Source: Nitrospira japonica (lineage in GTDB: Bacteria > Nitrospirota > Thermodesulfovibrionia > UBA6902). Taken from it: a stretch of 64,000 nt of DNA. Position 1 is the stretch's first letter; the number at the start of each line of letters is the position of its first letter. The stretch lies in contig DYJL01000007.1 of the NCBI GenBank assembly GCA_020723105.1, positions 89,984-153,983 on the forward strand. The letters are read 5' to 3'. A program made the translations under genes and the position numbers. Under the pieces are notes generated by a model that was not told the DNA's origin, searched no databases, and was given only the letters and a program-made list of their open reading frames with translations. Below, piece by piece: positions 1 to 64,000 of the stretch.

Positions 1-172
1 TCCCGGTTCTTCACCCATGAAAAGGTTACGCGAGGAAGCAGGAGAGAGAGGAAAGCTTGTGGATGCGACACAGGGCAGAAAGACGAGGGCCATAATCGTC
101 ACAGACAGCGATCATGTGATTTTATCCGCTCTTCAGACAGAAACGATAACGCAAAGATTTCAGGAAGAATAA
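1..172 (+). CDS. remA: RemA/DUF370 family protein, C-terminal part (5' end outside the window)
   Basis: Frame 2 translates as [56 protein letters not shown], matching the RemA/DUF370 C-terminal pattern; directly upstream of gmk as usual. Confidence 0.85.
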
Positions 173-173
173 C

Positions 174-767
174 GTGGCACAAAAGGGACTCGGGGGAACT
201 TTATTTGTAATTTCAGCTCCTTCAGGAGCCGGGAAATCAACACTCTGCCGGGAACTGCTTCGTAAAGTTTCCGATGTTAAACTTTCAGTCTCTTATACTA
301 CCCGCAAACCGAGAAAAGGGGAAATAAATAACGTACATTACACCTTCATAAGCCAGAAGAAATTCAAGGACATGATCGGCAATGGAGAATTTGCCGAGTG
401 GGCCATGGTTCACGGCAATCTCTACGGCACGTCTATTAAAAGACTGAAGAAATTATGCCGGGAAGGCTATGATGTCCTTCTTGATATTGACGTTCAGGGA
501 GCCAGACAGATAAGAAATACCTTTAAGGATGCTGTTTATATCTTTATTCTTCCACCGTCCATGGAGATTCTAAGGAAGAGGCTTATGAAGCGAAAGACGG
601 ATTCAAAAGAGGCAATAACCCTGCGTCTTGAGAAGGCCCGGGATGAAATATCAGGCTATAAAGAGTATGATTATGTTATCATTAACAACAAACTTGACAA
701 GGCTTATCGTGATTTTGAGAGTATAATCAGGTCCACCAGATTGAAAACAAAGAATTATAAAAAATAA
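174..767 (+). CDS. gmk: guanylate kinase (GTG start)
   Basis: P-loop SAPSGAGKST, SVSYTTRKPRKGE, remA-gmk-rpoZ order. Confidence 0.97.
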   Translation: MAQKGLGGTLFVISAPSGAGKSTLCRELLRKVSDVKLSVSYTTRKPRKGEINNVHYTFISQKKFKDMIGNGEFAEWAMVHGNLYGTSIKRLKKLCREGYDVLLDIDVQGARQIRNTFKDAVYIFILPPSMEILRKRLMKRKTDSKEAITLRLEKARDEISGYKEYDYVIINNKLDKAYRDFESIIRSTRLKTKNYKK

Positions 768-793
768 ATGCTATTAAATAATATGGAGGTAAA

Positions 794-1180
794 ATGGATA
801 TAATTTCACTGCCTATTGTATATGACAAGAAAAAGATTGACGGAAACTACAGGCTGGTGATTGCTGCTGTAAAAAGAGCCAAGGATCTATCACAGGGGGT
901 GTTGCCTGTAATACCATCAAAAGCAAAGAAGATAACAACTCTGGCATTGGAGGAAGTTGCTACCGATTCTGTAGATATATTAACTGGTGAGGCTGCAGTC
1001 AAGGCAAACGAAGAAGCCAGAAAACTGGTCCATAAGCGTATGATGGATGAAGCTCAGCAGAAAGAGACTATGCCTGAGGATTTGACGGAACTTGAAAAAG
1101 ACCTCAAAGTTTATCTGAGCGAGAAGACCGAATCAGAGCAGAAGAGATCCATCGAGGATATATTCGGAGATGGTCAATAG
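794..1180 (+). CDS. rpoZ: RNA polymerase omega subunit
   Basis: Small protein after gmk with omega-like N-terminus (NYRLVIAAVKRAKDL). Confidence 0.85.
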   Translation: MDIISLPIVYDKKKIDGNYRLVIAAVKRAKDLSQGVLPVIPSKAKKITTLALEEVATDSVDILTGEAAVKANEEARKLVHKRMMDEAQQKETMPEDLTELEKDLKVYLSEKTESEQKRSIEDIFGDGQ

Positions 1181-2354
1181 TAAAATCCTTCTTGGAATTA
1201 CTGGAAGCATTGCTGCATACAAATCCGTTGAAATAGGACGCCGGTTAATTGATGAAGGCTACAGCGTACAGGTAGTCATGACAAAATCTGCGTGCAATTT
1301 CATAACTCCTCTTACACTTGAATCTGTGACCGGTAAACCTGTTCTCACGGACCTGTTCAGTGATCCGTTCAGCCACATCAATTTGTCAAAAGAGTCTTCC
1401 CTGCTGCTTATCGCTCCTGCCACTGCGAACACCATCAATAAGCTGCGCTGTGGAATAGCGGATGATCTATTGAGCAATCTCTGGTTGACACATGAAGGAC
1501 CAACTCTCATTGCTCCGGCAATGAATCACAGGATGTACCGCCATTTCTCAGTGCAGAAAAGCATAAAAGAACTTCAGAAGCTTGGTGTAAATTTTGTAGG
1601 GCCTGTTTCAGGAAGTCTTGCCTGCGGCGAAGAAGGGGAGGGCCGGATGGCAGATGTCTCGACTATAGTTGAAGCTGCAATAGCGGCGCTGACGCAAAAA
1701 GATTTAAAAGGTCAGCATATCCTTGTTACAGCAGGGCCGACTCTTGAAGCAATTGATCCTGTAAGATTTATCTCAAACCGTTCTTCAGGAAAGATGGGTT
1801 ATGCAATTGCAAAAGCAGCATTAAGAAGGGGCGCAAAAGTTACTCTTATCAGCGGCCCGACTTCACAGATGCCGCTGGAAGGTGTTTACTTTATATCAGT
1901 CGAGAAGGCTTCAGAAATGGAGACAGCAGTCTTAAAGCATCTCCCAAAAGCAACAGCAGTTATTATGGCTGCGGCAGTAGCTGATTTTGCGCCTGCAATT
2001 ATAAATCAATCAAAGATTACAAAGAATAATATTTCTTCTATAACTTTAAAGAAGACAACGGATATCCTTAAAAAAACAGGCAAAATAAAAAATAAACGTA
2101 TTCTGATAGGTTTTGCAGCAGAGACAGGAAAGAATATTGAGAACGCAAAGGCCAAGCTCAAAGAAAAAAATCTTGACCTCATCGTGCTGAATGATGTGAC
2201 ACAAAAAGGCGCGGGCTTTAATGTGGACACAAACATTGTTACTATCATTGACAGAAAAGGCAAAGTTGCTGATTATCCTTTGATGAAAAAAATTGAAGTT
2301 GCGAACGTTATTCTTGACGGGTTACTGGAAGTGAGAAAAAGGGGGAACCTATGA
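1170..2354 (+). CDS. coaBC: bifunctional phosphopantothenoylcysteine decarboxylase/synthase
   Basis: [61 protein letters not shown]. Confidence 0.97.
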
Positions 2355-2797
2355 AGATACTGATTATCCACGGTCCGAATCTTAATCTGCTTGGCAAAAG
2401 AGAAGCGAATATCTACGGGACGAAGACTCTTGATGAGATCAATGCCCTGTTAAAAAAACTTGCGAAAGAATTGAAAGTGGAACTTGACATCAAACAGTCC
2501 AACCATGAAGGCGGAATTGTAGATCTCATACAAAATTCAAAACAATATGCTGCACTTGTCATTAATCCTGCTGCCTATACCCATACGAGTATTGCAATAA
2601 GAGATGCGATAGCTGCAGTTGAAATCCCTGCGGTCGAGGTACATCTGTCAAACATTCACAAGCGTGAAGAGTTCAGACAAAAGTCTCTCATTGCCTCTGT
2701 TGCATACGGACAGATTTCCGGATTCGGGTATGAAAGTTATCTGCTCGGCCTGAGGGCTGCAGTTTCAATCGCCAATGCAAAAAAAAGCGTTTCTTAG
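2351..2797 (+). CDS. aroQ: type II 3-dehydroquinate dehydratase
   Basis: [43 protein letters not shown]. Confidence 0.97.
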
Positions 2798-3836
2798 GAA
2801 AAAACTCCGGCAATTAAACGTTGACGGTATTCTTGTTACCGATCTTCTCAATGTTAAATACCTCACTGGATTTACCGGTTCATCAGGTTACGCAGTTATT
2901 ACAAAAACAGATGCTGTGTTCGTAACAGATTTTCGTTATCAGGAGCAGGCTAAGCATGAAGTGAAGGGATTTAAAATTAAGATAGAGCGAGGGGACCGCG
3001 CCAAAGAAGTGAAGGAGCTGGTTGATGAATATGCAACAGGAAAACTCGGTTTTGAAGACCATAATGTAACTTTTGGTTTCTATAATAAATTATTAAAGAA
3101 AAAGATCAGGCTTAAACCCTTGAACACTGTAATTGAATCCATGAGAATTATGAAATCACCAGATGAGGTTCAGTGTATCAGAAAAGCTGCATCAAGGGCT
3201 GAAAGGGCTTTCATAAAACTGCAGCCCTATATAAAACCCGGGATAACAGAGCGAAAACTTGCACTGAAACTGGAAGCATTATTGAAAGAAGAAGGTTGCA
3301 AAACATTACCTTTTGGAGTTATAGTAGCTTCTGGTTTTTTATCGGCCCTGCCTCATGCCAGTCCTACCAATAAGATTATTAAAAAAGGCGACTTCATCGT
3401 CTTTGACTGGGGAGGTGAATATGAGGGATATTATTCAGATATGACCAGAACCATTGTTGCAAAGGGCAAGGATACGGCAAGGCAAAAAGAGATTTATTCT
3501 ATCGTCCTTGAGGCGCAGAAAAAGGCGCTTGAGACGGTGAAACCAGATATAAAAGCAGCGGCAGTTGACAGAGCTGCACGAAATTACATAAAGCAAAAAG
3601 GTTATGATGAATATTTTGGCCATGGAACAGGTCACGGCGTAGGGCTTGCAGTACATGAGAGGCCGTATATTTCATGGCGTAGTAAAGATGTGCTAAAGGA
3701 AAACATGGTTTTCACTGTTGAACCTGGGATATACCTGCCCCGTTTTGGCGGGGTAAGAATTGAGGAAATGGTAGTTGTAACGAAGAGTGGGGCAGAGGTC
3801 TTGACCTCTTTGCCGAAGAAGTTTACGATGATATGA
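2775..3836 (+). CDS. pepP: Xaa-Pro aminopeptidase (M24 family)
   Basis: M24 metal-ligand blocks [42 protein letters not shown]. Confidence 0.93.
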
Positions 3837-3871
3837 CACGGGAATGACATTTTGATACAGGGAGGCAATAA

Positions 3872-4432
3872 TTGATATCTACAAGTGAATTTAGAAAAGG
3901 TGCAAAAATTAAATATAAAGATGCGCCGCATGAAATTGTTGACTTTCAACATCACAAAATGGGTCGAGGCGGAGCCATTATCAGAACAAAGCTCAAGAAC
4001 CTGAAAACCGGCAGTATCTTTGAAGACACTTTCAAGGGTGGAGAAAAGTTTGAAACTCCGGAACTTGAAGAAAAATCTATGCAGTATCTTTACAAAGAGG
4101 ACGAATTATATTATTTCATGGATAATGAAAACTATGAGCAGTTTCCCCTGACCTCAGAGCAATTGGGAGATGTAAAAAAATTTATAAAAGAAAACATGGA
4201 AGTGAAAATCCTGTTATACAGCGGCACTCCGCTTTCTGTGGAAATACCCATGTTCGTCGAGCTGACAATTGTAAAAACTGATCCGGGTTTCAAAGGTGAT
4301 ACAGCGAGCGGCGGCAGCAAACCTGCTGTCCTGGAATCGGGAGTTACAGTAAAGGTGCCATTTCATCTGAATGAAGGAGACATTATAAAAGTTGATACAA
4401 GGACCGGGGAATATATTGAGAGGGTCAGGTAA
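3872..4432 (+). CDS. efp: translation elongation factor P (TTG start)
   Basis: Full-length EF-P, TDPGFKGDTASGGSKPAVLESG, VDTRTGEYIERV. Confidence 0.97.
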   Translation: MISTSEFRKGAKIKYKDAPHEIVDFQHHKMGRGGAIIRTKLKNLKTGSIFEDTFKGGEKFETPELEEKSMQYLYKEDELYYFMDNENYEQFPLTSEQLGDVKKFIKENMEVKILLYSGTPLSVEIPMFVELTIVKTDPGFKGDTASGGSKPAVLESGVTVKVPFHLNEGDIIKVDTRTGEYIERVR

Positions 4433-4481
4433 GAGTTCAGTTGACAACTAACAACTAACAACCAAGAATGAGGGAAAGAAA

Positions 4482-4922
4482 ATGGAACTGGACGAGATAA
4501 AAAAACTGATTGATCTTTTAAAAGAAACCGATATCACCGAATTTCAGATAGAAAGAGAAGACACAAAACTCAAAATTAAGCGTGAAAAATATTTATCATC
4601 TTTTGAGGCCATATCATCTGCAAAAAAACATGAAGTTGCCGCACCTACTGAAAGTAAAGCGGAGGCTGCAGGGGAAAGTAAAATAGTAACCATTACATCG
4701 CCGATTGTTGGAATATTTCACCGGACGCCGTCTCCTGAATCTCCGCCTTTTGTTGAAATCGGCAGCGTCGTCAGAAAAGGACAGGTTCTCTGTATAGTTG
4801 AGGCCATGAAGCTGATGAATGAAATAGAAAGCGACACTGAGGGAGTTATCTCAAAAATTCTTGTAGAAAACGGACAGCCTGTTGAATACGGCGAACCGCT
4901 TTTTCTTATTGAACCGATGTAA
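4482..4922 (+). CDS. accB: acetyl-CoA carboxylase biotin carboxyl carrier protein
   Basis: Biotinylation motif [10 protein letters not shown]; upstream of accC. Confidence 0.97.
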
Positions 4923-4999
4923 TATCAGGGTCAAGAGTTAAGAGTCAGGAGTTAAGTAAACCTACTTACCTCATACCTCATAACTCATAACTCATAACA

Positions 5000-6349
5000 A
5001 TGCAGCTATTCAAGAAAATATTAATAGCCAACCGTGGCGAGATAGCCGTCAGGATAATCCGGGCCTGCCATGAACTTGGCATACAGACTGCGGCTGTTTA
5101 TTCAGAAGCAGACAAAGACGCCCTCCATGTAAGGATGGCTGATGAGGCCATATGCATCGGACCAGCTTCATCAGCTCAAAGTTATCTGAATATTCCCGCA
5201 ATAATAAGCGCTGCTGAAATAACCGATTCAGAGGCGATTCATCCGGGTTACGGGTTCCTTTCTGAGAATGCACATTTTGTTGAGGCCTGCACAGCGTCCA
5301 GAATTACTTTTATCGGGCCCTCTGCTGAAAATATCCGCTCAGGTGGCGACAAATCACGTGCCAGACAGATAATGAAGAGGAAAGGGGTGCCTGTAGTGCC
5401 GGGAAGCGACAGCCCTGTAACGGATGAAGAAGATGCTTTAAAGATAGCCAGAAAGATAGGTTTCCCGATAATTCTCAAGGCTTCTGCAGGCGGCGGCGGG
5501 AGAGGTATGAGAATAGTGCAGGAAGAAAAAGATTTATCTCCGATGTACCATATGGCGCAGAAGGAGGCTTTTGCTGCGTTTGGTAATGGTGATTTATATA
5601 TTGAGAAATACATTTCTGAAATGAGACACATAGAGGTGCAGATACTTGCAGATAATAAAGGCAGCGTTGTTTATCTCGGTGAACGGGACTGCTCTATCCA
5701 GCGGAGGCACCAGAAGCTTATCGAAGAGGCCCCTTTTTCCCTTGCAAATGTCAAATTCAGGAAGAAGATAGGTGATATAGCAATAAAAGCTGCAAAGGCG
5801 TTTAGATACAAAAACGCAGGGACTATTGAATTCATCCTCGACCGGGACGAACAGATATATTTTATGGAGATAAATACGAGGATTCAGGTTGAACATCCGG
5901 TCTCCGAGATGATTACAGGGATTGATATTATAAAGGAACAGATTAGGATCGCTGCAGGCGCTCTGCTGCCGTTCAAACAGAATGAGATAAAGTTCTCGGG
6001 ACACAGCATTGAATGCAGGATAAATGCAGAAGACCCTGAGAAGTTTATTCCTTCACCGGGGAAAATCACTTTATTTATCCCGCCTGGAGGGCCAGGCGTC
6101 AGAGTTGATACGGCAGCATATTCCGGCTGGACCGTCCCCGCACATTATGATTCCCTGATTGCAAAACTGATTGTTCACGGTAAGGACCGGGAAGTGGCAA
6201 TTGCAAAAATGAAAAGGGCCTTAAGAGAATTTATAGTCGAAGGCATCAAAACAACGATACCGTTTCACCTGAAGATTCTTGACAACCCCGATTTTGTCAG
6301 TGGCAATTTCAATACGCATTTTTTAGAGAAGGTTAATAAAACAGAGTAG
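5000..6349 (+). CDS. accC: acetyl-CoA carboxylase biotin carboxylase subunit
   Basis: [57 protein letters not shown]. Confidence 0.98.
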
Positions 6350-6383
6350 GGGGCGGGTTTCAAACCCACCCTGCATTCTGACT

Positions 6384-7028
6384 ATGGCTAAGCTCTTCAC
6401 GAAACACAATCCCATCTACCTGATCACAGACCGGGCCCTTTCCGGACTTTCTCATTCTCAGATTGTCAGACAGGCAATAACCGCAGGCATCAGGACTGTT
6501 CAGCTTAGAGAAAAGCAGATGTCAAAGAAAGAAATACATCGTGAAGCTCTTGCGATACGCACGCTTACTGAAAAGAATAATACAACCTTCATCATCAACG
6601 ATTACATTGATATTGCTCTTGCTGTAAATGCCGATGGTGTTCATCTCGGACAGGAAGACATGCCTGTTAAAGAAGCGAGAAAGATAATGGGGAAGAATAA
6701 AATCATCGGCATATCAACTCATAGTTTAAAGCAGGCCCTCAAGGCGCAGGAGGCCGGAGCTGACTATATCGGCTTTGGGCCTATTTTCAGGACGTCAACG
6801 AAAGATGCAGGATATCCAAAGGGATTGAAGGCCCTGGAGGAAATCAGAAAGCATATCAAAATTCCCATTGTTGCTATTGGCGGGATTATTCCGGAAAATG
6901 CTTCATCCGTACTGGCAGCAGGAGCAGATGCGGTTGCTGTCATGTCAGCCATTTTGAGCGGGAATATAAGAAAAAATACAGAAAAAGTTTTATCGGCGAT
7001 TATTGTGGGACGCTCCTTGCTTTATTGA
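6384..7028 (+). CDS. thiE: thiamine-phosphate synthase
   Basis: QLREKQMSKKE, INDYIDIALAVNADGVHLGQEDMP, IGISTHS, GFGPIFRTSTKDAG. Confidence 0.93.
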   Translation: MAKLFTKHNPIYLITDRALSGLSHSQIVRQAITAGIRTVQLREKQMSKKEIHREALAIRTLTEKNNTTFIINDYIDIALAVNADGVHLGQEDMPVKEARKIMGKNKIIGISTHSLKQALKAQEAGADYIGFGPIFRTSTKDAGYPKGLKALEEIRKHIKIPIVAIGGIIPENASSVLAAGADAVAVMSAILSGNIRKNTEKVLSAIIVGRSLLY

Positions 7029-7086
7029 CAAAATTGTGCTGCAGGCTGCAATGCTCGGGCGGCTGAGAATGAGAGAGTATGCTACA

Positions 7087-7300
7087 TTCTACAGCCTTTA
7101 TGGCATCAATGGCTGAACTCGTTATCCCGCCTGCATAGCCTGAACCTTCACCTATAAGTTAACGGAGATACTCCCGCACAAAAAATCCATCAGATTCTGA
7201 GCAGGGACCTTCCATTTTCCATCTCCGGCATTAAACGCCTTTCTCTCTATTCCAAAAAATGCCTCCTTCACAGTCCCCACCTTACTTTCGATACGATGAA
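7087..7300 (-). pseudogene. decayed fragment of a COG2509-like FAD-dependent dehydrogenase (C-terminal parts)
   Basis: Minus-strand frames read KVGTVKEAFFGIERKAFNAGDGKWKVPAQNLMDFLCG and, in another frame, LIGEGSGYAGGITSSAIDAIKAVE, resembling the APAQ..DFL and GEGAGYAGGI blocks of this family; stops, a frameshift and missing intervening sequence. Confidence 0.65.
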
Positions 7301-7406
7301 TGCTATCAGAAGAATGATCCGAAGGCAAGAGCGGAGGGGCCGGGTGCTTACAAAGGGCCTGCCATTTTATACCATTCTCCTCCCCAATCTGTTAAAATTC
7401 AACGCC

Positions 7407-8309
7407 ATGTTTTTTCAGCAGATAATCAACGGTCTGACAGTCGGTGGAGTGTATGCCTTAATTGCGCTGGGGTATACGCTGGTTTATGGAATACTTGAAC
7501 TGATAAATTTTGCTCACGGCGAGATTTACATGATAGGCGCTTATCTCGGAATTATATTTTTAGGGATATTCACTGCAGCCGGACTTACAGAGTACAGCCT
7601 GCTTCTCTCGTTAGTTTTAACTTTTATCATGTCAACACTCGTTTGTTCTGCATATGGATTTACGGTTGAGAAGCTTGCATACAAACCATTGCGGAATGCA
7701 CCGAGGCTTAATCCCCTGATAAGCGCAATTGGTGTGTCTATATTTCTTCAGAATTATGTAATGCTTACACAGGGTGCAACTGACAAGGTGTTCCCGCATG
7801 TTATACCGGTCACGATAATTGAGTTCTCAAATGTGACGATGACCACACTGCAACTTTTCATTATTATTGTCTCCCTCCTGCTTATGGCCGGGCTTCATCT
7901 TTTTATAATGAAGACAAAAACAGGCAAGGCCATGAGGGCTGTGGCACAGGATAAAATTATGGCCTCGCTTCTGGGAATAAATATTGACAGGATAATTTCT
8001 GTTACATTTATTATAGGTTCCGGACTGGCTGCTGTTGCAGGATTAATGGTAGCTATGTATTACGGCCTTGTAAATTATTCCATCGGCTATCTGGTCGGAA
8101 TCAAGGCCTTCACTGCTGCCGTGCTCGGAGGCATCGGGAGCGTTCCCGGAGCCATGATTGGCGGTCTTGTGCTCGGGCTTATTGAGAGTCTCGGAGCCGG
8201 TTACTTGTCAAGTGAATACAAGGATGCATATGCCTTCATTATTCTGATAATTATCCTGCTTGTAAAACCAACAGGCCTGCTTGGCAAGTCAGAGGGGCCC
8301 AGGCCGTGA
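7407..8309 (+). CDS. livH: branched-chain amino-acid ABC transporter permease LivH
   Basis: MFFQQIINGLTVGGVYALIALGYTLVYGILELINFAHGEIYM. The ORF-track start at 7296 runs into the pseudogene region, so I prefer ATG 7407. Confidence 0.93.
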   Translation: MFFQQIINGLTVGGVYALIALGYTLVYGILELINFAHGEIYMIGAYLGIIFLGIFTAAGLTEYSLLLSLVLTFIMSTLVCSAYGFTVEKLAYKPLRNAPRLNPLISAIGVSIFLQNYVMLTQGATDKVFPHVIPVTIIEFSNVTMTTLQLFIIIVSLLLMAGLHLFIMKTKTGKAMRAVAQDKIMASLLGINIDRIISVTFIIGSGLAAVAGLMVAMYYGLVNYSIGYLVGIKAFTAAVLGGIGSVPGAMIGGLVLGLIESLGAGYLSSEYKDAYAFIILIIILLVKPTGLLGKSEGPRP

Positions 8310-9370
8310 AAAAATTAATCTTCATGTTCTGGTGTGCCTTATTGACCCTTCCCTTTATGGGAATAAGAGGCGCTGCGTATCTTTTCTTTGGGATAGCAGT
8401 TTCATACGGTTTTTATGTTGCTTTGGCAAATATGTTCGGTAAGATTAAAAAGCCGGACCTGCCGGTCAATATGAAACTGCTGTCAACCGCCTTAATAATA
8501 TTTTCTTTTGCCTTGCCCTTTTTAGTGAGAGACTACTATACAGACGTTGCAATCCTCGTCTGCATTTATATTTTACTGGCGCTCGGCGTAAATATAGTTA
8601 TTGGGTTTACCGGTCTTCTGCATCTTGGGTTTGCTGCTTTTTATGGCATAGGCGCATATTCAAACGCACTGCTGACAACTGCACTGGGCCTGGACTTCTG
8701 GAGCGCTTTAATCCTTACACTGATTCTATCGTCTCTGGCGGGTTTTCTCTTAGCCTTTCCTTCACTGAGACTCAGGGGAGATTATCTGGCAATTGTTACT
8801 CTTGGTTTTGGAGAAATAATCCGCCTTGTCCTGAATAACTGGGACAGTGTGACGAGGGGGCCAAATGGCATTTCGAATATTCCGTCACCGGTTATTCTCG
8901 GGTTTGAAATAAGCAGTCTGAAATATTATTACTACCTCGTCCTGCTGTTTATGCTGTCTGCGGCGTTCATCGTTAAACGGGTTCAGCGCTCCAGAACAGG
9001 AAGGGCCTGGCTTGCAATCCGTGAAGATGAGACTGCAGCAGAGGCTATGGGAATCAATACAAGGAAATACAAATTCATGGCCTTGACCTTCGGCGCTTTC
9101 TGGGCGGGCCTTGCAGGCGCTCTGTTTGCCAGCAAGATGCATTTTGTTTCTCCTGAGAGTTTTACATTTATGGAATCTGTTTTTGTAGTTTGCATGATAA
9201 TTCTCGGCGGACTTGGAAGCGTCCCTGGAGTTATTTTCGGTTCGTTAATCCTTGTTCTTCTTCCGGAATTGCTGAGGGATTTTCAGTTATACCGGATGCT
9301 TGCACTTGGAGCAGGACTCGTATTGATGATGATATTCAGGCCTGACGGATTGATTAGGAGCAGGCAATGA
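8306..9370 (+). CDS. livM: branched-chain amino-acid ABC transporter permease LivM
   Basis: ALGVNIVIGFTGLLHLGFAAFYGIGAY, LRLRGDYLAIVTLGFGEIIRL; overlaps livH and livG. Confidence 0.93.
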   Translation: MKKLIFMFWCALLTLPFMGIRGAAYLFFGIAVSYGFYVALANMFGKIKKPDLPVNMKLLSTALIIFSFALPFLVRDYYTDVAILVCIYILLALGVNIVIGFTGLLHLGFAAFYGIGAYSNALLTTALGLDFWSALILTLILSSLAGFLLAFPSLRLRGDYLAIVTLGFGEIIRLVLNNWDSVTRGPNGISNIPSPVILGFEISSLKYYYYLVLLFMLSAAFIVKRVQRSRTGRAWLAIREDETAAEAMGINTRKYKFMALTFGAFWAGLAGALFASKMHFVSPESFTFMESVFVVCMIILGGLGSVPGVIFGSLILVLLPELLRDFQLYRMLALGAGLVLMMIFRPDGLIRSRQ

Positions 9371-10131
9371 TTCTGGAGGTCCGGGAATTAACAAAGGCAT
9401 TTGGCGGACTAAAGGCAATTGAGGAAGTAAACTTCAAGGTCCGGCAAGGGAGCATTGTAAGTATTATCGGTCCTAACGGGGCTGGAAAAACTACTTTGTT
9501 TAATTGCCTTACAGGAATTCTGCCTTCGACAAAAGGCAGAATCCTGTTTGAGGGTAAAGAAATTACTTACTGGAAACCGCATGCAATTACTGCAAAGGGT
9601 ATTGCACGCACCTTTCAGAATATCAGGATATTTGCTGCGATGACTGTTCTTGAAAATGTGATGATAGGGCAGCACTCGCGATCAAAGGAAGGTTTGTTTA
9701 CTGCTGTGATGGGCACCACGACATTCCGCAAAGAAGAAGAGACAATAAAATCAAAAGCATTCGAATACCTGGAATTTGCAGGCATCAGTGGATATGCAGA
9801 TGTATTGGCAGATAATCTTCCTTACGGATGTCAGAAACGTCTTGAGATTGCCCGGGCCCTTGCTACTGAGCCCAGACTATTGCTCCTTGATGAACCCGCG
9901 GCCGGCATGAATCCTCAGGAGACGCTGGAACTTATGGAACTTATCCGGAGAATCAGGGGCTGGGGGAAAACGGTTATTATTATTGAACACGACATGAAGG
10001 TTGTCATGGGCATTTCAGACTGGATTATAGTGCTGGATCATGGCGTAAAGATAGCAGAGGGCACGCCGAATGAAATACAAAATAATCCTGATGTGATAGA
10101 GGCGTATTTGGGCAAGGAGGAGGTTTTTTAG
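9367..10131 (+). CDS. livG: branched-chain amino-acid ABC transporter ATP-binding protein LivG
   Basis: Walker A GPNGAGKTT, TFQNIRIF, LLLDEPAAGMNPQET. Confidence 0.95.
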   Translation: MILEVRELTKAFGGLKAIEEVNFKVRQGSIVSIIGPNGAGKTTLFNCLTGILPSTKGRILFEGKEITYWKPHAITAKGIARTFQNIRIFAAMTVLENVMIGQHSRSKEGLFTAVMGTTTFRKEEETIKSKAFEYLEFAGISGYADVLADNLPYGCQKRLEIARALATEPRLLLLDEPAAGMNPQETLELMELIRRIRGWGKTVIIIEHDMKVVMGISDWIIVLDHGVKIAEGTPNEIQNNPDVIEAYLGKEEVF

Positions 10132-10147
10132 TTGTTAGTCAGACATC

Positions 10148-10888
10148 ATGCTTAAACTTGAATCAGTCCACACATTTTACGGGCATATTGAGGCGATTAG
10201 GGGAATAACTCTTGGAGTCGGCCCTGGAGAGATTGTTTGCCTTATTGGAAGTAATGGAGCTGGTAAAAGCACTACCCTCATGACGATATCCAGGATTCTT
10301 ACACCTTCAAAAGGGCGGGTGCTCTTTGAGGGAAAGGAGATTCAAAATTTACCCCCGCATAAAATTGTCTCGATGGGGATATCTCAGGTTCCGGAAGGGA
10401 GAAGGATTTTCCCGAAGCTTACTGTTAAAGAGAATCTTGAAATGGGAGCGTATTTAGGGAGTAGGGGACAAGGGGTAAGGGACCAGGGGCAAGGGGATGG
10501 AAATCAGGAGTCAGAAAACCTGTTGGAATATGTATTTAATCTTTTTCCTGTGCTTAAGGAAAGGCAAAAACAGTTGGGTGGAACACTCAGCGGCGGAGAG
10601 CAGCAGATGCTTGCAATCGGCAGGGCGCTTATGTCAAAGCCCAAGCTTCTTTTGCTTGACGAACCATCGCTTGGACTTGCGCCGATTATTGTAAGCAAGA
10701 TTTTCAAAACCATAAGAGAGCTTAATGCAGAGGGGTTAACCATCCTGCTTGTTGAGCAGAATGCAAGGGCTGCACTGAAGCTGGCTCACAGAGGATATGT
10801 CTTTGAATCGGGTCAGATTGCAAAAGAAGGAAAGGGCCGGGACCTGCTCGATGATCCGGATATAAAGAAAGCATACTTGGGCGAGTGA
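10148..10888 (+). CDS. livF: branched-chain amino-acid ABC transporter ATP-binding protein LivF, with an internal low-complexity insertion
   Basis: Walker A GSNGAGKST, VPEGRRIFPKLTVKENLEMGAYL, LSGGEQQMLAIGRALM. Confidence 0.95.
   Translation: MLKLESVHTFYGHIEAIRGITLGVGPGEIVCLIGSNGAGKSTTLMTISRILTPSKGRVLFEGKEIQNLPPHKIVSMGISQVPEGRRIFPKLTVKENLEMGAYLGSRGQGVRDQGQGDGNQESENLLEYVFNLFPVLKERQKQLGGTLSGGEQQMLAIGRALMSKPKLLLLDEPSLGLAPIIVSKIFKTIRELNAEGLTILLVEQNARAALKLAHRGYVFESGQIAKEGKGRDLLDDPDIKKAYLGE
10457..10500 (+). other. G-quadruplex-type G-run sequence inside livF
   Basis: GGGAGTAGGGGACAAGGGGTAAGGGACCAGGGGCAAGGGG fits G3+N1-7 repeated at least four times; encodes SRGQGVRDQGQGDG. Confidence 0.75.
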
Positions 10889-10973
10889 GAGTTTATAATC
10901 ATACGCATTTTCTTCATGCTATAATCGGTGTATAATAGATTTAAATATTATTTTGGACTATTCAAAAATTTCA

Positions 10974-11146
10974 CACTGGAGGAAGCATGGCTCAAAAACA
11001 TCTTGAAAGCGATAAGATTTTTGAATGTTGTCGCCACAGGCGACTCGCCGAGGCGAGAATTTTGAATCTTGAATTTACAGGGTGTATTTTTTCTGTTATC
11101 GCTAAGGTATCGCGCAATATATTTTTGAGCCACACTTCCTCCATGT
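10974..11146. repeat. MITE-like inverted-repeat element, about 170 bp
   Basis: Terminal inverted repeats TGGAGGAAGcaTGGCTCAAAAAcAT (about 10977-11001) and reverse complement of ATaTTTTTGAGCCacACTTCCTCCA (about 11119-11143); nested AGCGATAA/TTATCGCT. Confidence 0.7.
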
Positions 11147-11185
11147 TAATAATTAAAGTAGATCTCGAATAAATTTTAAAAGGCA

Positions 11186-12004
11186 ATGAAGAACATATTA
11201 TCAATCATAATTCTGTTAGCATTCTGTTTTGCCGGTGGCTATCCCCTCCACGCTGAAATGGTTACCGGCAGCGGCTGCTCTGTAAGCAATGTCGGCTATC
11301 TTGCTGAGCTTGCAAAAGAATATGAAAGACGGAGCGGAACAAAGCTGTTTGTCAAAGGCGGCGGCAGTTTAATTGGCATAGATGACCTTCGCACCGGCAA
11401 GGTAGACTTTGCAGCTTCATGCAGAGGCAGAATTAAGGACGATCCGGAGAGTATTAAGTTTGTACCCGTTGCCTGGGATGCGCTGGTATTTATGGTACAT
11501 AAGGCCAACCCGGTCGAAAATATTTCACAGGAACAGATAAAAGAGATATACAGGGGAGAGATAATGAACTGGAATCAGCTTCAGGGGGAAAATGGCATGA
11601 TAACAGTCTTTATGTCCAAATCCCATAAAGGCTTAAGCGGGGTGGAATTTTCATTAAGGGAGCTTGCGTTACAGGGTAAAGAGCCTGCTGTTACAAATAA
11701 TACTGTGCTTCTTGCCTCGACAGGAATAGTGGAACAGATGGTTGAAAAGACAAAAGGAGGCTTTGCCGCAAGCGGATTTTCAAGCGCCAGGAGAAGAGAT
11801 GTGAAAATGCTCAAAATCAATGGAGTGGAACCAACCAAGGGAAATATAATTGCAATGAAATATCCTTTCAAGAGGCCGCTTTATATCTTGTTGCCGGAAA
11901 ACCCGAAAAAGGAAACAAAAAAATTTGTTGATTATATTTTAAGCGCAGAAGGACAGAAATTCATTAGTTCGCTTGGCGCCATATCTTTGCTGGATATAAA
12001 GTGA
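11186..12004 (+). CDS. PstS-like phosphate ABC transporter substrate-binding family protein
   Basis: Signal peptide, GSGCSVSNVGYLAELAKEYERRSGTKLFVKGGGSLIGIDDLRTGKVDFAASCR, EIYRGEIMNW. Confidence 0.85.
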   Translation: MKNILSIIILLAFCFAGGYPLHAEMVTGSGCSVSNVGYLAELAKEYERRSGTKLFVKGGGSLIGIDDLRTGKVDFAASCRGRIKDDPESIKFVPVAWDALVFMVHKANPVENISQEQIKEIYRGEIMNWNQLQGENGMITVFMSKSHKGLSGVEFSLRELALQGKEPAVTNNTVLLASTGIVEQMVEKTKGGFAASGFSSARRRDVKMLKINGVEPTKGNIIAMKYPFKRPLYILLPENPKKETKKFVDYILSAEGQKFISSLGAISLLDIK

Positions 12005-12011
12005 GGCGCAT

Positions 12012-14219
12012 TTGAAGATATCGCTGCATAAAAAAATTTTACTCCCCCTCTTGCTGACTATAATTACCGTCAGCTTTTTCAGCACCTATATATGCATCAA
12101 CGCACATAAGGAGGGCATTGAAAACCAACTGATTGCCAGAGGTTTTGCCCTGACTTATGCGCTCTCAAATGCTGCCAAGGAAGGAATAGTGCTTGAAAAT
12201 CTGGACCTCATCAGGAAAGCACACTTTATTATCCATGCAAATGATGTAATCTTCGTTCAGGTTTATTCAAATCTGTGGGACGTGATTGACTCTTATCCGT
12301 TTAGCAGCTTTAACAAGCTGCCGGATAATGAAGCGGTCGAGCACTTTAAAAAAACGGCTTCTCCTTTCCATATCCGGGCTGAAGAATCCTTTGACTTTTA
12401 CAAACCAATACACTACACACCATTAGCGGACTCTCCTGAAACAGTTATAGGTTTTGTAAAGATATCATTGTCCACATCCAGCATGAACAGGGAAATCAAA
12501 CAGGCTTTATTTGTAGGTATTATTACATCGGTTATTGCAACAATTATTTCAATAGCCGCTCTCAGTTTTCTTATAACGCATATCATTACCAGGCGCATCA
12601 AGGATCTCTGGAAAAACATATTGTTGTTCAAGGATGGCGCAATCTCAGGCACATATCAGCAGTCCGGTTCCCGATATGCCGATGATGAGATAAGTGATGT
12701 ATTTTCAGAATTTGACCGGATGAGCAGGGAAATCACAGAGAAGGAGAATAAGCTGGTAGAGGCCAGGGAGAGAATAGTCACCCTTTTTGACCGGGTGGAA
12801 CACGCAATCTTCAGGACTGATAATGAAGGAGGAATTACCGAAGCAAATAAAAAATTCACGGATCTCTTTGGAAAGGTTGAAAAGATCTGCACTGTACTCG
12901 AAGATGTTGATTGCATCATAAGGGCGTCTGTTGAGGGACAGATCAACATGGAAAAGAAAGTCCAGGGAAGAGACGGGAAAGAGTTATTCATAATGCTTTT
13001 TCTATACGCAGAGACCGATAAGTCAGGCCACATTACGGGGTTTGACGGATATATTGTAGACCTTACGCAGCAGAAAAGACTGGAAGAAATTCTTTTGCAC
13101 AAACAAAAGATGGAGGCAGTCGGCACCCTGGCAGGCGGAGTGGCGCATGATTTTAATAATATTCTTACTGCAATAATCAGTTATGGGAATTTACTGCTCA
13201 TGAAAATGGGAAAAGAAGATCCCCTGAAGTATTATGTGGAGCAGATATTATCTGTCTCAAACAAGGCCGCTAACCTCATTCAGAATCTTCTGTCTTTTAG
13301 CAGAAAACAGATTATCCATCCAAAACCTGTAGACCTGAATGCGATTGTAAAAAATGTGGAAAATCTTCTTGCAAGACTTATAGGGGAAGACATAGAGATG
13401 AGGATTAAACTGGTGGATGAACACCTTGGCATAGTCGCAGATGTGTCGCAAATAGAGCAGGTATTGATGAATCTGGCAACTAATGCGAGAGACGCAATGC
13501 CTGAAGGAGGGTTGCTTTCAATAGAGACTAAATCATTGGTAATAGACAGTGCCGGCTGCAACATATACGACCTGGAGCTGCCGGGCCCCTATGCAATGAT
13601 ATCAGTATCAGACAGCGGAAAGGGAATGGAGGAAAAGACAAAGGAAAAAGTCTTTGAACCATTTTTTACAACGAAAGAGACAGGTAAGGGAACAGGTCTG
13701 GGGCTTGCCATCATTTACGGGATTATAAAACAGCACGGTGGCAATATAAACGTTTACAGCGAAACAGGGAAGGGCACTACATTTAAAATATATCTTCCTA
13801 TGAAAACCCCTGTGTCTCAGGAAATAAATACAGAGACTTTATCTGCGATAAAAGGCGGAACAGAGACAATTCTTCTGGCAGAGGATGATATTGCTGTCAG
13901 AAACGCCGTTAGAGAAATTCTTGAAAGAGGCGGATATAACATATTGGAAGCAAAGGATGGCGAAGAAGCGGTAAGGATTTTTTCTGAGCATATGGGCCGG
14001 ATTCAGCTTGTCATGCTTGATGTAATCATGCCCAAAAAGAACGGAAAAGAGGCCTGCAATGAAATAAGAGACCTGAGCCCTCATGTAAAGACAGTCTTTA
14101 TCAGCGGATATGCTGACAATAGAAAAGGGATGCTTGGTGAAGGATTTGAATATATTCAAAAGCCCTTTATTCCGGAAGTTCTGTTAAAAAGAGTCCGGGA
14201 GATTCTGGATGCTGTATAG
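12012..14219 (+). CDS. hybrid sensor histidine kinase (periplasmic sensor, HAMP-like, PAS, HisKA, HATPase, C-terminal REC)
   Basis: Two TM segments, [56 protein letters not shown]. Confidence 0.92.
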
Positions 14220-14220
14220 C

Positions 14221-14361
14221 AGTCTGCTGAAAAAGTATTTTTGTTGTCTTTGCGAGCGGAGCGAAGCAATCTCGCTTCTCAATTAATCAATGAGTTATGG
14301 ATTGCTTCGTCGCTAAAAACGCTCCTCGCAATGACAATCTCGGACTTTTTCAGCAGCCTGT
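14221..14361. repeat. interspersed inverted-repeat element of the TTGCGAGCGAAGCGAAGCAATC family
   Basis: Ends agtctgctgaaaaagt / actttttcagcagcct; internal tgcgagcggagcgaagcaatct and attgcttcgtcgct..cctcgcaatgaca. Confidence 0.8.
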
Positions 14362-14394
14362 TAGATAATAGATTTTTTATAAGAGGAGGAAAAA

Positions 14395-15504
14395 ATGATC
14401 AGGAGATTTCTACTGTCGTTATTTGCAATTGTTATTTTATCTGGATGTGTGAAGAAAGAGGACAACGTGATCAATCTCGGCATTGCAGGCCCGATGACAG
14501 GCGATCAGGCAAAGATGGGAATGGATTTCAAAAACGGCGTAACGTTTGCGGTGGAAGAGTGGAACAGTAAGGGCGGAGTTCTCGGTAAAAAAATCAAGCT
14601 TATTGTTGGCGACGACCAGAGAGATCCCAAACAGGCTGTCTCTGTAGCAAATAAATTTGTGACACAGGGAACCAAGGGCGTGATCGGTCATTTCAATTCA
14701 AGCTGTTCCATACCGGCTTCAGATGTGTATAATAGGGCCGGCATTCCCATGATTACTCCGGCCTCAACAAATCCACAGCTTACTGAAAAGGGTTACACAG
14801 GTGTTTTCAGGGTGTGCGGAAGAGACGATCAGCAGGGAAAGGTAGCTGCTGATTTTATAATTACGCAGTTGAAGCTTAAGAAGATTGCTGTTATTCATGA
14901 TAAGACAACGTACGGACAGGGGCTTGCTGACGAATTCAAAAAATTTATTGGCGATAAGGTAGAAATTGTTTATTACGGCGGTATTGTTCAGGGAGACAAG
15001 GATTTCAAGACGGTACTGATCTCCATAAAAGAGAAGAAGCCTGAACTTATATATTTTGGCGGAATATATCCGGAAGGGGGGCTCCTGGTAAAACAGTCCC
15101 GGGAGATTGGTTTGGCAGTTCCGTTCATGAGCGGCGACGGAGTAATTGATCCCAAATTTGTGGAGATCGCAGGCGCAGAGTCAGCAGAAGGTACCTATCT
15201 GACTTTCAGTTCTGATCCAAATAGCATTCCAACTGCAAAGGCTTTTATTGAAGCATATCAGAAGAAATACGGGGAACTGGGACCTTATTCCATATACGCA
15301 TATGATGCAGCGAATATCATGCTGAAAGCTATTGAGGCTGCAGGGACCACAGACGGCAAGGCAATAATGGATAAACTTCATTCCATGGAGTTCAGCGGTG
15401 CGCTTGGGAATATAAAGTTTGACGCCAAAGGTGACGTGACTATGGCGCCTTATGTCGTATGGATTACAAAAGGCGGGAAGTTTGTAGAACACTGGAAGCC
15501 GTAA
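14395..15504 (+). CDS. livK: branched-chain amino-acid ABC transporter substrate-binding protein (lipoprotein)
   Basis: Lipobox LSGC, LGIAGPMTGDQAKMGMDFKNGVTFAVEEWNSKGGVLGKKIKLIVGDDQRDPKQAV. Confidence 0.93.
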   Translation: MIRRFLLSLFAIVILSGCVKKEDNVINLGIAGPMTGDQAKMGMDFKNGVTFAVEEWNSKGGVLGKKIKLIVGDDQRDPKQAVSVANKFVTQGTKGVIGHFNSSCSIPASDVYNRAGIPMITPASTNPQLTEKGYTGVFRVCGRDDQQGKVAADFIITQLKLKKIAVIHDKTTYGQGLADEFKKFIGDKVEIVYYGGIVQGDKDFKTVLISIKEKKPELIYFGGIYPEGGLLVKQSREIGLAVPFMSGDGVIDPKFVEIAGAESAEGTYLTFSSDPNSIPTAKAFIEAYQKKYGELGPYSIYAYDAANIMLKAIEAAGTTDGKAIMDKLHSMEFSGALGNIKFDAKGDVTMAPYVVWITKGGKFVEHWKP

Positions 15505-15515
15505 TCATGATAATA

Positions 15516-15561
15516 GACATGGAAGCCTGTTTCAGAATTTCTATAAACGACAAACGACATA
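15516..15561. repeat. copy of interspersed repeat GACATGGAAGCCTGT..AGAATTTCTATAA.CGACAAAC.ACAT
   Basis: Matches 26165-26210 and the inverted copy at 26278-26312. Confidence 0.7.
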
Positions 15562-17277
15562 CTCATATACCTGAAAGTATTTCTGAGCGCTGGATTCCCA
15601 GGAGAATTTATTGATTCTTTTAAGCCCGTTGATAATCATCTTATGGTAGGTGTCCGGCTTATGCTGATATATATAAATAGCTTTTTTCAAAGTCTCATAT
15701 AAATTGTCAGCCATGCTCTGCGCCCATGGATTAGATTTTCTCATTTGCACAACAGCTCCGGTCTCAGCAAAGGATCTTATATTATCAAGGGTGCAGAAGA
15801 CAGCATCCTCCTTGAAAAGAAAGCCGCATTCAGCATCTATCTGGTCTACCAGTCCCCCTGTGGCCCTGCCGATATTTACTGTTCCGTTTGCCATGTATTC
15901 AACGGCTGCGCCAAAAGGTTCATAGACAGAAGGCATGACCCCAAAGGTTGCGCCCCTCTGTAACTCGTGGTAACCTGCTTCCATCCTGAATGGAAAAACG
16001 ACTAAATTACCCTTGCATTTGCAGGCGACTTCGTAAAAATAATCCATATCAGAACTGCGGACTGTTGAAGGCGTCATAATAACCTTTATTTCATCTTCAG
16101 AAAATTTTTCTGTCGCACGCAGCAGAATGTCATATCCTTTCTGCAGGGGATCGTATCTTCCGCTCATTAAGATGAGCGGGATATCAGCAGGTAATTTTGA
16201 TATCGTTTTTCCCTTATATGTCAGTTCGCCAATCCGCTCCTTTGGCTTATATCTGGATAGAACTTTTAACAGGATTTTCCTTTTTTGCAGTTTTATTTTT
16301 TTTGCTTCCTGTAAAGAAGGCAAACCATTTTTTATGTATTCAGGCGAGGGATTAATGAAGGCGCCATTGTTGACGCCATAGACGTTGTTTTTCTTAAATA
16401 TACTTTGCAGATGAGGCGCAAAATATTCTGTCTGCAAAATATCAGTTGTTAATTCCTCTGCAAAATGCCCGCTCACAGTAGTAACTGGCGCATCAGTCAG
16501 TTGAAGTCCTATCTGGTATGCTGTTAATCCGTTGCCATAAGTTGCAGATGCCTTTTGCCTCATGGTTCCCTCTGTAATGGTGGACAGAACTTCAGACGGT
16601 ATGAATGAATCGTATGAATTGTGCATTGTCTGAGCAGTTCCGCAAGATTCCAGGGTACCGTTGAGCATCGCAACCTTTGAGGTTAGCGAGATCAGTGCGG
16701 TTTGCCACTCCTGCAGATGAAATATAATATTTTCACGCATGGTTAATATGTTCATTGCCAGGGGCGCTGCTTTACAGAACAACAGGGCGCTTTCCCTCAT
16801 TGCTTTGTCATTCAGACTGTTGTTTCCTTCAAAATAAAGGTATGGGTCCTGCGACGTATTGCCAGACTCAAAAAATCCGTCTGCTTTTAAATAATATTCG
16901 TTAATACTGCCGCTTGAGGGGCTGCTGTAATTCCAGGTATATTCGAATATGCTGACCTGGACTTTCCTGTTATTGAACAGGACGCTGAAAAATTGTCCTG
17001 TCGGTTTCAATTTATTCTTATCCATAAGCTTTGAATAGAAAGGAGTCATCAGGATGACGTTAGGGATATTATTGACTTCTTTTAAATATGGCAGGATATT
17101 TGTGGTTACGGCAGCCAGGCCTCCGCTTTTTGCGAATCTGTTTTCAAAGGAACAGAAAACGACATTTTGTATTTTCAGATTGTTGAGCCTGCTGGTAATA
17201 AGTGCAATTTCACCGGCTTTGAAAAATCTGTTCATTAACGCCCAGTTTTTGTTCCACTTATTCAGATTTAAATTCAT
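15541..17277 (-). CDS. GT5-like glycogen/starch synthase family glycosyltransferase
   Basis: FAKSGGLAAVTTNILPYL (KxGGL motif), LMSGRYDPLQKGYDILL, GVMPSVYEPFGAAVEYMANGT. Confidence 0.85.
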   Translation of the reverse strand: MNLNLNKWNKNWALMNRFFKAGEIALITSRLNNLKIQNVVFCSFENRFAKSGGLAAVTTNILPYLKEVNNIPNVILMTPFYSKLMDKNKLKPTGQFFSVLFNNRKVQVSIFEYTWNYSSPSSGSINEYYLKADGFFESGNTSQDPYLYFEGNNSLNDKAMRESALLFCKAAPLAMNILTMRENIIFHLQEWQTALISLTSKVAMLNGTLESCGTAQTMHNSYDSFIPSEVLSTITEGTMRQKASATYGNGLTAYQIGLQLTDAPVTTVSGHFAEELTTDILQTEYFAPHLQSIFKKNNVYGVNNGAFINPSPEYIKNGLPSLQEAKKIKLQKRKILLKVLSRYKPKERIGELTYKGKTISKLPADIPLILMSGRYDPLQKGYDILLRATEKFSEDEIKVIMTPSTVRSSDMDYFYEVACKCKGNLVVFPFRMEAGYHELQRGATFGVMPSVYEPFGAAVEYMANGTVNIGRATGGLVDQIDAECGFLFKEDAVFCTLDNIRSFAETGAVVQMRKSNPWAQSMADNLYETLKKAIYIYQHKPDTYHKMIINGLKRINKFSWESSAQKYFQVYEYVVCRL

Positions 17278-17390
17278 TTTTGCTTAAAGGAATCTTTCTG
17301 TAATATTTGAATAAAGTATACATAAAAAACGGAAAGATTAAAATCTGTTGTAGATCTGAACCATGCCTTTCAGCAGCCTAATAGGAGATG

Positions 17391-18362
17391 CTAAATGGTT
17401 GGAAAAGTATTTTCTTTTCTGGCATTCAGATAGTTGTTGATGAAGATGTCAACTATTTCAGGATCCAGAATACTGCCTTTCATTAATGAAATAATAGATA
17501 AGGCTTTTTCATCGCTGTATCTGTTTCTGTAGGGCCTGTCAGATGTCAGGGCATCAAATACATCTGCTATAGTTACTACCCTTACCTCCAGGGGGATGTC
17601 ACTTCCTTTTATCCCTGAGGGATAACCACTGCCGTCATATTTTTCATGATGATGCAGTATTATTTTTACAACAGTTGCTGGCATAAGAGCCTGTTTTGCA
17701 ACATCAGCTCCCCATCGGGGATGATTCTTTATTATCTCAAACTCTTCCGTATCAAGGCTCCCTGCTTTATTTAATATTTTCTCAGGTACGCCTATCTTGC
17801 CGCAATCGTGCAGCCAGCAGCCATATTTCAGAGCTTTTTTCGTTTCGTCAGAAAGCTCTAAGTTGTCAGCAATCATCAGGGCGTACATGGCTACTCTTTC
17901 ACAGTGTCCGCGAGTATAGGAGTCTTTAAGTTCTATTGTTTGTGCGAGTGACAGCAGTACAGATTCGTCATCTCTTTTAAGGGACTGGATGATTTGGTAA
18001 CGCTTAACAGCTTCCCCTACTATCCGGATTAATGCATTGTCATCCCATGGCTTTGTAATAAAACGGAATACCTCCCCCTTATTTATGGCATCAATGGCAA
18101 CATCGAAATCAACACATGCTGTCATTAATATTTTTATTGTGTCAGGAGAAATGTCTTTGACTTTTGATAAGAGGTCCGTCCCTTTCATGTTGGGCATTAG
18201 ATTGTCTGAGACGATTACCGCTATTTCCATTTTACTAAAATAATCAATTGCACTGTTTGGGTTTTGAGTTCTCAGGACCTTTATGCCTGTGTCAGCAAAA
18301 AGTCTTTGGACAGAATTCAGGATATGTTCTTCATCGTCCACAAATAAAACAGTGTCAGACAT
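17391..18362 (-). CDS. response regulator with HD-GYP domain
   Basis: Canonical REC (VLFVDDEE, VSDNLMP), HDCGKIGVPE, HHHEKYDGSGYPSGIKG. Confidence 0.95.
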   Translation of the reverse strand: MSDTVLFVDDEEHILNSVQRLFADTGIKVLRTQNPNSAIDYFSKMEIAVIVSDNLMPNMKGTDLLSKVKDISPDTIKILMTACVDFDVAIDAINKGEVFRFITKPWDDNALIRIVGEAVKRYQIIQSLKRDDESVLLSLAQTIELKDSYTRGHCERVAMYALMIADNLELSDETKKALKYGCWLHDCGKIGVPEKILNKAGSLDTEEFEIIKNHPRWGADVAKQALMPATVVKIILHHHEKYDGSGYPSGIKGSDIPLEVRVVTIADVFDALTSDRPYRNRYSDEKALSIISLMKGSILDPEIVDIFINNYLNARKENTFPTI

Positions 18363-18448
18363 AAGAAAGGGTCCTTTCGTTTGATTATCTACAGGTGTTA
18401 TCGGTTAAAACGGGTAGTTACTTGAGTTTTTGATATTGAGAGACGGTA

Positions 18449-18601
18449 CTACTTGCCTTTAAATCCCGGACAGCCTTCAAAGCCTGCGCAGGACTTTTTC
18501 TTCTTCAATTTACAGTCTCTGTTGAAACATACAAGGGAATGTTGTTTTTCTGAAGAGTATTTATTGCCAGCAGGTTTTTGGAGATTTTTACGTATAGCCA
18601 C
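18449..18601 (-). CDS. small cysteine-rich protein, 50 aa (GTG start), not in the ORF track
   Basis: MAIRKNLQKPAGNKYSSEKQHSLVCFNRDCKLKKKKSCAGFEGCPGFKGK*; four Cys in C-x5-C..C-x5-C arrangement. Confidence 0.55.
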   Translation of the reverse strand: MAIRKNLQKPAGNKYSSEKQHSLVCFNRDCKLKKKKSCAGFEGCPGFKGK

Positions 18602-18693
18602 AATTTATTATACCTGATTTATAAGGCAGCAGGCGGTGCGTGGTTGCAATTTGATTTAAATCTGATATAAAGGGATTAAGGAGCGAATTATTT

Positions 18694-19299
18694 TTGATCA
18701 ACTTCAGATACGAGGGATATATATTGGATAGAAGAAAAGATGTAAGTGCAAAGGAACAGCTCCGGTATGCTCAGCGCCTTTTTATTGAAGGCAGGAAGCA
18801 TGAATGCATTGAGGCCTTTACAAAAGCTATAGATGATGGTGAGAAAACAGAGATTGCCTATCTCAGCAGGGGTGTAGCATTTCTTCAGACAGATCAGGTT
18901 GATAAAGCCATAGAAGACTTTAATATGGTTGTGAATATGAATAGTAACTACATGCGCGCATATTTTTATCGTGGAATTGCGTATATGTCCAGGAATGATT
19001 TTTTAAGCGCTATTAGAGATTTAAACAGGACGATTGAATTAAAACCAGACCATGGAGCGGCCTTCTTTGCAAGAGGCTCTGCTTACGCACAATTGGGTAA
19101 TACAGAAGAAGCCGCAAAGAATTTCAAGACAGCGCTGATATATGCTGAGACGGAAGCTCAGGGTTTTGCCGATACATTTGGAATGTTCAGGACACAGTTT
19201 GACAGGACCCTGGCGCTGATGACAGGTGAAGGGGAGATGCCGGCTATAGAACTTACAGAAGAGGAGATTGACAAGCTGAAGAAATGGCTTGAGGAATAA
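18694..19299 (+). CDS. TPR-repeat protein
   Basis: TPR units DKAIEDFNMVVNMNSNYMRAYFYRGIAY, SAIRDLNRTIELKPDHGAAFFARGSAY. Confidence 0.9.
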   Translation: MINFRYEGYILDRRKDVSAKEQLRYAQRLFIEGRKHECIEAFTKAIDDGEKTEIAYLSRGVAFLQTDQVDKAIEDFNMVVNMNSNYMRAYFYRGIAYMSRNDFLSAIRDLNRTIELKPDHGAAFFARGSAYAQLGNTEEAAKNFKTALIYAETEAQGFADTFGMFRTQFDRTLALMTGEGEMPAIELTEEEIDKLKKWLEE

Positions 19300-19326
19300 T
19301 TTGAGGGAATTACTTATAATTTCAAT

Positions 19327-21162
19327 GTGGATATTGAAAAAAGATTATTAAGATTAGCCAAACTCATTCGTTATTTCATCCTTGTTTCAACAACAGAAGC
19401 GGGCTCGGGACATCCGACATCTTCACTGTCAGCAGCCGATTTAATGACAGGCCTGTTGTTCGGGGGAATATTTCGTTTCAATGCAGGCCAGCCTGAACAT
19501 CCAAATAATGACCGCCTTATTTTTTCAAAGGGCCATGCAGCGCCGCTTTACTACGCCCAATGGGTTGCAGCCGGAATTCTGACAGAAGAAGAACTGATGA
19601 GCCTGAGAAAATTCGGGAGCCGGCTCGAAGGCCATCTTACAAAGGAATTTAATCTTGTTGAAGTTGCCACCGGATCTTTGGGTCAGGGGCTCTCCATAGG
19701 TGTTGGAATGGCTCTAAATGCAAAATATATAGACAAACTTCCGTATAAAACCTATGTGCTTCTTGGGGACAGTGAAATGGCCGAAGGTTCGCAATGGGAA
19801 GCGATACAGATTGCAGCACATTATAGACTTGATAATCTTATCGGTATTCTTGACGTCAACCGGCTGGGCCAGCGCGGAGAAACGATGTATGGACATAATC
19901 TTGCTGCGTATGAAAGACGCATTTCCTCTTTTGGATGGGAAACTGTTGTAATCAATGGCCATTCTTTTAGTGAAATACTTTCTGCATATGAAAGAACCCA
20001 GAAAACAAATGGCAGGCCGGTTATGATTATTGCAGAAACCAGGAAAGGGAAGGGCGTATCATTTCTTGAAGACAGGGACTACTGGCATGGCAAGACAATT
20101 ACAAGAGATGAACTTGCAACGGCGCTTGAGGAATCAGGTGAGGTAGATAAATCAGTTCGTGGGGAGATCTTAAAACCAGAAAACCTCCAGCCTGATAAAA
20201 AGATATCAGTAAAAATAAAACAGGTTTCATACGAGCACGATAAACCTGTTGCCACAAGAAAGGCGTATGGTAATGCGTTGAAACGAATATTCCCGGCCTT
20301 TCCCGATATGGTAGTCCTGGATGCTGAAGTCTGTAATTCAACCTGTTCCGAGATATTCAGAGACGCATATCCGGATCGTTTTTTTGAAATGTATATTGCT
20401 GAACAGAATATGGCTGGTGCAGCGCTTGGACTTTCAAGCAGGGGAAAGATTCCTTTTGTGTCAACTTTTGCAGCATTTTTAACACGGGCCTATGATCAGA
20501 TAAGGATGAGCCAGTATTCACGCGCCAACATTAAATTCTGCGGTTCGCATGCCGGGGTATCTATTGGTGAGGACGGCGCTTCACAAATGGGGCTTGAGGA
20601 CCTGGCCCTGTTCCGGGCGCTTCTTGACAGTGTTGTGTTTTATCCGTCAGACGCAGTATCAACAGAGAAACTGATTGAAGAAATGGCAAAACACAAAGGG
20701 ATTTCTTATATACGCACCACAAGAAAGGAAACACCGGTTATTTATACCAGCGCTGAAGAATTCCATATCGGCGGAAGCAAGGTATTAACAGAAAGCAGAG
20801 ATGATGTTTTCACTGTTGTAAGCGCAGGCATTACCCTGCATGAGGCCCTTCAGGCCTATGAGATTTTGAAAAAGGAAAATATCTTTATCCGGGTAATAGA
20901 CCTTTATAGCATTAAACCTGTTGACAGTGTGACACTTAATCTGGCAGCAGAGGAAACAAAAGCTGTTATTACGGTTGAAGACCACTTTGCAGAGGGCGGG
21001 CTTGGCGAGGCGGTAAGAAGCGCACTTTCGGAAAATGCTGTTTCTGTCTACTCACTTGCAGTAAGAAAAATGCCCCGAAGCGGCAAACCGCAGGAACTCC
21101 TTGACTATGAGGAGATATCGAGCAAAGCAATTGTTGCGAAGGTGAAAAGTTTGCTGACCTGA
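19327..21162 (+). CDS. tkt: transketolase (single chain, GTG start)
   Basis: TTEAGSGHPTSSLSAADL, FSKGHAAPLYYAQW, LGDSEMAEGSQWEA, EQNMAGAALGLS. Confidence 0.93.
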   Translation: MDIEKRLLRLAKLIRYFILVSTTEAGSGHPTSSLSAADLMTGLLFGGIFRFNAGQPEHPNNDRLIFSKGHAAPLYYAQWVAAGILTEEELMSLRKFGSRLEGHLTKEFNLVEVATGSLGQGLSIGVGMALNAKYIDKLPYKTYVLLGDSEMAEGSQWEAIQIAAHYRLDNLIGILDVNRLGQRGETMYGHNLAAYERRISSFGWETVVINGHSFSEILSAYERTQKTNGRPVMIIAETRKGKGVSFLEDRDYWHGKTITRDELATALEESGEVDKSVRGEILKPENLQPDKKISVKIKQVSYEHDKPVATRKAYGNALKRIFPAFPDMVVLDAEVCNSTCSEIFRDAYPDRFFEMYIAEQNMAGAALGLSSRGKIPFVSTFAAFLTRAYDQIRMSQYSRANIKFCGSHAGVSIGEDGASQMGLEDLALFRALLDSVVFYPSDAVSTEKLIEEMAKHKGISYIRTTRKETPVIYTSAEEFHIGGSKVLTESRDDVFTVVSAGITLHEALQAYEILKKENIFIRVIDLYSIKPVDSVTLNLAAEETKAVITVEDHFAEGGLGEAVRSALSENAVSVYSLAVRKMPRSGKPQELLDYEEISSKAIVAKVKSLLT

Positions 21163-21184
21163 CCGGTCAGTAGTGGGAAACCCC

Positions 21185-21280
21185 TCAGCCACCTCCGCCT
21201 CCGCCGAAATTCGGAGCGGATGATGAGGAAGAGCAACTGCCTCCGGAGGCACAGCTAAAAGAAGAGATTATCTTTAACAT
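21185..21280 (-). CDS. possible 31-aa peptide with Cys/Ser/Gly-rich tail
   Basis: MLKIISSFSCASGGSCSSSSSAPNFGGGGGG*; G-rich sequence before the ATG; could be a remnant. Confidence 0.25.
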   Translation of the reverse strand: MLKIISSFSCASGGSCSSSSSAPNFGGGGGG

Positions 21281-21384
21281 CCCCAAAATAACACCAAAAT
21301 AACCATTTTATTTTTTTATCTGATTTGCTATACTCACACATCGTTAACCTGAATTAACTATAAGATGAAACAAAAGGGGGTTCC

Positions 21385-21705
21385 ATGGAAAGAAGAAATA
21401 CAAAAAGGGTAACAGTTAATTTAAGGGCGGAACGTATTTCATGTACCAAAAATTGTTCAGTTTTTATTGAGAACCTTTCTGAAAGCGGTATTTACATGAC
21501 GACAGCTCCGGCAAAAAACAGCGAATATATTCTCGGTACAGAGCTTGATTTGGAACTTGAGCTCAATTCTGGAAAGATAATAAATCTTAACTGTCATGTA
21601 AAATGGGCCGTTGATAATACCCCTGAAGCATTGACCAACAGTGTTGGACTGGAAATTATCGATCCTCCATCGGAATACAAAGAATTCGTAAAAAGCCTCC
21701 ATTAA
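21385..21705 (+). CDS. PilZ domain protein (c-di-GMP binding)
   Basis: RRNTKRVTV plus NLSESGIYM. Confidence 0.85.
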   Translation: MERRNTKRVTVNLRAERISCTKNCSVFIENLSESGIYMTTAPAKNSEYILGTELDLELELNSGKIINLNCHVKWAVDNTPEALTNSVGLEIIDPPSEYKEFVKSLH

Positions 21706-21823
21706 AATTACAGGGTTTTTTTGTTTCTGAATTATGGACTTGTTGTTCTCTTTTCTATCATTTCCCTGTTATGTTATAGTTTCTAATTCCTTTAATTTTA
21801 AATTTTGAAGCCTGGATTTTTCT

Positions 21824-24412
21824 ATGTCCGAACTTACCCCTTTAATGAAACAGTATCAGGATATCAAACGGAATTACCCTGATGCGATTGTATTTTTTCG
21901 CCTCGGTGACTTTTACGAGATGTTCGGGCCGGATGCGGTTGTGGCCTCGAAGGCTCTGCAGATTACGCTTACCTCAAGAGACAAAGGCAGAGAGGAACCG
22001 ACACCCATGTGCGGCGTGCCTCATTTCACTGCTGAGACTTATATTGCAAGGCTTGTCAAAGCAGGACACAAAGTTGCGGTATGCGAACAGGTTGAGGACC
22101 CAAAGGATGTGAAGGGCATTGTAAGAAGGGAAGTTGTCAGGGTTGTTACCCCCGGAACGTTTCTGCCTGATAATCCAAAAGAAAACAGTTATATACTGAG
22201 CTTTTTCCAGAAGGAGAATATATACGGGATTGCCGTGGCAGACATTACAACAGGCGAGTTTCTCATCTATGAAACCTGTAACAGCCTTGAGGATGAAATA
22301 AACAGGTTCCAGCCCAAAGAGATTTTGTGTCCCTATAGTTTTAAAAATAATTCGGCAATCATTGACAGGCTTAGCGCTTATTACCGTACCAATTATGACG
22401 ACTGGTATTTTGATTACATAGAGGCTTACAGAAAACTGATAAAACATTTCAGGGTGTCTTCACTTGACGGTTATGGCTGTGAGGGCATGATAGTGGCAAT
22501 TTCTGCAGGTGGTGCGCTTCTTAATTATCTTGAAGAGACCCAAAAAAATATGCTGTCCTTCAGGAAAGTTAGTGTCCTGAGACGTGCTTCACATATGCTG
22601 ATAGATGCGGCTACGCTAAGGAATCTGGAAATTACAAGGAACATGCGGAGTGGCGAAACAGAGGGCAGTCTTCTATGGGTAATTGATGAAACACTGACCC
22701 CGATGGGCGGAAGACTTTTAAGGAGCTGGCTTCTCAATCCTTTGCTTAATCCGGAAGAGATTCTGGAGAGGCAGGATGCAGTGCATGTATTGATGTCTGA
22801 TGCAGGGCGGCTCTCAAAATTCCAGGTTCACCTGAAGGGTATATATGATATTGAACGTCTGGCCTCACGCATTGGCAGCGGAACTGCTAATGCAAGAGAC
22901 CTTCTGGCATTGAAAAATTCACTGAAGATCTTACCAGAATTAAAGATTCTCCTTGAAGAATATGATAGTAAGACGGTCGGGTCCTTACATAAACAGATTG
23001 ATACATTTTCTGACATAAGAGACCTTATTGAAAAGGCAATAGCTGAAGACCCTCCCTTCACACTGAAAGACGGCGGCCTGGTAAGGAAGGGGTTTAATGC
23101 TGAGGTAGATGAACTGCGTGAGATAAGCAGCAGCGGCAAAGATTTTATAGCAAATCTGCAGGCAAAGGAAAGGGAACGGACTGGAATATCATCACTGAAG
23201 GTCGGATACAATAAAATATTCGGCTATTACATAGAAATTACAAAAGCAAATCTGTCTCAGGTTCCCGATGATTATATAAGGAAGCAGACCCTCGTTAACG
23301 GCGAGAGGTTTATAACTCCTGAACTGAAAGAGTATGAGTCAAAAATTCTGGGTGCAGAAGAACGGCTCAAAAATCTTGAATACGATGTTTTCATAAAGGT
23401 AAGAAATATTATTGCCCTTGAGACCGAAAAACTTCAGAAAACATCAGCAGCGCTTGCAGAACTTGACGCCCTGCACAGTCTGGCTTACATCGCAAAAAAA
23501 TATGGTTATGAGCGCCCGCTTGTTTACGATGGAGATGTAATACAGATTTCTGAAGGCCGACATCCTGTGATCGAGAGATTGTCTGCAGGAGATAAATTTA
23601 TTCCGAATGACACATTGATAGATTTCGGTTCAAGCAATATATTAATAATTACCGGACCCAACATGGCCGGGAAATCAACTTACATGAGGCAGATTGCGCT
23701 GATTGTACTGATGGCGCAGATCGGCAGTTTCGTGCCGGCCAGGGAGGCCCGGATAGGAATTGCAGACAGGATTTTTACAAGAATCGGTGCCTCTGATGTG
23801 ATAACAAAAGGACAGAGCACTTTTATGGTGGAGATGATAGAAACCGCCAACATCCTGAATAATGCGACCGGAAAAAGTCTTATACTGCTTGATGAGGTGG
23901 GCCGGGGGACCAGCACCTTTGACGGTATCAGTATTGCATGGGCGGTTGTGGAATACATTTCAAAGGAGTTAAAAACAAGAACCCTCTTTGCAACTCATTA
24001 TCATGAGCTTACAGAACTTTCACTTATTCTTGAAGGCATCAAAAATCTGAATGTGGCTGTGAAGGAATGGGGGGATGAAATAATTTTTCTCAGAAGGATC
24101 GAGGAAGGCGCTGCGGATAAGAGCTATGGTATTCAGGTTGCGCGGCTTGCAGGCCTGCCCGTAACAACTATAGAGAGGGCCAAAGAAATTTTATCCAATC
24201 TTGAAAAGTCGGAGCTCAATGAACTTGGGGCGCCAAGACTCGCATATACCTCTGCCCCTTTATCTGCAGACCCGGTAAAAGCCGGCCAACTTGATCTCTT
24301 CACTACGCAGGCAGACCCTGTGATAAAAGAAATCCTCGGGCTTGATATATTGAGCATGACTCCGCTTGAGGCGCTGAATAAATTATCCGAGATAAAAAAG
24401 AAGCTGGGTTAA
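21824..24412 (+). CDS. mutS: DNA mismatch repair protein MutS
   Basis: PLMKQYQDIKRNYPDAIVFFRLGDFYEMFG, TGPNMAGKSTYMRQ, LLDEVGRGTSTFDG. Confidence 0.98.
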   Translation: MSELTPLMKQYQDIKRNYPDAIVFFRLGDFYEMFGPDAVVASKALQITLTSRDKGREEPTPMCGVPHFTAETYIARLVKAGHKVAVCEQVEDPKDVKGIVRREVVRVVTPGTFLPDNPKENSYILSFFQKENIYGIAVADITTGEFLIYETCNSLEDEINRFQPKEILCPYSFKNNSAIIDRLSAYYRTNYDDWYFDYIEAYRKLIKHFRVSSLDGYGCEGMIVAISAGGALLNYLEETQKNMLSFRKVSVLRRASHMLIDAATLRNLEITRNMRSGETEGSLLWVIDETLTPMGGRLLRSWLLNPLLNPEEILERQDAVHVLMSDAGRLSKFQVHLKGIYDIERLASRIGSGTANARDLLALKNSLKILPELKILLEEYDSKTVGSLHKQIDTFSDIRDLIEKAIAEDPPFTLKDGGLVRKGFNAEVDELREISSSGKDFIANLQAKERERTGISSLKVGYNKIFGYYIEITKANLSQVPDDYIRKQTLVNGERFITPELKEYESKILGAEERLKNLEYDVFIKVRNIIALETEKLQKTSAALAELDALHSLAYIAKKYGYERPLVYDGDVIQISEGRHPVIERLSAGDKFIPNDTLIDFGSSNILIITGPNMAGKSTYMRQIALIVLMAQIGSFVPAREARIGIADRIFTRIGASDVITKGQSTFMVEMIETANILNNATGKSLILLDEVGRGTSTFDGISIAWAVVEYISKELKTRTLFATHYHELTELSLILEGIKNLNVAVKEWGDEIIFLRRIEEGAADKSYGIQVARLAGLPVTTIERAKEILSNLEKSELNELGAPRLAYTSAPLSADPVKAGQLDLFTTQADPVIKEILGLDILSMTPLEALNKLSEIKKKLG

Positions 24413-25114
24413 TTAAAACGCTCTTATGATAAAGCGGGTGCCCTGATAATTGAATACAACGCCGTTTTCTGTGATCTCTTCAACCTTCAGATTTTTAGCT
24501 GCTGTATCGCCTTCTCTTAATATATTGCCGTTGATATTAATCAGCCGGGTCGCAGGGCTGTCTGAATAGATATGACCGTAGATGGCAATCTGAGGTATTT
24601 CGCTTTGCAAAGCTGCCGGCAAACGATTCAGTTCAGGGATGCCATTTTCTGTAATGGTCCCTGCGCCGACATGCAATTGCTCATTAGGTGCAAGAGGCTT
24701 GTTTTGGAGTTTCTGTTCGGCTGATGTTTCTTCATATCTCACATCGGGTTTCTTTCGTACTTTTACAGTTTCCTTCAACTTGACAGCAGGGGGCTGCTCT
24801 TTAGGGGTTGTGTTGCTGGAGAGAGTTTTTCCGGGTTCTTCTGAAGCATTATCAGATTGTGGCGCTTGTTTCTTGAGGGTGGTTATATTTTCTTTTGCAG
24901 AATTTAAAGGGACTGGAGATATTAATGATGTTGGATACAGCCAGAGCGCAAGTATGCCGATATTCAGTATCAAACTTACCAGAACCAGATACAGCAGTAT
25001 AGGGCGTTTTTCGGTGCGCTTTAATTCAGGAATGTGAACAGTCATTATGTCAGGCGCCGCAGTATTCTGTTTTTTTTGCTCTAATTTTTTTAATGCATCA
25101 AGAATAAATGACAT
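24413..25114 (-). CDS. gspB: general secretion pathway protein B-like
   Basis: MSFILDALKKLEQKK, one TM, C-terminal IAIYGHIYSDSPATRLININGNILREGD; paired with ExeA-type ATPase. Confidence 0.82.
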   Translation of the reverse strand: MSFILDALKKLEQKKQNTAAPDIMTVHIPELKRTEKRPILLYLVLVSLILNIGILALWLYPTSLISPVPLNSAKENITTLKKQAPQSDNASEEPGKTLSSNTTPKEQPPAVKLKETVKVRKKPDVRYEETSAEQKLQNKPLAPNEQLHVGAGTITENGIPELNRLPAALQSEIPQIAIYGHIYSDSPATRLININGNILREGDTAAKNLKVEEITENGVVFNYQGTRFIIRAF

Positions 25115-25139
25115 GGAATTTATCCCTCTGTTTTTTAAG

Positions 25140-26090
25140 TTACTGGCTAAAACGTATACTTGATAGCTGAGGTATTAACTCATTGTTTTCATAGTGGTTT
25201 ATTGTAAGTATAGCTATGGTTGCAATGATAATAACTATCAAGGCCCATCCAATTATTTTTTTATGCTGGCTAAAACGTTTTTCTTTTCCAAACACCTCAT
25301 GTGCTGCTGTTGTCAGCCGGGACTTATTGACCTTATTTTTCCCTTGAGCGAAGGTTCCAAGCAGGGCGCGGTCACAAAGGACATTGACAAGACGCGGTAT
25401 GCCGCTGCTTAGTTTGTAAAGTTTATCAAGGGCTGAATCAGAAAATAAGGAATTTTTTACCCCGGCAACTTTAAGACGATGTGCGACATATGCCGTCACA
25501 TCTTTTCTGGACAATGGATTCAGATGATAGCGGGCTATAATCCGCTGGGAGAGCTGGCGCAGTTTAGGTTTAGACAGTTTATCCCTGAGTTCAGGCTGGC
25601 CCAGCAGGATAATCTGAAGAAGTTTGACCTGATTGGTTTCGAGATTGGTCAGGAGACGCAGTTGTTCAAGCACGTCCGCACTCAGATTCTGCGCTTCATC
25701 TATAATGAGCACAGACTTCTGCCCCTTTGCATGTGCGTCAAGCAGATAGGCATTAATCTTATCAACAAATATCTTTATGCTTTTATTATCGGGCGGGTAT
25801 TGAATGCTGAATTCATCGCAGATTGCAGATAGCAGCTCTTCAGCCGTTAATCTCGGATTAATGATAAATGCAACAGTTGCATTTTCAGGTATCTGTTCCA
25901 GCAAACATCGGCACACCGTGGTTTTTCCGGTGCCAACTTCCCCTGTGAGAAGGACAAAGCCGCCATCACTGCCGAGTCCGTAAAGAAGATGGGCGAGCGC
26001 TTCTCTGTGCTGTTCGCTCATGTAGAGGTAACGCGGGTCCGGAGCGATGGAGAAAGGCATTTCCTCAAAACCAAAGTATTCCTTGTACAT
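25140..26090 (-). CDS. gspA: ExeA/GspA-type AAA ATPase
   Basis: MYKEYFGFEEMPFSIAPDPRYLYMSEQHREALAHLLYGL, TGEVGTGKTTVCR, LIIDEAQNL. Confidence 0.88.
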   Translation of the reverse strand: MYKEYFGFEEMPFSIAPDPRYLYMSEQHREALAHLLYGLGSDGGFVLLTGEVGTGKTTVCRCLLEQIPENATVAFIINPRLTAEELLSAICDEFSIQYPPDNKSIKIFVDKINAYLLDAHAKGQKSVLIIDEAQNLSADVLEQLRLLTNLETNQVKLLQIILLGQPELRDKLSKPKLRQLSQRIIARYHLNPLSRKDVTAYVAHRLKVAGVKNSLFSDSALDKLYKLSSGIPRLVNVLCDRALLGTFAQGKNKVNKSRLTTAAHEVFGKEKRFSQHKKIIGWALIVIIIATIAILTINHYENNELIPQLSSIRFSQ

Positions 26091-26164
26091 AGTGGCTCGA
26101 ATTATTTATAAATAGTTATGTTATTAATATCAAATCTCTTGAAATATCTTTAATATCTTTTAGG

Positions 26165-26312
26165 CGACATAGAAGCCTGTGAAAGAATTTCTATAATCGA
26201 CAAACTACATATTACATCTTTGCTTCAAGCAGTTTCTTTTATTTCTTTTCCCTACCCCCTACTCCCTTTTTAAAGGTGTCGTATAGAAATTCTTTCACAG
26301 CCTCCCATGTCT
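26165..26312. repeat. inverted-repeat element with about 30-bp arms
   Basis: cgacatagaagcctgtgaaagaatttctataatcgac and its inverted copy gtcgtatagaaattctttcacagcctcccatgtc. Confidence 0.8.
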
Positions 26313-26360
26313 GCAGATATTGGAATAGTGTTTGCTATGAATTATGTAGACTGAAAAGAA

Positions 26361-26442
26361 ATATTGCTTCGCTTCGCTCGCAATGACAAGCGAGGGACCT
26401 GCTCGCAAAGACAGCTAAAATACTTATTCAGCAACCTGCTAA
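26361..26442. repeat. interspersed repeat, GCGAGCGAAGCGAAGCAAT family
   Basis: Reverse complement is nearly identical to 63926-63998. Confidence 0.85.
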
Positions 26443-26509
26443 GTTACAGTTTTACATTAAGCACTTACATAAAGAGTAATACAGGAGTCATGGAAAATAC
26501 AATAATCTT

Positions 26510-27190
26510 CTAAATCTTCCATTTCTTTTTTCCGGTTGGAGCTTTTGTAGCGGACCTGAGTATTGCCTGGAATTCTTTACGGGGGATCTCGTGCGCCCCG
26601 AAAGATTTCAGGTGAGAGGTTGTCATCTGACAATCAATGAGCGTGAAATTCCATTTGACAAGTTGTTGAACGAGTGTGACGAAGCCGACTTTAGAGGCTC
26701 CGCTTTTTGTGGTAAACATTGATTCTCCAAAAAAAACTGAGCCGAGCGCAATTCCATAAAGTCCGCCTGCGAGTTTGCCTTCAAACCAGCTTTCAACAGA
26801 ATGTGCATAACCTGAATGATGCAGGGCGATGTACGCATCTATCATTTCATTTGTAATCCATGTATCGCCTTTATCTCTTTGATGGACAGAGGCGCATTTT
26901 TTTATAACCTGTTCAAACACTGTATCGAAAGTGACTTTAAAAATACCTTTGCTGATTGTTTGACGAAGACTTCGTGATATTTTCAAGTCTTCAGGAAGCA
27001 GGACAAGACGTGGATCAGGCGTCCACCATAGAATGGGATCACCTTCCGAATACCACGGGAAGATTCCCATAGAATATGCAAGGAGGAGCCGTAATTCACT
27101 GAGGTCGCCTCCTACTGCGAGAAGACCGTTGTCTTCCGCAAGCTCGGGAGGAGGGAAGATGAGTTCGTCAGAAAGTTCAAAGATGGGCAT
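26510..27190 (-). CDS. aat: leucyl/phenylalanyl-tRNA--protein transferase
   Basis: GLLAVGGDLS, MGIFPWYSEGDPILWWTPDPRLVL, GVFFGESMF-like GSVFFGESMF. Confidence 0.97.
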   Translation of the reverse strand: MPIFELSDELIFPPPELAEDNGLLAVGGDLSELRLLLAYSMGIFPWYSEGDPILWWTPDPRLVLLPEDLKISRSLRQTISKGIFKVTFDTVFEQVIKKCASVHQRDKGDTWITNEMIDAYIALHHSGYAHSVESWFEGKLAGGLYGIALGSVFFGESMFTTKSGASKVGFVTLVQQLVKWNFTLIDCQMTTSHLKSFGAHEIPRKEFQAILRSATKAPTGKKKWKI

Positions 27191-27197
27191 TTGCCAA

Positions 27198-29465
27198 TCA
27201 GGAATACTTGAATGTCAGTTTATCATTTTTGAAATCAATAAAGACCTTGCCGCCTTTGATGAGCTTGCCAAAAAGGATCTCTTCTGATAAGGCATCCTTT
27301 ATTTCTTTTTGCGTAAGCCGTCCAAGCGGTCTTGCTCCAAACTGTGGGTCATATCCATATTTTGCCAGCCATTTTCTTGTATTATTCGAAACAGTGATGA
27401 TTACATTTTTCTCCACAAGCTGCTGCTGCAGTTCTGTAATGAATTTATCCACAACTTTTTTCATTATTTCGGCTGTAAGAGAATTGAATGTGATTGTTGC
27501 ATCGAGACGGTTTCTGAATTCTGCGCTGAATAAGCGGTTGACAGCGTCTTTGCCTTTTGAGCCGGCGTCTTTTATCCGGTTTCCAAAACCGATAACTCCT
27601 TTTTCCATGTCTGTTGTTCCTGCATTTGACGTCATGATGAGAATGACGTTCCGGAAGTCCGCCTTTTTTCCGTTGTTATCAGTTAATGTAGCATAATCCA
27701 TTACCTGAAGAAGAATGCTGAATATATCAGGATGCGCTTTTTCGATTTCATCAAGCAATAGAACGCTGTGTGGATGTTTCCTGATTGCATCTGTTAATAA
27801 GCCTCCCTGATCGAATCCAACATAACCGGGAGGTGCGCCAATCAATCTGGAGACAGTATGTTTCTCCATATATTCGCTCATGTCGAATCTGATAAACTGG
27901 ATACCCATGACATTTGCAATTGTCTTTGTGACCTCTGTTTTTCCGACTCCTGTAGGCCCGACAAAAAGGAATGAGCCTATGGGCCTTTCCTGCGCTCCAA
28001 GGCCGGCCCGGGAGCGTTTAATTGAAGATGCAAGAGAGTGGATGGCTTCATCCTGTCCAAAGACAGCATTTTTCAACTCGCTCTCCAGACTCTTCAGCTT
28101 TTCCATATCAGATGTTGAGACGTTGCGCTTTGGAATTTTTGCTATCTTTGCGACAACATCTTCTATCTCGTGTGGTCCGACAGTTTTTTTGGTCTTGTAA
28201 GCTGGAGACAGTTTTAATAGCGCTCCTGCTTCATCAATTACATCAAGCGCTTTATCAGGGAGATACTTGTCGTTGATATATTTTGCTGAAAGCTCTGCAG
28301 CAGTCTTAAGGGCGGTGATGGTATATTTCACGCCATGGTATTTTTCATAATATGGTTTCAAGCCTTTTAAAATCAGGCAGGTTTCATAAATATCCGGTTC
28401 GTGAATCTCTATCTTTTGAAAACGCCGTGAAAGTGCGCGGTCCTTCTCAAAATAGTTCTTATATTCTTCATATGTGCTGGTCCCTATGCAGCGCATTTTG
28501 CCTGCATTGAGAATTGGTTTCAGGATATTTGATGCATCTATGGAACCGCCGCTTGTAGCGCCTGCTCCGACAATTGTATGTATTTCATCGATAAAAAGAA
28601 TGGCGTCGGGGATTGCTTCCAGGCTTTTGATTGTCGCCTTGAGTCGGGCCTCAAAGTCCCCGCGGTATTTTGTTCCTGCAAGCAGCCCTCCCATGTCAAG
28701 AGAAAATATGCGGGCTTTTTTCAATAGATCAGGTACTTCGCCTTTATGGATTTTAAGTGCCAGCCCCTCGACAATTGCGGTCTTGCCGACACCCGGGTCC
28801 CCGACAAAAACCACATTGTTTTTTCTCCTTCTGCAGAGGACCTGAACTGTTCTTTTTAATTCATTATCTCTGCCTACAAGAGGATCAATGCTGCCGTCTT
28901 CAGCTTTTTGAATAATGTCCACTGTAAATTGTTTTAAAGCATCGCTTTTTTTAATTTCATATTTGCCGGGAGCCGTTTTCGATTCATGAAGATGTTCATT
29001 TATGGGGTTATCTGAAAATTTTGATATTCCGTGTGAAATATAATTAATAACGTCAAGACGTGATATGCCCTCTGATTCGAGAAAGTACAGAGCGTGAGAA
29101 TCATTTTCTAGAAAAATAGCTGAGAGGATATCGCCTGCGTCTGTCTCATGTTTCTCTGCCGACCTTACATGACTGACTGCAGTTTGAATGACTCGTCTGA
29201 AGGCAATTGTAGTCTCGGGATATGATTTGGATTTTTCCGGAAGCTTGGGCACTTTATCATTAAAGAATTTTTCCAGTGCTGTTTTTAGTCTTGGAATGTT
29301 GCCGCCGCAGTTAGAAATAATTTCAATTCCCCAGTCATTATGAATGATGGCGAATAGGATATGCTCGACTGTTAAATATTCGTGGCGGCGCATCTCGGCC
29401 TCACGGATGGTTGCCTCTAAAGACAATTCAAGCTCTTTATTAATCATTCTTTCTCCATTGTGCAC
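27198..29465 (-). CDS. clpA: ATP-dependent Clp protease ATP-binding subunit ClpA
   Basis: Two AAA modules (GDPGVGKTAIVEGLA, GPTGVGKTEVTK), Clp N-domain; overlaps clpS. Confidence 0.97.
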   Translation of the reverse strand: MHNGERMINKELELSLEATIREAEMRRHEYLTVEHILFAIIHNDWGIEIISNCGGNIPRLKTALEKFFNDKVPKLPEKSKSYPETTIAFRRVIQTAVSHVRSAEKHETDAGDILSAIFLENDSHALYFLESEGISRLDVINYISHGISKFSDNPINEHLHESKTAPGKYEIKKSDALKQFTVDIIQKAEDGSIDPLVGRDNELKRTVQVLCRRRKNNVVFVGDPGVGKTAIVEGLALKIHKGEVPDLLKKARIFSLDMGGLLAGTKYRGDFEARLKATIKSLEAIPDAILFIDEIHTIVGAGATSGGSIDASNILKPILNAGKMRCIGTSTYEEYKNYFEKDRALSRRFQKIEIHEPDIYETCLILKGLKPYYEKYHGVKYTITALKTAAELSAKYINDKYLPDKALDVIDEAGALLKLSPAYKTKKTVGPHEIEDVVAKIAKIPKRNVSTSDMEKLKSLESELKNAVFGQDEAIHSLASSIKRSRAGLGAQERPIGSFLFVGPTGVGKTEVTKTIANVMGIQFIRFDMSEYMEKHTVSRLIGAPPGYVGFDQGGLLTDAIRKHPHSVLLLDEIEKAHPDIFSILLQVMDYATLTDNNGKKADFRNVILIMTSNAGTTDMEKGVIGFGNRIKDAGSKGKDAVNRLFSAEFRNRLDATITFNSLTAEIMKKVVDKFITELQQQLVEKNVIITVSNNTRKWLAKYGYDPQFGARPLGRLTQKEIKDALSEEILFGKLIKGGKVFIDFKNDKLTFKYS

Positions 29466-29758
29466 TGTAGTGGAAACCCGTTTTGCCGGGAAAGATCATG
29501 TACTGTTTGAATCTTTGTCTCTGCAATTTCACGGGTATAGACACCGGCAAGACCTTTTCCATTCTTGTGAACATGAAGCATTATCTGGATAGCTTCGACA
29601 GGCGGTTTATGGAATATTTGCTCAAGAACATTGACGACAAAATCCATTGTCGTATAATTGTCATTGATTAGAAAGACCTTGAAGAGCGCTGGAGATTTTA
29701 CTTCCTGTCTTTCCTTGACTTCAATATGTTCATTCGGTTTGAATTTGATCTCATCCAT
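29444..29758 (-). CDS. clpS: ATP-dependent Clp protease adaptor ClpS
   Basis: LFKVFLINDNYTTMDFVVNVLEQIFHKPPVEAIQIMLHVHKNGKGLAGVYTREIAETK. Confidence 0.97.
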   Translation of the reverse strand: MDEIKFKPNEHIEVKERQEVKSPALFKVFLINDNYTTMDFVVNVLEQIFHKPPVEAIQIMLHVHKNGKGLAGVYTREIAETKIQTVHDLSRQNGFPLQCTMEKE

Positions 29759-29879
29759 TGCGTATCACCTTACAGGTATTGTAACTTGAGAAACACGTTA
29801 AATGGAAGATTGCCGATCATGACCAATGCCGGAAAAGGTCAATGGCAACAGTAGCGCACTGCATCATGAATTATAAAAT

Positions 29880-29969
29880 TCAGCTCTGTTTGCGGCGTTT
29901 CATATATAAAGCCACCCCTGATATTCCTGCGCCAAGCAAGAGTAATGTTGATGGTTCAGGTACAGCCAT
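29880..29969 (-). pseudogene. orphan PEP-CTERM sorting signal (29 aa readable from ATG)
   Basis: Minus frame ...LIIQAEIPMAVPEPSTLLLLGAGISGVALYMKRRKQS*; PEP motif, TM helix and basic tail with no long upstream ORF. Confidence 0.85.
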
Positions 29970-30009
29970 CGGGATTTCAGCTTGAATAATAAGTTAACGG
30001 CATTTTCAA

Positions 30010-30025
30010 AGCAAATGTTTTTCCA
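30010..30025 (-). promoter_or_regulatory. sigma-54-like promoter (TGGAAAAACATTTGCT)
   Basis: GG-N10-GC spacing correct; points into the orphan PEP-CTERM tail. Confidence 0.5.
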
Positions 30026-30201
30026 AGTTCTAATATGCTGTTTTTATTTAATAGGGAATGACAATATTTATAACAGTAGCAAATAAATACAAACAAAAAC
30101 GACAGTGGTGTGAATAAACTTATACTGTATATTTATCTGTATAACAATTGGTGAGCTGTGCTCTTTGGGTGGAGGGTATATTTTTTGGAGTCTCTAAGTA
30201 A

Positions 30202-31137
30202 TTACCTAAGGTAATCTTTGACAATTTTCCTGATGGTTTCAATATCTAGTTTTAACTGCTTTGCAAGGTCTTCAGCGCTGGAAAACTTTATTTCATCCCT
30301 TATGCGCCTGATAAAAGAGACTTTAAGGATTTTACCGAGAAGTTCATCATTGAAGTCCAGGATATGTGTCTCAAAACTAAATTTTTTATCACCGAAAGTT
30401 GGGTTGAAACCTATATTGGTAGCACCTCCATATTTCTTGCCGTTTATTTCCGCTATAACTGCATATACTCCATCTTTTGGAAGCAGTTCGTTGGCAGTTA
30501 AAAGATTAGCCGTCGGAAGATTTAGAATACTTTTCCCTCTTTTTGCTCCTTCTATCACTATGCCTTCTACGGAATATAATCTTCCTAATAATATTGATGC
30601 TTCATCAACCTTTCCTTTTGCAATAAGGGTTCTTATTCCGGAACTGCTGGGTATGGAATTGTTAACTTTAACCTCATCTACAACAGTAACACTGAAGCCG
30701 CATTTTTTTCCCATTTCCTTTAACAATTCAGGAGAGCCTTTTCTCCCTTTCCCAAAAAGATAATTCGAGCCTATAATGATTTCTTTGACTCCAAGTAGGT
30801 TGCAGAGAAAAGTAGTTACAAAATCTTCTGGTGATATATTTGCAAATTCTTTTGTAAAATTTGCACAGATGATGATATCTATTCCGGCAATCTCTATTAG
30901 TTTAAATTTGTCTTTGTAAGTAGTGATGAGTTTAGGGGCCCTTTCAGGGGCAATTACCCTTAGTGGATGTGGTACAAATGTAAAAACAACGGATGTTCCA
31001 TGACATTCTTTTGCACGATTTATCAGCATTTGAAAAATTGCCTGGTGCCCGAGATGAACACCATCAAAATTGCCGATTGTCAGTATCGGATAAGGAAAAT
31101 TTTCTCTAATATTTTCTGTCCCATCTATTATCTTCAT
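30202..31137 (-). CDS. ribF: bifunctional riboflavin kinase/FAD synthetase
   Basis: LTIGNFDGVHLGHQAIF, SSSGIRTLIAKGKVDEASILLGR, GKKYGGATNIGFNPTF. Confidence 0.95.
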   Translation of the reverse strand: MKIIDGTENIRENFPYPILTIGNFDGVHLGHQAIFQMLINRAKECHGTSVVFTFVPHPLRVIAPERAPKLITTYKDKFKLIEIAGIDIIICANFTKEFANISPEDFVTTFLCNLLGVKEIIIGSNYLFGKGRKGSPELLKEMGKKCGFSVTVVDEVKVNNSIPSSSGIRTLIAKGKVDEASILLGRLYSVEGIVIEGAKRGKSILNLPTANLLTANELLPKDGVYAVIAEINGKKYGGATNIGFNPTFGDKKFSFETHILDFNDELLGKILKVSFIRRIRDEIKFSSAEDLAKQLKLDIETIRKIVKDYLR

Positions 31138-31418
31138 TTTTGATATATTAAACTTTTTAATTTATAAAAATTTATCTTGACAATTAAAAATCTCATTGAT
31201 ATTGTATTGCAATTATTAAATAAAATTTAATAATAGGGCTAATAGATTGATTTGTCAATTAACCTTGCCCCTTTGTTTAAAAAATTTACATTGATTGTAA
31301 AAAAAATAAAAGTTATAATACTGTATTGCAAAGATATCCAATTGTATATTCAATAGAAGAAATAGTACCGTTATTTTTTAGATAGTTATAATTACTTTAG
31401 CTTGAAGGAATTTAAGCA

Positions 31419-32996
31419 ATGTCAAAGCAAGATTTCATTATTTTAGTAGCTGATAGTAACCATCCCAATATTGAGGCAATAAAGTCAACCCTTACCCGCC
31501 ATAATGATATTAAATATAAATTTGATATTGTTCATACCGGAAAAGATCTATTTGAGAAAGCTGAAGGAAATAAGTTCGATCTTCTACTATTAAATCGGTC
31601 ATTCTCTGACTCAAATGGCATCAAGATTCTTGATGAGATATCAAGAAGGAAATTAGATGTGCCGGTGATTATGATTGTTGAGGATGGCAAGGAAGAATTG
31701 GGCGTTAAAGCAATGGATAAGGGAGCATATGATTATTTGACGGAAGAAGAAATTAAAACTGTATCCATAAGCCGCGCCATACGCCGGACTATACAGAGAA
31801 AGAAACTGGAAGATGATATTAAGGAATCCATCAAGAAGCTGGAAAAACTGGCGATAAGAGATGGATTAACTGGATTATATAATCATAATCATTTTAAAGA
31901 AATATTAAAGAGTGAATATAAGAAGTCAAAAAGACACATACAGCCTCTTTCCTGCATCATGATTGATCTCGATCACTTTAAATCGGTGAATGATACATAT
32001 GGACATCAATTTGGTGATCATGTACTGGTCTATTCTTCTGAGATTTTAAAGAAGCTGGTAAGGGATACGGATTTTGTGGCCCGTTATGGCGGTGAAGAAT
32101 TTTTTATTGTTTTACCTAATACCAATCTGGAAGGGTCTTTTATATTGGCTGAAAGGATACGCAGTGCATTCGAAAGCAATATATTCAGGAAAGGAGAAAT
32201 TTCAGCAGTTGTTACCGTGAGCCTGGGGATTTCTTCTACCCTGGATAATAATGTAACAGGAGACAATGACCTCATTTCTAATGCAGACAAGGCCCTGTAC
32301 CGTGCAAAATGGAGAGGAAGGAACAACGTTTGTACTTATGAGGAGACAGAATTTAATGAGGCTGTTGGCATTAAGGAAGAGGAGAAAAAGATAAAAGATT
32401 TTTATGTCAGGCTTGAAAGTGTCAATGAAAATATAAAAGAGACATGTATTGAATCTGCTCACAATATATTGCTCGAAATGAATAGCTGGTGGGATAATGT
32501 TAAAGAACACTCTGTCCGGGTTAGTAATTATGCAGAAAAACTAACCAGGGAACTGTCTTTATCCGATGATGAAGTAAATGTAGTGAAGCGTGCTGCATTG
32601 CTGCATGATATAGGACTGATTGGTATTAATGCAAAGATATTAAAAAAGAAAGAGAAGTTAACGGATATTGAATACAATCTGATAAAGAGACATGCAAATA
32701 TAGGAGTAAAAATAATAGAGAGAACAAAACTGTTCCATAAAGAACTCCCAATCGTTCTGCATCATCATGAAAGATTTGACGGCAATGGTTATCCTCATAA
32801 GTTAAAAGGTGATAATATTCCTTATGGAGCGCGGATAATGGCTATCGTTGAGGCTTACGATGTTATGAGGACAGATACGCTTTATAGAAAAGCCAATTCA
32901 TCCAGGGAAGCTCTTGCAGAGCTCAAAGAGTGTGCCGGCAAACAGTTTGATCCGCATATGGTTGATGTTTTTGTGAAGATTGTTAATCAAGACTGA
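31419..32996 (+). CDS. degenerate REC - GGDEF - HD-GYP protein
   Basis: ARYGGEEFFIVLP; LLHDIGLIGI and HHHERFDGNGYPHKLKG; receiver with FDLLLLNRSFSDSNG. Confidence 0.92.
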   Translation: MSKQDFIILVADSNHPNIEAIKSTLTRHNDIKYKFDIVHTGKDLFEKAEGNKFDLLLLNRSFSDSNGIKILDEISRRKLDVPVIMIVEDGKEELGVKAMDKGAYDYLTEEEIKTVSISRAIRRTIQRKKLEDDIKESIKKLEKLAIRDGLTGLYNHNHFKEILKSEYKKSKRHIQPLSCIMIDLDHFKSVNDTYGHQFGDHVLVYSSEILKKLVRDTDFVARYGGEEFFIVLPNTNLEGSFILAERIRSAFESNIFRKGEISAVVTVSLGISSTLDNNVTGDNDLISNADKALYRAKWRGRNNVCTYEETEFNEAVGIKEEEKKIKDFYVRLESVNENIKETCIESAHNILLEMNSWWDNVKEHSVRVSNYAEKLTRELSLSDDEVNVVKRAALLHDIGLIGINAKILKKKEKLTDIEYNLIKRHANIGVKIIERTKLFHKELPIVLHHHERFDGNGYPHKLKGDNIPYGARIMAIVEAYDVMRTDTLYRKANSSREALAELKECAGKQFDPHMVDVFVKIVNQD

Positions 32997-33096
32997 TCTT
33001 AAAATATTTCCTTAAAAAACTTGCCCGAAAATATTATAATCTGTTTACAATAAATTCATTCAGTCAGCATCACAATGACGAAAATCAACTGCAAAG

Positions 33097-33678
33097 ATGA
33101 AGATAATTGCATTTAATGGGAGTCCCAGAAGTGAAGGAAATACGGAACTGCTTCTTAAGGCAGCCATTAAGGGAATTGAAGATGCAGGCTTTGCTGTTCA
33201 TACGTTTAATCTTAATGCAATGAATATCAGGCCGTGTCAGGATTGCGGTGGATGTGATGAAACAGGAAGGTGTATTGTCAATGATGATATGGACCAGATA
33301 TATGAGGCGATCCGCAGCGCCGACAGGATCATACTTGCTTCACCGATATTCTTTTTCTCGGTAAGCGCTCAGTCAAAAGTTGTAATAGACAGATGCCAGA
33401 GTTTCTGGTGTGAAAGATATCTTTTAAACAAGCCGATCTTATCTGGACTTGATGATAGGAAAGGATTGTTGTTACTGGTGGGTGGGATGAAGAAAGACAT
33501 TGGCGTACAGTGTGCCGAAGCGAGTGCTAAGGCCTTTTTCAGAACTATAAGTGTTGCTGAACATAAAACACTTTTTTATTTGGGCATAGATAAGAAGGGA
33601 GAAATCCTGTCTCATTCCACAGCGCTCAAAGACGCCTATGAAGCAGGTAGAAAGCTTGTAAAGTTAGAAGTTAGATAG
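33097..33678 (+). CDS. NADPH-dependent FMN reductase/iron-sulfur flavoprotein family
   Basis: IIAFNGSPRSEGNTELLL, CQDCGGCDETGRCIVNDDM. Confidence 0.88.
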   Translation: MKIIAFNGSPRSEGNTELLLKAAIKGIEDAGFAVHTFNLNAMNIRPCQDCGGCDETGRCIVNDDMDQIYEAIRSADRIILASPIFFFSVSAQSKVVIDRCQSFWCERYLLNKPILSGLDDRKGLLLLVGGMKKDIGVQCAEASAKAFFRTISVAEHKTLFYLGIDKKGEILSHSTALKDAYEAGRKLVKLEVR

Positions 33679-33689
33679 TGGCATTCTTT

Positions 33690-33790
33690 TCGTCATTCCC
33701 GCAAGCGAGGCACGTCGGGTCACCTTAGGCGACTCGCCGAGGCGAGAATCCTCTTGGAAGAAGATTCCGGACAAGCCGGAATGACATTTT
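33690..33790. repeat. intergenic inverted-repeat element (gtcattcccgc... / ...gccggaatgac)
   Basis: Contains the 23-bp string aggcgactcgccgaggcgagaat, also found at 11038-11060. Confidence 0.65.
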
Positions 33791-33814
33791 CGGGTTCATG
33801 ACAAGTCAGATTAT

Positions 33815-34903
33815 TCATTGATAATTTGCTTTCAACTGACCGCAGGCTGCTGAAATGTCTGCACCCATACTTTTTCTGATTAATACGGTAATTCCTGCTT
33901 TATGCAGTATGCTCTGAAATTCAAGTATTTTTTTCAGGTCTGTTTGCTCAAATAATCGCATCGTTTTTTGCAGAGGGGTGGGATTATAGGAAATTAAATT
34001 AACTTTAGAGCGGATCCCCCTTAACAACTTTACAAGTCTAAGGGCATCTTCTTTCGTGTCATTAATTCCCTTCAGTAAAACATATTCAAAAGTTATGCGC
34101 CTAAAGGCTGATAGAGGGAATGCTTTACAGGCCTTTAAAAGTTCTTTTAAAGGATATTTTCTATTAATGGGCATGATGCTGTTTCTTACCTCATCAGTTG
34201 TTGCATTAAGTGAGATGGCAAGATTGACTTCTGGAATTATTTCAGCAAGTTTATAGATATTTGGGACAATACCTGCTGTTGAAACAGTGATCCTTCTTTT
34301 AGAGAAATTCATAAGACTTGTAATCCTTCTGAGGGCCTCTGCAACTTCCTGGAGATTATTTAACGGTTCACCCATTCCCATAAAGACAATATTAGCGATG
34401 GCAGGTTGTGAGTATTCATACAGTTTCTGCAGCGGCGCTGCATGCTGTGTTTCTGCTAACAGATATCTTTTTACAGTTATTACCTGATCTACGATTTCAT
34501 ATGCGTTGAGATTTCTTTTAAATCCTAACTTCCCTGTTGCACAGAATACGCAGCTTAGAGCACAGCCAACCTGGGATGATATACACAATGTAAATTTATT
34601 TCCTCCTCTCGCATTAGGAATAAGAACACTTTCAATGGATTCGCCATCTTCGAGCTGAAAGAGAAATTTTTGAGTGCCGTCGCTGGAAACCTGTTTTTGC
34701 AGGAGCTTCAGATTGCTTATGCATGCAGTTTTCTTAAGCTGTTCACGAAATTCCCGTGGCAGGTCTGTCATCTCATCAAAAGATCTTGCCAGTTTTTTAT
34801 ACATCCAGTTGATGATCTGCTGGGCCCTGTAAGGTTTCTGACCCAGTTCAGTAATGAATGTGTTGATCTCCTGCTGTGAGAAGCTTCTAAAGTTGTTTTT
34901 CAT
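33815..34903 (-). CDS. rlmN: 23S rRNA/tRNA adenine-C2 methyltransferase RlmN
   Basis: Radical-SAM CALSCVFCATG, NIVFMGMGEPLNN, ISLNATTDEVRNSIMPINRKY. Confidence 0.97.
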   Translation of the reverse strand: MKNNFRSFSQQEINTFITELGQKPYRAQQIINWMYKKLARSFDEMTDLPREFREQLKKTACISNLKLLQKQVSSDGTQKFLFQLEDGESIESVLIPNARGGNKFTLCISSQVGCALSCVFCATGKLGFKRNLNAYEIVDQVITVKRYLLAETQHAAPLQKLYEYSQPAIANIVFMGMGEPLNNLQEVAEALRRITSLMNFSKRRITVSTAGIVPNIYKLAEIIPEVNLAISLNATTDEVRNSIMPINRKYPLKELLKACKAFPLSAFRRITFEYVLLKGINDTKEDALRLVKLLRGIRSKVNLISYNPTPLQKTMRLFEQTDLKKILEFQSILHKAGITVLIRKSMGADISAACGQLKANYQ

Positions 34904-34968
34904 AAATTCCGATATAAACCACTATAGACGATTATAACGTATTTTTTAAAGAGGGTTAGCGCCGTTTA

Positions 34969-35373
34969 TTGGAAGATTGTCTGACTAACGATATGGTTAA
35001 GAAAATATTGATAGTTGATGATTCACCTATTGCCAGAAAGATGCTGAAGAGCTGCATACCTAAAGATCAGGGGTTTGAATTCCATGAAGCATGCAATGGC
35101 AGTGAGGGGGTAGAAAAATACAGGAGCGTCTGTCCTGATGTTACCTTCATGGATTTGACAATGCCTGTAATGACAGGTTTTGAAGCGATTGAGGAAATAA
35201 TAAAACACGACAGGAATGCGCTGATTATCGTTGTTACTGCTGACGTGCAGTTGAAGGCTATTAAAACTGTTCTTGATTCAGGCGCTTATATGGTATTGAA
35301 AAAGCCTTTAAAGAAAGAGGATCTCCTTATTGCTCTGTCAAAGGCGCAGGACACGTTACAACAGGTTAAATAA
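34969..35373 (+). CDS. single-domain response regulator
   Basis: ILIVDDSPIARKML, DVTFMDLTMPVMTGFE, LKKPLKKEDL. Confidence 0.92.
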   Translation: MEDCLTNDMVKKILIVDDSPIARKMLKSCIPKDQGFEFHEACNGSEGVEKYRSVCPDVTFMDLTMPVMTGFEAIEEIIKHDRNALIIVVTADVQLKAIKTVLDSGAYMVLKKPLKKEDLLIALSKAQDTLQQVK

Positions 35374-36021
35374 ATGATGGAAACAGACAATAAACAAGTT
35401 CTATCAAGTGAAGAGTTAGAGATACTGCAAGAGATAATGAATATTGCTTTTGGGAAGTCCGCAGCGGATCTGACAGACGTGATAGATACCCATGTAGTTC
35501 TTAATGTTCCATTTATCAATGTAATGCATGTAGCTGCACTGCCTGATTATATCCGCAACTATGTAAAAGATTATGTAAATATCAGTATCGTTGAACAGCG
35601 TTTTTGGGGACGGTTCAGGGGAGACGCCCTTTTGGTATTTTCTTCAGGTTCAGGTAAAGAGTTGATAGGAATGTTGCAGCATGGAGAAGGTATGAGTCTG
35701 GTATCTGATCATATTGAAATATTAGAAAGAGAAACCCTGATGGAAGTTGGCAATATCCTTATTGGCGCCTGTGTCGGCAAAGTAGCAGAGCTGCTTAAGG
35801 ATATCGTTACCTATACGCCTCCAGTGATTGTATTGGAGAGACATTATGAAGATGCATTTTCTGAAAATGACTTTGCCCCTGATCAAACGGCCATTGTCCT
35901 GAAAACAGATTTTAATTTTAGTGAAGGCAATATCAGCGGCTTTTTATTTCTTGTAACAAGCAACGATTCCATTCAATGGCTCAAGGATGCTTTGCAAATT
36001 TTTATAGAACAGTATGAATGA
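35374..36021 (+). CDS. CheC-like phosphatase
   Basis: Two CheC-type motifs: LEILQEIMNIAFGKSAADLT and RETLMEVGNILIGACVGKVAELL. Confidence 0.82.
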   Translation: MMETDNKQVLSSEELEILQEIMNIAFGKSAADLTDVIDTHVVLNVPFINVMHVAALPDYIRNYVKDYVNISIVEQRFWGRFRGDALLVFSSGSGKELIGMLQHGEGMSLVSDHIEILERETLMEVGNILIGACVGKVAELLKDIVTYTPPVIVLERHYEDAFSENDFAPDQTAIVLKTDFNFSEGNISGFLFLVTSNDSIQWLKDALQIFIEQYE

Positions 36022-36920
36022 TATTACAGCAGATATTTGACGCAATCAATTTAGGGCTTGTCATTCTTGACAGGGATTTGAAGATTCAGGAATGGAACCG
36101 GTGGATGGAAGTCCACAGCGGTATCGAAGCTGATAAAATAAAAAACTCCTCCATTTTTGATACCTTTCCTCATTTAAACAATCCAAAATTTACAAGAAGC
36201 TGCAAATCGGTATTTACTTTTGGGAACTTCTGTTTTTTTTCGCAAAAACTCCATCACTATCTGTTCCCCTTCAAAACAAAAAGTTTATCCGAAATTAATT
36301 TTGAATATATGCAGCAGAGTTGTGCAATGGGACCTTTGCGAGATGAAAACAACAATATAAAATATCTTTTTATTTATGTTCAGGATATGACAGAGGTTGC
36401 CATATATGAACACAAGCTTGTAGAAATAAACATGAGGGACGGGCTTACCGGTATTTATAACAGAAGATTTCTGGAGATAAAACTGAAGGACGAGTTTAAC
36501 AGATATAAAAGATACGGGGGTGTTTTCAGCATCATTATGTTCGATATAGATTATTTTAAAAAAGTAAATGATACATACGGTCATCAGTGTGGTGATTTTA
36601 TTTTGAAGTCTGTCAGTTCAAGAGCTTCCTCACTCATCAGAAATGTAGATTATCTGGCCCGCTACGGCGGAGAAGAATTTTGCTGTGTGCTTCCCGAGAC
36701 TGGAATTCATGCGGCCCTTGCAGTAGCAGAACGTTTCAGGACAGCCATATTACAGCAGGAAAACAATTTTGACAACAATGTTATAAAAGTCACTATAAGC
36801 CTGGGGGTTGCTGAATTTCAGAAAGATATGGAGTCTGATAGCACGTTACTTAAAAAGGCAGACGAAGCTCTTTATAAGGCTAAAAAGGAAGGGCGCAACA
36901 TGGTTGTTGTAATGCAGTGA
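36018..36920 (+). CDS. PAS-GGDEF diguanylate cyclase
   Basis: ARYGGEEFCCVLPETG; start overlaps CheC stop. Confidence 0.93.
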   Translation: MILQQIFDAINLGLVILDRDLKIQEWNRWMEVHSGIEADKIKNSSIFDTFPHLNNPKFTRSCKSVFTFGNFCFFSQKLHHYLFPFKTKSLSEINFEYMQQSCAMGPLRDENNNIKYLFIYVQDMTEVAIYEHKLVEINMRDGLTGIYNRRFLEIKLKDEFNRYKRYGGVFSIIMFDIDYFKKVNDTYGHQCGDFILKSVSSRASSLIRNVDYLARYGGEEFCCVLPETGIHAALAVAERFRTAILQQENNFDNNVIKVTISLGVAEFQKDMESDSTLLKKADEALYKAKKEGRNMVVVMQ

Positions 36921-36987
36921 CTTGCCGACAGACTTAAGGGGATATGACTATCTTCCATCACCCTCCTGAATTATTTCTTTTGCAAGC

Positions 36988-37014
36988 CGTCAAAGTGTTG
37001 ACGTTGTTTTTTTT
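36988..37014 (+). terminator. possible rho-independent terminator
   Basis: CGTCAA-AGTG-TTGACG stem followed by GTTGTTTTTTTT. Confidence 0.5.
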
Positions 37015-37032
37015 ATATGGCAATATAGTAGC

Positions 37033-38427
37033 ATGCAACGCATCCTGATCATTGACGACGAGCCATCTATCAGAGAATTGCTGAAGGATTTTTTCACAGG
37101 CAAAGACTTTGAGGCTGCCACGGCAACAGATGGTGAAGCGGGTCTGGCTTTGCTGAAGGAAGACAAATTCGACCTGTTATTGCTTGATCTTATGATGCCT
37201 GGCATAAACGGCCTCGACGTTTTGCGTGAAATCAATTCTGAAAAACTTGATATCCCCACTATTGTAATTACTGCAAGAAATGACGTACCTTCCGCAGTGG
37301 AGGCGATGAAACTCGGAGCTTTTGACTATAAGACAAAACCCTTTAATCTTGAAGAAATACATCTTTCAGTAAAAAGGGCGCTTGATGTCTCAAAACTTCA
37401 GGAAGAAAATTTCAGGCTCCGGAAAGAACTCAGGAAGAAATTCAGTACCCATAAGATTGTCGGCAATTCCCTGCCTGTTCAGGAAGTTATTAAATTTATA
37501 GAAAAGATAGCTGACACAGACAGCACAGTACTTGTAACTGGAGAGAGCGGCACAGGCAAAGAACTTGTTGCAAAGACAATACACTATAACAGTTCAAGGG
37601 CCCGCAATCCTTTTGTGCCACTGAATTGCGCTGCTATTCCTAAGGATATACTCGAATCCGAACTTTTTGGACATGAAAAAGGCGCTTTTACCGGAGCGAT
37701 AACAACAAGAATAGGCCGCTTTGAACTTGCAAACAATGGCACCCTTTTTCTTGATGAAATCGGAGAACTGGCGCCTTCCCTTCAGGTCAAACTGTTAAGG
37801 ATTCTTCAGGAAAAAGAATTTGAAAGAGTTGGCGGCATTAAGACTATTAAGGTAGATGTCAGGATTGTTGCAGCGACGAACAGGGACCTGGAAAAGGCAG
37901 TGAAAGATGGTACTTTCAGGGAAGATCTCTATTACAGGCTGAATGTAATCCCGTTACATCTGCCACCGCTAAGAAGGATGAGAGAAGATATTCCTTTATT
38001 GGTCGAACATTTTATATCAGAGATGTCAAAGAGGAAGAAAAAAGAGACTCTGACGATTTCAAATGAGGCCCTGAATTGTCTTGTAAATTATAAATGGCCC
38101 GGCAATGTGCGAGAACTGGAAAATCTTATAGAAAGACTCATAATCCTTAAAGAGGGTGATACCATTACTCCGTATGATCTCCCTGAGAGGTTTCTTGAAA
38201 ATCGCCCCATACCAAAAGTTGTTACAAAGGCACAATTGTTATCGTCCGAAGGTGTTGATATGAATTTAGTTCTTGATGAAATAGAGAACAATATGATTAT
38301 TCAGGCACTGGAAATGTCAAAGGGCGTAAAGAGCAAGGCTGCAAGCCTTTTGGGTCTCAACAGAACTACGCTGATTGAGAAAATGAAAAAGAAATCTATA
38401 AGTTCCCACGTAAAAACAGTCGAATAA
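37033..38427 (+). CDS. sigma-54-dependent response regulator (NtrC family)
   Basis: REC, TGESGTGKELVAK, GAFTGA, C-terminal HTH (KSKAASLLGLNRTTLIEKM). Confidence 0.96.
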   Translation: MQRILIIDDEPSIRELLKDFFTGKDFEAATATDGEAGLALLKEDKFDLLLLDLMMPGINGLDVLREINSEKLDIPTIVITARNDVPSAVEAMKLGAFDYKTKPFNLEEIHLSVKRALDVSKLQEENFRLRKELRKKFSTHKIVGNSLPVQEVIKFIEKIADTDSTVLVTGESGTGKELVAKTIHYNSSRARNPFVPLNCAAIPKDILESELFGHEKGAFTGAITTRIGRFELANNGTLFLDEIGELAPSLQVKLLRILQEKEFERVGGIKTIKVDVRIVAATNRDLEKAVKDGTFREDLYYRLNVIPLHLPPLRRMREDIPLLVEHFISEMSKRKKKETLTISNEALNCLVNYKWPGNVRELENLIERLIILKEGDTITPYDLPERFLENRPIPKVVTKAQLLSSEGVDMNLVLDEIENNMIIQALEMSKGVKSKAASLLGLNRTTLIEKMKKKSISSHVKTVE

Positions 38428-38479
38428 TTAAATCCCTCCGCTTACCTGCATCATTCATAAATTTTGCAGCAGGTGCAGA

Positions 38480-38509
38480 AAACACATTGACAGGTCTGGC
38501 AATGTGTTT
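38480..38509. promoter_or_regulatory. perfect 10-bp inverted repeat, candidate activator site or RNA hairpin
   Basis: AAACACATTG-acaggtctgg-CAATGTGTTT, flanked by TCATTCA (38451) and TGAATGA (38511). Confidence 0.5.
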
Positions 38510-38596
38510 GTGAATGATATGGATTAAGCACTTCAAACCGTCATATTAATGACATCCTGTTCTTCCTGAAAGTCATAAAAAACCAGCACTTTGATT

Positions 38597-38612
38597 TGGC
38601 ATATTAATTGCT
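38597..38612 (+). promoter_or_regulatory. sigma-54 promoter TGGCATATTAATTGCT
   Basis: Fits TGGCAY-N5-TTGCW with correct spacing. Confidence 0.75.
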
Positions 38613-38624
38613 CTTAATAACGGC

Positions 38625-40970
38625 GTGAATATTCTGTTTGTAGTAAGTGCTTCGTTATTTCTGGTTTGTTTTTATAACCCGCATATCTCAATGGCTGCGC
38701 CTCAGCATGACGGGACGCCCCCCATGCAGGTAAGAGCCAGCAAGCATTCTGATTTTCTGAGAATAGTTCTTGAAGGCCCTGACGCTCTGATATCCAATGG
38801 GAAAGTGGCCCGTGAAGGGGAAAATATTGTTGTTAAATTTTCAGATGCAGATTTTGTGTTAATGCAGAAGAAACTGCTTATACCGTATAAGAAAAATAAT
38901 AACGCAATAATATTTTCAGTAAACGATATAGGTATTTTGAAGGTTTTTACTCTTAAAGAACCGAGCCGCCTTGTCATTGATGCATTTAAGGGGGTAACTG
39001 CAGCCAAGCCAGTTAAAAAAGACAGCAACGCTGGTAAAAACAAGATCAGCACATCAGTATCTTTTTTCAGTACGGACGCTGAGGCCTCTACCATTCAGGA
39101 AAAACATAATGCGGACCGCCCTGTTTCAGAACAAAATCATAATCAGGAGAGTGCAGCAATTGCTAATGATGACAGAGCTGACGAGAGCAGTTTTATTCCT
39201 GAGAAATTCAAGAAAACATGGACCCTTCTGAAAAAAGAAAATAATCTGCATAAGGTAATGGCAGAGCTTTCAGCAAACAAACCTTCCGATGTTGAGTCTC
39301 TTGCTGTTTATCATTTTATCTATGGTGAAGCCTTGAGTGCTATGAAGCGGCATCTTGAAGCCATAGAACAACTGCGTCTGGCATATATATATGCATCTGA
39401 TGAAAAGCTGAAAGAAATATCGCTTGTCAGAAGGGCTGAGGAGTATGTAGCACTTGGTTTTATATATGAAGCAGAGAGCAATTACTCTGTTTTTATAAAA
39501 GACTATCCGTCATCAAAATATCTTGAGAAGGCGCACTTGGGGATGGCTGATTGTTTATCAGAGACCGGATATTATGATGAAGCAGTAGAACACTACGAAA
39601 AAGCGGGCCAGAGCCCCGAAGTTATGTTTCATCTGGCCAATGCATTGCAGCAACTTGAAAATATTGATGAAGCCCGGAAGGTATATATGGATGCTCTGCA
39701 GGCTGATAAAACTTATCCCCAAAGATCTCCAGAAACGCTTTATCTTATGGGTGAGAATCTGAGGATGTCCGGTAAACTCACCGAGGCAAAAGAATTTTTA
39801 TCGTCTGTCAATAACAGCCCTTACAAAGATAATGCCAGTATCAGTCTCGGCCTTATAGCAATGGAGGAATCTGACAATGAAGAGGCTATAAAATATTTTC
39901 GCTCTGCAACCTCTTCAAAAAATATGAAAGTAAAAATTAAAGCCTTATTCGATCTTTCATTGGCCTTTCTTAAAAGCGGCAGGCTGAAGGAGTCCACTGC
40001 AACTCTTGAAGAAGTGAGAAAGAATTATCCCGATTCTTCCATGTATGATGAGGCACTGCTGGTGCTCTCCAAACTTTATAAACACGAGGGCCGCATAAAA
40101 GAATCTGTTTCTCTGCTAAAAGAACTTGTTTATGGGAGTTATCCTCCCAAGGATGTCTTCAGTGAAATTGAAACTCTTTTAGTTGAAGTAAGCGGGAAAA
40201 CAGGCGCTGGTGCAGATGGAGGATTGGATTTCACAACTTTATGGAAAGAATTTGGACAATGGATGCTGGATGCAACAAGAGGGGAGTTTTTGCTGAAAAT
40301 GGCAACAAATCTTAAACCTGAGGGGCAACCATTCCTTCAGTTAAGTTCATGGCTTGTGGAGAATACCTCCGGGAATGTAAGGCTGACTGCAGCGTTTAAC
40401 CTGGCAGATTATTATGCAGGACTGGAAGAGATTCAGCTTGCAGAGAAATATCTTGCAGTTGTGAAAGAAACGGGCAAAGAATTAAAAGCCAGGCAGTCAA
40501 GTGACGCTGTCCTGAGGATTGAAGCCAGGATAAATCAAATCAGTAAAAACACAGAGGCTGCGTTAAAGAATGTTATGTCCCTTAAGGAATTTGAAACAGG
40601 AGATTATAAGCTGCTCGGAAAAATAATATCTGACCTGAAACAATCCGGCTCAGGCAATATAAAACAGGCGCTGGCTTATTATGAAAAAATGATAAATAAA
40701 GTTGAGGGAGAAAATGAAGATTATATCAGACTGGCGGATTTTCTTTATAACACTGATGAAGAAAGGGCCCTTAAATATTACCGGATTGTTTATGAAAAAA
40801 ATCCAAAGGATGAATGGACCATATACAGGATTGGCCTTATAGTTGATATGCCTGAGACCGGCAAGATGTTAAGCCAGTTGGAAAAAGGCGATAATCTGTT
40901 GAGCCGTATTGCAAGAACGAAGCTTATGGAGATCAATCTCTTAAATAAAATAAACGAGGTATATCAATAA
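38625..40970 (+). CDS. exported TPR protein with AMIN-like N-terminal domain
   Basis: Signal-peptide-like N-terminus; VRASKHSDFLRIVLEGPDAL...SRLVIDAFKG; multiple TPRs. Confidence 0.78.
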   Translation: MNILFVVSASLFLVCFYNPHISMAAPQHDGTPPMQVRASKHSDFLRIVLEGPDALISNGKVAREGENIVVKFSDADFVLMQKKLLIPYKKNNNAIIFSVNDIGILKVFTLKEPSRLVIDAFKGVTAAKPVKKDSNAGKNKISTSVSFFSTDAEASTIQEKHNADRPVSEQNHNQESAAIANDDRADESSFIPEKFKKTWTLLKKENNLHKVMAELSANKPSDVESLAVYHFIYGEALSAMKRHLEAIEQLRLAYIYASDEKLKEISLVRRAEEYVALGFIYEAESNYSVFIKDYPSSKYLEKAHLGMADCLSETGYYDEAVEHYEKAGQSPEVMFHLANALQQLENIDEARKVYMDALQADKTYPQRSPETLYLMGENLRMSGKLTEAKEFLSSVNNSPYKDNASISLGLIAMEESDNEEAIKYFRSATSSKNMKVKIKALFDLSLAFLKSGRLKESTATLEEVRKNYPDSSMYDEALLVLSKLYKHEGRIKESVSLLKELVYGSYPPKDVFSEIETLLVEVSGKTGAGADGGLDFTTLWKEFGQWMLDATRGEFLLKMATNLKPEGQPFLQLSSWLVENTSGNVRLTAAFNLADYYAGLEEIQLAEKYLAVVKETGKELKARQSSDAVLRIEARINQISKNTEAALKNVMSLKEFETGDYKLLGKIISDLKQSGSGNIKQALAYYEKMINKVEGENEDYIRLADFLYNTDEERALKYYRIVYEKNPKDEWTIYRIGLIVDMPETGKMLSQLEKGDNLLSRIARTKLMEINLLNKINEVYQ

Positions 40971-41831
40971 TTGGACCAGACCGTCAGGCTGAATGAAGCA
41001 TTTAACAGTTTTACGCAGGCCTCAAAAAGCCTCGAGACATATTATGCAAAGCTGAGAGAGAAGGTCCAGTATCTTACAGAGGAACTGGAGAAGAAGAACG
41101 CTCAGCTTAGCGAATTTGAAAAACAGAATGAGCGGAATTCCAGGCTGATAGCAATGGGAGAAATGGCTGCAAAAATTGTCCATGAAATCAGAAGTCCTTT
41201 ATGCAGCATAGAACTCTTTTCCACCATGCTTTCAAAGGACCTCGAAGGTACAGCTCATGCCGAAATGTCCAGGGGTATTTCAACCGGCATACAGAGCCTC
41301 AACAACATCCTTACAAATATGCTGTTGTTTGCCAGAAATCAGAAACCCTCTTTCCGGGAGGTAAGGCTTGCTGCAGTTGTTGAGGAATCAATAAAAATGC
41401 TGAGTCCTCTTGCAGAAATCAGGGGGGTCAATGTTGTAACGAATTTGACGAACGACGTTACAGATGGAGATGCGGAATTATCAAAACAGGTTTTTATGAA
41501 TATATTTCTTAATGCAATCCAGGCTATGCCTGACGGAGGGAGACTGGAAGTTTCAATGCAGTCAGATGATGAATTCATAACCGTAGCAGTCACAGACGAA
41601 GGGGAGGGTATCAACCCTGAAAACTTAGAAAAAATATTCGATCCTTTTTTCAGCACAAAAGACAAAGGTACCGGGCTGGGACTTACAATTGCTTACAAAA
41701 TAATGCAGTGCCACAATGGTTTTATAAAGGCCTTTAAAAACGCTGATAAAGGAAGCATCTTTTATCTTTATTTTCCAAAAAATAAAAATGCAGTCAGCAG
41801 AAAAGAGGATGTATTATGCATGAACAGATAA
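40971..41831 (+). CDS. soluble sensor histidine kinase (FlrB/FleS-like by position)
   Basis: MGEMAAKIVHEIRSPLCSIELF, GTGLGLTIAYKIM. Confidence 0.9.
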   Translation: MDQTVRLNEAFNSFTQASKSLETYYAKLREKVQYLTEELEKKNAQLSEFEKQNERNSRLIAMGEMAAKIVHEIRSPLCSIELFSTMLSKDLEGTAHAEMSRGISTGIQSLNNILTNMLLFARNQKPSFREVRLAAVVEESIKMLSPLAEIRGVNVVTNLTNDVTDGDAELSKQVFMNIFLNAIQAMPDGGRLEVSMQSDDEFITVAVTDEGEGINPENLEKIFDPFFSTKDKGTGLGLTIAYKIMQCHNGFIKAFKNADKGSIFYLYFPKNKNAVSRKEDVLCMNR

Positions 41832-43123
41832 AAACAATACTTGTCGTAGATGATGATACACAACTAAGGGCAGCCTTAAAAGAGGCCATCACCAGGATTG
41901 GTTATTCCGTTCTGCTTGCCGAAGACCCTGTTGATGCGCTGAAGAAACTCGAAGACACCCCTGTAGCCATGATTGTAACAGATATGAAAATGCCCAGAAT
42001 GGACGGCGTTGCATTTATAAAAGAGGCGCGTAAAAGGGTTGGCAACCTGCCGATTCTTGTTATAACAGGTTTTGCGACAATTGAGAATGCTGTTAATGCC
42101 ATGAAAGAAGGGGCCTGTGATTATCTGATGAAGCCGTTTTCCTTTGATGCTTTAATGAAGGCCATTGAATACATTATGTCTGGTTTTTCATATGCTCATG
42201 AAGAAGTATTAACCAATAATGAGACTATGAAGAACCTGATACAGCTTGCGCGGAGTGTAGCTTTGAGTGATATGACGGTGCTTATTCTTGGCGAGAGCGG
42301 TACAGGAAAAGAATTGTTTGCCAGGTACATTCACAAGACCAGTCACCGGGGCAAGAAACAGTTTATTGCAGTCAACTGCGCGGCTATTCCTGACAACCTT
42401 CTTGAATCCGAACTTTTTGGCTATGAAAAAGGCGCTTTTACAGGTGCAATGGAGAGGAAGATCGGCAAGTTTGAGCTGGCTCATGGAGGGACCATTCTTC
42501 TTGATGAAATAGGAGAGATGTCGGCTACATTACAGGCAAAATTATTAAGGGTGCTGCAGGAGAGAGAGATTGACCGGATAGGGGGCAAACAACCTGTGCC
42601 TGTTGATGTAAGAATAATTGCTACTACCAACAGGGACCTCAAGAAAGAAATAAATGAAGGGAAATTCAGAGAGGACCTTTATTACAGATTAAGCGCTTTT
42701 CCTATTTCTCTGCCTCCGTTAAGAGAGAGAACAGAAGATATCCCGTTACTATCGGAGCATTTTGTAAAAAAATTCGCTGCACAACTGAATAAAAGTATCG
42801 CTGGTTTTACTAAAGAGGCAGAGGAGCTGCTTGTAACGAGGTCCTGGAAAGGGAATATCCGGGAACTTGAGAATGCAATTCAGAGGTCCGTCCTCATCGC
42901 CAAGACTGATCTTATAAATACAGATGATTTTATGTTTGAAGGAGCTCCTGAGCAGGGCGGTCCTAATAACGGAAGCTTGAAGGAGATGGAAATGGGCCTG
43001 ATACTTAAGACACTGGAGGAGGCAAATGGCAATAAGACCAGGGCCGCAAAAGTGCTTGGTGTGAGCGTCAGAACAATCAGGAACAAACTTTATGAATACG
43101 GGAAAAATTTTCCCACAGTGTGA
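41816..43123 (+). CDS. sigma-54-dependent response regulator (FlrC/FleR-like by position)
   Basis: REC, LGESGTGKELFARYIH, GAFTGA, HTH; immediately upstream of flgB. Confidence 0.93.
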   Translation: MHEQIKTILVVDDDTQLRAALKEAITRIGYSVLLAEDPVDALKKLEDTPVAMIVTDMKMPRMDGVAFIKEARKRVGNLPILVITGFATIENAVNAMKEGACDYLMKPFSFDALMKAIEYIMSGFSYAHEEVLTNNETMKNLIQLARSVALSDMTVLILGESGTGKELFARYIHKTSHRGKKQFIAVNCAAIPDNLLESELFGYEKGAFTGAMERKIGKFELAHGGTILLDEIGEMSATLQAKLLRVLQEREIDRIGGKQPVPVDVRIIATTNRDLKKEINEGKFREDLYYRLSAFPISLPPLRERTEDIPLLSEHFVKKFAAQLNKSIAGFTKEAEELLVTRSWKGNIRELENAIQRSVLIAKTDLINTDDFMFEGAPEQGGPNNGSLKEMEMGLILKTLEEANGNKTRAAKVLGVSVRTIRNKLYEYGKNFPTV

Positions 43124-43250
43124 AAAAATTGACGGAGGCGGGTTAACGGGGTCAAAGAAGCGATGAAGTCAGGCAGTGAAGATAGTGCAACATGTATGAA
43201 AAGTGCTGTTTTTTATGCTACTTACTCTATTACAGCATGTCTCCATCGCT

Positions 43251-43266
43251 TGGCATGATTCTTGTA
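43251..43266 (+). promoter_or_regulatory. sigma-54-like promoter TGGCATGATTCTTGTA upstream of flgB
   Basis: -24 element exact, -12 TTGT; 26 nt upstream of flgB ATG with aggag in between. Confidence 0.7.
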
Positions 43267-43291
43267 ACATATATGAATTTAGGAGATAGCA

Positions 43292-43663
43292 ATGGACAAA
43301 GGGTTTAAAGTTCTTGAAAAAATAGTACAGGCTGCAAATATAAGGCAGAAAGTAATCGCCTCCAATATTGCCAATGCAGATACGCCCGGATATAAGGCTA
43401 AAGATGTAAAGTTCAATAATCTGCTCGGCAAGCAGATGAAGCTTTTGACGACAGACCCTAAACACACAGGCGGAGGGAGTGCAGATAATCTCAGCAGTAA
43501 AACAGAGGTTGAAAAAAATCTGTCCTGGGAGGACCGTAATAACGTAGAACTCAATGTTGAGATGGCGCATATGACAGAAAATGCCCTTCTTCATGATACT
43601 GCGGTTACGATCCTGGGAACAAAAATAAAAATGTATAAAAACGCTATAAGCGTTAGAAGGTGA
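43292..43663 (+). CDS. flgB: flagellar basal-body rod protein FlgB
   Basis: ASNIANADTPGYKAKDVKF. Confidence 0.95.
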   Translation: MDKGFKVLEKIVQAANIRQKVIASNIANADTPGYKAKDVKFNNLLGKQMKLLTTDPKHTGGGSADNLSSKTEVEKNLSWEDRNNVELNVEMAHMTENALLHDTAVTILGTKIKMYKNAISVRR

Positions 43664-43690
43664 TGCAGTAAAGGCGTGAAGGGAGGTTAG

Positions 43691-44098
43691 ATGGATATTT
43701 TCAAGGTGAGCGCCTCGGCGCTTGAAGCACAGCGGGTAAGAATGAATACGATAGCCTCTAACATGGCCAATGCACAGACGACAAAGACAGAGGCCGGCGG
43801 TCCGTATGTGAGGAAGGATGTAGTATTTTCAGCAACACCGGTGACATCAAATCCGGCTGATAAACTTGACGGTGTGCGGGTAAGCAATGTAGTTGAAGAC
43901 AAAAAACCGCCTGTAACAATTTATGATCCGGGACATCCGGACGCAGATGAAAACGGTTATGTTTCAATGCCAAATATAAATGTAATAGAAGAGATGGTGA
44001 ATATGATGATGGCGCTTCGTGCGTATGAAGCAAATGTCAGGGCCTTTAACATATCCAAGGGCATGTTTCAGAAGGCGCTGGAGCTTGGGAGGTTATAG
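43691..44098 (+). CDS. flgC: flagellar basal-body rod protein FlgC
   Basis: MNTIASNMANAQTTKTEAGGPYVRKDVVF, C-terminal MMMALRAYEANVRAFNISKGM. Confidence 0.96.
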   Translation: MDIFKVSASALEAQRVRMNTIASNMANAQTTKTEAGGPYVRKDVVFSATPVTSNPADKLDGVRVSNVVEDKKPPVTIYDPGHPDADENGYVSMPNINVIEEMVNMMMALRAYEANVRAFNISKGMFQKALELGRL

Positions 44099-44403
44099 TG
44101 ACTGATATTTCCATAAAGAATATCGGCAATACGATTTCAACCAGCAATGTGGACCAGAAGAATGCATCCTCATCAAAGCAGGTTTCCGGAAACAGTTTTG
44201 ACGATGTTATCAATGAGGCCCTGAGCAAAGTTTCTGCAGTGCAGAATGATGTGGACCAGGCCGTAAGTGAATTGGCAAAAGGCGGAGACATTACAAGCGC
44301 CATTCTTGCGGTAGAGAAGGCGGACATGTCATTTCAGTTGATGGTGGAAATAAGGAACAAGCTGATAAACACTTATGAGGAAGTCATGAGGATGTCGGTT
44401 TGA
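44098..44403 (+). CDS. fliE: flagellar hook-basal body protein FliE
   Basis: C-terminus VEKADMSFQLMVEIRNKLINTYEEVMRMSV. Confidence 0.95.
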   Translation: MTDISIKNIGNTISTSNVDQKNASSSKQVSGNSFDDVINEALSKVSAVQNDVDQAVSELAKGGDITSAILAVEKADMSFQLMVEIRNKLINTYEEVMRMSV

Positions 44404-44448
44404 TGAATAAATTTCGAATTTCGAATATCAAATTACGAAATTGGGAGA

Positions 44449-46008
44449 GTGGATATGGCAGCTATTGACAACGTTATTGAGAATCTGAAACTCTGGCCGG
44501 CCCGCAAAAAGACTACTGCTCTGGCAGTCATAATAATAAGCATAGCCAGTGTAGTGCTTCTTATTTCATGGCTTGAAAAAGTGGATTATCAGGTTTTATT
44601 TTCCAACCTGTCTGATAACGATGCCGGAAAAATAATCCAGGAATTGCAGGAGAAGAAGATACCGTATAAAGTCGGCCTGGGAGGTTCGATCCTTGTTGCT
44701 TCAGACCAGGTCTATGACGTCAGGCTTCAGCTTGCAGCGCAGGGGCTTCCCCAGGGGGGCGGGGTAGGCTTTGAGATTTTTGATAATACAAATTTTACCA
44801 CAAGCGAATTTGTCCAGAAGCTTAATTACAAAAGGGCGCTCGAAGGAGAACTGTCAAGGACTATACGTTCCCTTACAGGAGTGGAGCAGTGCCGGGTGCA
44901 TCTGGTAGTCCCTGAAAAATCCATATTCGCACTTCAGGAGAACAAGCAAAATGCATCTGCAGCGGTCTTCCTGTTTCTCAAGCAGGGAAGAAAACTCAGT
45001 AGCAGCGAGGTGGAAGGGATAATACACCTTGTTGCAAGCAGCGTTGAGGGGCTGAATACCGAGAATATTACTGTTGTGGACAGTAAAGGTGAACTCCTTC
45101 AGAAACCTAACAGCGACAGCATGCTGAGTCTCAGCAATACGCAGATGGAATTTCAGCATAACTATGAAACAAATCTGGCAGCCAAGATTGTCAGCATGCT
45201 CGAGCCGGTGGCTGGCAGGGGGAAGGTAAAGGCCAAGATTTCAGCTTCATTCGACTTCAGGAAAAGTGAAAAGACCGAGGAGAAATATGATCCTGAAGGT
45301 ATAGTTGTAAGGAGTGAACAGAAGAGCACGGAAAAATCAACTTCAGGGTCCCCGTCCGGCATACCCGGTGTTGCTTCAAATATTCCGGGAGACGGCAGTC
45401 CGCAAGTCTCTTCCTCGCAGGGACAGTCCCAGAAGCAGGATGAAATGATCAATTACGAGACGAGCAAGACGGTTACTCATGTAGTTGAATCACCTGTTAC
45501 GCTGGAGAGGCTGACAGTCGCAATATTGGTAGACGGCATTCTTCCTTCCCAGCAGGGTTCAGTAGAAAATGCAAAGCAATATGTTCCGCGTTCTGAAGAA
45601 GACATTAAATTTTATGAAGACATCGTTAAAAAGACTGTAGGTTTTACATCAGACAGGGGAGATGAAATCAGTGTGAAAGTCATGCCGTTCAGGGAGATGG
45701 AAATATCTGATATGCAGGAAGCTCCGAAGGAATATATGCCGATCATTCTCAAGGCCCTGAAATATCTCGTGCCGGTTGTTGTAACTCTGTTAATCTTCCT
45801 TCTTATAATACGCCCTCTGCTCAAGTCTGTAACAGCGCCTGTGGCAAGAGCTACATCTGCAGCTACCAGGATTGCAGGGGATACTGGAATACTTGAAAAT
45901 CCCGCGCAGCCCGGTGAGATTACGCTTGAGAAAAAGGTTATTGAATGGGCCAGTAAAAATCCCCAGCAGGCTGCAGTGCTGGTGAAGGGATGGCTTGAGG
46001 AGCAATAA
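44449..46008 (+). CDS. fliF: flagellar M-ring protein FliF
   Basis: DYQVLFSNLSDNDAGKIIQELQEKKIPYKV, LEGELSRTIRSLTGVEQCRVHLVVPEKS. Confidence 0.97.
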   Translation: MDMAAIDNVIENLKLWPARKKTTALAVIIISIASVVLLISWLEKVDYQVLFSNLSDNDAGKIIQELQEKKIPYKVGLGGSILVASDQVYDVRLQLAAQGLPQGGGVGFEIFDNTNFTTSEFVQKLNYKRALEGELSRTIRSLTGVEQCRVHLVVPEKSIFALQENKQNASAAVFLFLKQGRKLSSSEVEGIIHLVASSVEGLNTENITVVDSKGELLQKPNSDSMLSLSNTQMEFQHNYETNLAAKIVSMLEPVAGRGKVKAKISASFDFRKSEKTEEKYDPEGIVVRSEQKSTEKSTSGSPSGIPGVASNIPGDGSPQVSSSQGQSQKQDEMINYETSKTVTHVVESPVTLERLTVAILVDGILPSQQGSVENAKQYVPRSEEDIKFYEDIVKKTVGFTSDRGDEISVKVMPFREMEISDMQEAPKEYMPIILKALKYLVPVVVTLLIFLLIIRPLLKSVTAPVARATSAATRIAGDTGILENPAQPGEITLEKKVIEWASKNPQQAAVLVKGWLEEQ

Positions 46009-46995
46009 ATGGCAATGAACGGTTATGAGAAGGCTGCCTTGTTTCTGAGCGCTGTCGGTGAGGAGACAGCAGCTCTGATATTAAAGGACCTGGACCCAGA
46101 TACTATAGGTAGAATCACGTCATATATGGCGCGCATGAAAAAAACCGACGTCAGCAAGGTTGAGAGTGTTCTTGTTGAGACTCTTGAAAAAGTGGACAGC
46201 GGTGAAATTAAGCAGGTCAGGGGCGGGGATTATGTGAAGAAAATATTGACCCGGGGGCTCGGCAATGAAAATGCCGAGAAAATACTGGAGATGGTCTCCA
46301 GGGAAAGCCCTCTGGAATCCCTCAAATGGATAAACCCAAAAACTCTCTCAAGTTTTCTTGTTACGGAGCATCCTCAGACTATCGCATTAATATTGTGTCT
46401 CCTTGAAGCAGAACAGGCCGCAGCAATTATAGAGGCCTTGCCGGAGCAGATCAGAGGTGATGTAGCTATGAGAGTAGCGACAACTGAGAGGATACCTGAT
46501 AGTGCATTGACGGAGATAGAAGAGGTACTGAAGTGTCAGATGGATATGGGGAAGGGGGACCAGGGGAAGACTTTTCAGGGCACAAAAGTCATAGCAGAGA
46601 TTTTAAATTTCTGTGAAAGGACTACCGAGCAAAAAGTTCTGGAAAATATAGAAGGTCAAAACAGCCCCTTGGCGGATTCAATAAGAGAGCTTATGCTTGT
46701 CTTTGACGATCTCGACAAGATTGATGACCGGGGCATTCAGCTTGTTATGAAAGAGATCTCTTCAGAGGACCTTACCCTTGCACTGAAAACAGCATCGGAT
46801 TCACTGAAGCAGAAAATATTCAAGAACATGTCCCAGAGAGCTGTGCAGATTTTGAAAGAGGAAATGGAAGCGAGGGGGCCTGTCAAGGTGTCTGATGTTG
46901 AGAAGGCCCAGCAGAACATCGTGAAGATTGCCAGAAAACTTGATGAAGAGGGTAAGATCGCAATTGCGGGACGCGGCAAGGAGGAATTTGTCTGA
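46009..46995 (+). CDS. fliG: flagellar motor switch protein FliG
   Basis: KAALFLSAVGEETAALILKDLDPD, EHPQTIALILC, MKEISSEDLTLALKTAS. Confidence 0.97.
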   Translation: MAMNGYEKAALFLSAVGEETAALILKDLDPDTIGRITSYMARMKKTDVSKVESVLVETLEKVDSGEIKQVRGGDYVKKILTRGLGNENAEKILEMVSRESPLESLKWINPKTLSSFLVTEHPQTIALILCLLEAEQAAAIIEALPEQIRGDVAMRVATTERIPDSALTEIEEVLKCQMDMGKGDQGKTFQGTKVIAEILNFCERTTEQKVLENIEGQNSPLADSIRELMLVFDDLDKIDDRGIQLVMKEISSEDLTLALKTASDSLKQKIFKNMSQRAVQILKEEMEARGPVKVSDVEKAQQNIVKIARKLDEEGKIAIAGRGKEEFV

Positions 46996-47578
46996 GAGCA
47001 GAATTTTGAGAAACAGTAGTGCCGTTATTTTCAGCATGCCTTCACTGGAAGAAGAAAAGGACCATAAATCGCTTTTACATAAGGCAGAGGAAATCCAGAG
47101 ACTGGCGTATGAGGAAGGTTTTTCATCAGGCGAGAAGGCAGGTTTTTCGCATGGAGAAGAAAAAGCGCTTATATTGTTGGAGCGGCTTGAGGGCCTAATC
47201 CAGGAGCTGACAGCATTTATGGATAATTCAGTCCAGAAGCTTACGCCGCAAGTAGTAGAACTCGCAAGCGCTATAGCCAAGAAAATAATAATTGAAGAAG
47301 TGAGCGTTAAACCGGATCTTATTGTGAAAATGGTGAAAGAGGCCCTGAAAAGATTACAGCGGATGGGGACCATCACAATTAAAATTAATCCGTCTCTTTA
47401 TGAATTATTCAGGGAAAAGAAGCCAGATTTGCTTGAGGTCCATCCTGATATAGTTTTTGATGTCAATTCTCAGGTGCCGGTTACAGCGCCGCTTGTAATA
47501 AGCGATATAGAAGAGGTTGTAACAGATATTGATTCGTTGTTGTCAAATATTATAGAAGAGATGAAAAGACAAAGATGA
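46988..47578 (+). CDS. fliH: flagellar assembly protein FliH (likely TTG start)
   Basis: Position between fliG and fliI, FliH-type domain; TTG 46988 preceded by gagg preferred to the track start at 46928. Confidence 0.85.
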   Translation: MSESRILRNSSAVIFSMPSLEEEKDHKSLLHKAEEIQRLAYEEGFSSGEKAGFSHGEEKALILLERLEGLIQELTAFMDNSVQKLTPQVVELASAIAKKIIIEEVSVKPDLIVKMVKEALKRLQRMGTITIKINPSLYELFREKKPDLLEVHPDIVFDVNSQVPVTAPLVISDIEEVVTDIDSLLSNIIEEMKRQR

Positions 47579-48906
47579 CAACCATTGACCTCAGCCCCTA
47601 CTTAACTGCAGCCAGAAATTCTGAACCGCTTAAGGTTTACGGAAGAATCACAGAAATAACCGGCCTTACCATCAAGGCCACAGGTATTGATGTGAGTATA
47701 GGCGAGGCCTGCAGGATATACTCTGATAATGCCTTCCCGGTAGATGCAGAGGTAGTTGGATTTAAAGACGGCAAAGTAATCCTTATGGCTACAGGAGAGG
47801 TGTCAGGCATCAGGCATGGCAGCCGGGTGTTATCTCTTGGCAAGAGCATATCAGTAAGAGTAAGCGATGAATTGATTGGAAGGGTCATAGATGCAGGCGG
47901 GAATCCGATAGATGGAAAAGGCCCTATAGGGGGTATGGACTATTCTCTTTTCAAACAAGCCCTCAATCCGCTTAAAAGAAAAACGATAGAAGAACCGATT
48001 GATATTGGCATCAGGGCTATTAATGGACTGCTTACCTGCGGCAAGGGACAGCGGGTTGGAATTATGGCCGGATCCGGCGTAGGCAAAAGTGTTCTTTTAG
48101 GAATGATTGCAAAGTATTCGGAAGCTCCTGTTAATGTGATAGCGCTCATAGGTGAAAGAAGCCGGGAGGTCCGGGAATTTATAGAAAAAAATCTGGGGAC
48201 GGAAGGCTTGCAGAAATCAGTTGTTGTGGTCTCCACATCTGATCAGACGCCACTTGCCAAAGTAAGAGGCGCTTTTACAGCTACTGCAATTGCGGAATAT
48301 TTCAGGCAGTGCGGGAAAGACGTCCTGCTGCTTATGGATTCCCTGACACGTGTTGCAATGGCTCAGAGAGAAATAGGCCTGGCTGTTGGAGAGCCGCCCA
48401 CGACAAGGGGATATACGCCGTCGGTCTTTGCCCTTCTCCCAAAGCTCCTTGAAAGGGTCGGGACCTCTGAAAACGAAGGCAGCATCACCGGACTCTATAC
48501 GGTTCTGGTTGAGGGGGATGATATGCTGGAACCGGTTGCAGACATGTCCAGAGCCATCCTCGACGGCCATATTGTATTATCCAGAGACCTGGCTATGGAA
48601 AACCATTACCCGTCTATTGATATATTGCAATCCATAAGCAGGGTCATGTCTCATGTTATTGATGAAAGGCACAGAACTTATGCAGGAAGGTTTATTGAAA
48701 TACTTTCTACATATAAAAAATTTGAAGACATGATAAACCTCGGGGCCTACAAACATGGATCGAATTACAAGGTTGATTACGCAATCAAGCTTATAGACAG
48801 GCTGAAAAATTATCTCAGACAGGATATGAAGATACATATAGATTATGCTGACAGCATTCAGAGTCTGTATTTCATTTTTGATGAAATGGAGAAAGAAAAT
48901 GCATAA
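47575..48906 (+). CDS. fliI: flagellum-specific ATPase FliI
   Basis: GIMAGSGVGKSVLLGMIAKYSEAPVNVIALIGERSREVREFIE, LLLMDSLTRVAMAQREIGLAVGEPPTTRGYTPSVF. Confidence 0.98.
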   Translation: MTTIDLSPYLTAARNSEPLKVYGRITEITGLTIKATGIDVSIGEACRIYSDNAFPVDAEVVGFKDGKVILMATGEVSGIRHGSRVLSLGKSISVRVSDELIGRVIDAGGNPIDGKGPIGGMDYSLFKQALNPLKRKTIEEPIDIGIRAINGLLTCGKGQRVGIMAGSGVGKSVLLGMIAKYSEAPVNVIALIGERSREVREFIEKNLGTEGLQKSVVVVSTSDQTPLAKVRGAFTATAIAEYFRQCGKDVLLLMDSLTRVAMAQREIGLAVGEPPTTRGYTPSVFALLPKLLERVGTSENEGSITGLYTVLVEGDDMLEPVADMSRAILDGHIVLSRDLAMENHYPSIDILQSISRVMSHVIDERHRTYAGRFIEILSTYKKFEDMINLGAYKHGSNYKVDYAIKLIDRLKNYLRQDMKIHIDYADSIQSLYFIFDEMEKENA

Positions 48907-49336
48907 GAATAAAACGATTGCCAAGATTCTAAAACTGAAAGAGAACAGGAAAAAAGAAATTGAGATTGAGGTAAAAAGGGCTGTGGACCGCGAGGAAGAA
49001 GAAAAGTTAAAGCTCCAGGCCCTTGAAAAAGATTATACGGACACCCTCAAATACTTTAATGAAAAACAGGAGGGAGGCATACTGGATATAAACAACCTGA
49101 TCTCATGCTATGATTTTTTCTCGCGCATCAATGGGAAAATAAGCGAGCAGAAGGAAGTTCATAAGCAATGCATAAGTGAGCTGGCCTGTTTGAAGGACCA
49201 CCTCGTGCATGCTCATAAAGAGAAAAAAATATTTGAAATAATGAATGACAAGGCTGTCAGAAAAGAGCATAAGGAAAATCTTGACGCAGAGCAGAAAGAG
49301 AATGACTTTGTAGCCCTTGCAAGGAGGTTGCGATGA
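48845..49336 (+). CDS. fliJ: FliJ-like protein (start probably ATG about 48899)
   Basis: Coiled-coil charged protein directly after fliI; ATG within MHKNKTIAKILKLKENRKKE. Confidence 0.7.
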   Translation: MLTAFRVCISFLMKWRKKMHKNKTIAKILKLKENRKKEIEIEVKRAVDREEEEKLKLQALEKDYTDTLKYFNEKQEGGILDINNLISCYDFFSRINGKISEQKEVHKQCISELACLKDHLVHAHKEKKIFEIMNDKAVRKEHKENLDAEQKENDFVALARRLR

Positions 49337-49779
49337 AAAAATATATTATTTGTATAGCCATATCACTGTTGTTTGCAGTTAATTTATACGCAGAAGAAGA
49401 GATAGCAAACACAGGAGATAAACAGAAACTTGAAATGGCAAAAAAAGAAGAGATGCTCAAACAGGAGACAGAAAGGCTTAAGATATTAAAGAAGGAAGTA
49501 GAAGACGATATTGCAAAATATACAAGCCTTCTTCAGCAGATTGAAAAATCCCTGCAGCAGGCAGAAGAAACCGGGAATAAGAGATTAAGGCATGTAGCCA
49601 AGGCCTATGAAGCGATGGCCCCTGAGGACGCAGCAACACGGCTTTCAGGGCTGGACAATGAAACAGCAGTGCAGATATTGCTGAAAATGGAAAGCAAGAA
49701 GGCAGGCCTTGTAATTGGCATGATGGATTCCCGCAAGGCTACGCTTTTGACAAAAGAGATTACAAGGCTGAAGATGTAG
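49333..49779 (+). CDS. MotE-like protein (MgtE N-domain, periplasmic)
   Basis: Signal peptide, coiled coil, AYEAMAPEDAATRLSGLDNETAVQILLKMESKKAGLVIGMMD. Confidence 0.8.
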   Translation: MKKYIICIAISLLFAVNLYAEEEIANTGDKQKLEMAKKEEMLKQETERLKILKKEVEDDIAKYTSLLQQIEKSLQQAEETGNKRLRHVAKAYEAMAPEDAATRLSGLDNETAVQILLKMESKKAGLVIGMMDSRKATLLTKEITRLKM

Positions 49780-49796
49780 CTGTCTTCACTAAATTA

Positions 49797-49873
49797 AAAA
49801 CAAGGACACATCCCTTATTTTGGTTTATCAGCAATAAGTTATTTTAGAAAATATGGGATGTGTCCCTGTTTTC
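49797..49873. repeat. REP-like inverted repeat
   Basis: aaaacaaggacacatccc ... gggatgtgtccctgtttt. Confidence 0.75.
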
Positions 49874-49999
49874 ACCAAATTTAACCATTAAGAAAAACTT
49901 TCCCTGTAGAGAAAAATATTTCTCACATAAATAGCCATAGTTTTTCAAAGCGCCTTCAGACATTTAATAAAATCAATGAGTTGTTAATCTGAAACTTTC

Positions 50000-50015
50000 T
50001 GGCATAAGCATTGCT
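50000..50015 (+). promoter_or_regulatory. sigma-54 promoter TGGCATAAGCATTGCT upstream of fliK
   Basis: Fits TGGCAY-N5-TTGCW with correct spacing. Confidence 0.75.
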
Positions 50016-50027
50016 TTATAACCCTGC

Positions 50028-51281
50028 GTGGAAATGATGCTTACAAATATGCTGGATGTTACAGCCCTCCAACAGGCCGGCAGTACGCCTGTATCATCTC
50101 CTGAAGGAAACAGCCCGTTAAGCGAATCGGGAGAATCCAGTTTTGCTGAGATTGTAACGCAGGAAATAAATAAAACTGAGACAAACAATGAATCTGAAAA
50201 AACAGAGAACAAACCAGGCTCGGATATTCAGTCTGAAAATGGATTGGTAATAAGCAGCCTGTTCTTAAATATGCCGGCCCCTTCAATAGTGCAGGGCGCA
50301 ACAGTTCTAATATGCGCAGGTGAGGTTGCTGAGGTAACAGAAGATACACATCTCCAGCCGGAAAACCAGCACGAACAGAGCCTGCCGGATGGAAAGGCTT
50401 TGGAAACAGGCCTTGCAGAAAATTCGCAAATCAATTTGTTCAGCCAGTGCCAGCCTGAAGCTCAAAATAAAGATGAAGCAGAGACTGCAAAGGCAGAGAC
50501 TAATTCCATGCCTCAGGTGCAGGCAGAACTTGTTTTATCTAAGCGCAATAATGATGACGAAAATATTTTACCGGCAGGGCCTCAAAAGGTTCCCAAGGAT
50601 GATGTGGATTTAACAGACAAGCTGCCGGTCCTGAAAAAACATTCTGAACAATCTGAAGAGAACCCCGTGGATTTTACTTCCATTAAGCACATCGACAATT
50701 CAGATGAACTGCAAAATAAATTAGTGTTTGAAATTACGGGAGATAAAGATTATGCGAAGGACTTAAAACATTATCAGGCCCATACAGTAAAGGCTGTAAA
50801 GGTTGAAGCAATGCCTGAGAACACAAATTTATTGAGTCATTCAGGCGTTACATTGGAAAATGGCAAGCTGACCGAAGCAGCTCCCTCAGTGAGTGCGGTC
50901 CGGGCGTCAGGCTTTAACCAGATACTTGATGACATCGTTTATGTTGTAAAAGGCAATAGCAGGCTGGGCGTTACTATTGAGCATGACAGCCTCGGAAAAC
51001 TGAATATCAATCTCAGCATGGATAAAGGCTTTCTGAATGTTCATATTAACACCTCTGAAAAGATAGTCCGGGAATTTATCGAAAATAATGTTCAGTATAT
51101 TGTGGACTCTCTTGCAAAAGACGGCGTCAGCATCAGCGGATTTTCTGTAGCGTTGAAAGACCATAGAGAACCTGCAGAAGATATTTCTTTGATGAACAGC
51201 AATAACTATCAGGAACAGGAAGTTATAAAAGAGCAGGCACAGATAAGCGCCGTAACCGGCCTTGTGAGTGTGTTTGCATGA
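50028..51281 (+). CDS. fliK: flagellar hook-length control protein FliK
   Basis: Low-complexity N-terminal region, C-terminal LGVTIEHDSLGKLNINLSMDKGFLNVHI; between motE-like and flgD. Confidence 0.85.
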   Translation: MEMMLTNMLDVTALQQAGSTPVSSPEGNSPLSESGESSFAEIVTQEINKTETNNESEKTENKPGSDIQSENGLVISSLFLNMPAPSIVQGATVLICAGEVAEVTEDTHLQPENQHEQSLPDGKALETGLAENSQINLFSQCQPEAQNKDEAETAKAETNSMPQVQAELVLSKRNNDDENILPAGPQKVPKDDVDLTDKLPVLKKHSEQSEENPVDFTSIKHIDNSDELQNKLVFEITGDKDYAKDLKHYQAHTVKAVKVEAMPENTNLLSHSGVTLENGKLTEAAPSVSAVRASGFNQILDDIVYVVKGNSRLGVTIEHDSLGKLNINLSMDKGFLNVHINTSEKIVREFIENNVQYIVDSLAKDGVSISGFSVALKDHREPAEDISLMNSNNYQEQEVIKEQAQISAVTGLVSVFA

Positions 51282-51328
51282 GAACTAAGAACTGATAACC
51301 AAGAATCTGAATTCTGAAAGGAGAGAAT

Positions 51329-51973
51329 ATGGAAATTTCAGGCATAGCCGATAGTGTCAGCAGCACACAGGCTGTTGGCAGTAAGACGCTTGGCAAGGAG
51401 GATTTTATGAGGCTCCTTCTCAAACAGTTGAGTTATCAGGACCCATTGAATCCGATGGACAGCACTCAGTTTACATCTCAACTGACACAGTTCAGTTCTC
51501 TGGAGCAGCTTAACAATATTAATACCACGCTGAATGATGTGCTGGCCTTTCAGCATTCCATGCAGAATGCGTCACTTACAGATATGATAGGCCGGACCAT
51601 AAGGGTATTGGGGAACACGACCTATCTTGTTAATACAGCAGACCTGAACTATCAGCTCTCGGGAGATGCAGCATCTGTAAGGATATCAATTTATGATGGA
51701 GCGAAAAATCTTATTGCCTCAAAAGATGTCGGTGCGCAATTTAAAGGCGAAAACAATTTCATCTGGGATGGTAAAGACAGTGCAGGCAATCAAATGCCCG
51801 AAGGCGTTTACAGCTATGAAGTCCAGGCCCGGGACGCTTCCGGTAATGCTGTGGCAGCATTAACAAATGCTTCCGGAATTGTGACAGGCGTTAATTTCAG
51901 CGACGGCAATACGTATCTTGTATTAAATGGAGGCAGGAGCATCAATCCAAGCGAAATTCAATCAATACAATAA
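51329..51973 (+). CDS. flgD: flagellar hook assembly protein FlgD
   Basis: LGKEDFMRLLLKQLSYQDPLNPMDSTQFTSQLTQFSSLEQL. Confidence 0.96.
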   Translation: MEISGIADSVSSTQAVGSKTLGKEDFMRLLLKQLSYQDPLNPMDSTQFTSQLTQFSSLEQLNNINTTLNDVLAFQHSMQNASLTDMIGRTIRVLGNTTYLVNTADLNYQLSGDAASVRISIYDGAKNLIASKDVGAQFKGENNFIWDGKDSAGNQMPEGVYSYEVQARDASGNAVAALTNASGIVTGVNFSDGNTYLVLNGGRSINPSEIQSIQ

Positions 51974-52030
51974 ACTGGTAGCCTGTGCAATCTGAAGGTT
52001 GCGGCTACAGAATAAAAAGGAGGATACAAC

Positions 52031-53311
52031 ATGTTAACTTCTTTATTTACTGCAGTAAGCGGAATGAATGCAAACGGTACGGCACTGTCGGTTATCGGTG
52101 ATAACATTGCCAATATGAACACCACCGGCTTCAAGGCGAGCCGGGCCTCATTCGGCGATATCCTCAGTCAGACCCTGGGGACGTCACAGGTTGGAAGAGG
52201 TGTTGGTTTAAGTGCGGTAACGCCGATGTTTACACAGGGCTCTTTTGAAAACACTGCAAACGTACTGGACCTCGCTGTTGACGGCGACGGCTTATTCATT
52301 GTCAGTAATGAAAGCGGAACTTTTTATACAAGGGCCGGACAGTTTACTCTGGACAAGGAAGGCTATGTTGTGAATCCCAATACAATGCGTCTGCAGGGAT
52401 ATCTTTTCTCCGCATCAGGCACCTCAAGCGGTTTGGGGGATATCAACCTTTCAACGTTAAACAGCTCTCCGAATGCCACAACGAGTGTATCAATATCTGC
52501 AAACCTCGATTCAAGAGTGACAATACCTGCGGCTTTTGACGTGACGGATCCCAATGATACCTCCAATTTCTCAAGCTCCATTACTGTATACGACTCCCTG
52601 GGCAATGGACATGTTGTAAATATCTATTTCAGAAAGGATACAGAAGCTGCAACAGGAAATACATGGGAATGGTTTGCAGTTGTAAACGCCAGTGATTCAT
52701 TAAGCGGCAATGCAGAGATACAGGCTCAGGGGACTCTGGATTTTGATAATAATGGGGCGCTTGATACAGAAAGTGCAATAACGTATCCGCTGACTTCGGA
52801 CGGATTTGATTTTATTGGCGGTGCAGCAGACGGACAGGTTATTGACTTTGATTTTGGCACATCAATAACGGAAAGCGGCAGTGGACTTGACGGCGCTACA
52901 CAGTTTGGTTCTGCCTCTGCAACGATATTCCAGAGTCAGGACGGTTATTCTTCCGGGGCCTTGAGGAACATAACCATAGATCAGGACGGCATAATAACAG
53001 GTATCTTTACAAACGGGCAGACCAGAACCGTGGGACAGATTGCCCTGGCAAAATTTATTGCGCCGACAGAGCTTTCAAAGATGGGAAAAAATGTTTATGC
53101 TGAATCAACCGGGTCAGGCCAGCCGGTTATCAGCGTGCCGGGTGCCTCTGGTACAGGGCAGGTGGTTTCAAATACTCTGGAGCTGAGCAATGTGGACCTG
53201 GCTGAGGAGTTTGTAAAAATGATAATTTCCCAGAGAGGCTTTCAGGCCAATTCGAGGATTGTATCAACGTCAGATGAACTTATGGCAGAACTTGTGAATC
53301 TGAAGCGGTAA
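52031..53311 (+). CDS. flgE: flagellar hook protein FlgE
   Basis: LTSLFTAVSGMNANGTALSVIGDNIANMNTTGFKASRASF; C-terminal ELSNVDLAEEFVKMIISQRGFQANSRIVSTSDEL. Confidence 0.96.
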   Translation: MLTSLFTAVSGMNANGTALSVIGDNIANMNTTGFKASRASFGDILSQTLGTSQVGRGVGLSAVTPMFTQGSFENTANVLDLAVDGDGLFIVSNESGTFYTRAGQFTLDKEGYVVNPNTMRLQGYLFSASGTSSGLGDINLSTLNSSPNATTSVSISANLDSRVTIPAAFDVTDPNDTSNFSSSITVYDSLGNGHVVNIYFRKDTEAATGNTWEWFAVVNASDSLSGNAEIQAQGTLDFDNNGALDTESAITYPLTSDGFDFIGGAADGQVIDFDFGTSITESGSGLDGATQFGSASATIFQSQDGYSSGALRNITIDQDGIITGIFTNGQTRTVGQIALAKFIAPTELSKMGKNVYAESTGSGQPVISVPGASGTGQVVSNTLELSNVDLAEEFVKMIISQRGFQANSRIVSTSDELMAELVNLKR

Positions 53312-53316
53312 AGAAT

Positions 53317-53353
53317 AGGGGGAAAAACAGGGAATAGGGTGTAGGGTGTAGGG
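53317..53353 (+). other. G-quadruplex-type G-run sequence downstream of flgE
   Basis: GGGGGaaaaacaGGGaataGGGtgtaGGGtgtaGGG. Confidence 0.7.
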
Positions 53354-53391
53354 AAAAGCACAGGTGACAGCAAACCGTCACCTGTGCTTTT
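53354..53391 (+). terminator. rho-independent-type hairpin at the end of the flagellar cluster
   Basis: AAAAGCACAGGTGAC-agcaaacc-GTCACCTGTGCTTTT, perfect 15-bp stem. Confidence 0.85.
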
Positions 53392-53488
53392 CAATTTATT
53401 GAACCAGGCTGACTGTCAAACAAATATAAAACATATAATGTAGAATATGATTGTGCCGTAACACTTCTTCTGATAGACTGATAAAACT

Positions 53489-55783
53489 ATGGAAACAGAC
53501 AACACTGAAGAGATGTTTCGTATTATCTTTGAGAATGCTCTTGACGGCATTTTACTTGCTGACTTTGAGACCAAGAAATTCATCATCAGCAATCCGGCAA
53601 TCTGCAGGATGCTGGGTTACAGCTCTGAAGAAATTACTCAGCTTGGCGTTATGGATATACATCCTGAAGCTGATATCCCCTATGTTATAGAACAGTTTGA
53701 AAAAGGTGTGCGCACTGAGAATTCACTTGCAGCAGATATTCCAGTAAAGCGTAAGGATGGTACGATATTCTATGCTGACATTAAAATCTCACCTGTAGAG
53801 ATTGCGGGCAAAACCTATGCCCTGGGTATATCCCGGGATGTTACCGAACGAAGAAAGAATGAACAGGCGCTGAGGAAGAACAAGGAATTTATTGAAAACC
53901 TTATAGAAGCCATGAATGACGGCTTTTCTGTTCTTGATGCAAAGGGCGTGCGCATTATGGCAAACAGCGCTTTTTACAGGATGACAGATTTTTCCGAGGA
54001 AGAACTTATTAATGCCGGTCCTCCATATCCCTTCTGGCCTCCGGAATACATGGATGACATTAAAGCAGCATTTGATAAAATGAAGCGCAGGGAAGCTTCA
54101 GACTTTGAACTGACCTTTATGCGAAAGAATGGGGAAAGGTTCCCTGTAATTATCAGCACCTCCTGCGTGAAAAATGAGCAGGGAGAGATAACAAACTATC
54201 TGGTAATATTCAGGGACATTACCCGGCGCAAGAAAGCTGAAGAGTTGCTGCGGCAGCAAGAAAATAAATACCACATACTTTCACAGGAATTTCAGGCATT
54301 GCTCGATACTATTCCTGATGGTATTGTTCATCTGTCTCCGGACCTCCGGATTATCTGGGCCAATAAAACGTTGATGAAGCAGGTTGGCCCAGATGAGGAA
54401 GCTCATCTTACAGGCAAGCATTGTTATGAAGCCTTCTGGAATTATAAGATGCTCTGTGATCAGTGCTCTGCTGTCAGGAGTGTGGCCTCTTCCAGTTACG
54501 AGAGCGGCAATATCGTGACTCCCGACGGAAAGATTCTTGAGCTCCGGGCTGTGCCTATCATTGGCAAATCAGGTTCTGTTGAAAGCATTATAGAAGTCAT
54601 TCGTGACATTACTGAGCACAGGAAACTTGAAGAACAGCTTCGTCAGGCGCTGAAGATGGAGGCTGTGGGGCAGCTTGCGGGCGGCATTGCCCATGATTTC
54701 AACAATATCCTGACAGCCATTATCGGCTATGGGCAAGTAACACTTATGAGGATGGAAAAAGACGATCCTCATCGGCTCAATATTGACCACATACTGGAGG
54801 CTGCGGACCGGGCTGCGCATCTCACTAACGACCTTCTTCTCTTCAGCAGAAAACATATCAGTGACAGAAAACATGCAGACCTGAATAAAATTATCGAAAA
54901 GATGGAAAAGTTTCTGAAGAGGGTCATTGGAGAGGACATAGAATGCAAGACAATACTGCACGGGCAGCCGATACATATTCAGGCTGATGTGCATCAGCTT
55001 GAACAGGTGCTGATGAACCTTGCCACGAATGCGCGTGATGCCATGCCTCAGGGAGGCACCTTTACAGTTACAACGGCACAGGTGGATATTCATGAAGATT
55101 TTATATCAGCTCATGGCTATGGACGCCCCGGCACTTATGCGGTAATAACGATTTCGGATACTGGAAAGGGAATGGACCATGAAACAAGTCAGAGGATATT
55201 TGACCCGTTCTTTACTACAAAAGATGCTGGAAAAGGCACAGGCCTTGGACTGGCAGTTGTGTATGGCATTATCAAGCAGCATGACGGATACATAAATGTT
55301 TATAGTGAACCCGGCACGGGAACGACCTTCAGGATATATCTGCCTGTTATAGCAGCAGGTGAGTATGAGCATGAAAAGGCCCCGGATGCGGAACAGCCCT
55401 CAGGGGGTACGGAGACAATTCTGCTTGCAGAAGATGACGACACATTGAGATATCTCGCAAAGATAGTGCTGGAGCAGGTTGGTTACCAGGTAATTGCGGC
55501 TGTTGATGGCGCAGACGCTGTAAAACAATACATAGAGAACAAAGACAGAGTCCAGATACTTCTGTTAGACCTCGTCATGCCGAAGATGAGCGGGAAAGAG
55601 GCGTATGATGAAATACGGAAGATTACGCCGGATATAAAGACTGTCTTTGTAAGCGGATATGCTCCGGACATGATACGTCAGAAGATGCTGCTTGACATCG
55701 GCATGTCAATTATGTTCAAACCTGTAGCGCCGATGGAACTTTTAAAAAAGGTGCGGAATGTGCTGGACGGAATCAGGGGATAG
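53489..55783 (+). CDS. PAS/PAS/PAS hybrid histidine kinase with C-terminal REC
   Basis: PAS blocks, [42 protein letters not shown]; same architecture as 12012-14219. Confidence 0.93.
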   Translation: METDNTEEMFRIIFENALDGILLADFETKKFIISNPAICRMLGYSSEEITQLGVMDIHPEADIPYVIEQFEKGVRTENSLAADIPVKRKDGTIFYADIKISPVEIAGKTYALGISRDVTERRKNEQALRKNKEFIENLIEAMNDGFSVLDAKGVRIMANSAFYRMTDFSEEELINAGPPYPFWPPEYMDDIKAAFDKMKRREASDFELTFMRKNGERFPVIISTSCVKNEQGEITNYLVIFRDITRRKKAEELLRQQENKYHILSQEFQALLDTIPDGIVHLSPDLRIIWANKTLMKQVGPDEEAHLTGKHCYEAFWNYKMLCDQCSAVRSVASSSYESGNIVTPDGKILELRAVPIIGKSGSVESIIEVIRDITEHRKLEEQLRQALKMEAVGQLAGGIAHDFNNILTAIIGYGQVTLMRMEKDDPHRLNIDHILEAADRAAHLTNDLLLFSRKHISDRKHADLNKIIEKMEKFLKRVIGEDIECKTILHGQPIHIQADVHQLEQVLMNLATNARDAMPQGGTFTVTTAQVDIHEDFISAHGYGRPGTYAVITISDTGKGMDHETSQRIFDPFFTTKDAGKGTGLGLAVVYGIIKQHDGYINVYSEPGTGTTFRIYLPVIAAGEYEHEKAPDAEQPSGGTETILLAEDDDTLRYLAKIVLEQVGYQVIAAVDGADAVKQYIENKDRVQILLLDLVMPKMSGKEAYDEIRKITPDIKTVFVSGYAPDMIRQKMLLDIGMSIMFKPVAPMELLKKVRNVLDGIRG

Positions 55784-55786
55784 TGT

Positions 55787-56827
55787 CTATACCGAATTGA
55801 TTATCTCGCCGGCTATTTCATCAATAGGGACTACCTTATCAGCGACTCCGGCTTCTACGACAACTTTTGGCATTCCAAAGATAACACATGTCTTTTCACT
55901 TTCAGCGATGGTCCTGCCGCCTGAATTTTTAATTTCCTTCATTCCTTTCAATCCGTCATTGCCAAGGCCTGTCAGGATTACACCGAGAACATGTCCGGAG
56001 AAGTTTTCTACAGCCGAAAGCATAAGCACGTCAACGGAGGGTTTGTAAATATATTCTCCCTTGTTTTCGGTTATTGAGATTGTTGTTTCTGTTATCTTTT
56101 TCCGGAGAATGCTCATATGTCCTTTCCCCGGCGCTATGTATACAACTCCCTTTCTGACGGACTCGCCATTTTCTGCCTCTTTAACTTCAATGGCGCTCAG
56201 TTGATTAAGCCTTTCTGCAAAAGGCTTGGTAAAGGATGGCGGCATATGCTGTGCAATAAGAATGGGAACAGGAAAGTCTTTTGGTAAATTGCAGATTATA
56301 TTTTGCAGGGCTCTCGGCCCGCCTGTTGAGGAGCCGATGGTGACAACATTTATTTTTCTGTGAGCTGTGTAATCAGTGGTTGTGGGCATCTTTAATTGTT
56401 TGGGGCGGGATATTCTTTTGAATAAAGGCAAGCCTTTTTTGCCGATATTCTTGATTTTCTCTATCAGGATTTCCTTGATTTTAACTATATTGATGGAAAG
56501 GTCTGATAAATTCTTTGGAATAAAATCCACGGCGCCAATGTCCAGGGCCTCAAGCGTAGTTTTTGCGTCATCTGTAGTCAGAGAGCTTACCATTAGGACC
56601 GGAACCGGATTGTTCGCCATTATCTGTCTTAAAGCCTCCAGGCCGTTCATCCTCGGCATTTCTACGTCCATGGTGACTATATCAGGTTTTAATTGAGAGA
56701 CTTTTTCAACAGCCTCGATGCCGTCCCGGGCCATGCCTATAACCTGAATTTCCGGATCTGCGGTTATCATGCTGGCGAGGGCATTCCTCATAAAGGCTGA
56801 ATCGTCTACGATCAGAACTTTTACCAT
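55787..56827 (-). CDS. cheB: chemotaxis protein-glutamate methylesterase CheB
   Basis: REC VLIVDDSAFMRNAL; GSSTGGPRALQNI, AQHMPPSFTKPFAERLN, VILTGLGNDGLKGM. Confidence 0.97.
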   Translation of the reverse strand: MVKVLIVDDSAFMRNALASMITADPEIQVIGMARDGIEAVEKVSQLKPDIVTMDVEMPRMNGLEALRQIMANNPVPVLMVSSLTTDDAKTTLEALDIGAVDFIPKNLSDLSINIVKIKEILIEKIKNIGKKGLPLFKRISRPKQLKMPTTTDYTAHRKINVVTIGSSTGGPRALQNIICNLPKDFPVPILIAQHMPPSFTKPFAERLNQLSAIEVKEAENGESVRKGVVYIAPGKGHMSILRKKITETTISITENKGEYIYKPSVDVLMLSAVENFSGHVLGVILTGLGNDGLKGMKEIKNSGGRTIAESEKTCVIFGMPKVVVEAGVADKVVPIDEIAGEIINSV

Positions 56828-57276
56828 TACGCTGTTTCACCCATTAACCTGTCTATATCAATGAGTATGATGAGTCTGTTCTCAAGCTTTGCTATTCCTT
56901 TGATGAATATGCTGCCCGTACTTGAGGCCATTGGAGGGGGCGGTTCTACGACATCTGACGGTATCCTCAACACCTCAGAAACAGAATCCACAACAAGACC
57001 GTATGTTACGCCCTGAATATCCATAATTATTACCCTTGAAGCGTCATCGCTGTCTTTCCCGTGAAGACCAAATTTTTTTCTCAGATTTATTACCGGGATG
57101 ACTTTGCCGCGCAGATTGATTACGCCTTCCACAAAGGCCGGGGCATTGGGCACCCGGGTGATTTCTGTTATCCTGTTTATTTCCTGAACATTAAGTATAT
57201 TGACGGCGTATTCCTGTTTTTCAAGCGTAAAGGTAACTAACTGTAAGACCTGTTCACTTACCATGGTACTTTCCAT
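56827..57276 (-). CDS. cheW: chemotaxis coupling protein CheW
   Basis: EYAVNILNVQEINRITEITRVPNAPAFVEGVINLRGKVIPVINLRKKFG. Confidence 0.96.
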   Translation of the reverse strand: MESTMVSEQVLQLVTFTLEKQEYAVNILNVQEINRITEITRVPNAPAFVEGVINLRGKVIPVINLRKKFGLHGKDSDDASRVIIMDIQGVTYGLVVDSVSEVLRIPSDVVEPPPPMASSTGSIFIKGIAKLENRLIILIDIDRLMGETA

Positions 57277-57319
57277 TTATTTCCTCCTTCTTAACCGTTT
57301 AAACGGCTCAAACCATATT

Positions 57320-58564
57320 TTAAAAATCAAGATCATCGAGGAGCGATTCAACATCAGACTGTGTAACTGTTTCAGCCGCTTTTGCTGCATGTTCAACTAT
57401 TTTATTCTGCTCCGCAATAATGCCGGCTACAGTTTTGTCTGAATCTGTCTTGATCAGCGCTCCGAACTTGGTTATCAACCTCAGGAGCTCAACCTCAACA
57501 TTATTTACAAGGTCAATGACTTTTTTGATGGTCTGGCCTGTGATGTCCTGAAATTGCTGGGCTGTGAGAATTGTGGTCATATCGTTATCCATTGAATCCT
57601 TGAACATCCTGAGGTATGTAACGGCTTCTTCAGGGCCTTTGATTTCTTCAAGATGTTTCAGAAAATCATTTGATTCCTCAAAATACCTCTCTACGATCTC
57701 CATTGTTTTATTGGCAGCCTCTTCCGTCTTATTGATTACCAGTTGAAGGTTATCAACGGCGTTAGGGACATCATTGTTTGTGATTCTTTGCAGGCCGTTG
57801 TTAAGGGAGCCTTTAAACTCCTCAAGAGAGTTATGAAGCCTTCTTGTTATTTTTCCGAGTTCCTTGAAAAGGTCGCTGTCTGTGGCAGATACTAATTGTT
57901 CGACAATGCCTTCCATGCGTTCATATTCATTAGCAGCCAGCGCATCCATAAAACTTAACATTAAGTCGAATAAATTGTGCTTGGGATTGTTCTTGTCAAA
58001 TTTGGCGCTGAAGAAATCTTTTGCATTGCGTAACTCTTTTACAGTGATTTTTCCGCCAATGGTGTCAATCTCACGGATGACTTCAACGTTGTTTCCATCA
58101 TCTGAATTATTTACGTTTACAATAGTGTCTTCAAGCAGGCTCATATCGTCGAGAGGCAGGATTTTTTTGGTGTTTAACAGGACAATGAGCCTGTTGCCGA
58201 TTTTCGCAACACCCTCCAGAAGGTCTGCATTATTGCTGATAAGTTTGTCGGAAGGTTCAATCTGGGTTTCATCTGCTTTTACTACGCCGGTAATACCGTC
58301 TACAATTATGCCAAAGGTTATCCGTCCTGCGGAAATGACGATTATTGTTTTGCTCGGCATTTCGCCGTTGCCTGAATGCAAAAGGTGTTTCAGGTTTACA
58401 ATTGGAATTACGGTCCCTCGGAGATTTGTTATCCCTTCCATATAAGGAGGCAGATTGGGAAGGACTGTTATGGACGGCATGGTAATTATTTCCCGTACCG
58501 TTAAGATAGGGATCATATATTCATTTTTATTAAGGTGAAAACCGATATACTGCTTCACGAACAC
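57320..58564 (-). CDS. CheW-CheZ fusion protein
   Basis: N-terminal CheW (VREIITMPSITVLPNLPPYMEGITNLRGTVIPIVNLK), C-terminal CheZ-like TILTAQQFQDITGQTIKKVIDLVNNVEVELLRLI and terminal QSDVESLLDDLDF. Confidence 0.88.
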   Translation of the reverse strand: MFVKQYIGFHLNKNEYMIPILTVREIITMPSITVLPNLPPYMEGITNLRGTVIPIVNLKHLLHSGNGEMPSKTIIVISAGRITFGIIVDGITGVVKADETQIEPSDKLISNNADLLEGVAKIGNRLIVLLNTKKILPLDDMSLLEDTIVNVNNSDDGNNVEVIREIDTIGGKITVKELRNAKDFFSAKFDKNNPKHNLFDLMLSFMDALAANEYERMEGIVEQLVSATDSDLFKELGKITRRLHNSLEEFKGSLNNGLQRITNNDVPNAVDNLQLVINKTEEAANKTMEIVERYFEESNDFLKHLEEIKGPEEAVTYLRMFKDSMDNDMTTILTAQQFQDITGQTIKKVIDLVNNVEVELLRLITKFGALIKTDSDKTVAGIIAEQNKIVEHAAKAAETVTQSDVESLLDDLDF

Positions 58565-58608
58565 CTCCCTTTTTTAAGTAGCTGCCGAAATAATAAGATG
58601 TTAAATCT

Positions 58609-58742
58609 AATACAAACGCATTAAATGTTATTACATTGTCATTGCGAGCGACTAACAGGAGCGTGGCAATCTCGTTTCTAATTTTAAGATTGCTTCGTCG
58701 TTGCATTCCTCGCAATGACGCTTTAGTTATTGCGTTTGTATT
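58609..58742. repeat. inverted-repeat element between cheA and the cheW-cheZ gene
   Basis: Perfect 12-bp ends aatacaaacgca / tgcgtttgtatt enclosing cattgcgagcg ... cctcgcaatgacg. Confidence 0.8.
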
Positions 58743-58766
58743 AAATTTCATAAATACTCTGTCGTA

Positions 58767-60698
58767 TCAGGCCTTTGTTAAGTCCATCAGGTTTCTTGAC
58801 ATGCTTGAAACGTCAAGTATAAACACAACCTTGCCGTCGCCTGTTATAGTTGCGCCAAGAACAAAGGAGGACGTTGTATCGAGACCGTTCAATATTTTTA
58901 TCACGACCTCTTCCTGGCCTACAAGTTTATCTACGGCTACACAGAACCTCTTATCTCCCATCAGTATCACGATGACATATTTATAGTCCAGATCCTCGCT
59001 GCCATTAGTGTCCAGGCCGAGAAAACTGCTCAGATCAAACAGGGGACAGATTTTGTCCCGGATAACAATAACGTTCTGCCCTGTAATGTTGGTAATGTCT
59101 TTTTTGGACACCTTCAGGGTTTCTTCTATGGGTGCCAGAGGTATTGCATATTTGGCGCCGTTGACTTCGACCATCAGGGCCTGGATTATGGCCAGGGTCA
59201 ACGGTATTATTATCTTAAATGTGGTGCCTGCATCTTTTTCTGTAGATACTTCAACATAACCGTTTAACAACGATATATTTGTCTTTACAACGTCCATGCC
59301 GACCCCGCGGCCGCTGAGCTGTGTTGCAGTCTCTTTGGTGGAGAAGCCCGGCAGAAATATTATATCTATGGCTTCCTTGTCCGGCATTTTCTGGGCTTCT
59401 TCCTCTGTCAACAATCCTTTCTCAATGGCTTTTCGCTTCAGTTTGTTGACGTCCATGCCTCCACCGTCATCTTTTATCTCAATGACAATCTGGGTGCCTC
59501 TCTGATATGTGCTGATGATAATTTTGCCTTTTGGCGGTTTGCCTTTGGCAATTCTCTCTTCTGAAGATTCTATGCCGTGATCAATAGAATTTCTCAGGAT
59601 GTGAGTCATGGGGTCACCAATATTTTCTATCACGGTCTTGTCAACTTCAGTACCTTCCCCGAATATCTGCAGTTCCACATCTTTATTGACAGAGGATGAG
59701 ATGTCCCTGACGAGTCTCGGGAATTTGCTGAAAATTTTCTGGATGGGCTGCATCCGCATTTTCATAACGGCAAGCTGCATGTCAGAAGTAATACGGTCCA
59801 GGAAAGAGACTGCTTCCATGAGTATCTCAGTCATCTGATCGTCGGTATATTTCATATCGAAGTAATTGGATATATTCAAAAGCCTGTTTCTTACCAGAAC
59901 TACTTCCCCTGTGAGATCCATGACCTTGTCAATCCTGTTGACGTCAACTCTCAGGTTCTGGGCTTTTTGTATGGAATCTTTTGCAGCCTGTATCATCTCA
60001 TTGGGTTTGGGTTCGCCCTCAGTTGCAGCTTGTGCGGTCTCTGTATTTTTTGCAGTGCCGTTATCAGGAGACCTGGGAGCTTTGGAAACTTCAGGAATTT
60101 GAGGTGTTGCCGCAGTTATCTGTGTTGTCTCCGGAGCTTTGGATGTTTTCTGAGAAGCTTCATCTGGTTTTACTGCTGTATCGGGTGACTTTTCTGCGGT
60201 GATTTTTGCAGATATTGTCTTTGAAGCTTCGGGCTCTTTTAAGGCCTGAGCAACCGGTGCGTCAGACTGCTCTATCTGTTCAGATGGAGCAGTATCCGGG
60301 GCGCCGGATATTGCAGCCTTTAATGCATTGCCGAGTTCCTGCACCAACGGCGACACATCTTCTATAATGCCGTCTTTTTCTTTTAAATGATTAAGCAGTA
60401 ATCTGAGCATATCAATTGCTTTAAGAATTACATCCATAAGAGGCTTTGACAAGGTAATTTCCTGGTCCCGGAGTTTCTTCATTATATTTTCTGCTGAATG
60501 AGCCACATCAACTATCAGCTGAAATCCGAGGAAACCTGCAGCGCCCTTGATGGTGTGCATGGATCTGAAGATATCGTTGATAAGGTCTGTGTCCTGCCCT
60601 TTTTGCTCCAGCTCGACAAATCTTGGTTCTATCTTATCAAGAGATTCTTCGGCCTCTGTAATAAATTCCAGAGTTATTTCTTCCATTTCATCGTTCAT
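58767..60698 (-). CDS. cheA: chemotaxis histidine kinase CheA
   Basis: Hpt SMHTIKGAAGF, low-complexity linker, VMDLTGEVVLVRNRLL, GRGVGMDVVKTNI, CheW-like C-terminus. Confidence 0.97.
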   Translation of the reverse strand: MNDEMEEITLEFITEAEESLDKIEPRFVELEQKGQDTDLINDIFRSMHTIKGAAGFLGFQLIVDVAHSAENIMKKLRDQEITLSKPLMDVILKAIDMLRLLLNHLKEKDGIIEDVSPLVQELGNALKAAISGAPDTAPSEQIEQSDAPVAQALKEPEASKTISAKITAEKSPDTAVKPDEASQKTSKAPETTQITAATPQIPEVSKAPRSPDNGTAKNTETAQAATEGEPKPNEMIQAAKDSIQKAQNLRVDVNRIDKVMDLTGEVVLVRNRLLNISNYFDMKYTDDQMTEILMEAVSFLDRITSDMQLAVMKMRMQPIQKIFSKFPRLVRDISSSVNKDVELQIFGEGTEVDKTVIENIGDPMTHILRNSIDHGIESSEERIAKGKPPKGKIIISTYQRGTQIVIEIKDDGGGMDVNKLKRKAIEKGLLTEEEAQKMPDKEAIDIIFLPGFSTKETATQLSGRGVGMDVVKTNISLLNGYVEVSTEKDAGTTFKIIIPLTLAIIQALMVEVNGAKYAIPLAPIEETLKVSKKDITNITGQNVIVIRDKICPLFDLSSFLGLDTNGSEDLDYKYVIVILMGDKRFCVAVDKLVGQEEVVIKILNGLDTTSSFVLGATITGDGKVVFILDVSSMSRNLMDLTKA

Positions 60699-60752
60699 TT
60701 TATATCTCCGCTTCTCATGTCATTCCGCCTTGTCCGGCATAACAGATTGGAA

Positions 60753-61148
60753 TCACTTCTGTGCTGCCAGACGTTCAAATACCTTGTCCATTTTTTCCTT
60801 TAAGGTTTCTCCGGTAAAAGGCTTCACAATATAATTATTGACGCCAGCCTGTATAGCTGTAACGACCTTTTCTTTTTCTGCCTCAGCAGTCACCATTAAT
60901 ATCGGCAGGTTCTTAAGCTCCGGATCGCTCCGGACCTTTTTAAGGAGGTCCAGTCCGTCCATATTGGGCATGTTCCAGTCGCTGACAACAAAACTGAAGC
61001 CCCCGTTTTTAAGTTTTGAATAAGCCTGTGCTCCATCTTCAGCTTCCTCGATGTTGTCGTATCCAAGCTGTTTAAGGAGATTTTTGACTATCCTTCTCAT
61101 GGTGGAGAAATCATCAACGACAAGTATTTTCATCTTGAGATCTGGCAT
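60753..61148 (-). CDS. cheY: CheY
   Basis: [61 protein letters not shown], very similar to E. coli CheY. Confidence 0.96.
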
Positions 61149-61150
61149 GC

Positions 61151-61558
61151 TTAGCCTCCTTTTGCAAACATATCTCTTAATATGCTTTTTATATTATTTG
61201 CAATAGCTTCTCCGGTGACAGGCTTGACTACATAGCCGTTTGCACCAAAGGTAAAAGCCCGGTCTTTTTCTGTGGTATCGTTTTCAGTTGTGACCATTAA
61301 AATGGGAATTTCTGAGAGATTCGGGTCGGACTTTAAAGTTTTTATAAGTTCCATGCCGTCCATATACGGCATGTTTAAATCTGTCATTATAAGATTTACT
61401 TTTTCGACGCTGAGTTTCTCCAGGGCATCAAGGCCATTTTCTGCAAATACAACGGAATAACCTCTTGATTTAAGATAATGCCCCAGTAGTTTTCTCGTGG
61501 TCTGACAATCGTCTACAATCATGATTCTCATAGCAGCCCCCCCGAAAACATGAAACAT
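61151..61558 (-). CDS. second CheY-like response regulator
   Basis: [42 protein letters not shown]. Confidence 0.92.
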
Positions 61559-61586
61559 AAAATATGATATTTAATATTCATCATCT

Positions 61587-62411
61587 TTACACCTTTTGAT
61601 ATGCAACTACTTTGTTTAAGACATTCGGTCTGAATGCCCTGGTTATATTATGGAGGCTCTCGGACGATCCGATAAATAAATAACCCCCTGGATTTAAACA
61701 GTCATAAAGATGTGAGGCTACTTTCTGTTTTGACTTTACATCAAAATATATCAGTACGTTCCGGCAGAATATTGCATCTACATTGCGTAATAATTTTATG
61801 TTTCTGTCGTTAATGAGATTTATTTTCATGAGCTTGACAGTTTTTTTGACGGCTTCACTGAGGGTATACGACTGATTATTATTGGAAAAATATTTTTTCA
61901 GACAATGGTCCGGTACGTTTCTGACGGAATATGAATTGTAGACGGCTGTTTTCGCAGAATTAAGAACCCCCTCGCTTAAGTCTGAACCGTATATTTCAAA
62001 CTGTCTCGGCTGCAGGCCCTTTTCAAGAAGCATAATGGAAAGTGTATAAGGCTCCTCACCTGTTGAACATGCAGCCGACCATATTTTTATGCTCTGTGAG
62101 CCTTTTTTCTGACTGGCTATCTTTGGCATGATTTCATCAGTGAAGATTTTAAGCTGGTCCGATTCCCTGAAAAAATAAGTCTCATTTGTAGTGACTGCGT
62201 CAAACAGCCTGCCGAGTTCATTTCCGTTGCTGCTGAATTTTATAAATTTCAGATAGTCTTCAAAGTTGTTCAGGTTTCTCTCAAGCAGAATCCTTGAAAG
62301 CCTGTTTTCTATAAGATACTTTTTTGAATCAGATATATAGATGCCGCTTTTGTCATAAATGAAATCCCGTAAATCCTTGAAGGTAGAATCGGGAAGGGAG
62401 ATGTTCAGCAT
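61587..62411 (-). CDS. cheR: chemotaxis methyltransferase CheR
   Basis: TNETYFFRESDQLKIF, IWSAACSTGEEPYTLSIMLLE, FCRNVLIYFD. Confidence 0.97.
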   Translation of the reverse strand: MLNISLPDSTFKDLRDFIYDKSGIYISDSKKYLIENRLSRILLERNLNNFEDYLKFIKFSSNGNELGRLFDAVTTNETYFFRESDQLKIFTDEIMPKIASQKKGSQSIKIWSAACSTGEEPYTLSIMLLEKGLQPRQFEIYGSDLSEGVLNSAKTAVYNSYSVRNVPDHCLKKYFSNNNQSYTLSEAVKKTVKLMKINLINDRNIKLLRNVDAIFCRNVLIYFDVKSKQKVASHLYDCLNPGGYLFIGSSESLHNITRAFRPNVLNKVVAYQKV

Positions 62412-63829
62412 ACCCCCCCCAGATTATATACTGATGCATATCTCACGGCAGTTTCTTGAACATTCTTATTAAATTCACTGATGCGGGACAAAAACAGCGT
62501 TGCATTGATATTAAGAAGGGTTTTTATAAACTCATCTACGACGTCTTCGTATGTTTCGCTATGAAGCATTTTAAGGAGCGGCTCAAAGGCTGACATTTCG
62601 CAGATTTTACCAAGGGCAATAATGGCGGACCTTCTGACATGGCTGTCATAGTCGCTGATGGCTTCAATCAGGCATTCTTTGCCCTCTTCGCTTTCTATCT
62701 GGGCCAGGGAATTTATGCTGGACCTTCTTATGTCCCGGTGATCGCTTTTTGCAAGTTTTATCAGTTTAGAAACTGCTACGGGACATTGCAAGTCTCCAAT
62801 TATTTCCACAGCAAGCGCCTTGCCTCTGTATCTGAGGGCATCGTCGTCCAGAATTTTCAGAATCTGTTCGTTGCAGCCAAAACTTAAAATACCTTCCTTG
62901 ATGACCTGTATTTTCTCATCCCGGTCCGGGACAGACAATTCAAGAGAGCCTGCGATATCTATCATGTGATAAATAGCCCGTGTATCTTTCAGGATTATCA
63001 GGCCTTTAATGGCTACAAACTTTTCATCCCATTCGTCGTTTCTTAACATCTCTACAAGGTCTTCATATATGTTTTGAGAGTGTGGTACGATCCCTATCTG
63101 TACCAGGCTTATTATTGTTGCTTTTCTCTCAAAGCCGTCTGTTCTGGCAATATGCTCGCATAACGGATATTGCGCCTTTGGTGAAGCAATTTTTCCGAGC
63201 GCTTCAATAGCGGCAAATCTGACAGCTTCTGAAGGGTTATTGAGGAGAGTTACAAGAGAATCAATGGATGCTTCATCTTTTAAAACTGTGAGGGCTTCAA
63301 TGGCAGAGAAACATACCCACTCTTCGTCTCCTAACGCATCAACGAGCGCTGGTATTGCTTCTCTATGATTTAAAGCGCCCAATGTTTTTGCTGCAGCCGC
63401 CCGGACATTTGCATTAGTATCATTTTTCAGCATCTCAACCAGTTTGTCAGGATAATTACAGTACTGGATATCGTGTATAAGATCCACGGCAAATTTTCTT
63501 ACGTCATCATCTTTATCGTTTAACAGGACTGCGAGATGCGGAATGGTAAAGGTATCCATTTCTTTCAGAATCATTAATGCTGTATTCCTCAGGAAGGAAT
63601 CCTCCCTCAGGAGAGGCAGCATCATATATGCAGTGACCTCATTCTTTAAGGACGTCAGAGAGCGTGTTGCAGCATCCTGCACTCCAAAATTCTCATCCCT
63701 CAGCACCTTGATTAAGGGATAGACAGCCCTTTCATCCCCTTCTGCCAGCGCTTCAGCAGCAGAACGTCTTTTTGAAGAATCCTGGTGGCTGAGATTTTTT
63801 AAAATTCTTGCGAACTTTGCATTATGCAT
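62405..63829 (-). CDS. HEAT-repeat protein
   Basis: Repeated DENFGVQDAATRSLTSL / DTNANVRAAAAKTLGAL / NPSEAVRFAAIEALGKI units; overlaps cheR start. Confidence 0.93.
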   Translation of the reverse strand: MHNAKFARILKNLSHQDSSKRRSAAEALAEGDERAVYPLIKVLRDENFGVQDAATRSLTSLKNEVTAYMMLPLLREDSFLRNTALMILKEMDTFTIPHLAVLLNDKDDDVRKFAVDLIHDIQYCNYPDKLVEMLKNDTNANVRAAAAKTLGALNHREAIPALVDALGDEEWVCFSAIEALTVLKDEASIDSLVTLLNNPSEAVRFAAIEALGKIASPKAQYPLCEHIARTDGFERKATIISLVQIGIVPHSQNIYEDLVEMLRNDEWDEKFVAIKGLIILKDTRAIYHMIDIAGSLELSVPDRDEKIQVIKEGILSFGCNEQILKILDDDALRYRGKALAVEIIGDLQCPVAVSKLIKLAKSDHRDIRRSSINSLAQIESEEGKECLIEAISDYDSHVRRSAIIALGKICEMSAFEPLLKMLHSETYEDVVDEFIKTLLNINATLFLSRISEFNKNVQETAVRYASVYNLGGVC

Positions 63830-63890
63830 TTGTTAACCTCTTATATAAATAAATCAAAGATACATTACAGTCCCTTGAATCCCATGCATA

Positions 63891-63920
63891 ATTATCGGAA
63901 TTTTCAAATTATTACTTTAG
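63891..63920 (-). promoter_or_regulatory. sigma-28 (FliA)-like promoter upstream of the chemotaxis operon
   Basis: Minus strand cTAAAGtaataatttgaaaattCCGATAAt; spacer one base longer than the E. coli consensus. Confidence 0.5.
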
Positions 63921-63925
63921 CCGAA

Positions 63926-64000
63926 TGCTGAAAAAGTATTTTAGTTGTCTTTGCGAGCGGGTCCCTCGCTTGTCATTGCGAGCGAAGCGAAGCAATCTTT
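63926..64000. repeat. interspersed repeat, truncated by the window end
   Basis: tgctgaaaaagtattttagttgtctttgcgagcgggtccctcgcttgtcattgcgagcgaagcgaagcaat; near-identical inverted copy at 26361-26442. Confidence 0.85.

Follow-up and report, generated by a model that had tools for sequence, protein, structure and literature searches.

A class-wide CheW–CheZ fusion in Thermodesulfovibrionia, probably an array-anchored CheY-P phosphatase

Introduction

The cellular position of the CheY-P phosphatase shapes the CheY-P signal. In E. coli, CheZ is localised to receptor patches through CheA-short and the residues F97/W98 at the tip of its helical hairpin, and the CheZ proteins of alpha- and deltaproteobacteria lack this docking site (PMC7750401). 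Modelling has indicated that responses are sharpened when a CheY-P phosphatase is placed at the array (PMC1447658). A signalling module can also be joined directly to a coupling protein, as in CheV (PMC4742279, PMC12691637), and phosphorylation of the CheV receiver domain is thought to alter the coupling between receptor and kinase.

The window analysed here, a stretch of DNA of 64,000 nucleotides, carries a gene, cheWZ, in which CheW is fused to CheZ within a chemotaxis operon. No description of such a fusion was found in the open-access full texts, and the original prediction that it is not a described class held within that literature. A 2022 survey of CheW architectures, reportedly by Vass et al., lay outside this scope, and the architecture may be catalogued already in automatic domain databases.

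Reading frame and domains of cheWZ

The cheWZ frame runs on the minus strand for 414 codons, from GTG at 58564 down to 57320, with zero internal stops, and the plus strand across 57320–58564 is stop-rich. The uninterrupted 414-aa frame of the original prediction, which stated no strand, is thus placed on the minus strand. A Shine-Dalgarno-like GGGAGG at 58569–58564 overlaps the first GTG and lies 5 bases ahead of a second GTG (58558), which is the start in nearly all close relatives (411–412 aa). The latter is therefore the likelier start, and the product is probably 412 aa. Residue numbers are counted from GTG 58564. The gene and its parts are as follows:

57320..58564, minus strand: cheWZ, CheW–CheZ fusion; 414 aa if started at GTG 58564, 412 aa if started at the likelier GTG 58558 (ORF, Pfam, full-length relatives)
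58157..58552, minus strand: CheW domain, residues 5–136, with R49 at the position of E. coli CheW R62 (Pfam E 6.2e-32, Foldseek matches)
58022..58123, minus strand: inter-domain linker, residues 148–181, three predicted beta strands, conserved GG170–171 and E177
57467..57982, minus strand: CheZ helical core, residues 195–366, short helices 195–227 and long hairpin 231–307/312–366, catalytic D340 and Q344
57323..57361, minus strand: C-terminal CheY-binding helix, residues 402–414, QSDVESLLDDLDF (alignment to the E. coli tail, model)

Both domains of the proposed fusion lie far above their Pfam cut-offs: CheW (PF01584) matched residues 5–136 with E 6.2e-32 and 110.5 bits against a cut-off of 23.5, and CheZ (PF04344) gave E 5.4e-32 and 111.8 bits against a gathering cut-off of 30.7, its best stretch being 322–414. 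All remaining Pfam matches were under cut-off, and Response_reg had no Pfam match in the protein, i.e., there is no CheV-type receiver domain. Searching PDB sequences with phmmer retrieved E. coli CheW (E 3e-22) and E. coli CheZ 1kmi (E 1e-8), the latter at E 1.5e-9 when the CheZ half alone was used. When the protein is aligned with 1kmi, D340 and Q344 pair with E. coli D143 and Q147, and both chains end at the same point. On the CheW side, R49 corresponds to E. coli R62, a conserved receptor-binding arginine. The claimed likeness to the CheY-P-binding tail was upheld: the end of the protein aligns with the E. coli tail, except that the window copy reads LLDDLDF, with LDF for (F/L)GF and Asp (G413D) at a position that is Gly in 63 of the 64 distinct fusions. 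This substitution may be a real change or an assembly error.

An AlphaFold model of the monomer, built on a 35-row alignment, has a confident barrel for the CheW part (pLDDT about 92), followed by a beta element at 148–180, two short helices and the long hairpin; after a tether modelled with low confidence, the chain closes with a helix at 402–411. The CheW part found PDB CheW structures (6s1k, 2ch4 and 2qdl) in Foldseek with E 3e-14 to 5e-12. Modelled on its own, the CheZ half came out at low confidence (pLDDT 65), and its Foldseek matches did not include 1kmi; the order of the monomer hairpin was seen in the full model. As this CheZ-half model yielded no helpful structural match, CheZ is assigned here from sequence.

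Conservation among the fusions

Seventy fusion ORFs from fetched loci, gene copies included, and six from other families were reduced to 64 distinct sequences. Relatives from close genomes align with cheWZ from end to end where contig ends do not cut them. The catalytic D..TGQ pair is kept as originally claimed: D340, G343 and Q344 are invariant in all 64 distinct fusions, and the D/Q pair is likewise invariant in a set with standalone CheZ among its 64 CheZ rows. The CheW arginine R49 is present in 63/63 fusions and the final Phe in 63/64. Within the family of the window, mean identity is 67% for CheW, 68% for the CheZ core and 56% for the linker; it reaches 82% in the last helix, the best kept part, and falls to 28% in the 33-residue tether before it. 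Such a pattern would be expected of a protein that retains catalysis and CheY docking on a leash free to vary. The beta-strand linker (58022–58123) has its own conserved positions, the GG pair and E177, with G171 and E177 each found in 58 of 64 fusions.

Chemotaxis operon and genome context

HMM matches and synteny uphold the chemotaxis-operon setting given in the original prediction. The minus-strand order from 5' to 3' is HEAT-repeat protein, cheR, cheY2, cheY1, cheA, cheWZ, cheW and cheB; flagellar genes and a regulatory cassette lie elsewhere in the window:

62405..63829, minus strand: HEAT-repeat protein, first gene of the cluster (Pfam, synteny)
61587..62411, minus strand: cheR (Pfam)
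61151..61558, minus strand: cheY2, second single-domain response regulator (Pfam/NCBIfam)
60753..61148, minus strand: cheY1, canonical CheY above the NCBIfam CheY equivalog cut-off, presumed substrate of cheWZ
58767..60698, minus strand: cheA, 643 aa, with Hpt, dimerisation, HATPase and CheW-like domains (Pfam)
56827..57276, minus strand: separate canonical cheW, 149 aa (Pfam CheW E 7e-42)
55787..56827, minus strand: cheB (Pfam)
43–53 kb, plus strand: flagellar genes for rod proteins, FliE, FliF, FliG, FliH, FliI-type ATPase, FliJ, FliK, FlgD and FlgE (Pfam for rod through FliK; sequence for FlgD and FlgE)
34969–35373, plus strand: receiver, in tandem with the next two
35374–36021, plus strand: CheC-like phosphatase (Pfam CheC E 2.5e-9)
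36018–36920, plus strand: PAS-GGDEF protein

No P2/CheY-binding domain was matched by Pfam in the 643-aa CheA. Most named-organism loci of sufficient length share the gene order around cheWZ, and the main-group sampled fusion loci of sufficient length are che clusters with cheA, cheY and cheB. An operon of the form HEAT-cheR-cheY-cheY-cheA-cheWZ-(cheW)-cheB is conserved. The HEAT-repeat protein heads the chemotaxis cluster across the class. The gap of roughly 200 bases between cheA and cheWZ is much shorter in several relatives; here it holds a nested palindromic repeat at 58603–58748 (GTCATTGCGAG...CTCGCAATGAC), whose 106-base core is matched 15 times in the genome, with one other copy at 96% identity.

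A genome search found cheWZ to be the sole CheZ and found no CheX. The single CheC-like match of the genome is inside the window, in the receiver-CheC-GGDEF tandem and not in the che operon; the tandem is possibly a self-contained regulator-phosphatase-cyclase cassette. A second CheA/CheW set is located on contig C88 of the same genome.

Distribution in the class

An architecture survey, a check proposed in the original prediction, was made in 150 genomes of the class, each at least 90% complete, with a profile comprising part of CheW and all of CheZ. The fusion was found in 78 of them, mostly as single matches that span the whole profile. Ignoring shared ancestry and with four weak FliG matches set aside, 75 genomes have both the fusion and FliG, 3 the fusion only, 11 FliG only and 61 neither. 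The fusion-bearing genomes are therefore almost exactly the flagellated ones (75/86 with FliG). In a sample of 396 genomes of the phylum, the listed class members with CheZ have ORFs of about 390–480 aa, barring a handful that are short or lie at contig edges; the Nitrospira-like families have a plain CheZ of 200–255 aa. Every sampled class relative with a CheZ has it in fused form, and flagellated Thermodesulfovibrionia thus share the fusion as their type of CheZ throughout the class.

A free CheW occurs beside the fusion in the genomes for which every CheW match was listed, with a partial match only in G124. This rules out, in the genomes checked, that the fusion serves as the only CheW; since the normal CheW is also kept, the fusion is an extra adaptor. 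Relatives carrying organism names among the best 80 matches listed are Nitrospirota MAGs, including a Thermodesulfovibrionales bacterium. Locus L048, labelled Deltaproteobacteria bacterium SKS1.bin8, has a Nitrospirota-type fusion operon and is mislabelled, contaminating or transferred. Two full-length fusions are present in class genome G210 (on C38 and C21). No plasmid record matched 80% of the query length.

Other Nitrospirota families and origins

Outside the class, fusions were found in families f22 (L145, L147, L148), f25 (L149) and f28 (L159, L160, L164). In the f28 fusions, CheW and CheZ are separated by a weak HAMP-like stretch, and the plain CheZ of f26 (L144, L153) starts with a stretch resembling it, which suggests that CheW was lost there. 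In f30 (L155, L161, L165, L169), CheZ carries a worn CheW-like N-terminal domain, detected at E 8e-7 in L161 and 9e-5 in L155 and not significant in the others. Plain CheZ is found in the sampled members of f29, f32–f35, f38 and f26.

On the CheZ tree, built from Nitrospirota and gammaproteobacterial sequences, the class fusions and f25 group with gammaproteobacterial CheZ (100/99), and f22, f28 and f30 fall on the other side with plain Nitrospirota CheZ. A single clade of all fusions was rejected on this tree (p-AU 0.0006); a single clade of the class fusions was not (p-AU 0.33). The class-type fused CheW domains make up a single clade on the CheW tree (100/99), apart from the free CheW of the same operons, and the fused CheW of f22 and f28 are placed elsewhere (93/89), joint monophyly being weakly disfavoured (p-AU 0.07). 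Two origins of the fusion would be the simpler reading of these trees; an old fusion from which CheW was later lost in some lineages is a possible alternative.

Proposed function and competing explanations

The reading that fits these observations best, and which is held here to be probable, is that cheWZ encodes a CheY-P phosphatase covalently held in the CheA/CheW rings, so that the off switch of chemotaxis is probably anchored to the sensor array and not free-floating. The CheW domain would take the place of a coupling protein in the CheA-P5/CheW rings under the chemoreceptors, and ordinary coupling would be served by the separate free CheW. Because the genomes checked retain a free CheW, it is natural for the fusion to have a second and specialised role as an adaptor. 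The linker would hold a putatively dimeric CheZ, the C-terminal helix would capture CheY-P, and D340/Q344 would drive its dephosphorylation beside the kinase. The CheW tether may in this way give the localisation that E. coli reaches non-covalently via CheA-short. For cheWZ, entry into the ring, dimer formation, phosphatase action and the consequences for signalling are all inferred.

Counting against an anchored phosphatase are the Asp at the otherwise-Gly tail position of the window copy, the absence of 1kmi from the Foldseek matches of the low-confidence CheZ-half model, co-occurrence counts that take no account of shared ancestry, and a loss of the docking tip that is shared with unfused CheZ. 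The CheZ of the window lacks the hairpin tip, profile positions 78–110 being unmatched, and its hairpin has 96 residues between anchor positions versus 115 in gammaproteobacteria (19 shorter). Plain Nitrospirota CheZ is also shorter at the tip and some fusions (f7) are nearly full length, which weakens the idea that the fusion caused the loss of the CheA-short docking tip.

An alternative that is rather unlikely makes the protein a sensing adaptor, in which CheY-P binding or the formation of CheZ dimers or oligomers pulls on CheW and alters receptor–kinase coupling, dephosphorylation being secondary. The layout is that of CheV, a known additional adaptor with CheW and a CheY-related module (PMC4742279, PMC12691637); the fusion does stand as an extra adaptor next to a normal CheW, and the conserved beta-strand linker (GG, E177) joins both domains. 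Nevertheless, the catalytic D/Q pair is invariant and would be unneeded in a pure sensor, and with no other CheZ in the genome the phosphatase duty would go unfilled. A broader proposal, which must be called unlikely, combines coupling and termination into one feedback device, where captured CheY-P alters the coupling of its own CheW and the array senses its output; CheW–CheZ would then be a distinct adaptor class that arose more than once in Nitrospirota.

It is very improbable that the fusion serves mainly as a structural cross-linker, with a CheZ dimer joining two CheW and linking neighbouring rings or core units, and with the phosphatase as an ancestral passenger. CheZ is dimeric in E. coli (PMC7750401), and conservation is equal in the CheW domain and the CheZ core; however, the CheY-binding tail and the catalytic residues are the most conserved parts. 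Practically no credence is left for an artefact, whether a frameshift, a misassembly or read-through of adjacent cheW and cheZ. Nothing beyond the adjacency of cheW genes speaks for it, and the single-frame occurrence in 78 of 150 class genomes, in many independent assemblies and as 64 distinct sequences, rules out a frameshift or misassembly joining the two genes, a danger raised in the original prediction.

If the anchored phosphatase is real, it would join CheW and CheV as a third type of adaptor and would make it easy to test whether chemotaxis benefits when the phosphatase location is fixed. Across the class, evolution seems to have locked in the array location by a covalent link, giving a natural system in which the location of the phosphatase is hard to uncouple from the array.

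Comparison with known systems

The CheZ half of cheWZ shares with E. coli CheZ (1kmi) the catalytic D..TGQ and the C-terminal CheY-binding helix, and its predicted helical hairpin resembles that of 1kmi. Unlike E. coli CheZ, cheWZ adds an N-terminal CheW and a beta linker, is devoid of the tip that docks on CheA-short and is not accompanied by a free CheZ gene. Its CheW half has the full CheW fold (6s1k, 2ch4) and the conserved arginine of NLRG, but unlike free CheW it is fused to CheZ and forms its own clade. Like CheV, a CheW-receiver fusion, cheWZ is an additional adaptor that combines CheW with an effector module (PMC4742279, PMC12691637), the effector being here a predicted CheY-P phosphatase and not a receiver. 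As with E. coli CheZ on CheA-short (PMC7750401), the phosphatase would be located at the receptor array, whereas the link in cheWZ would be covalent via CheW instead of non-covalent via CheA-short and the hairpin tip.
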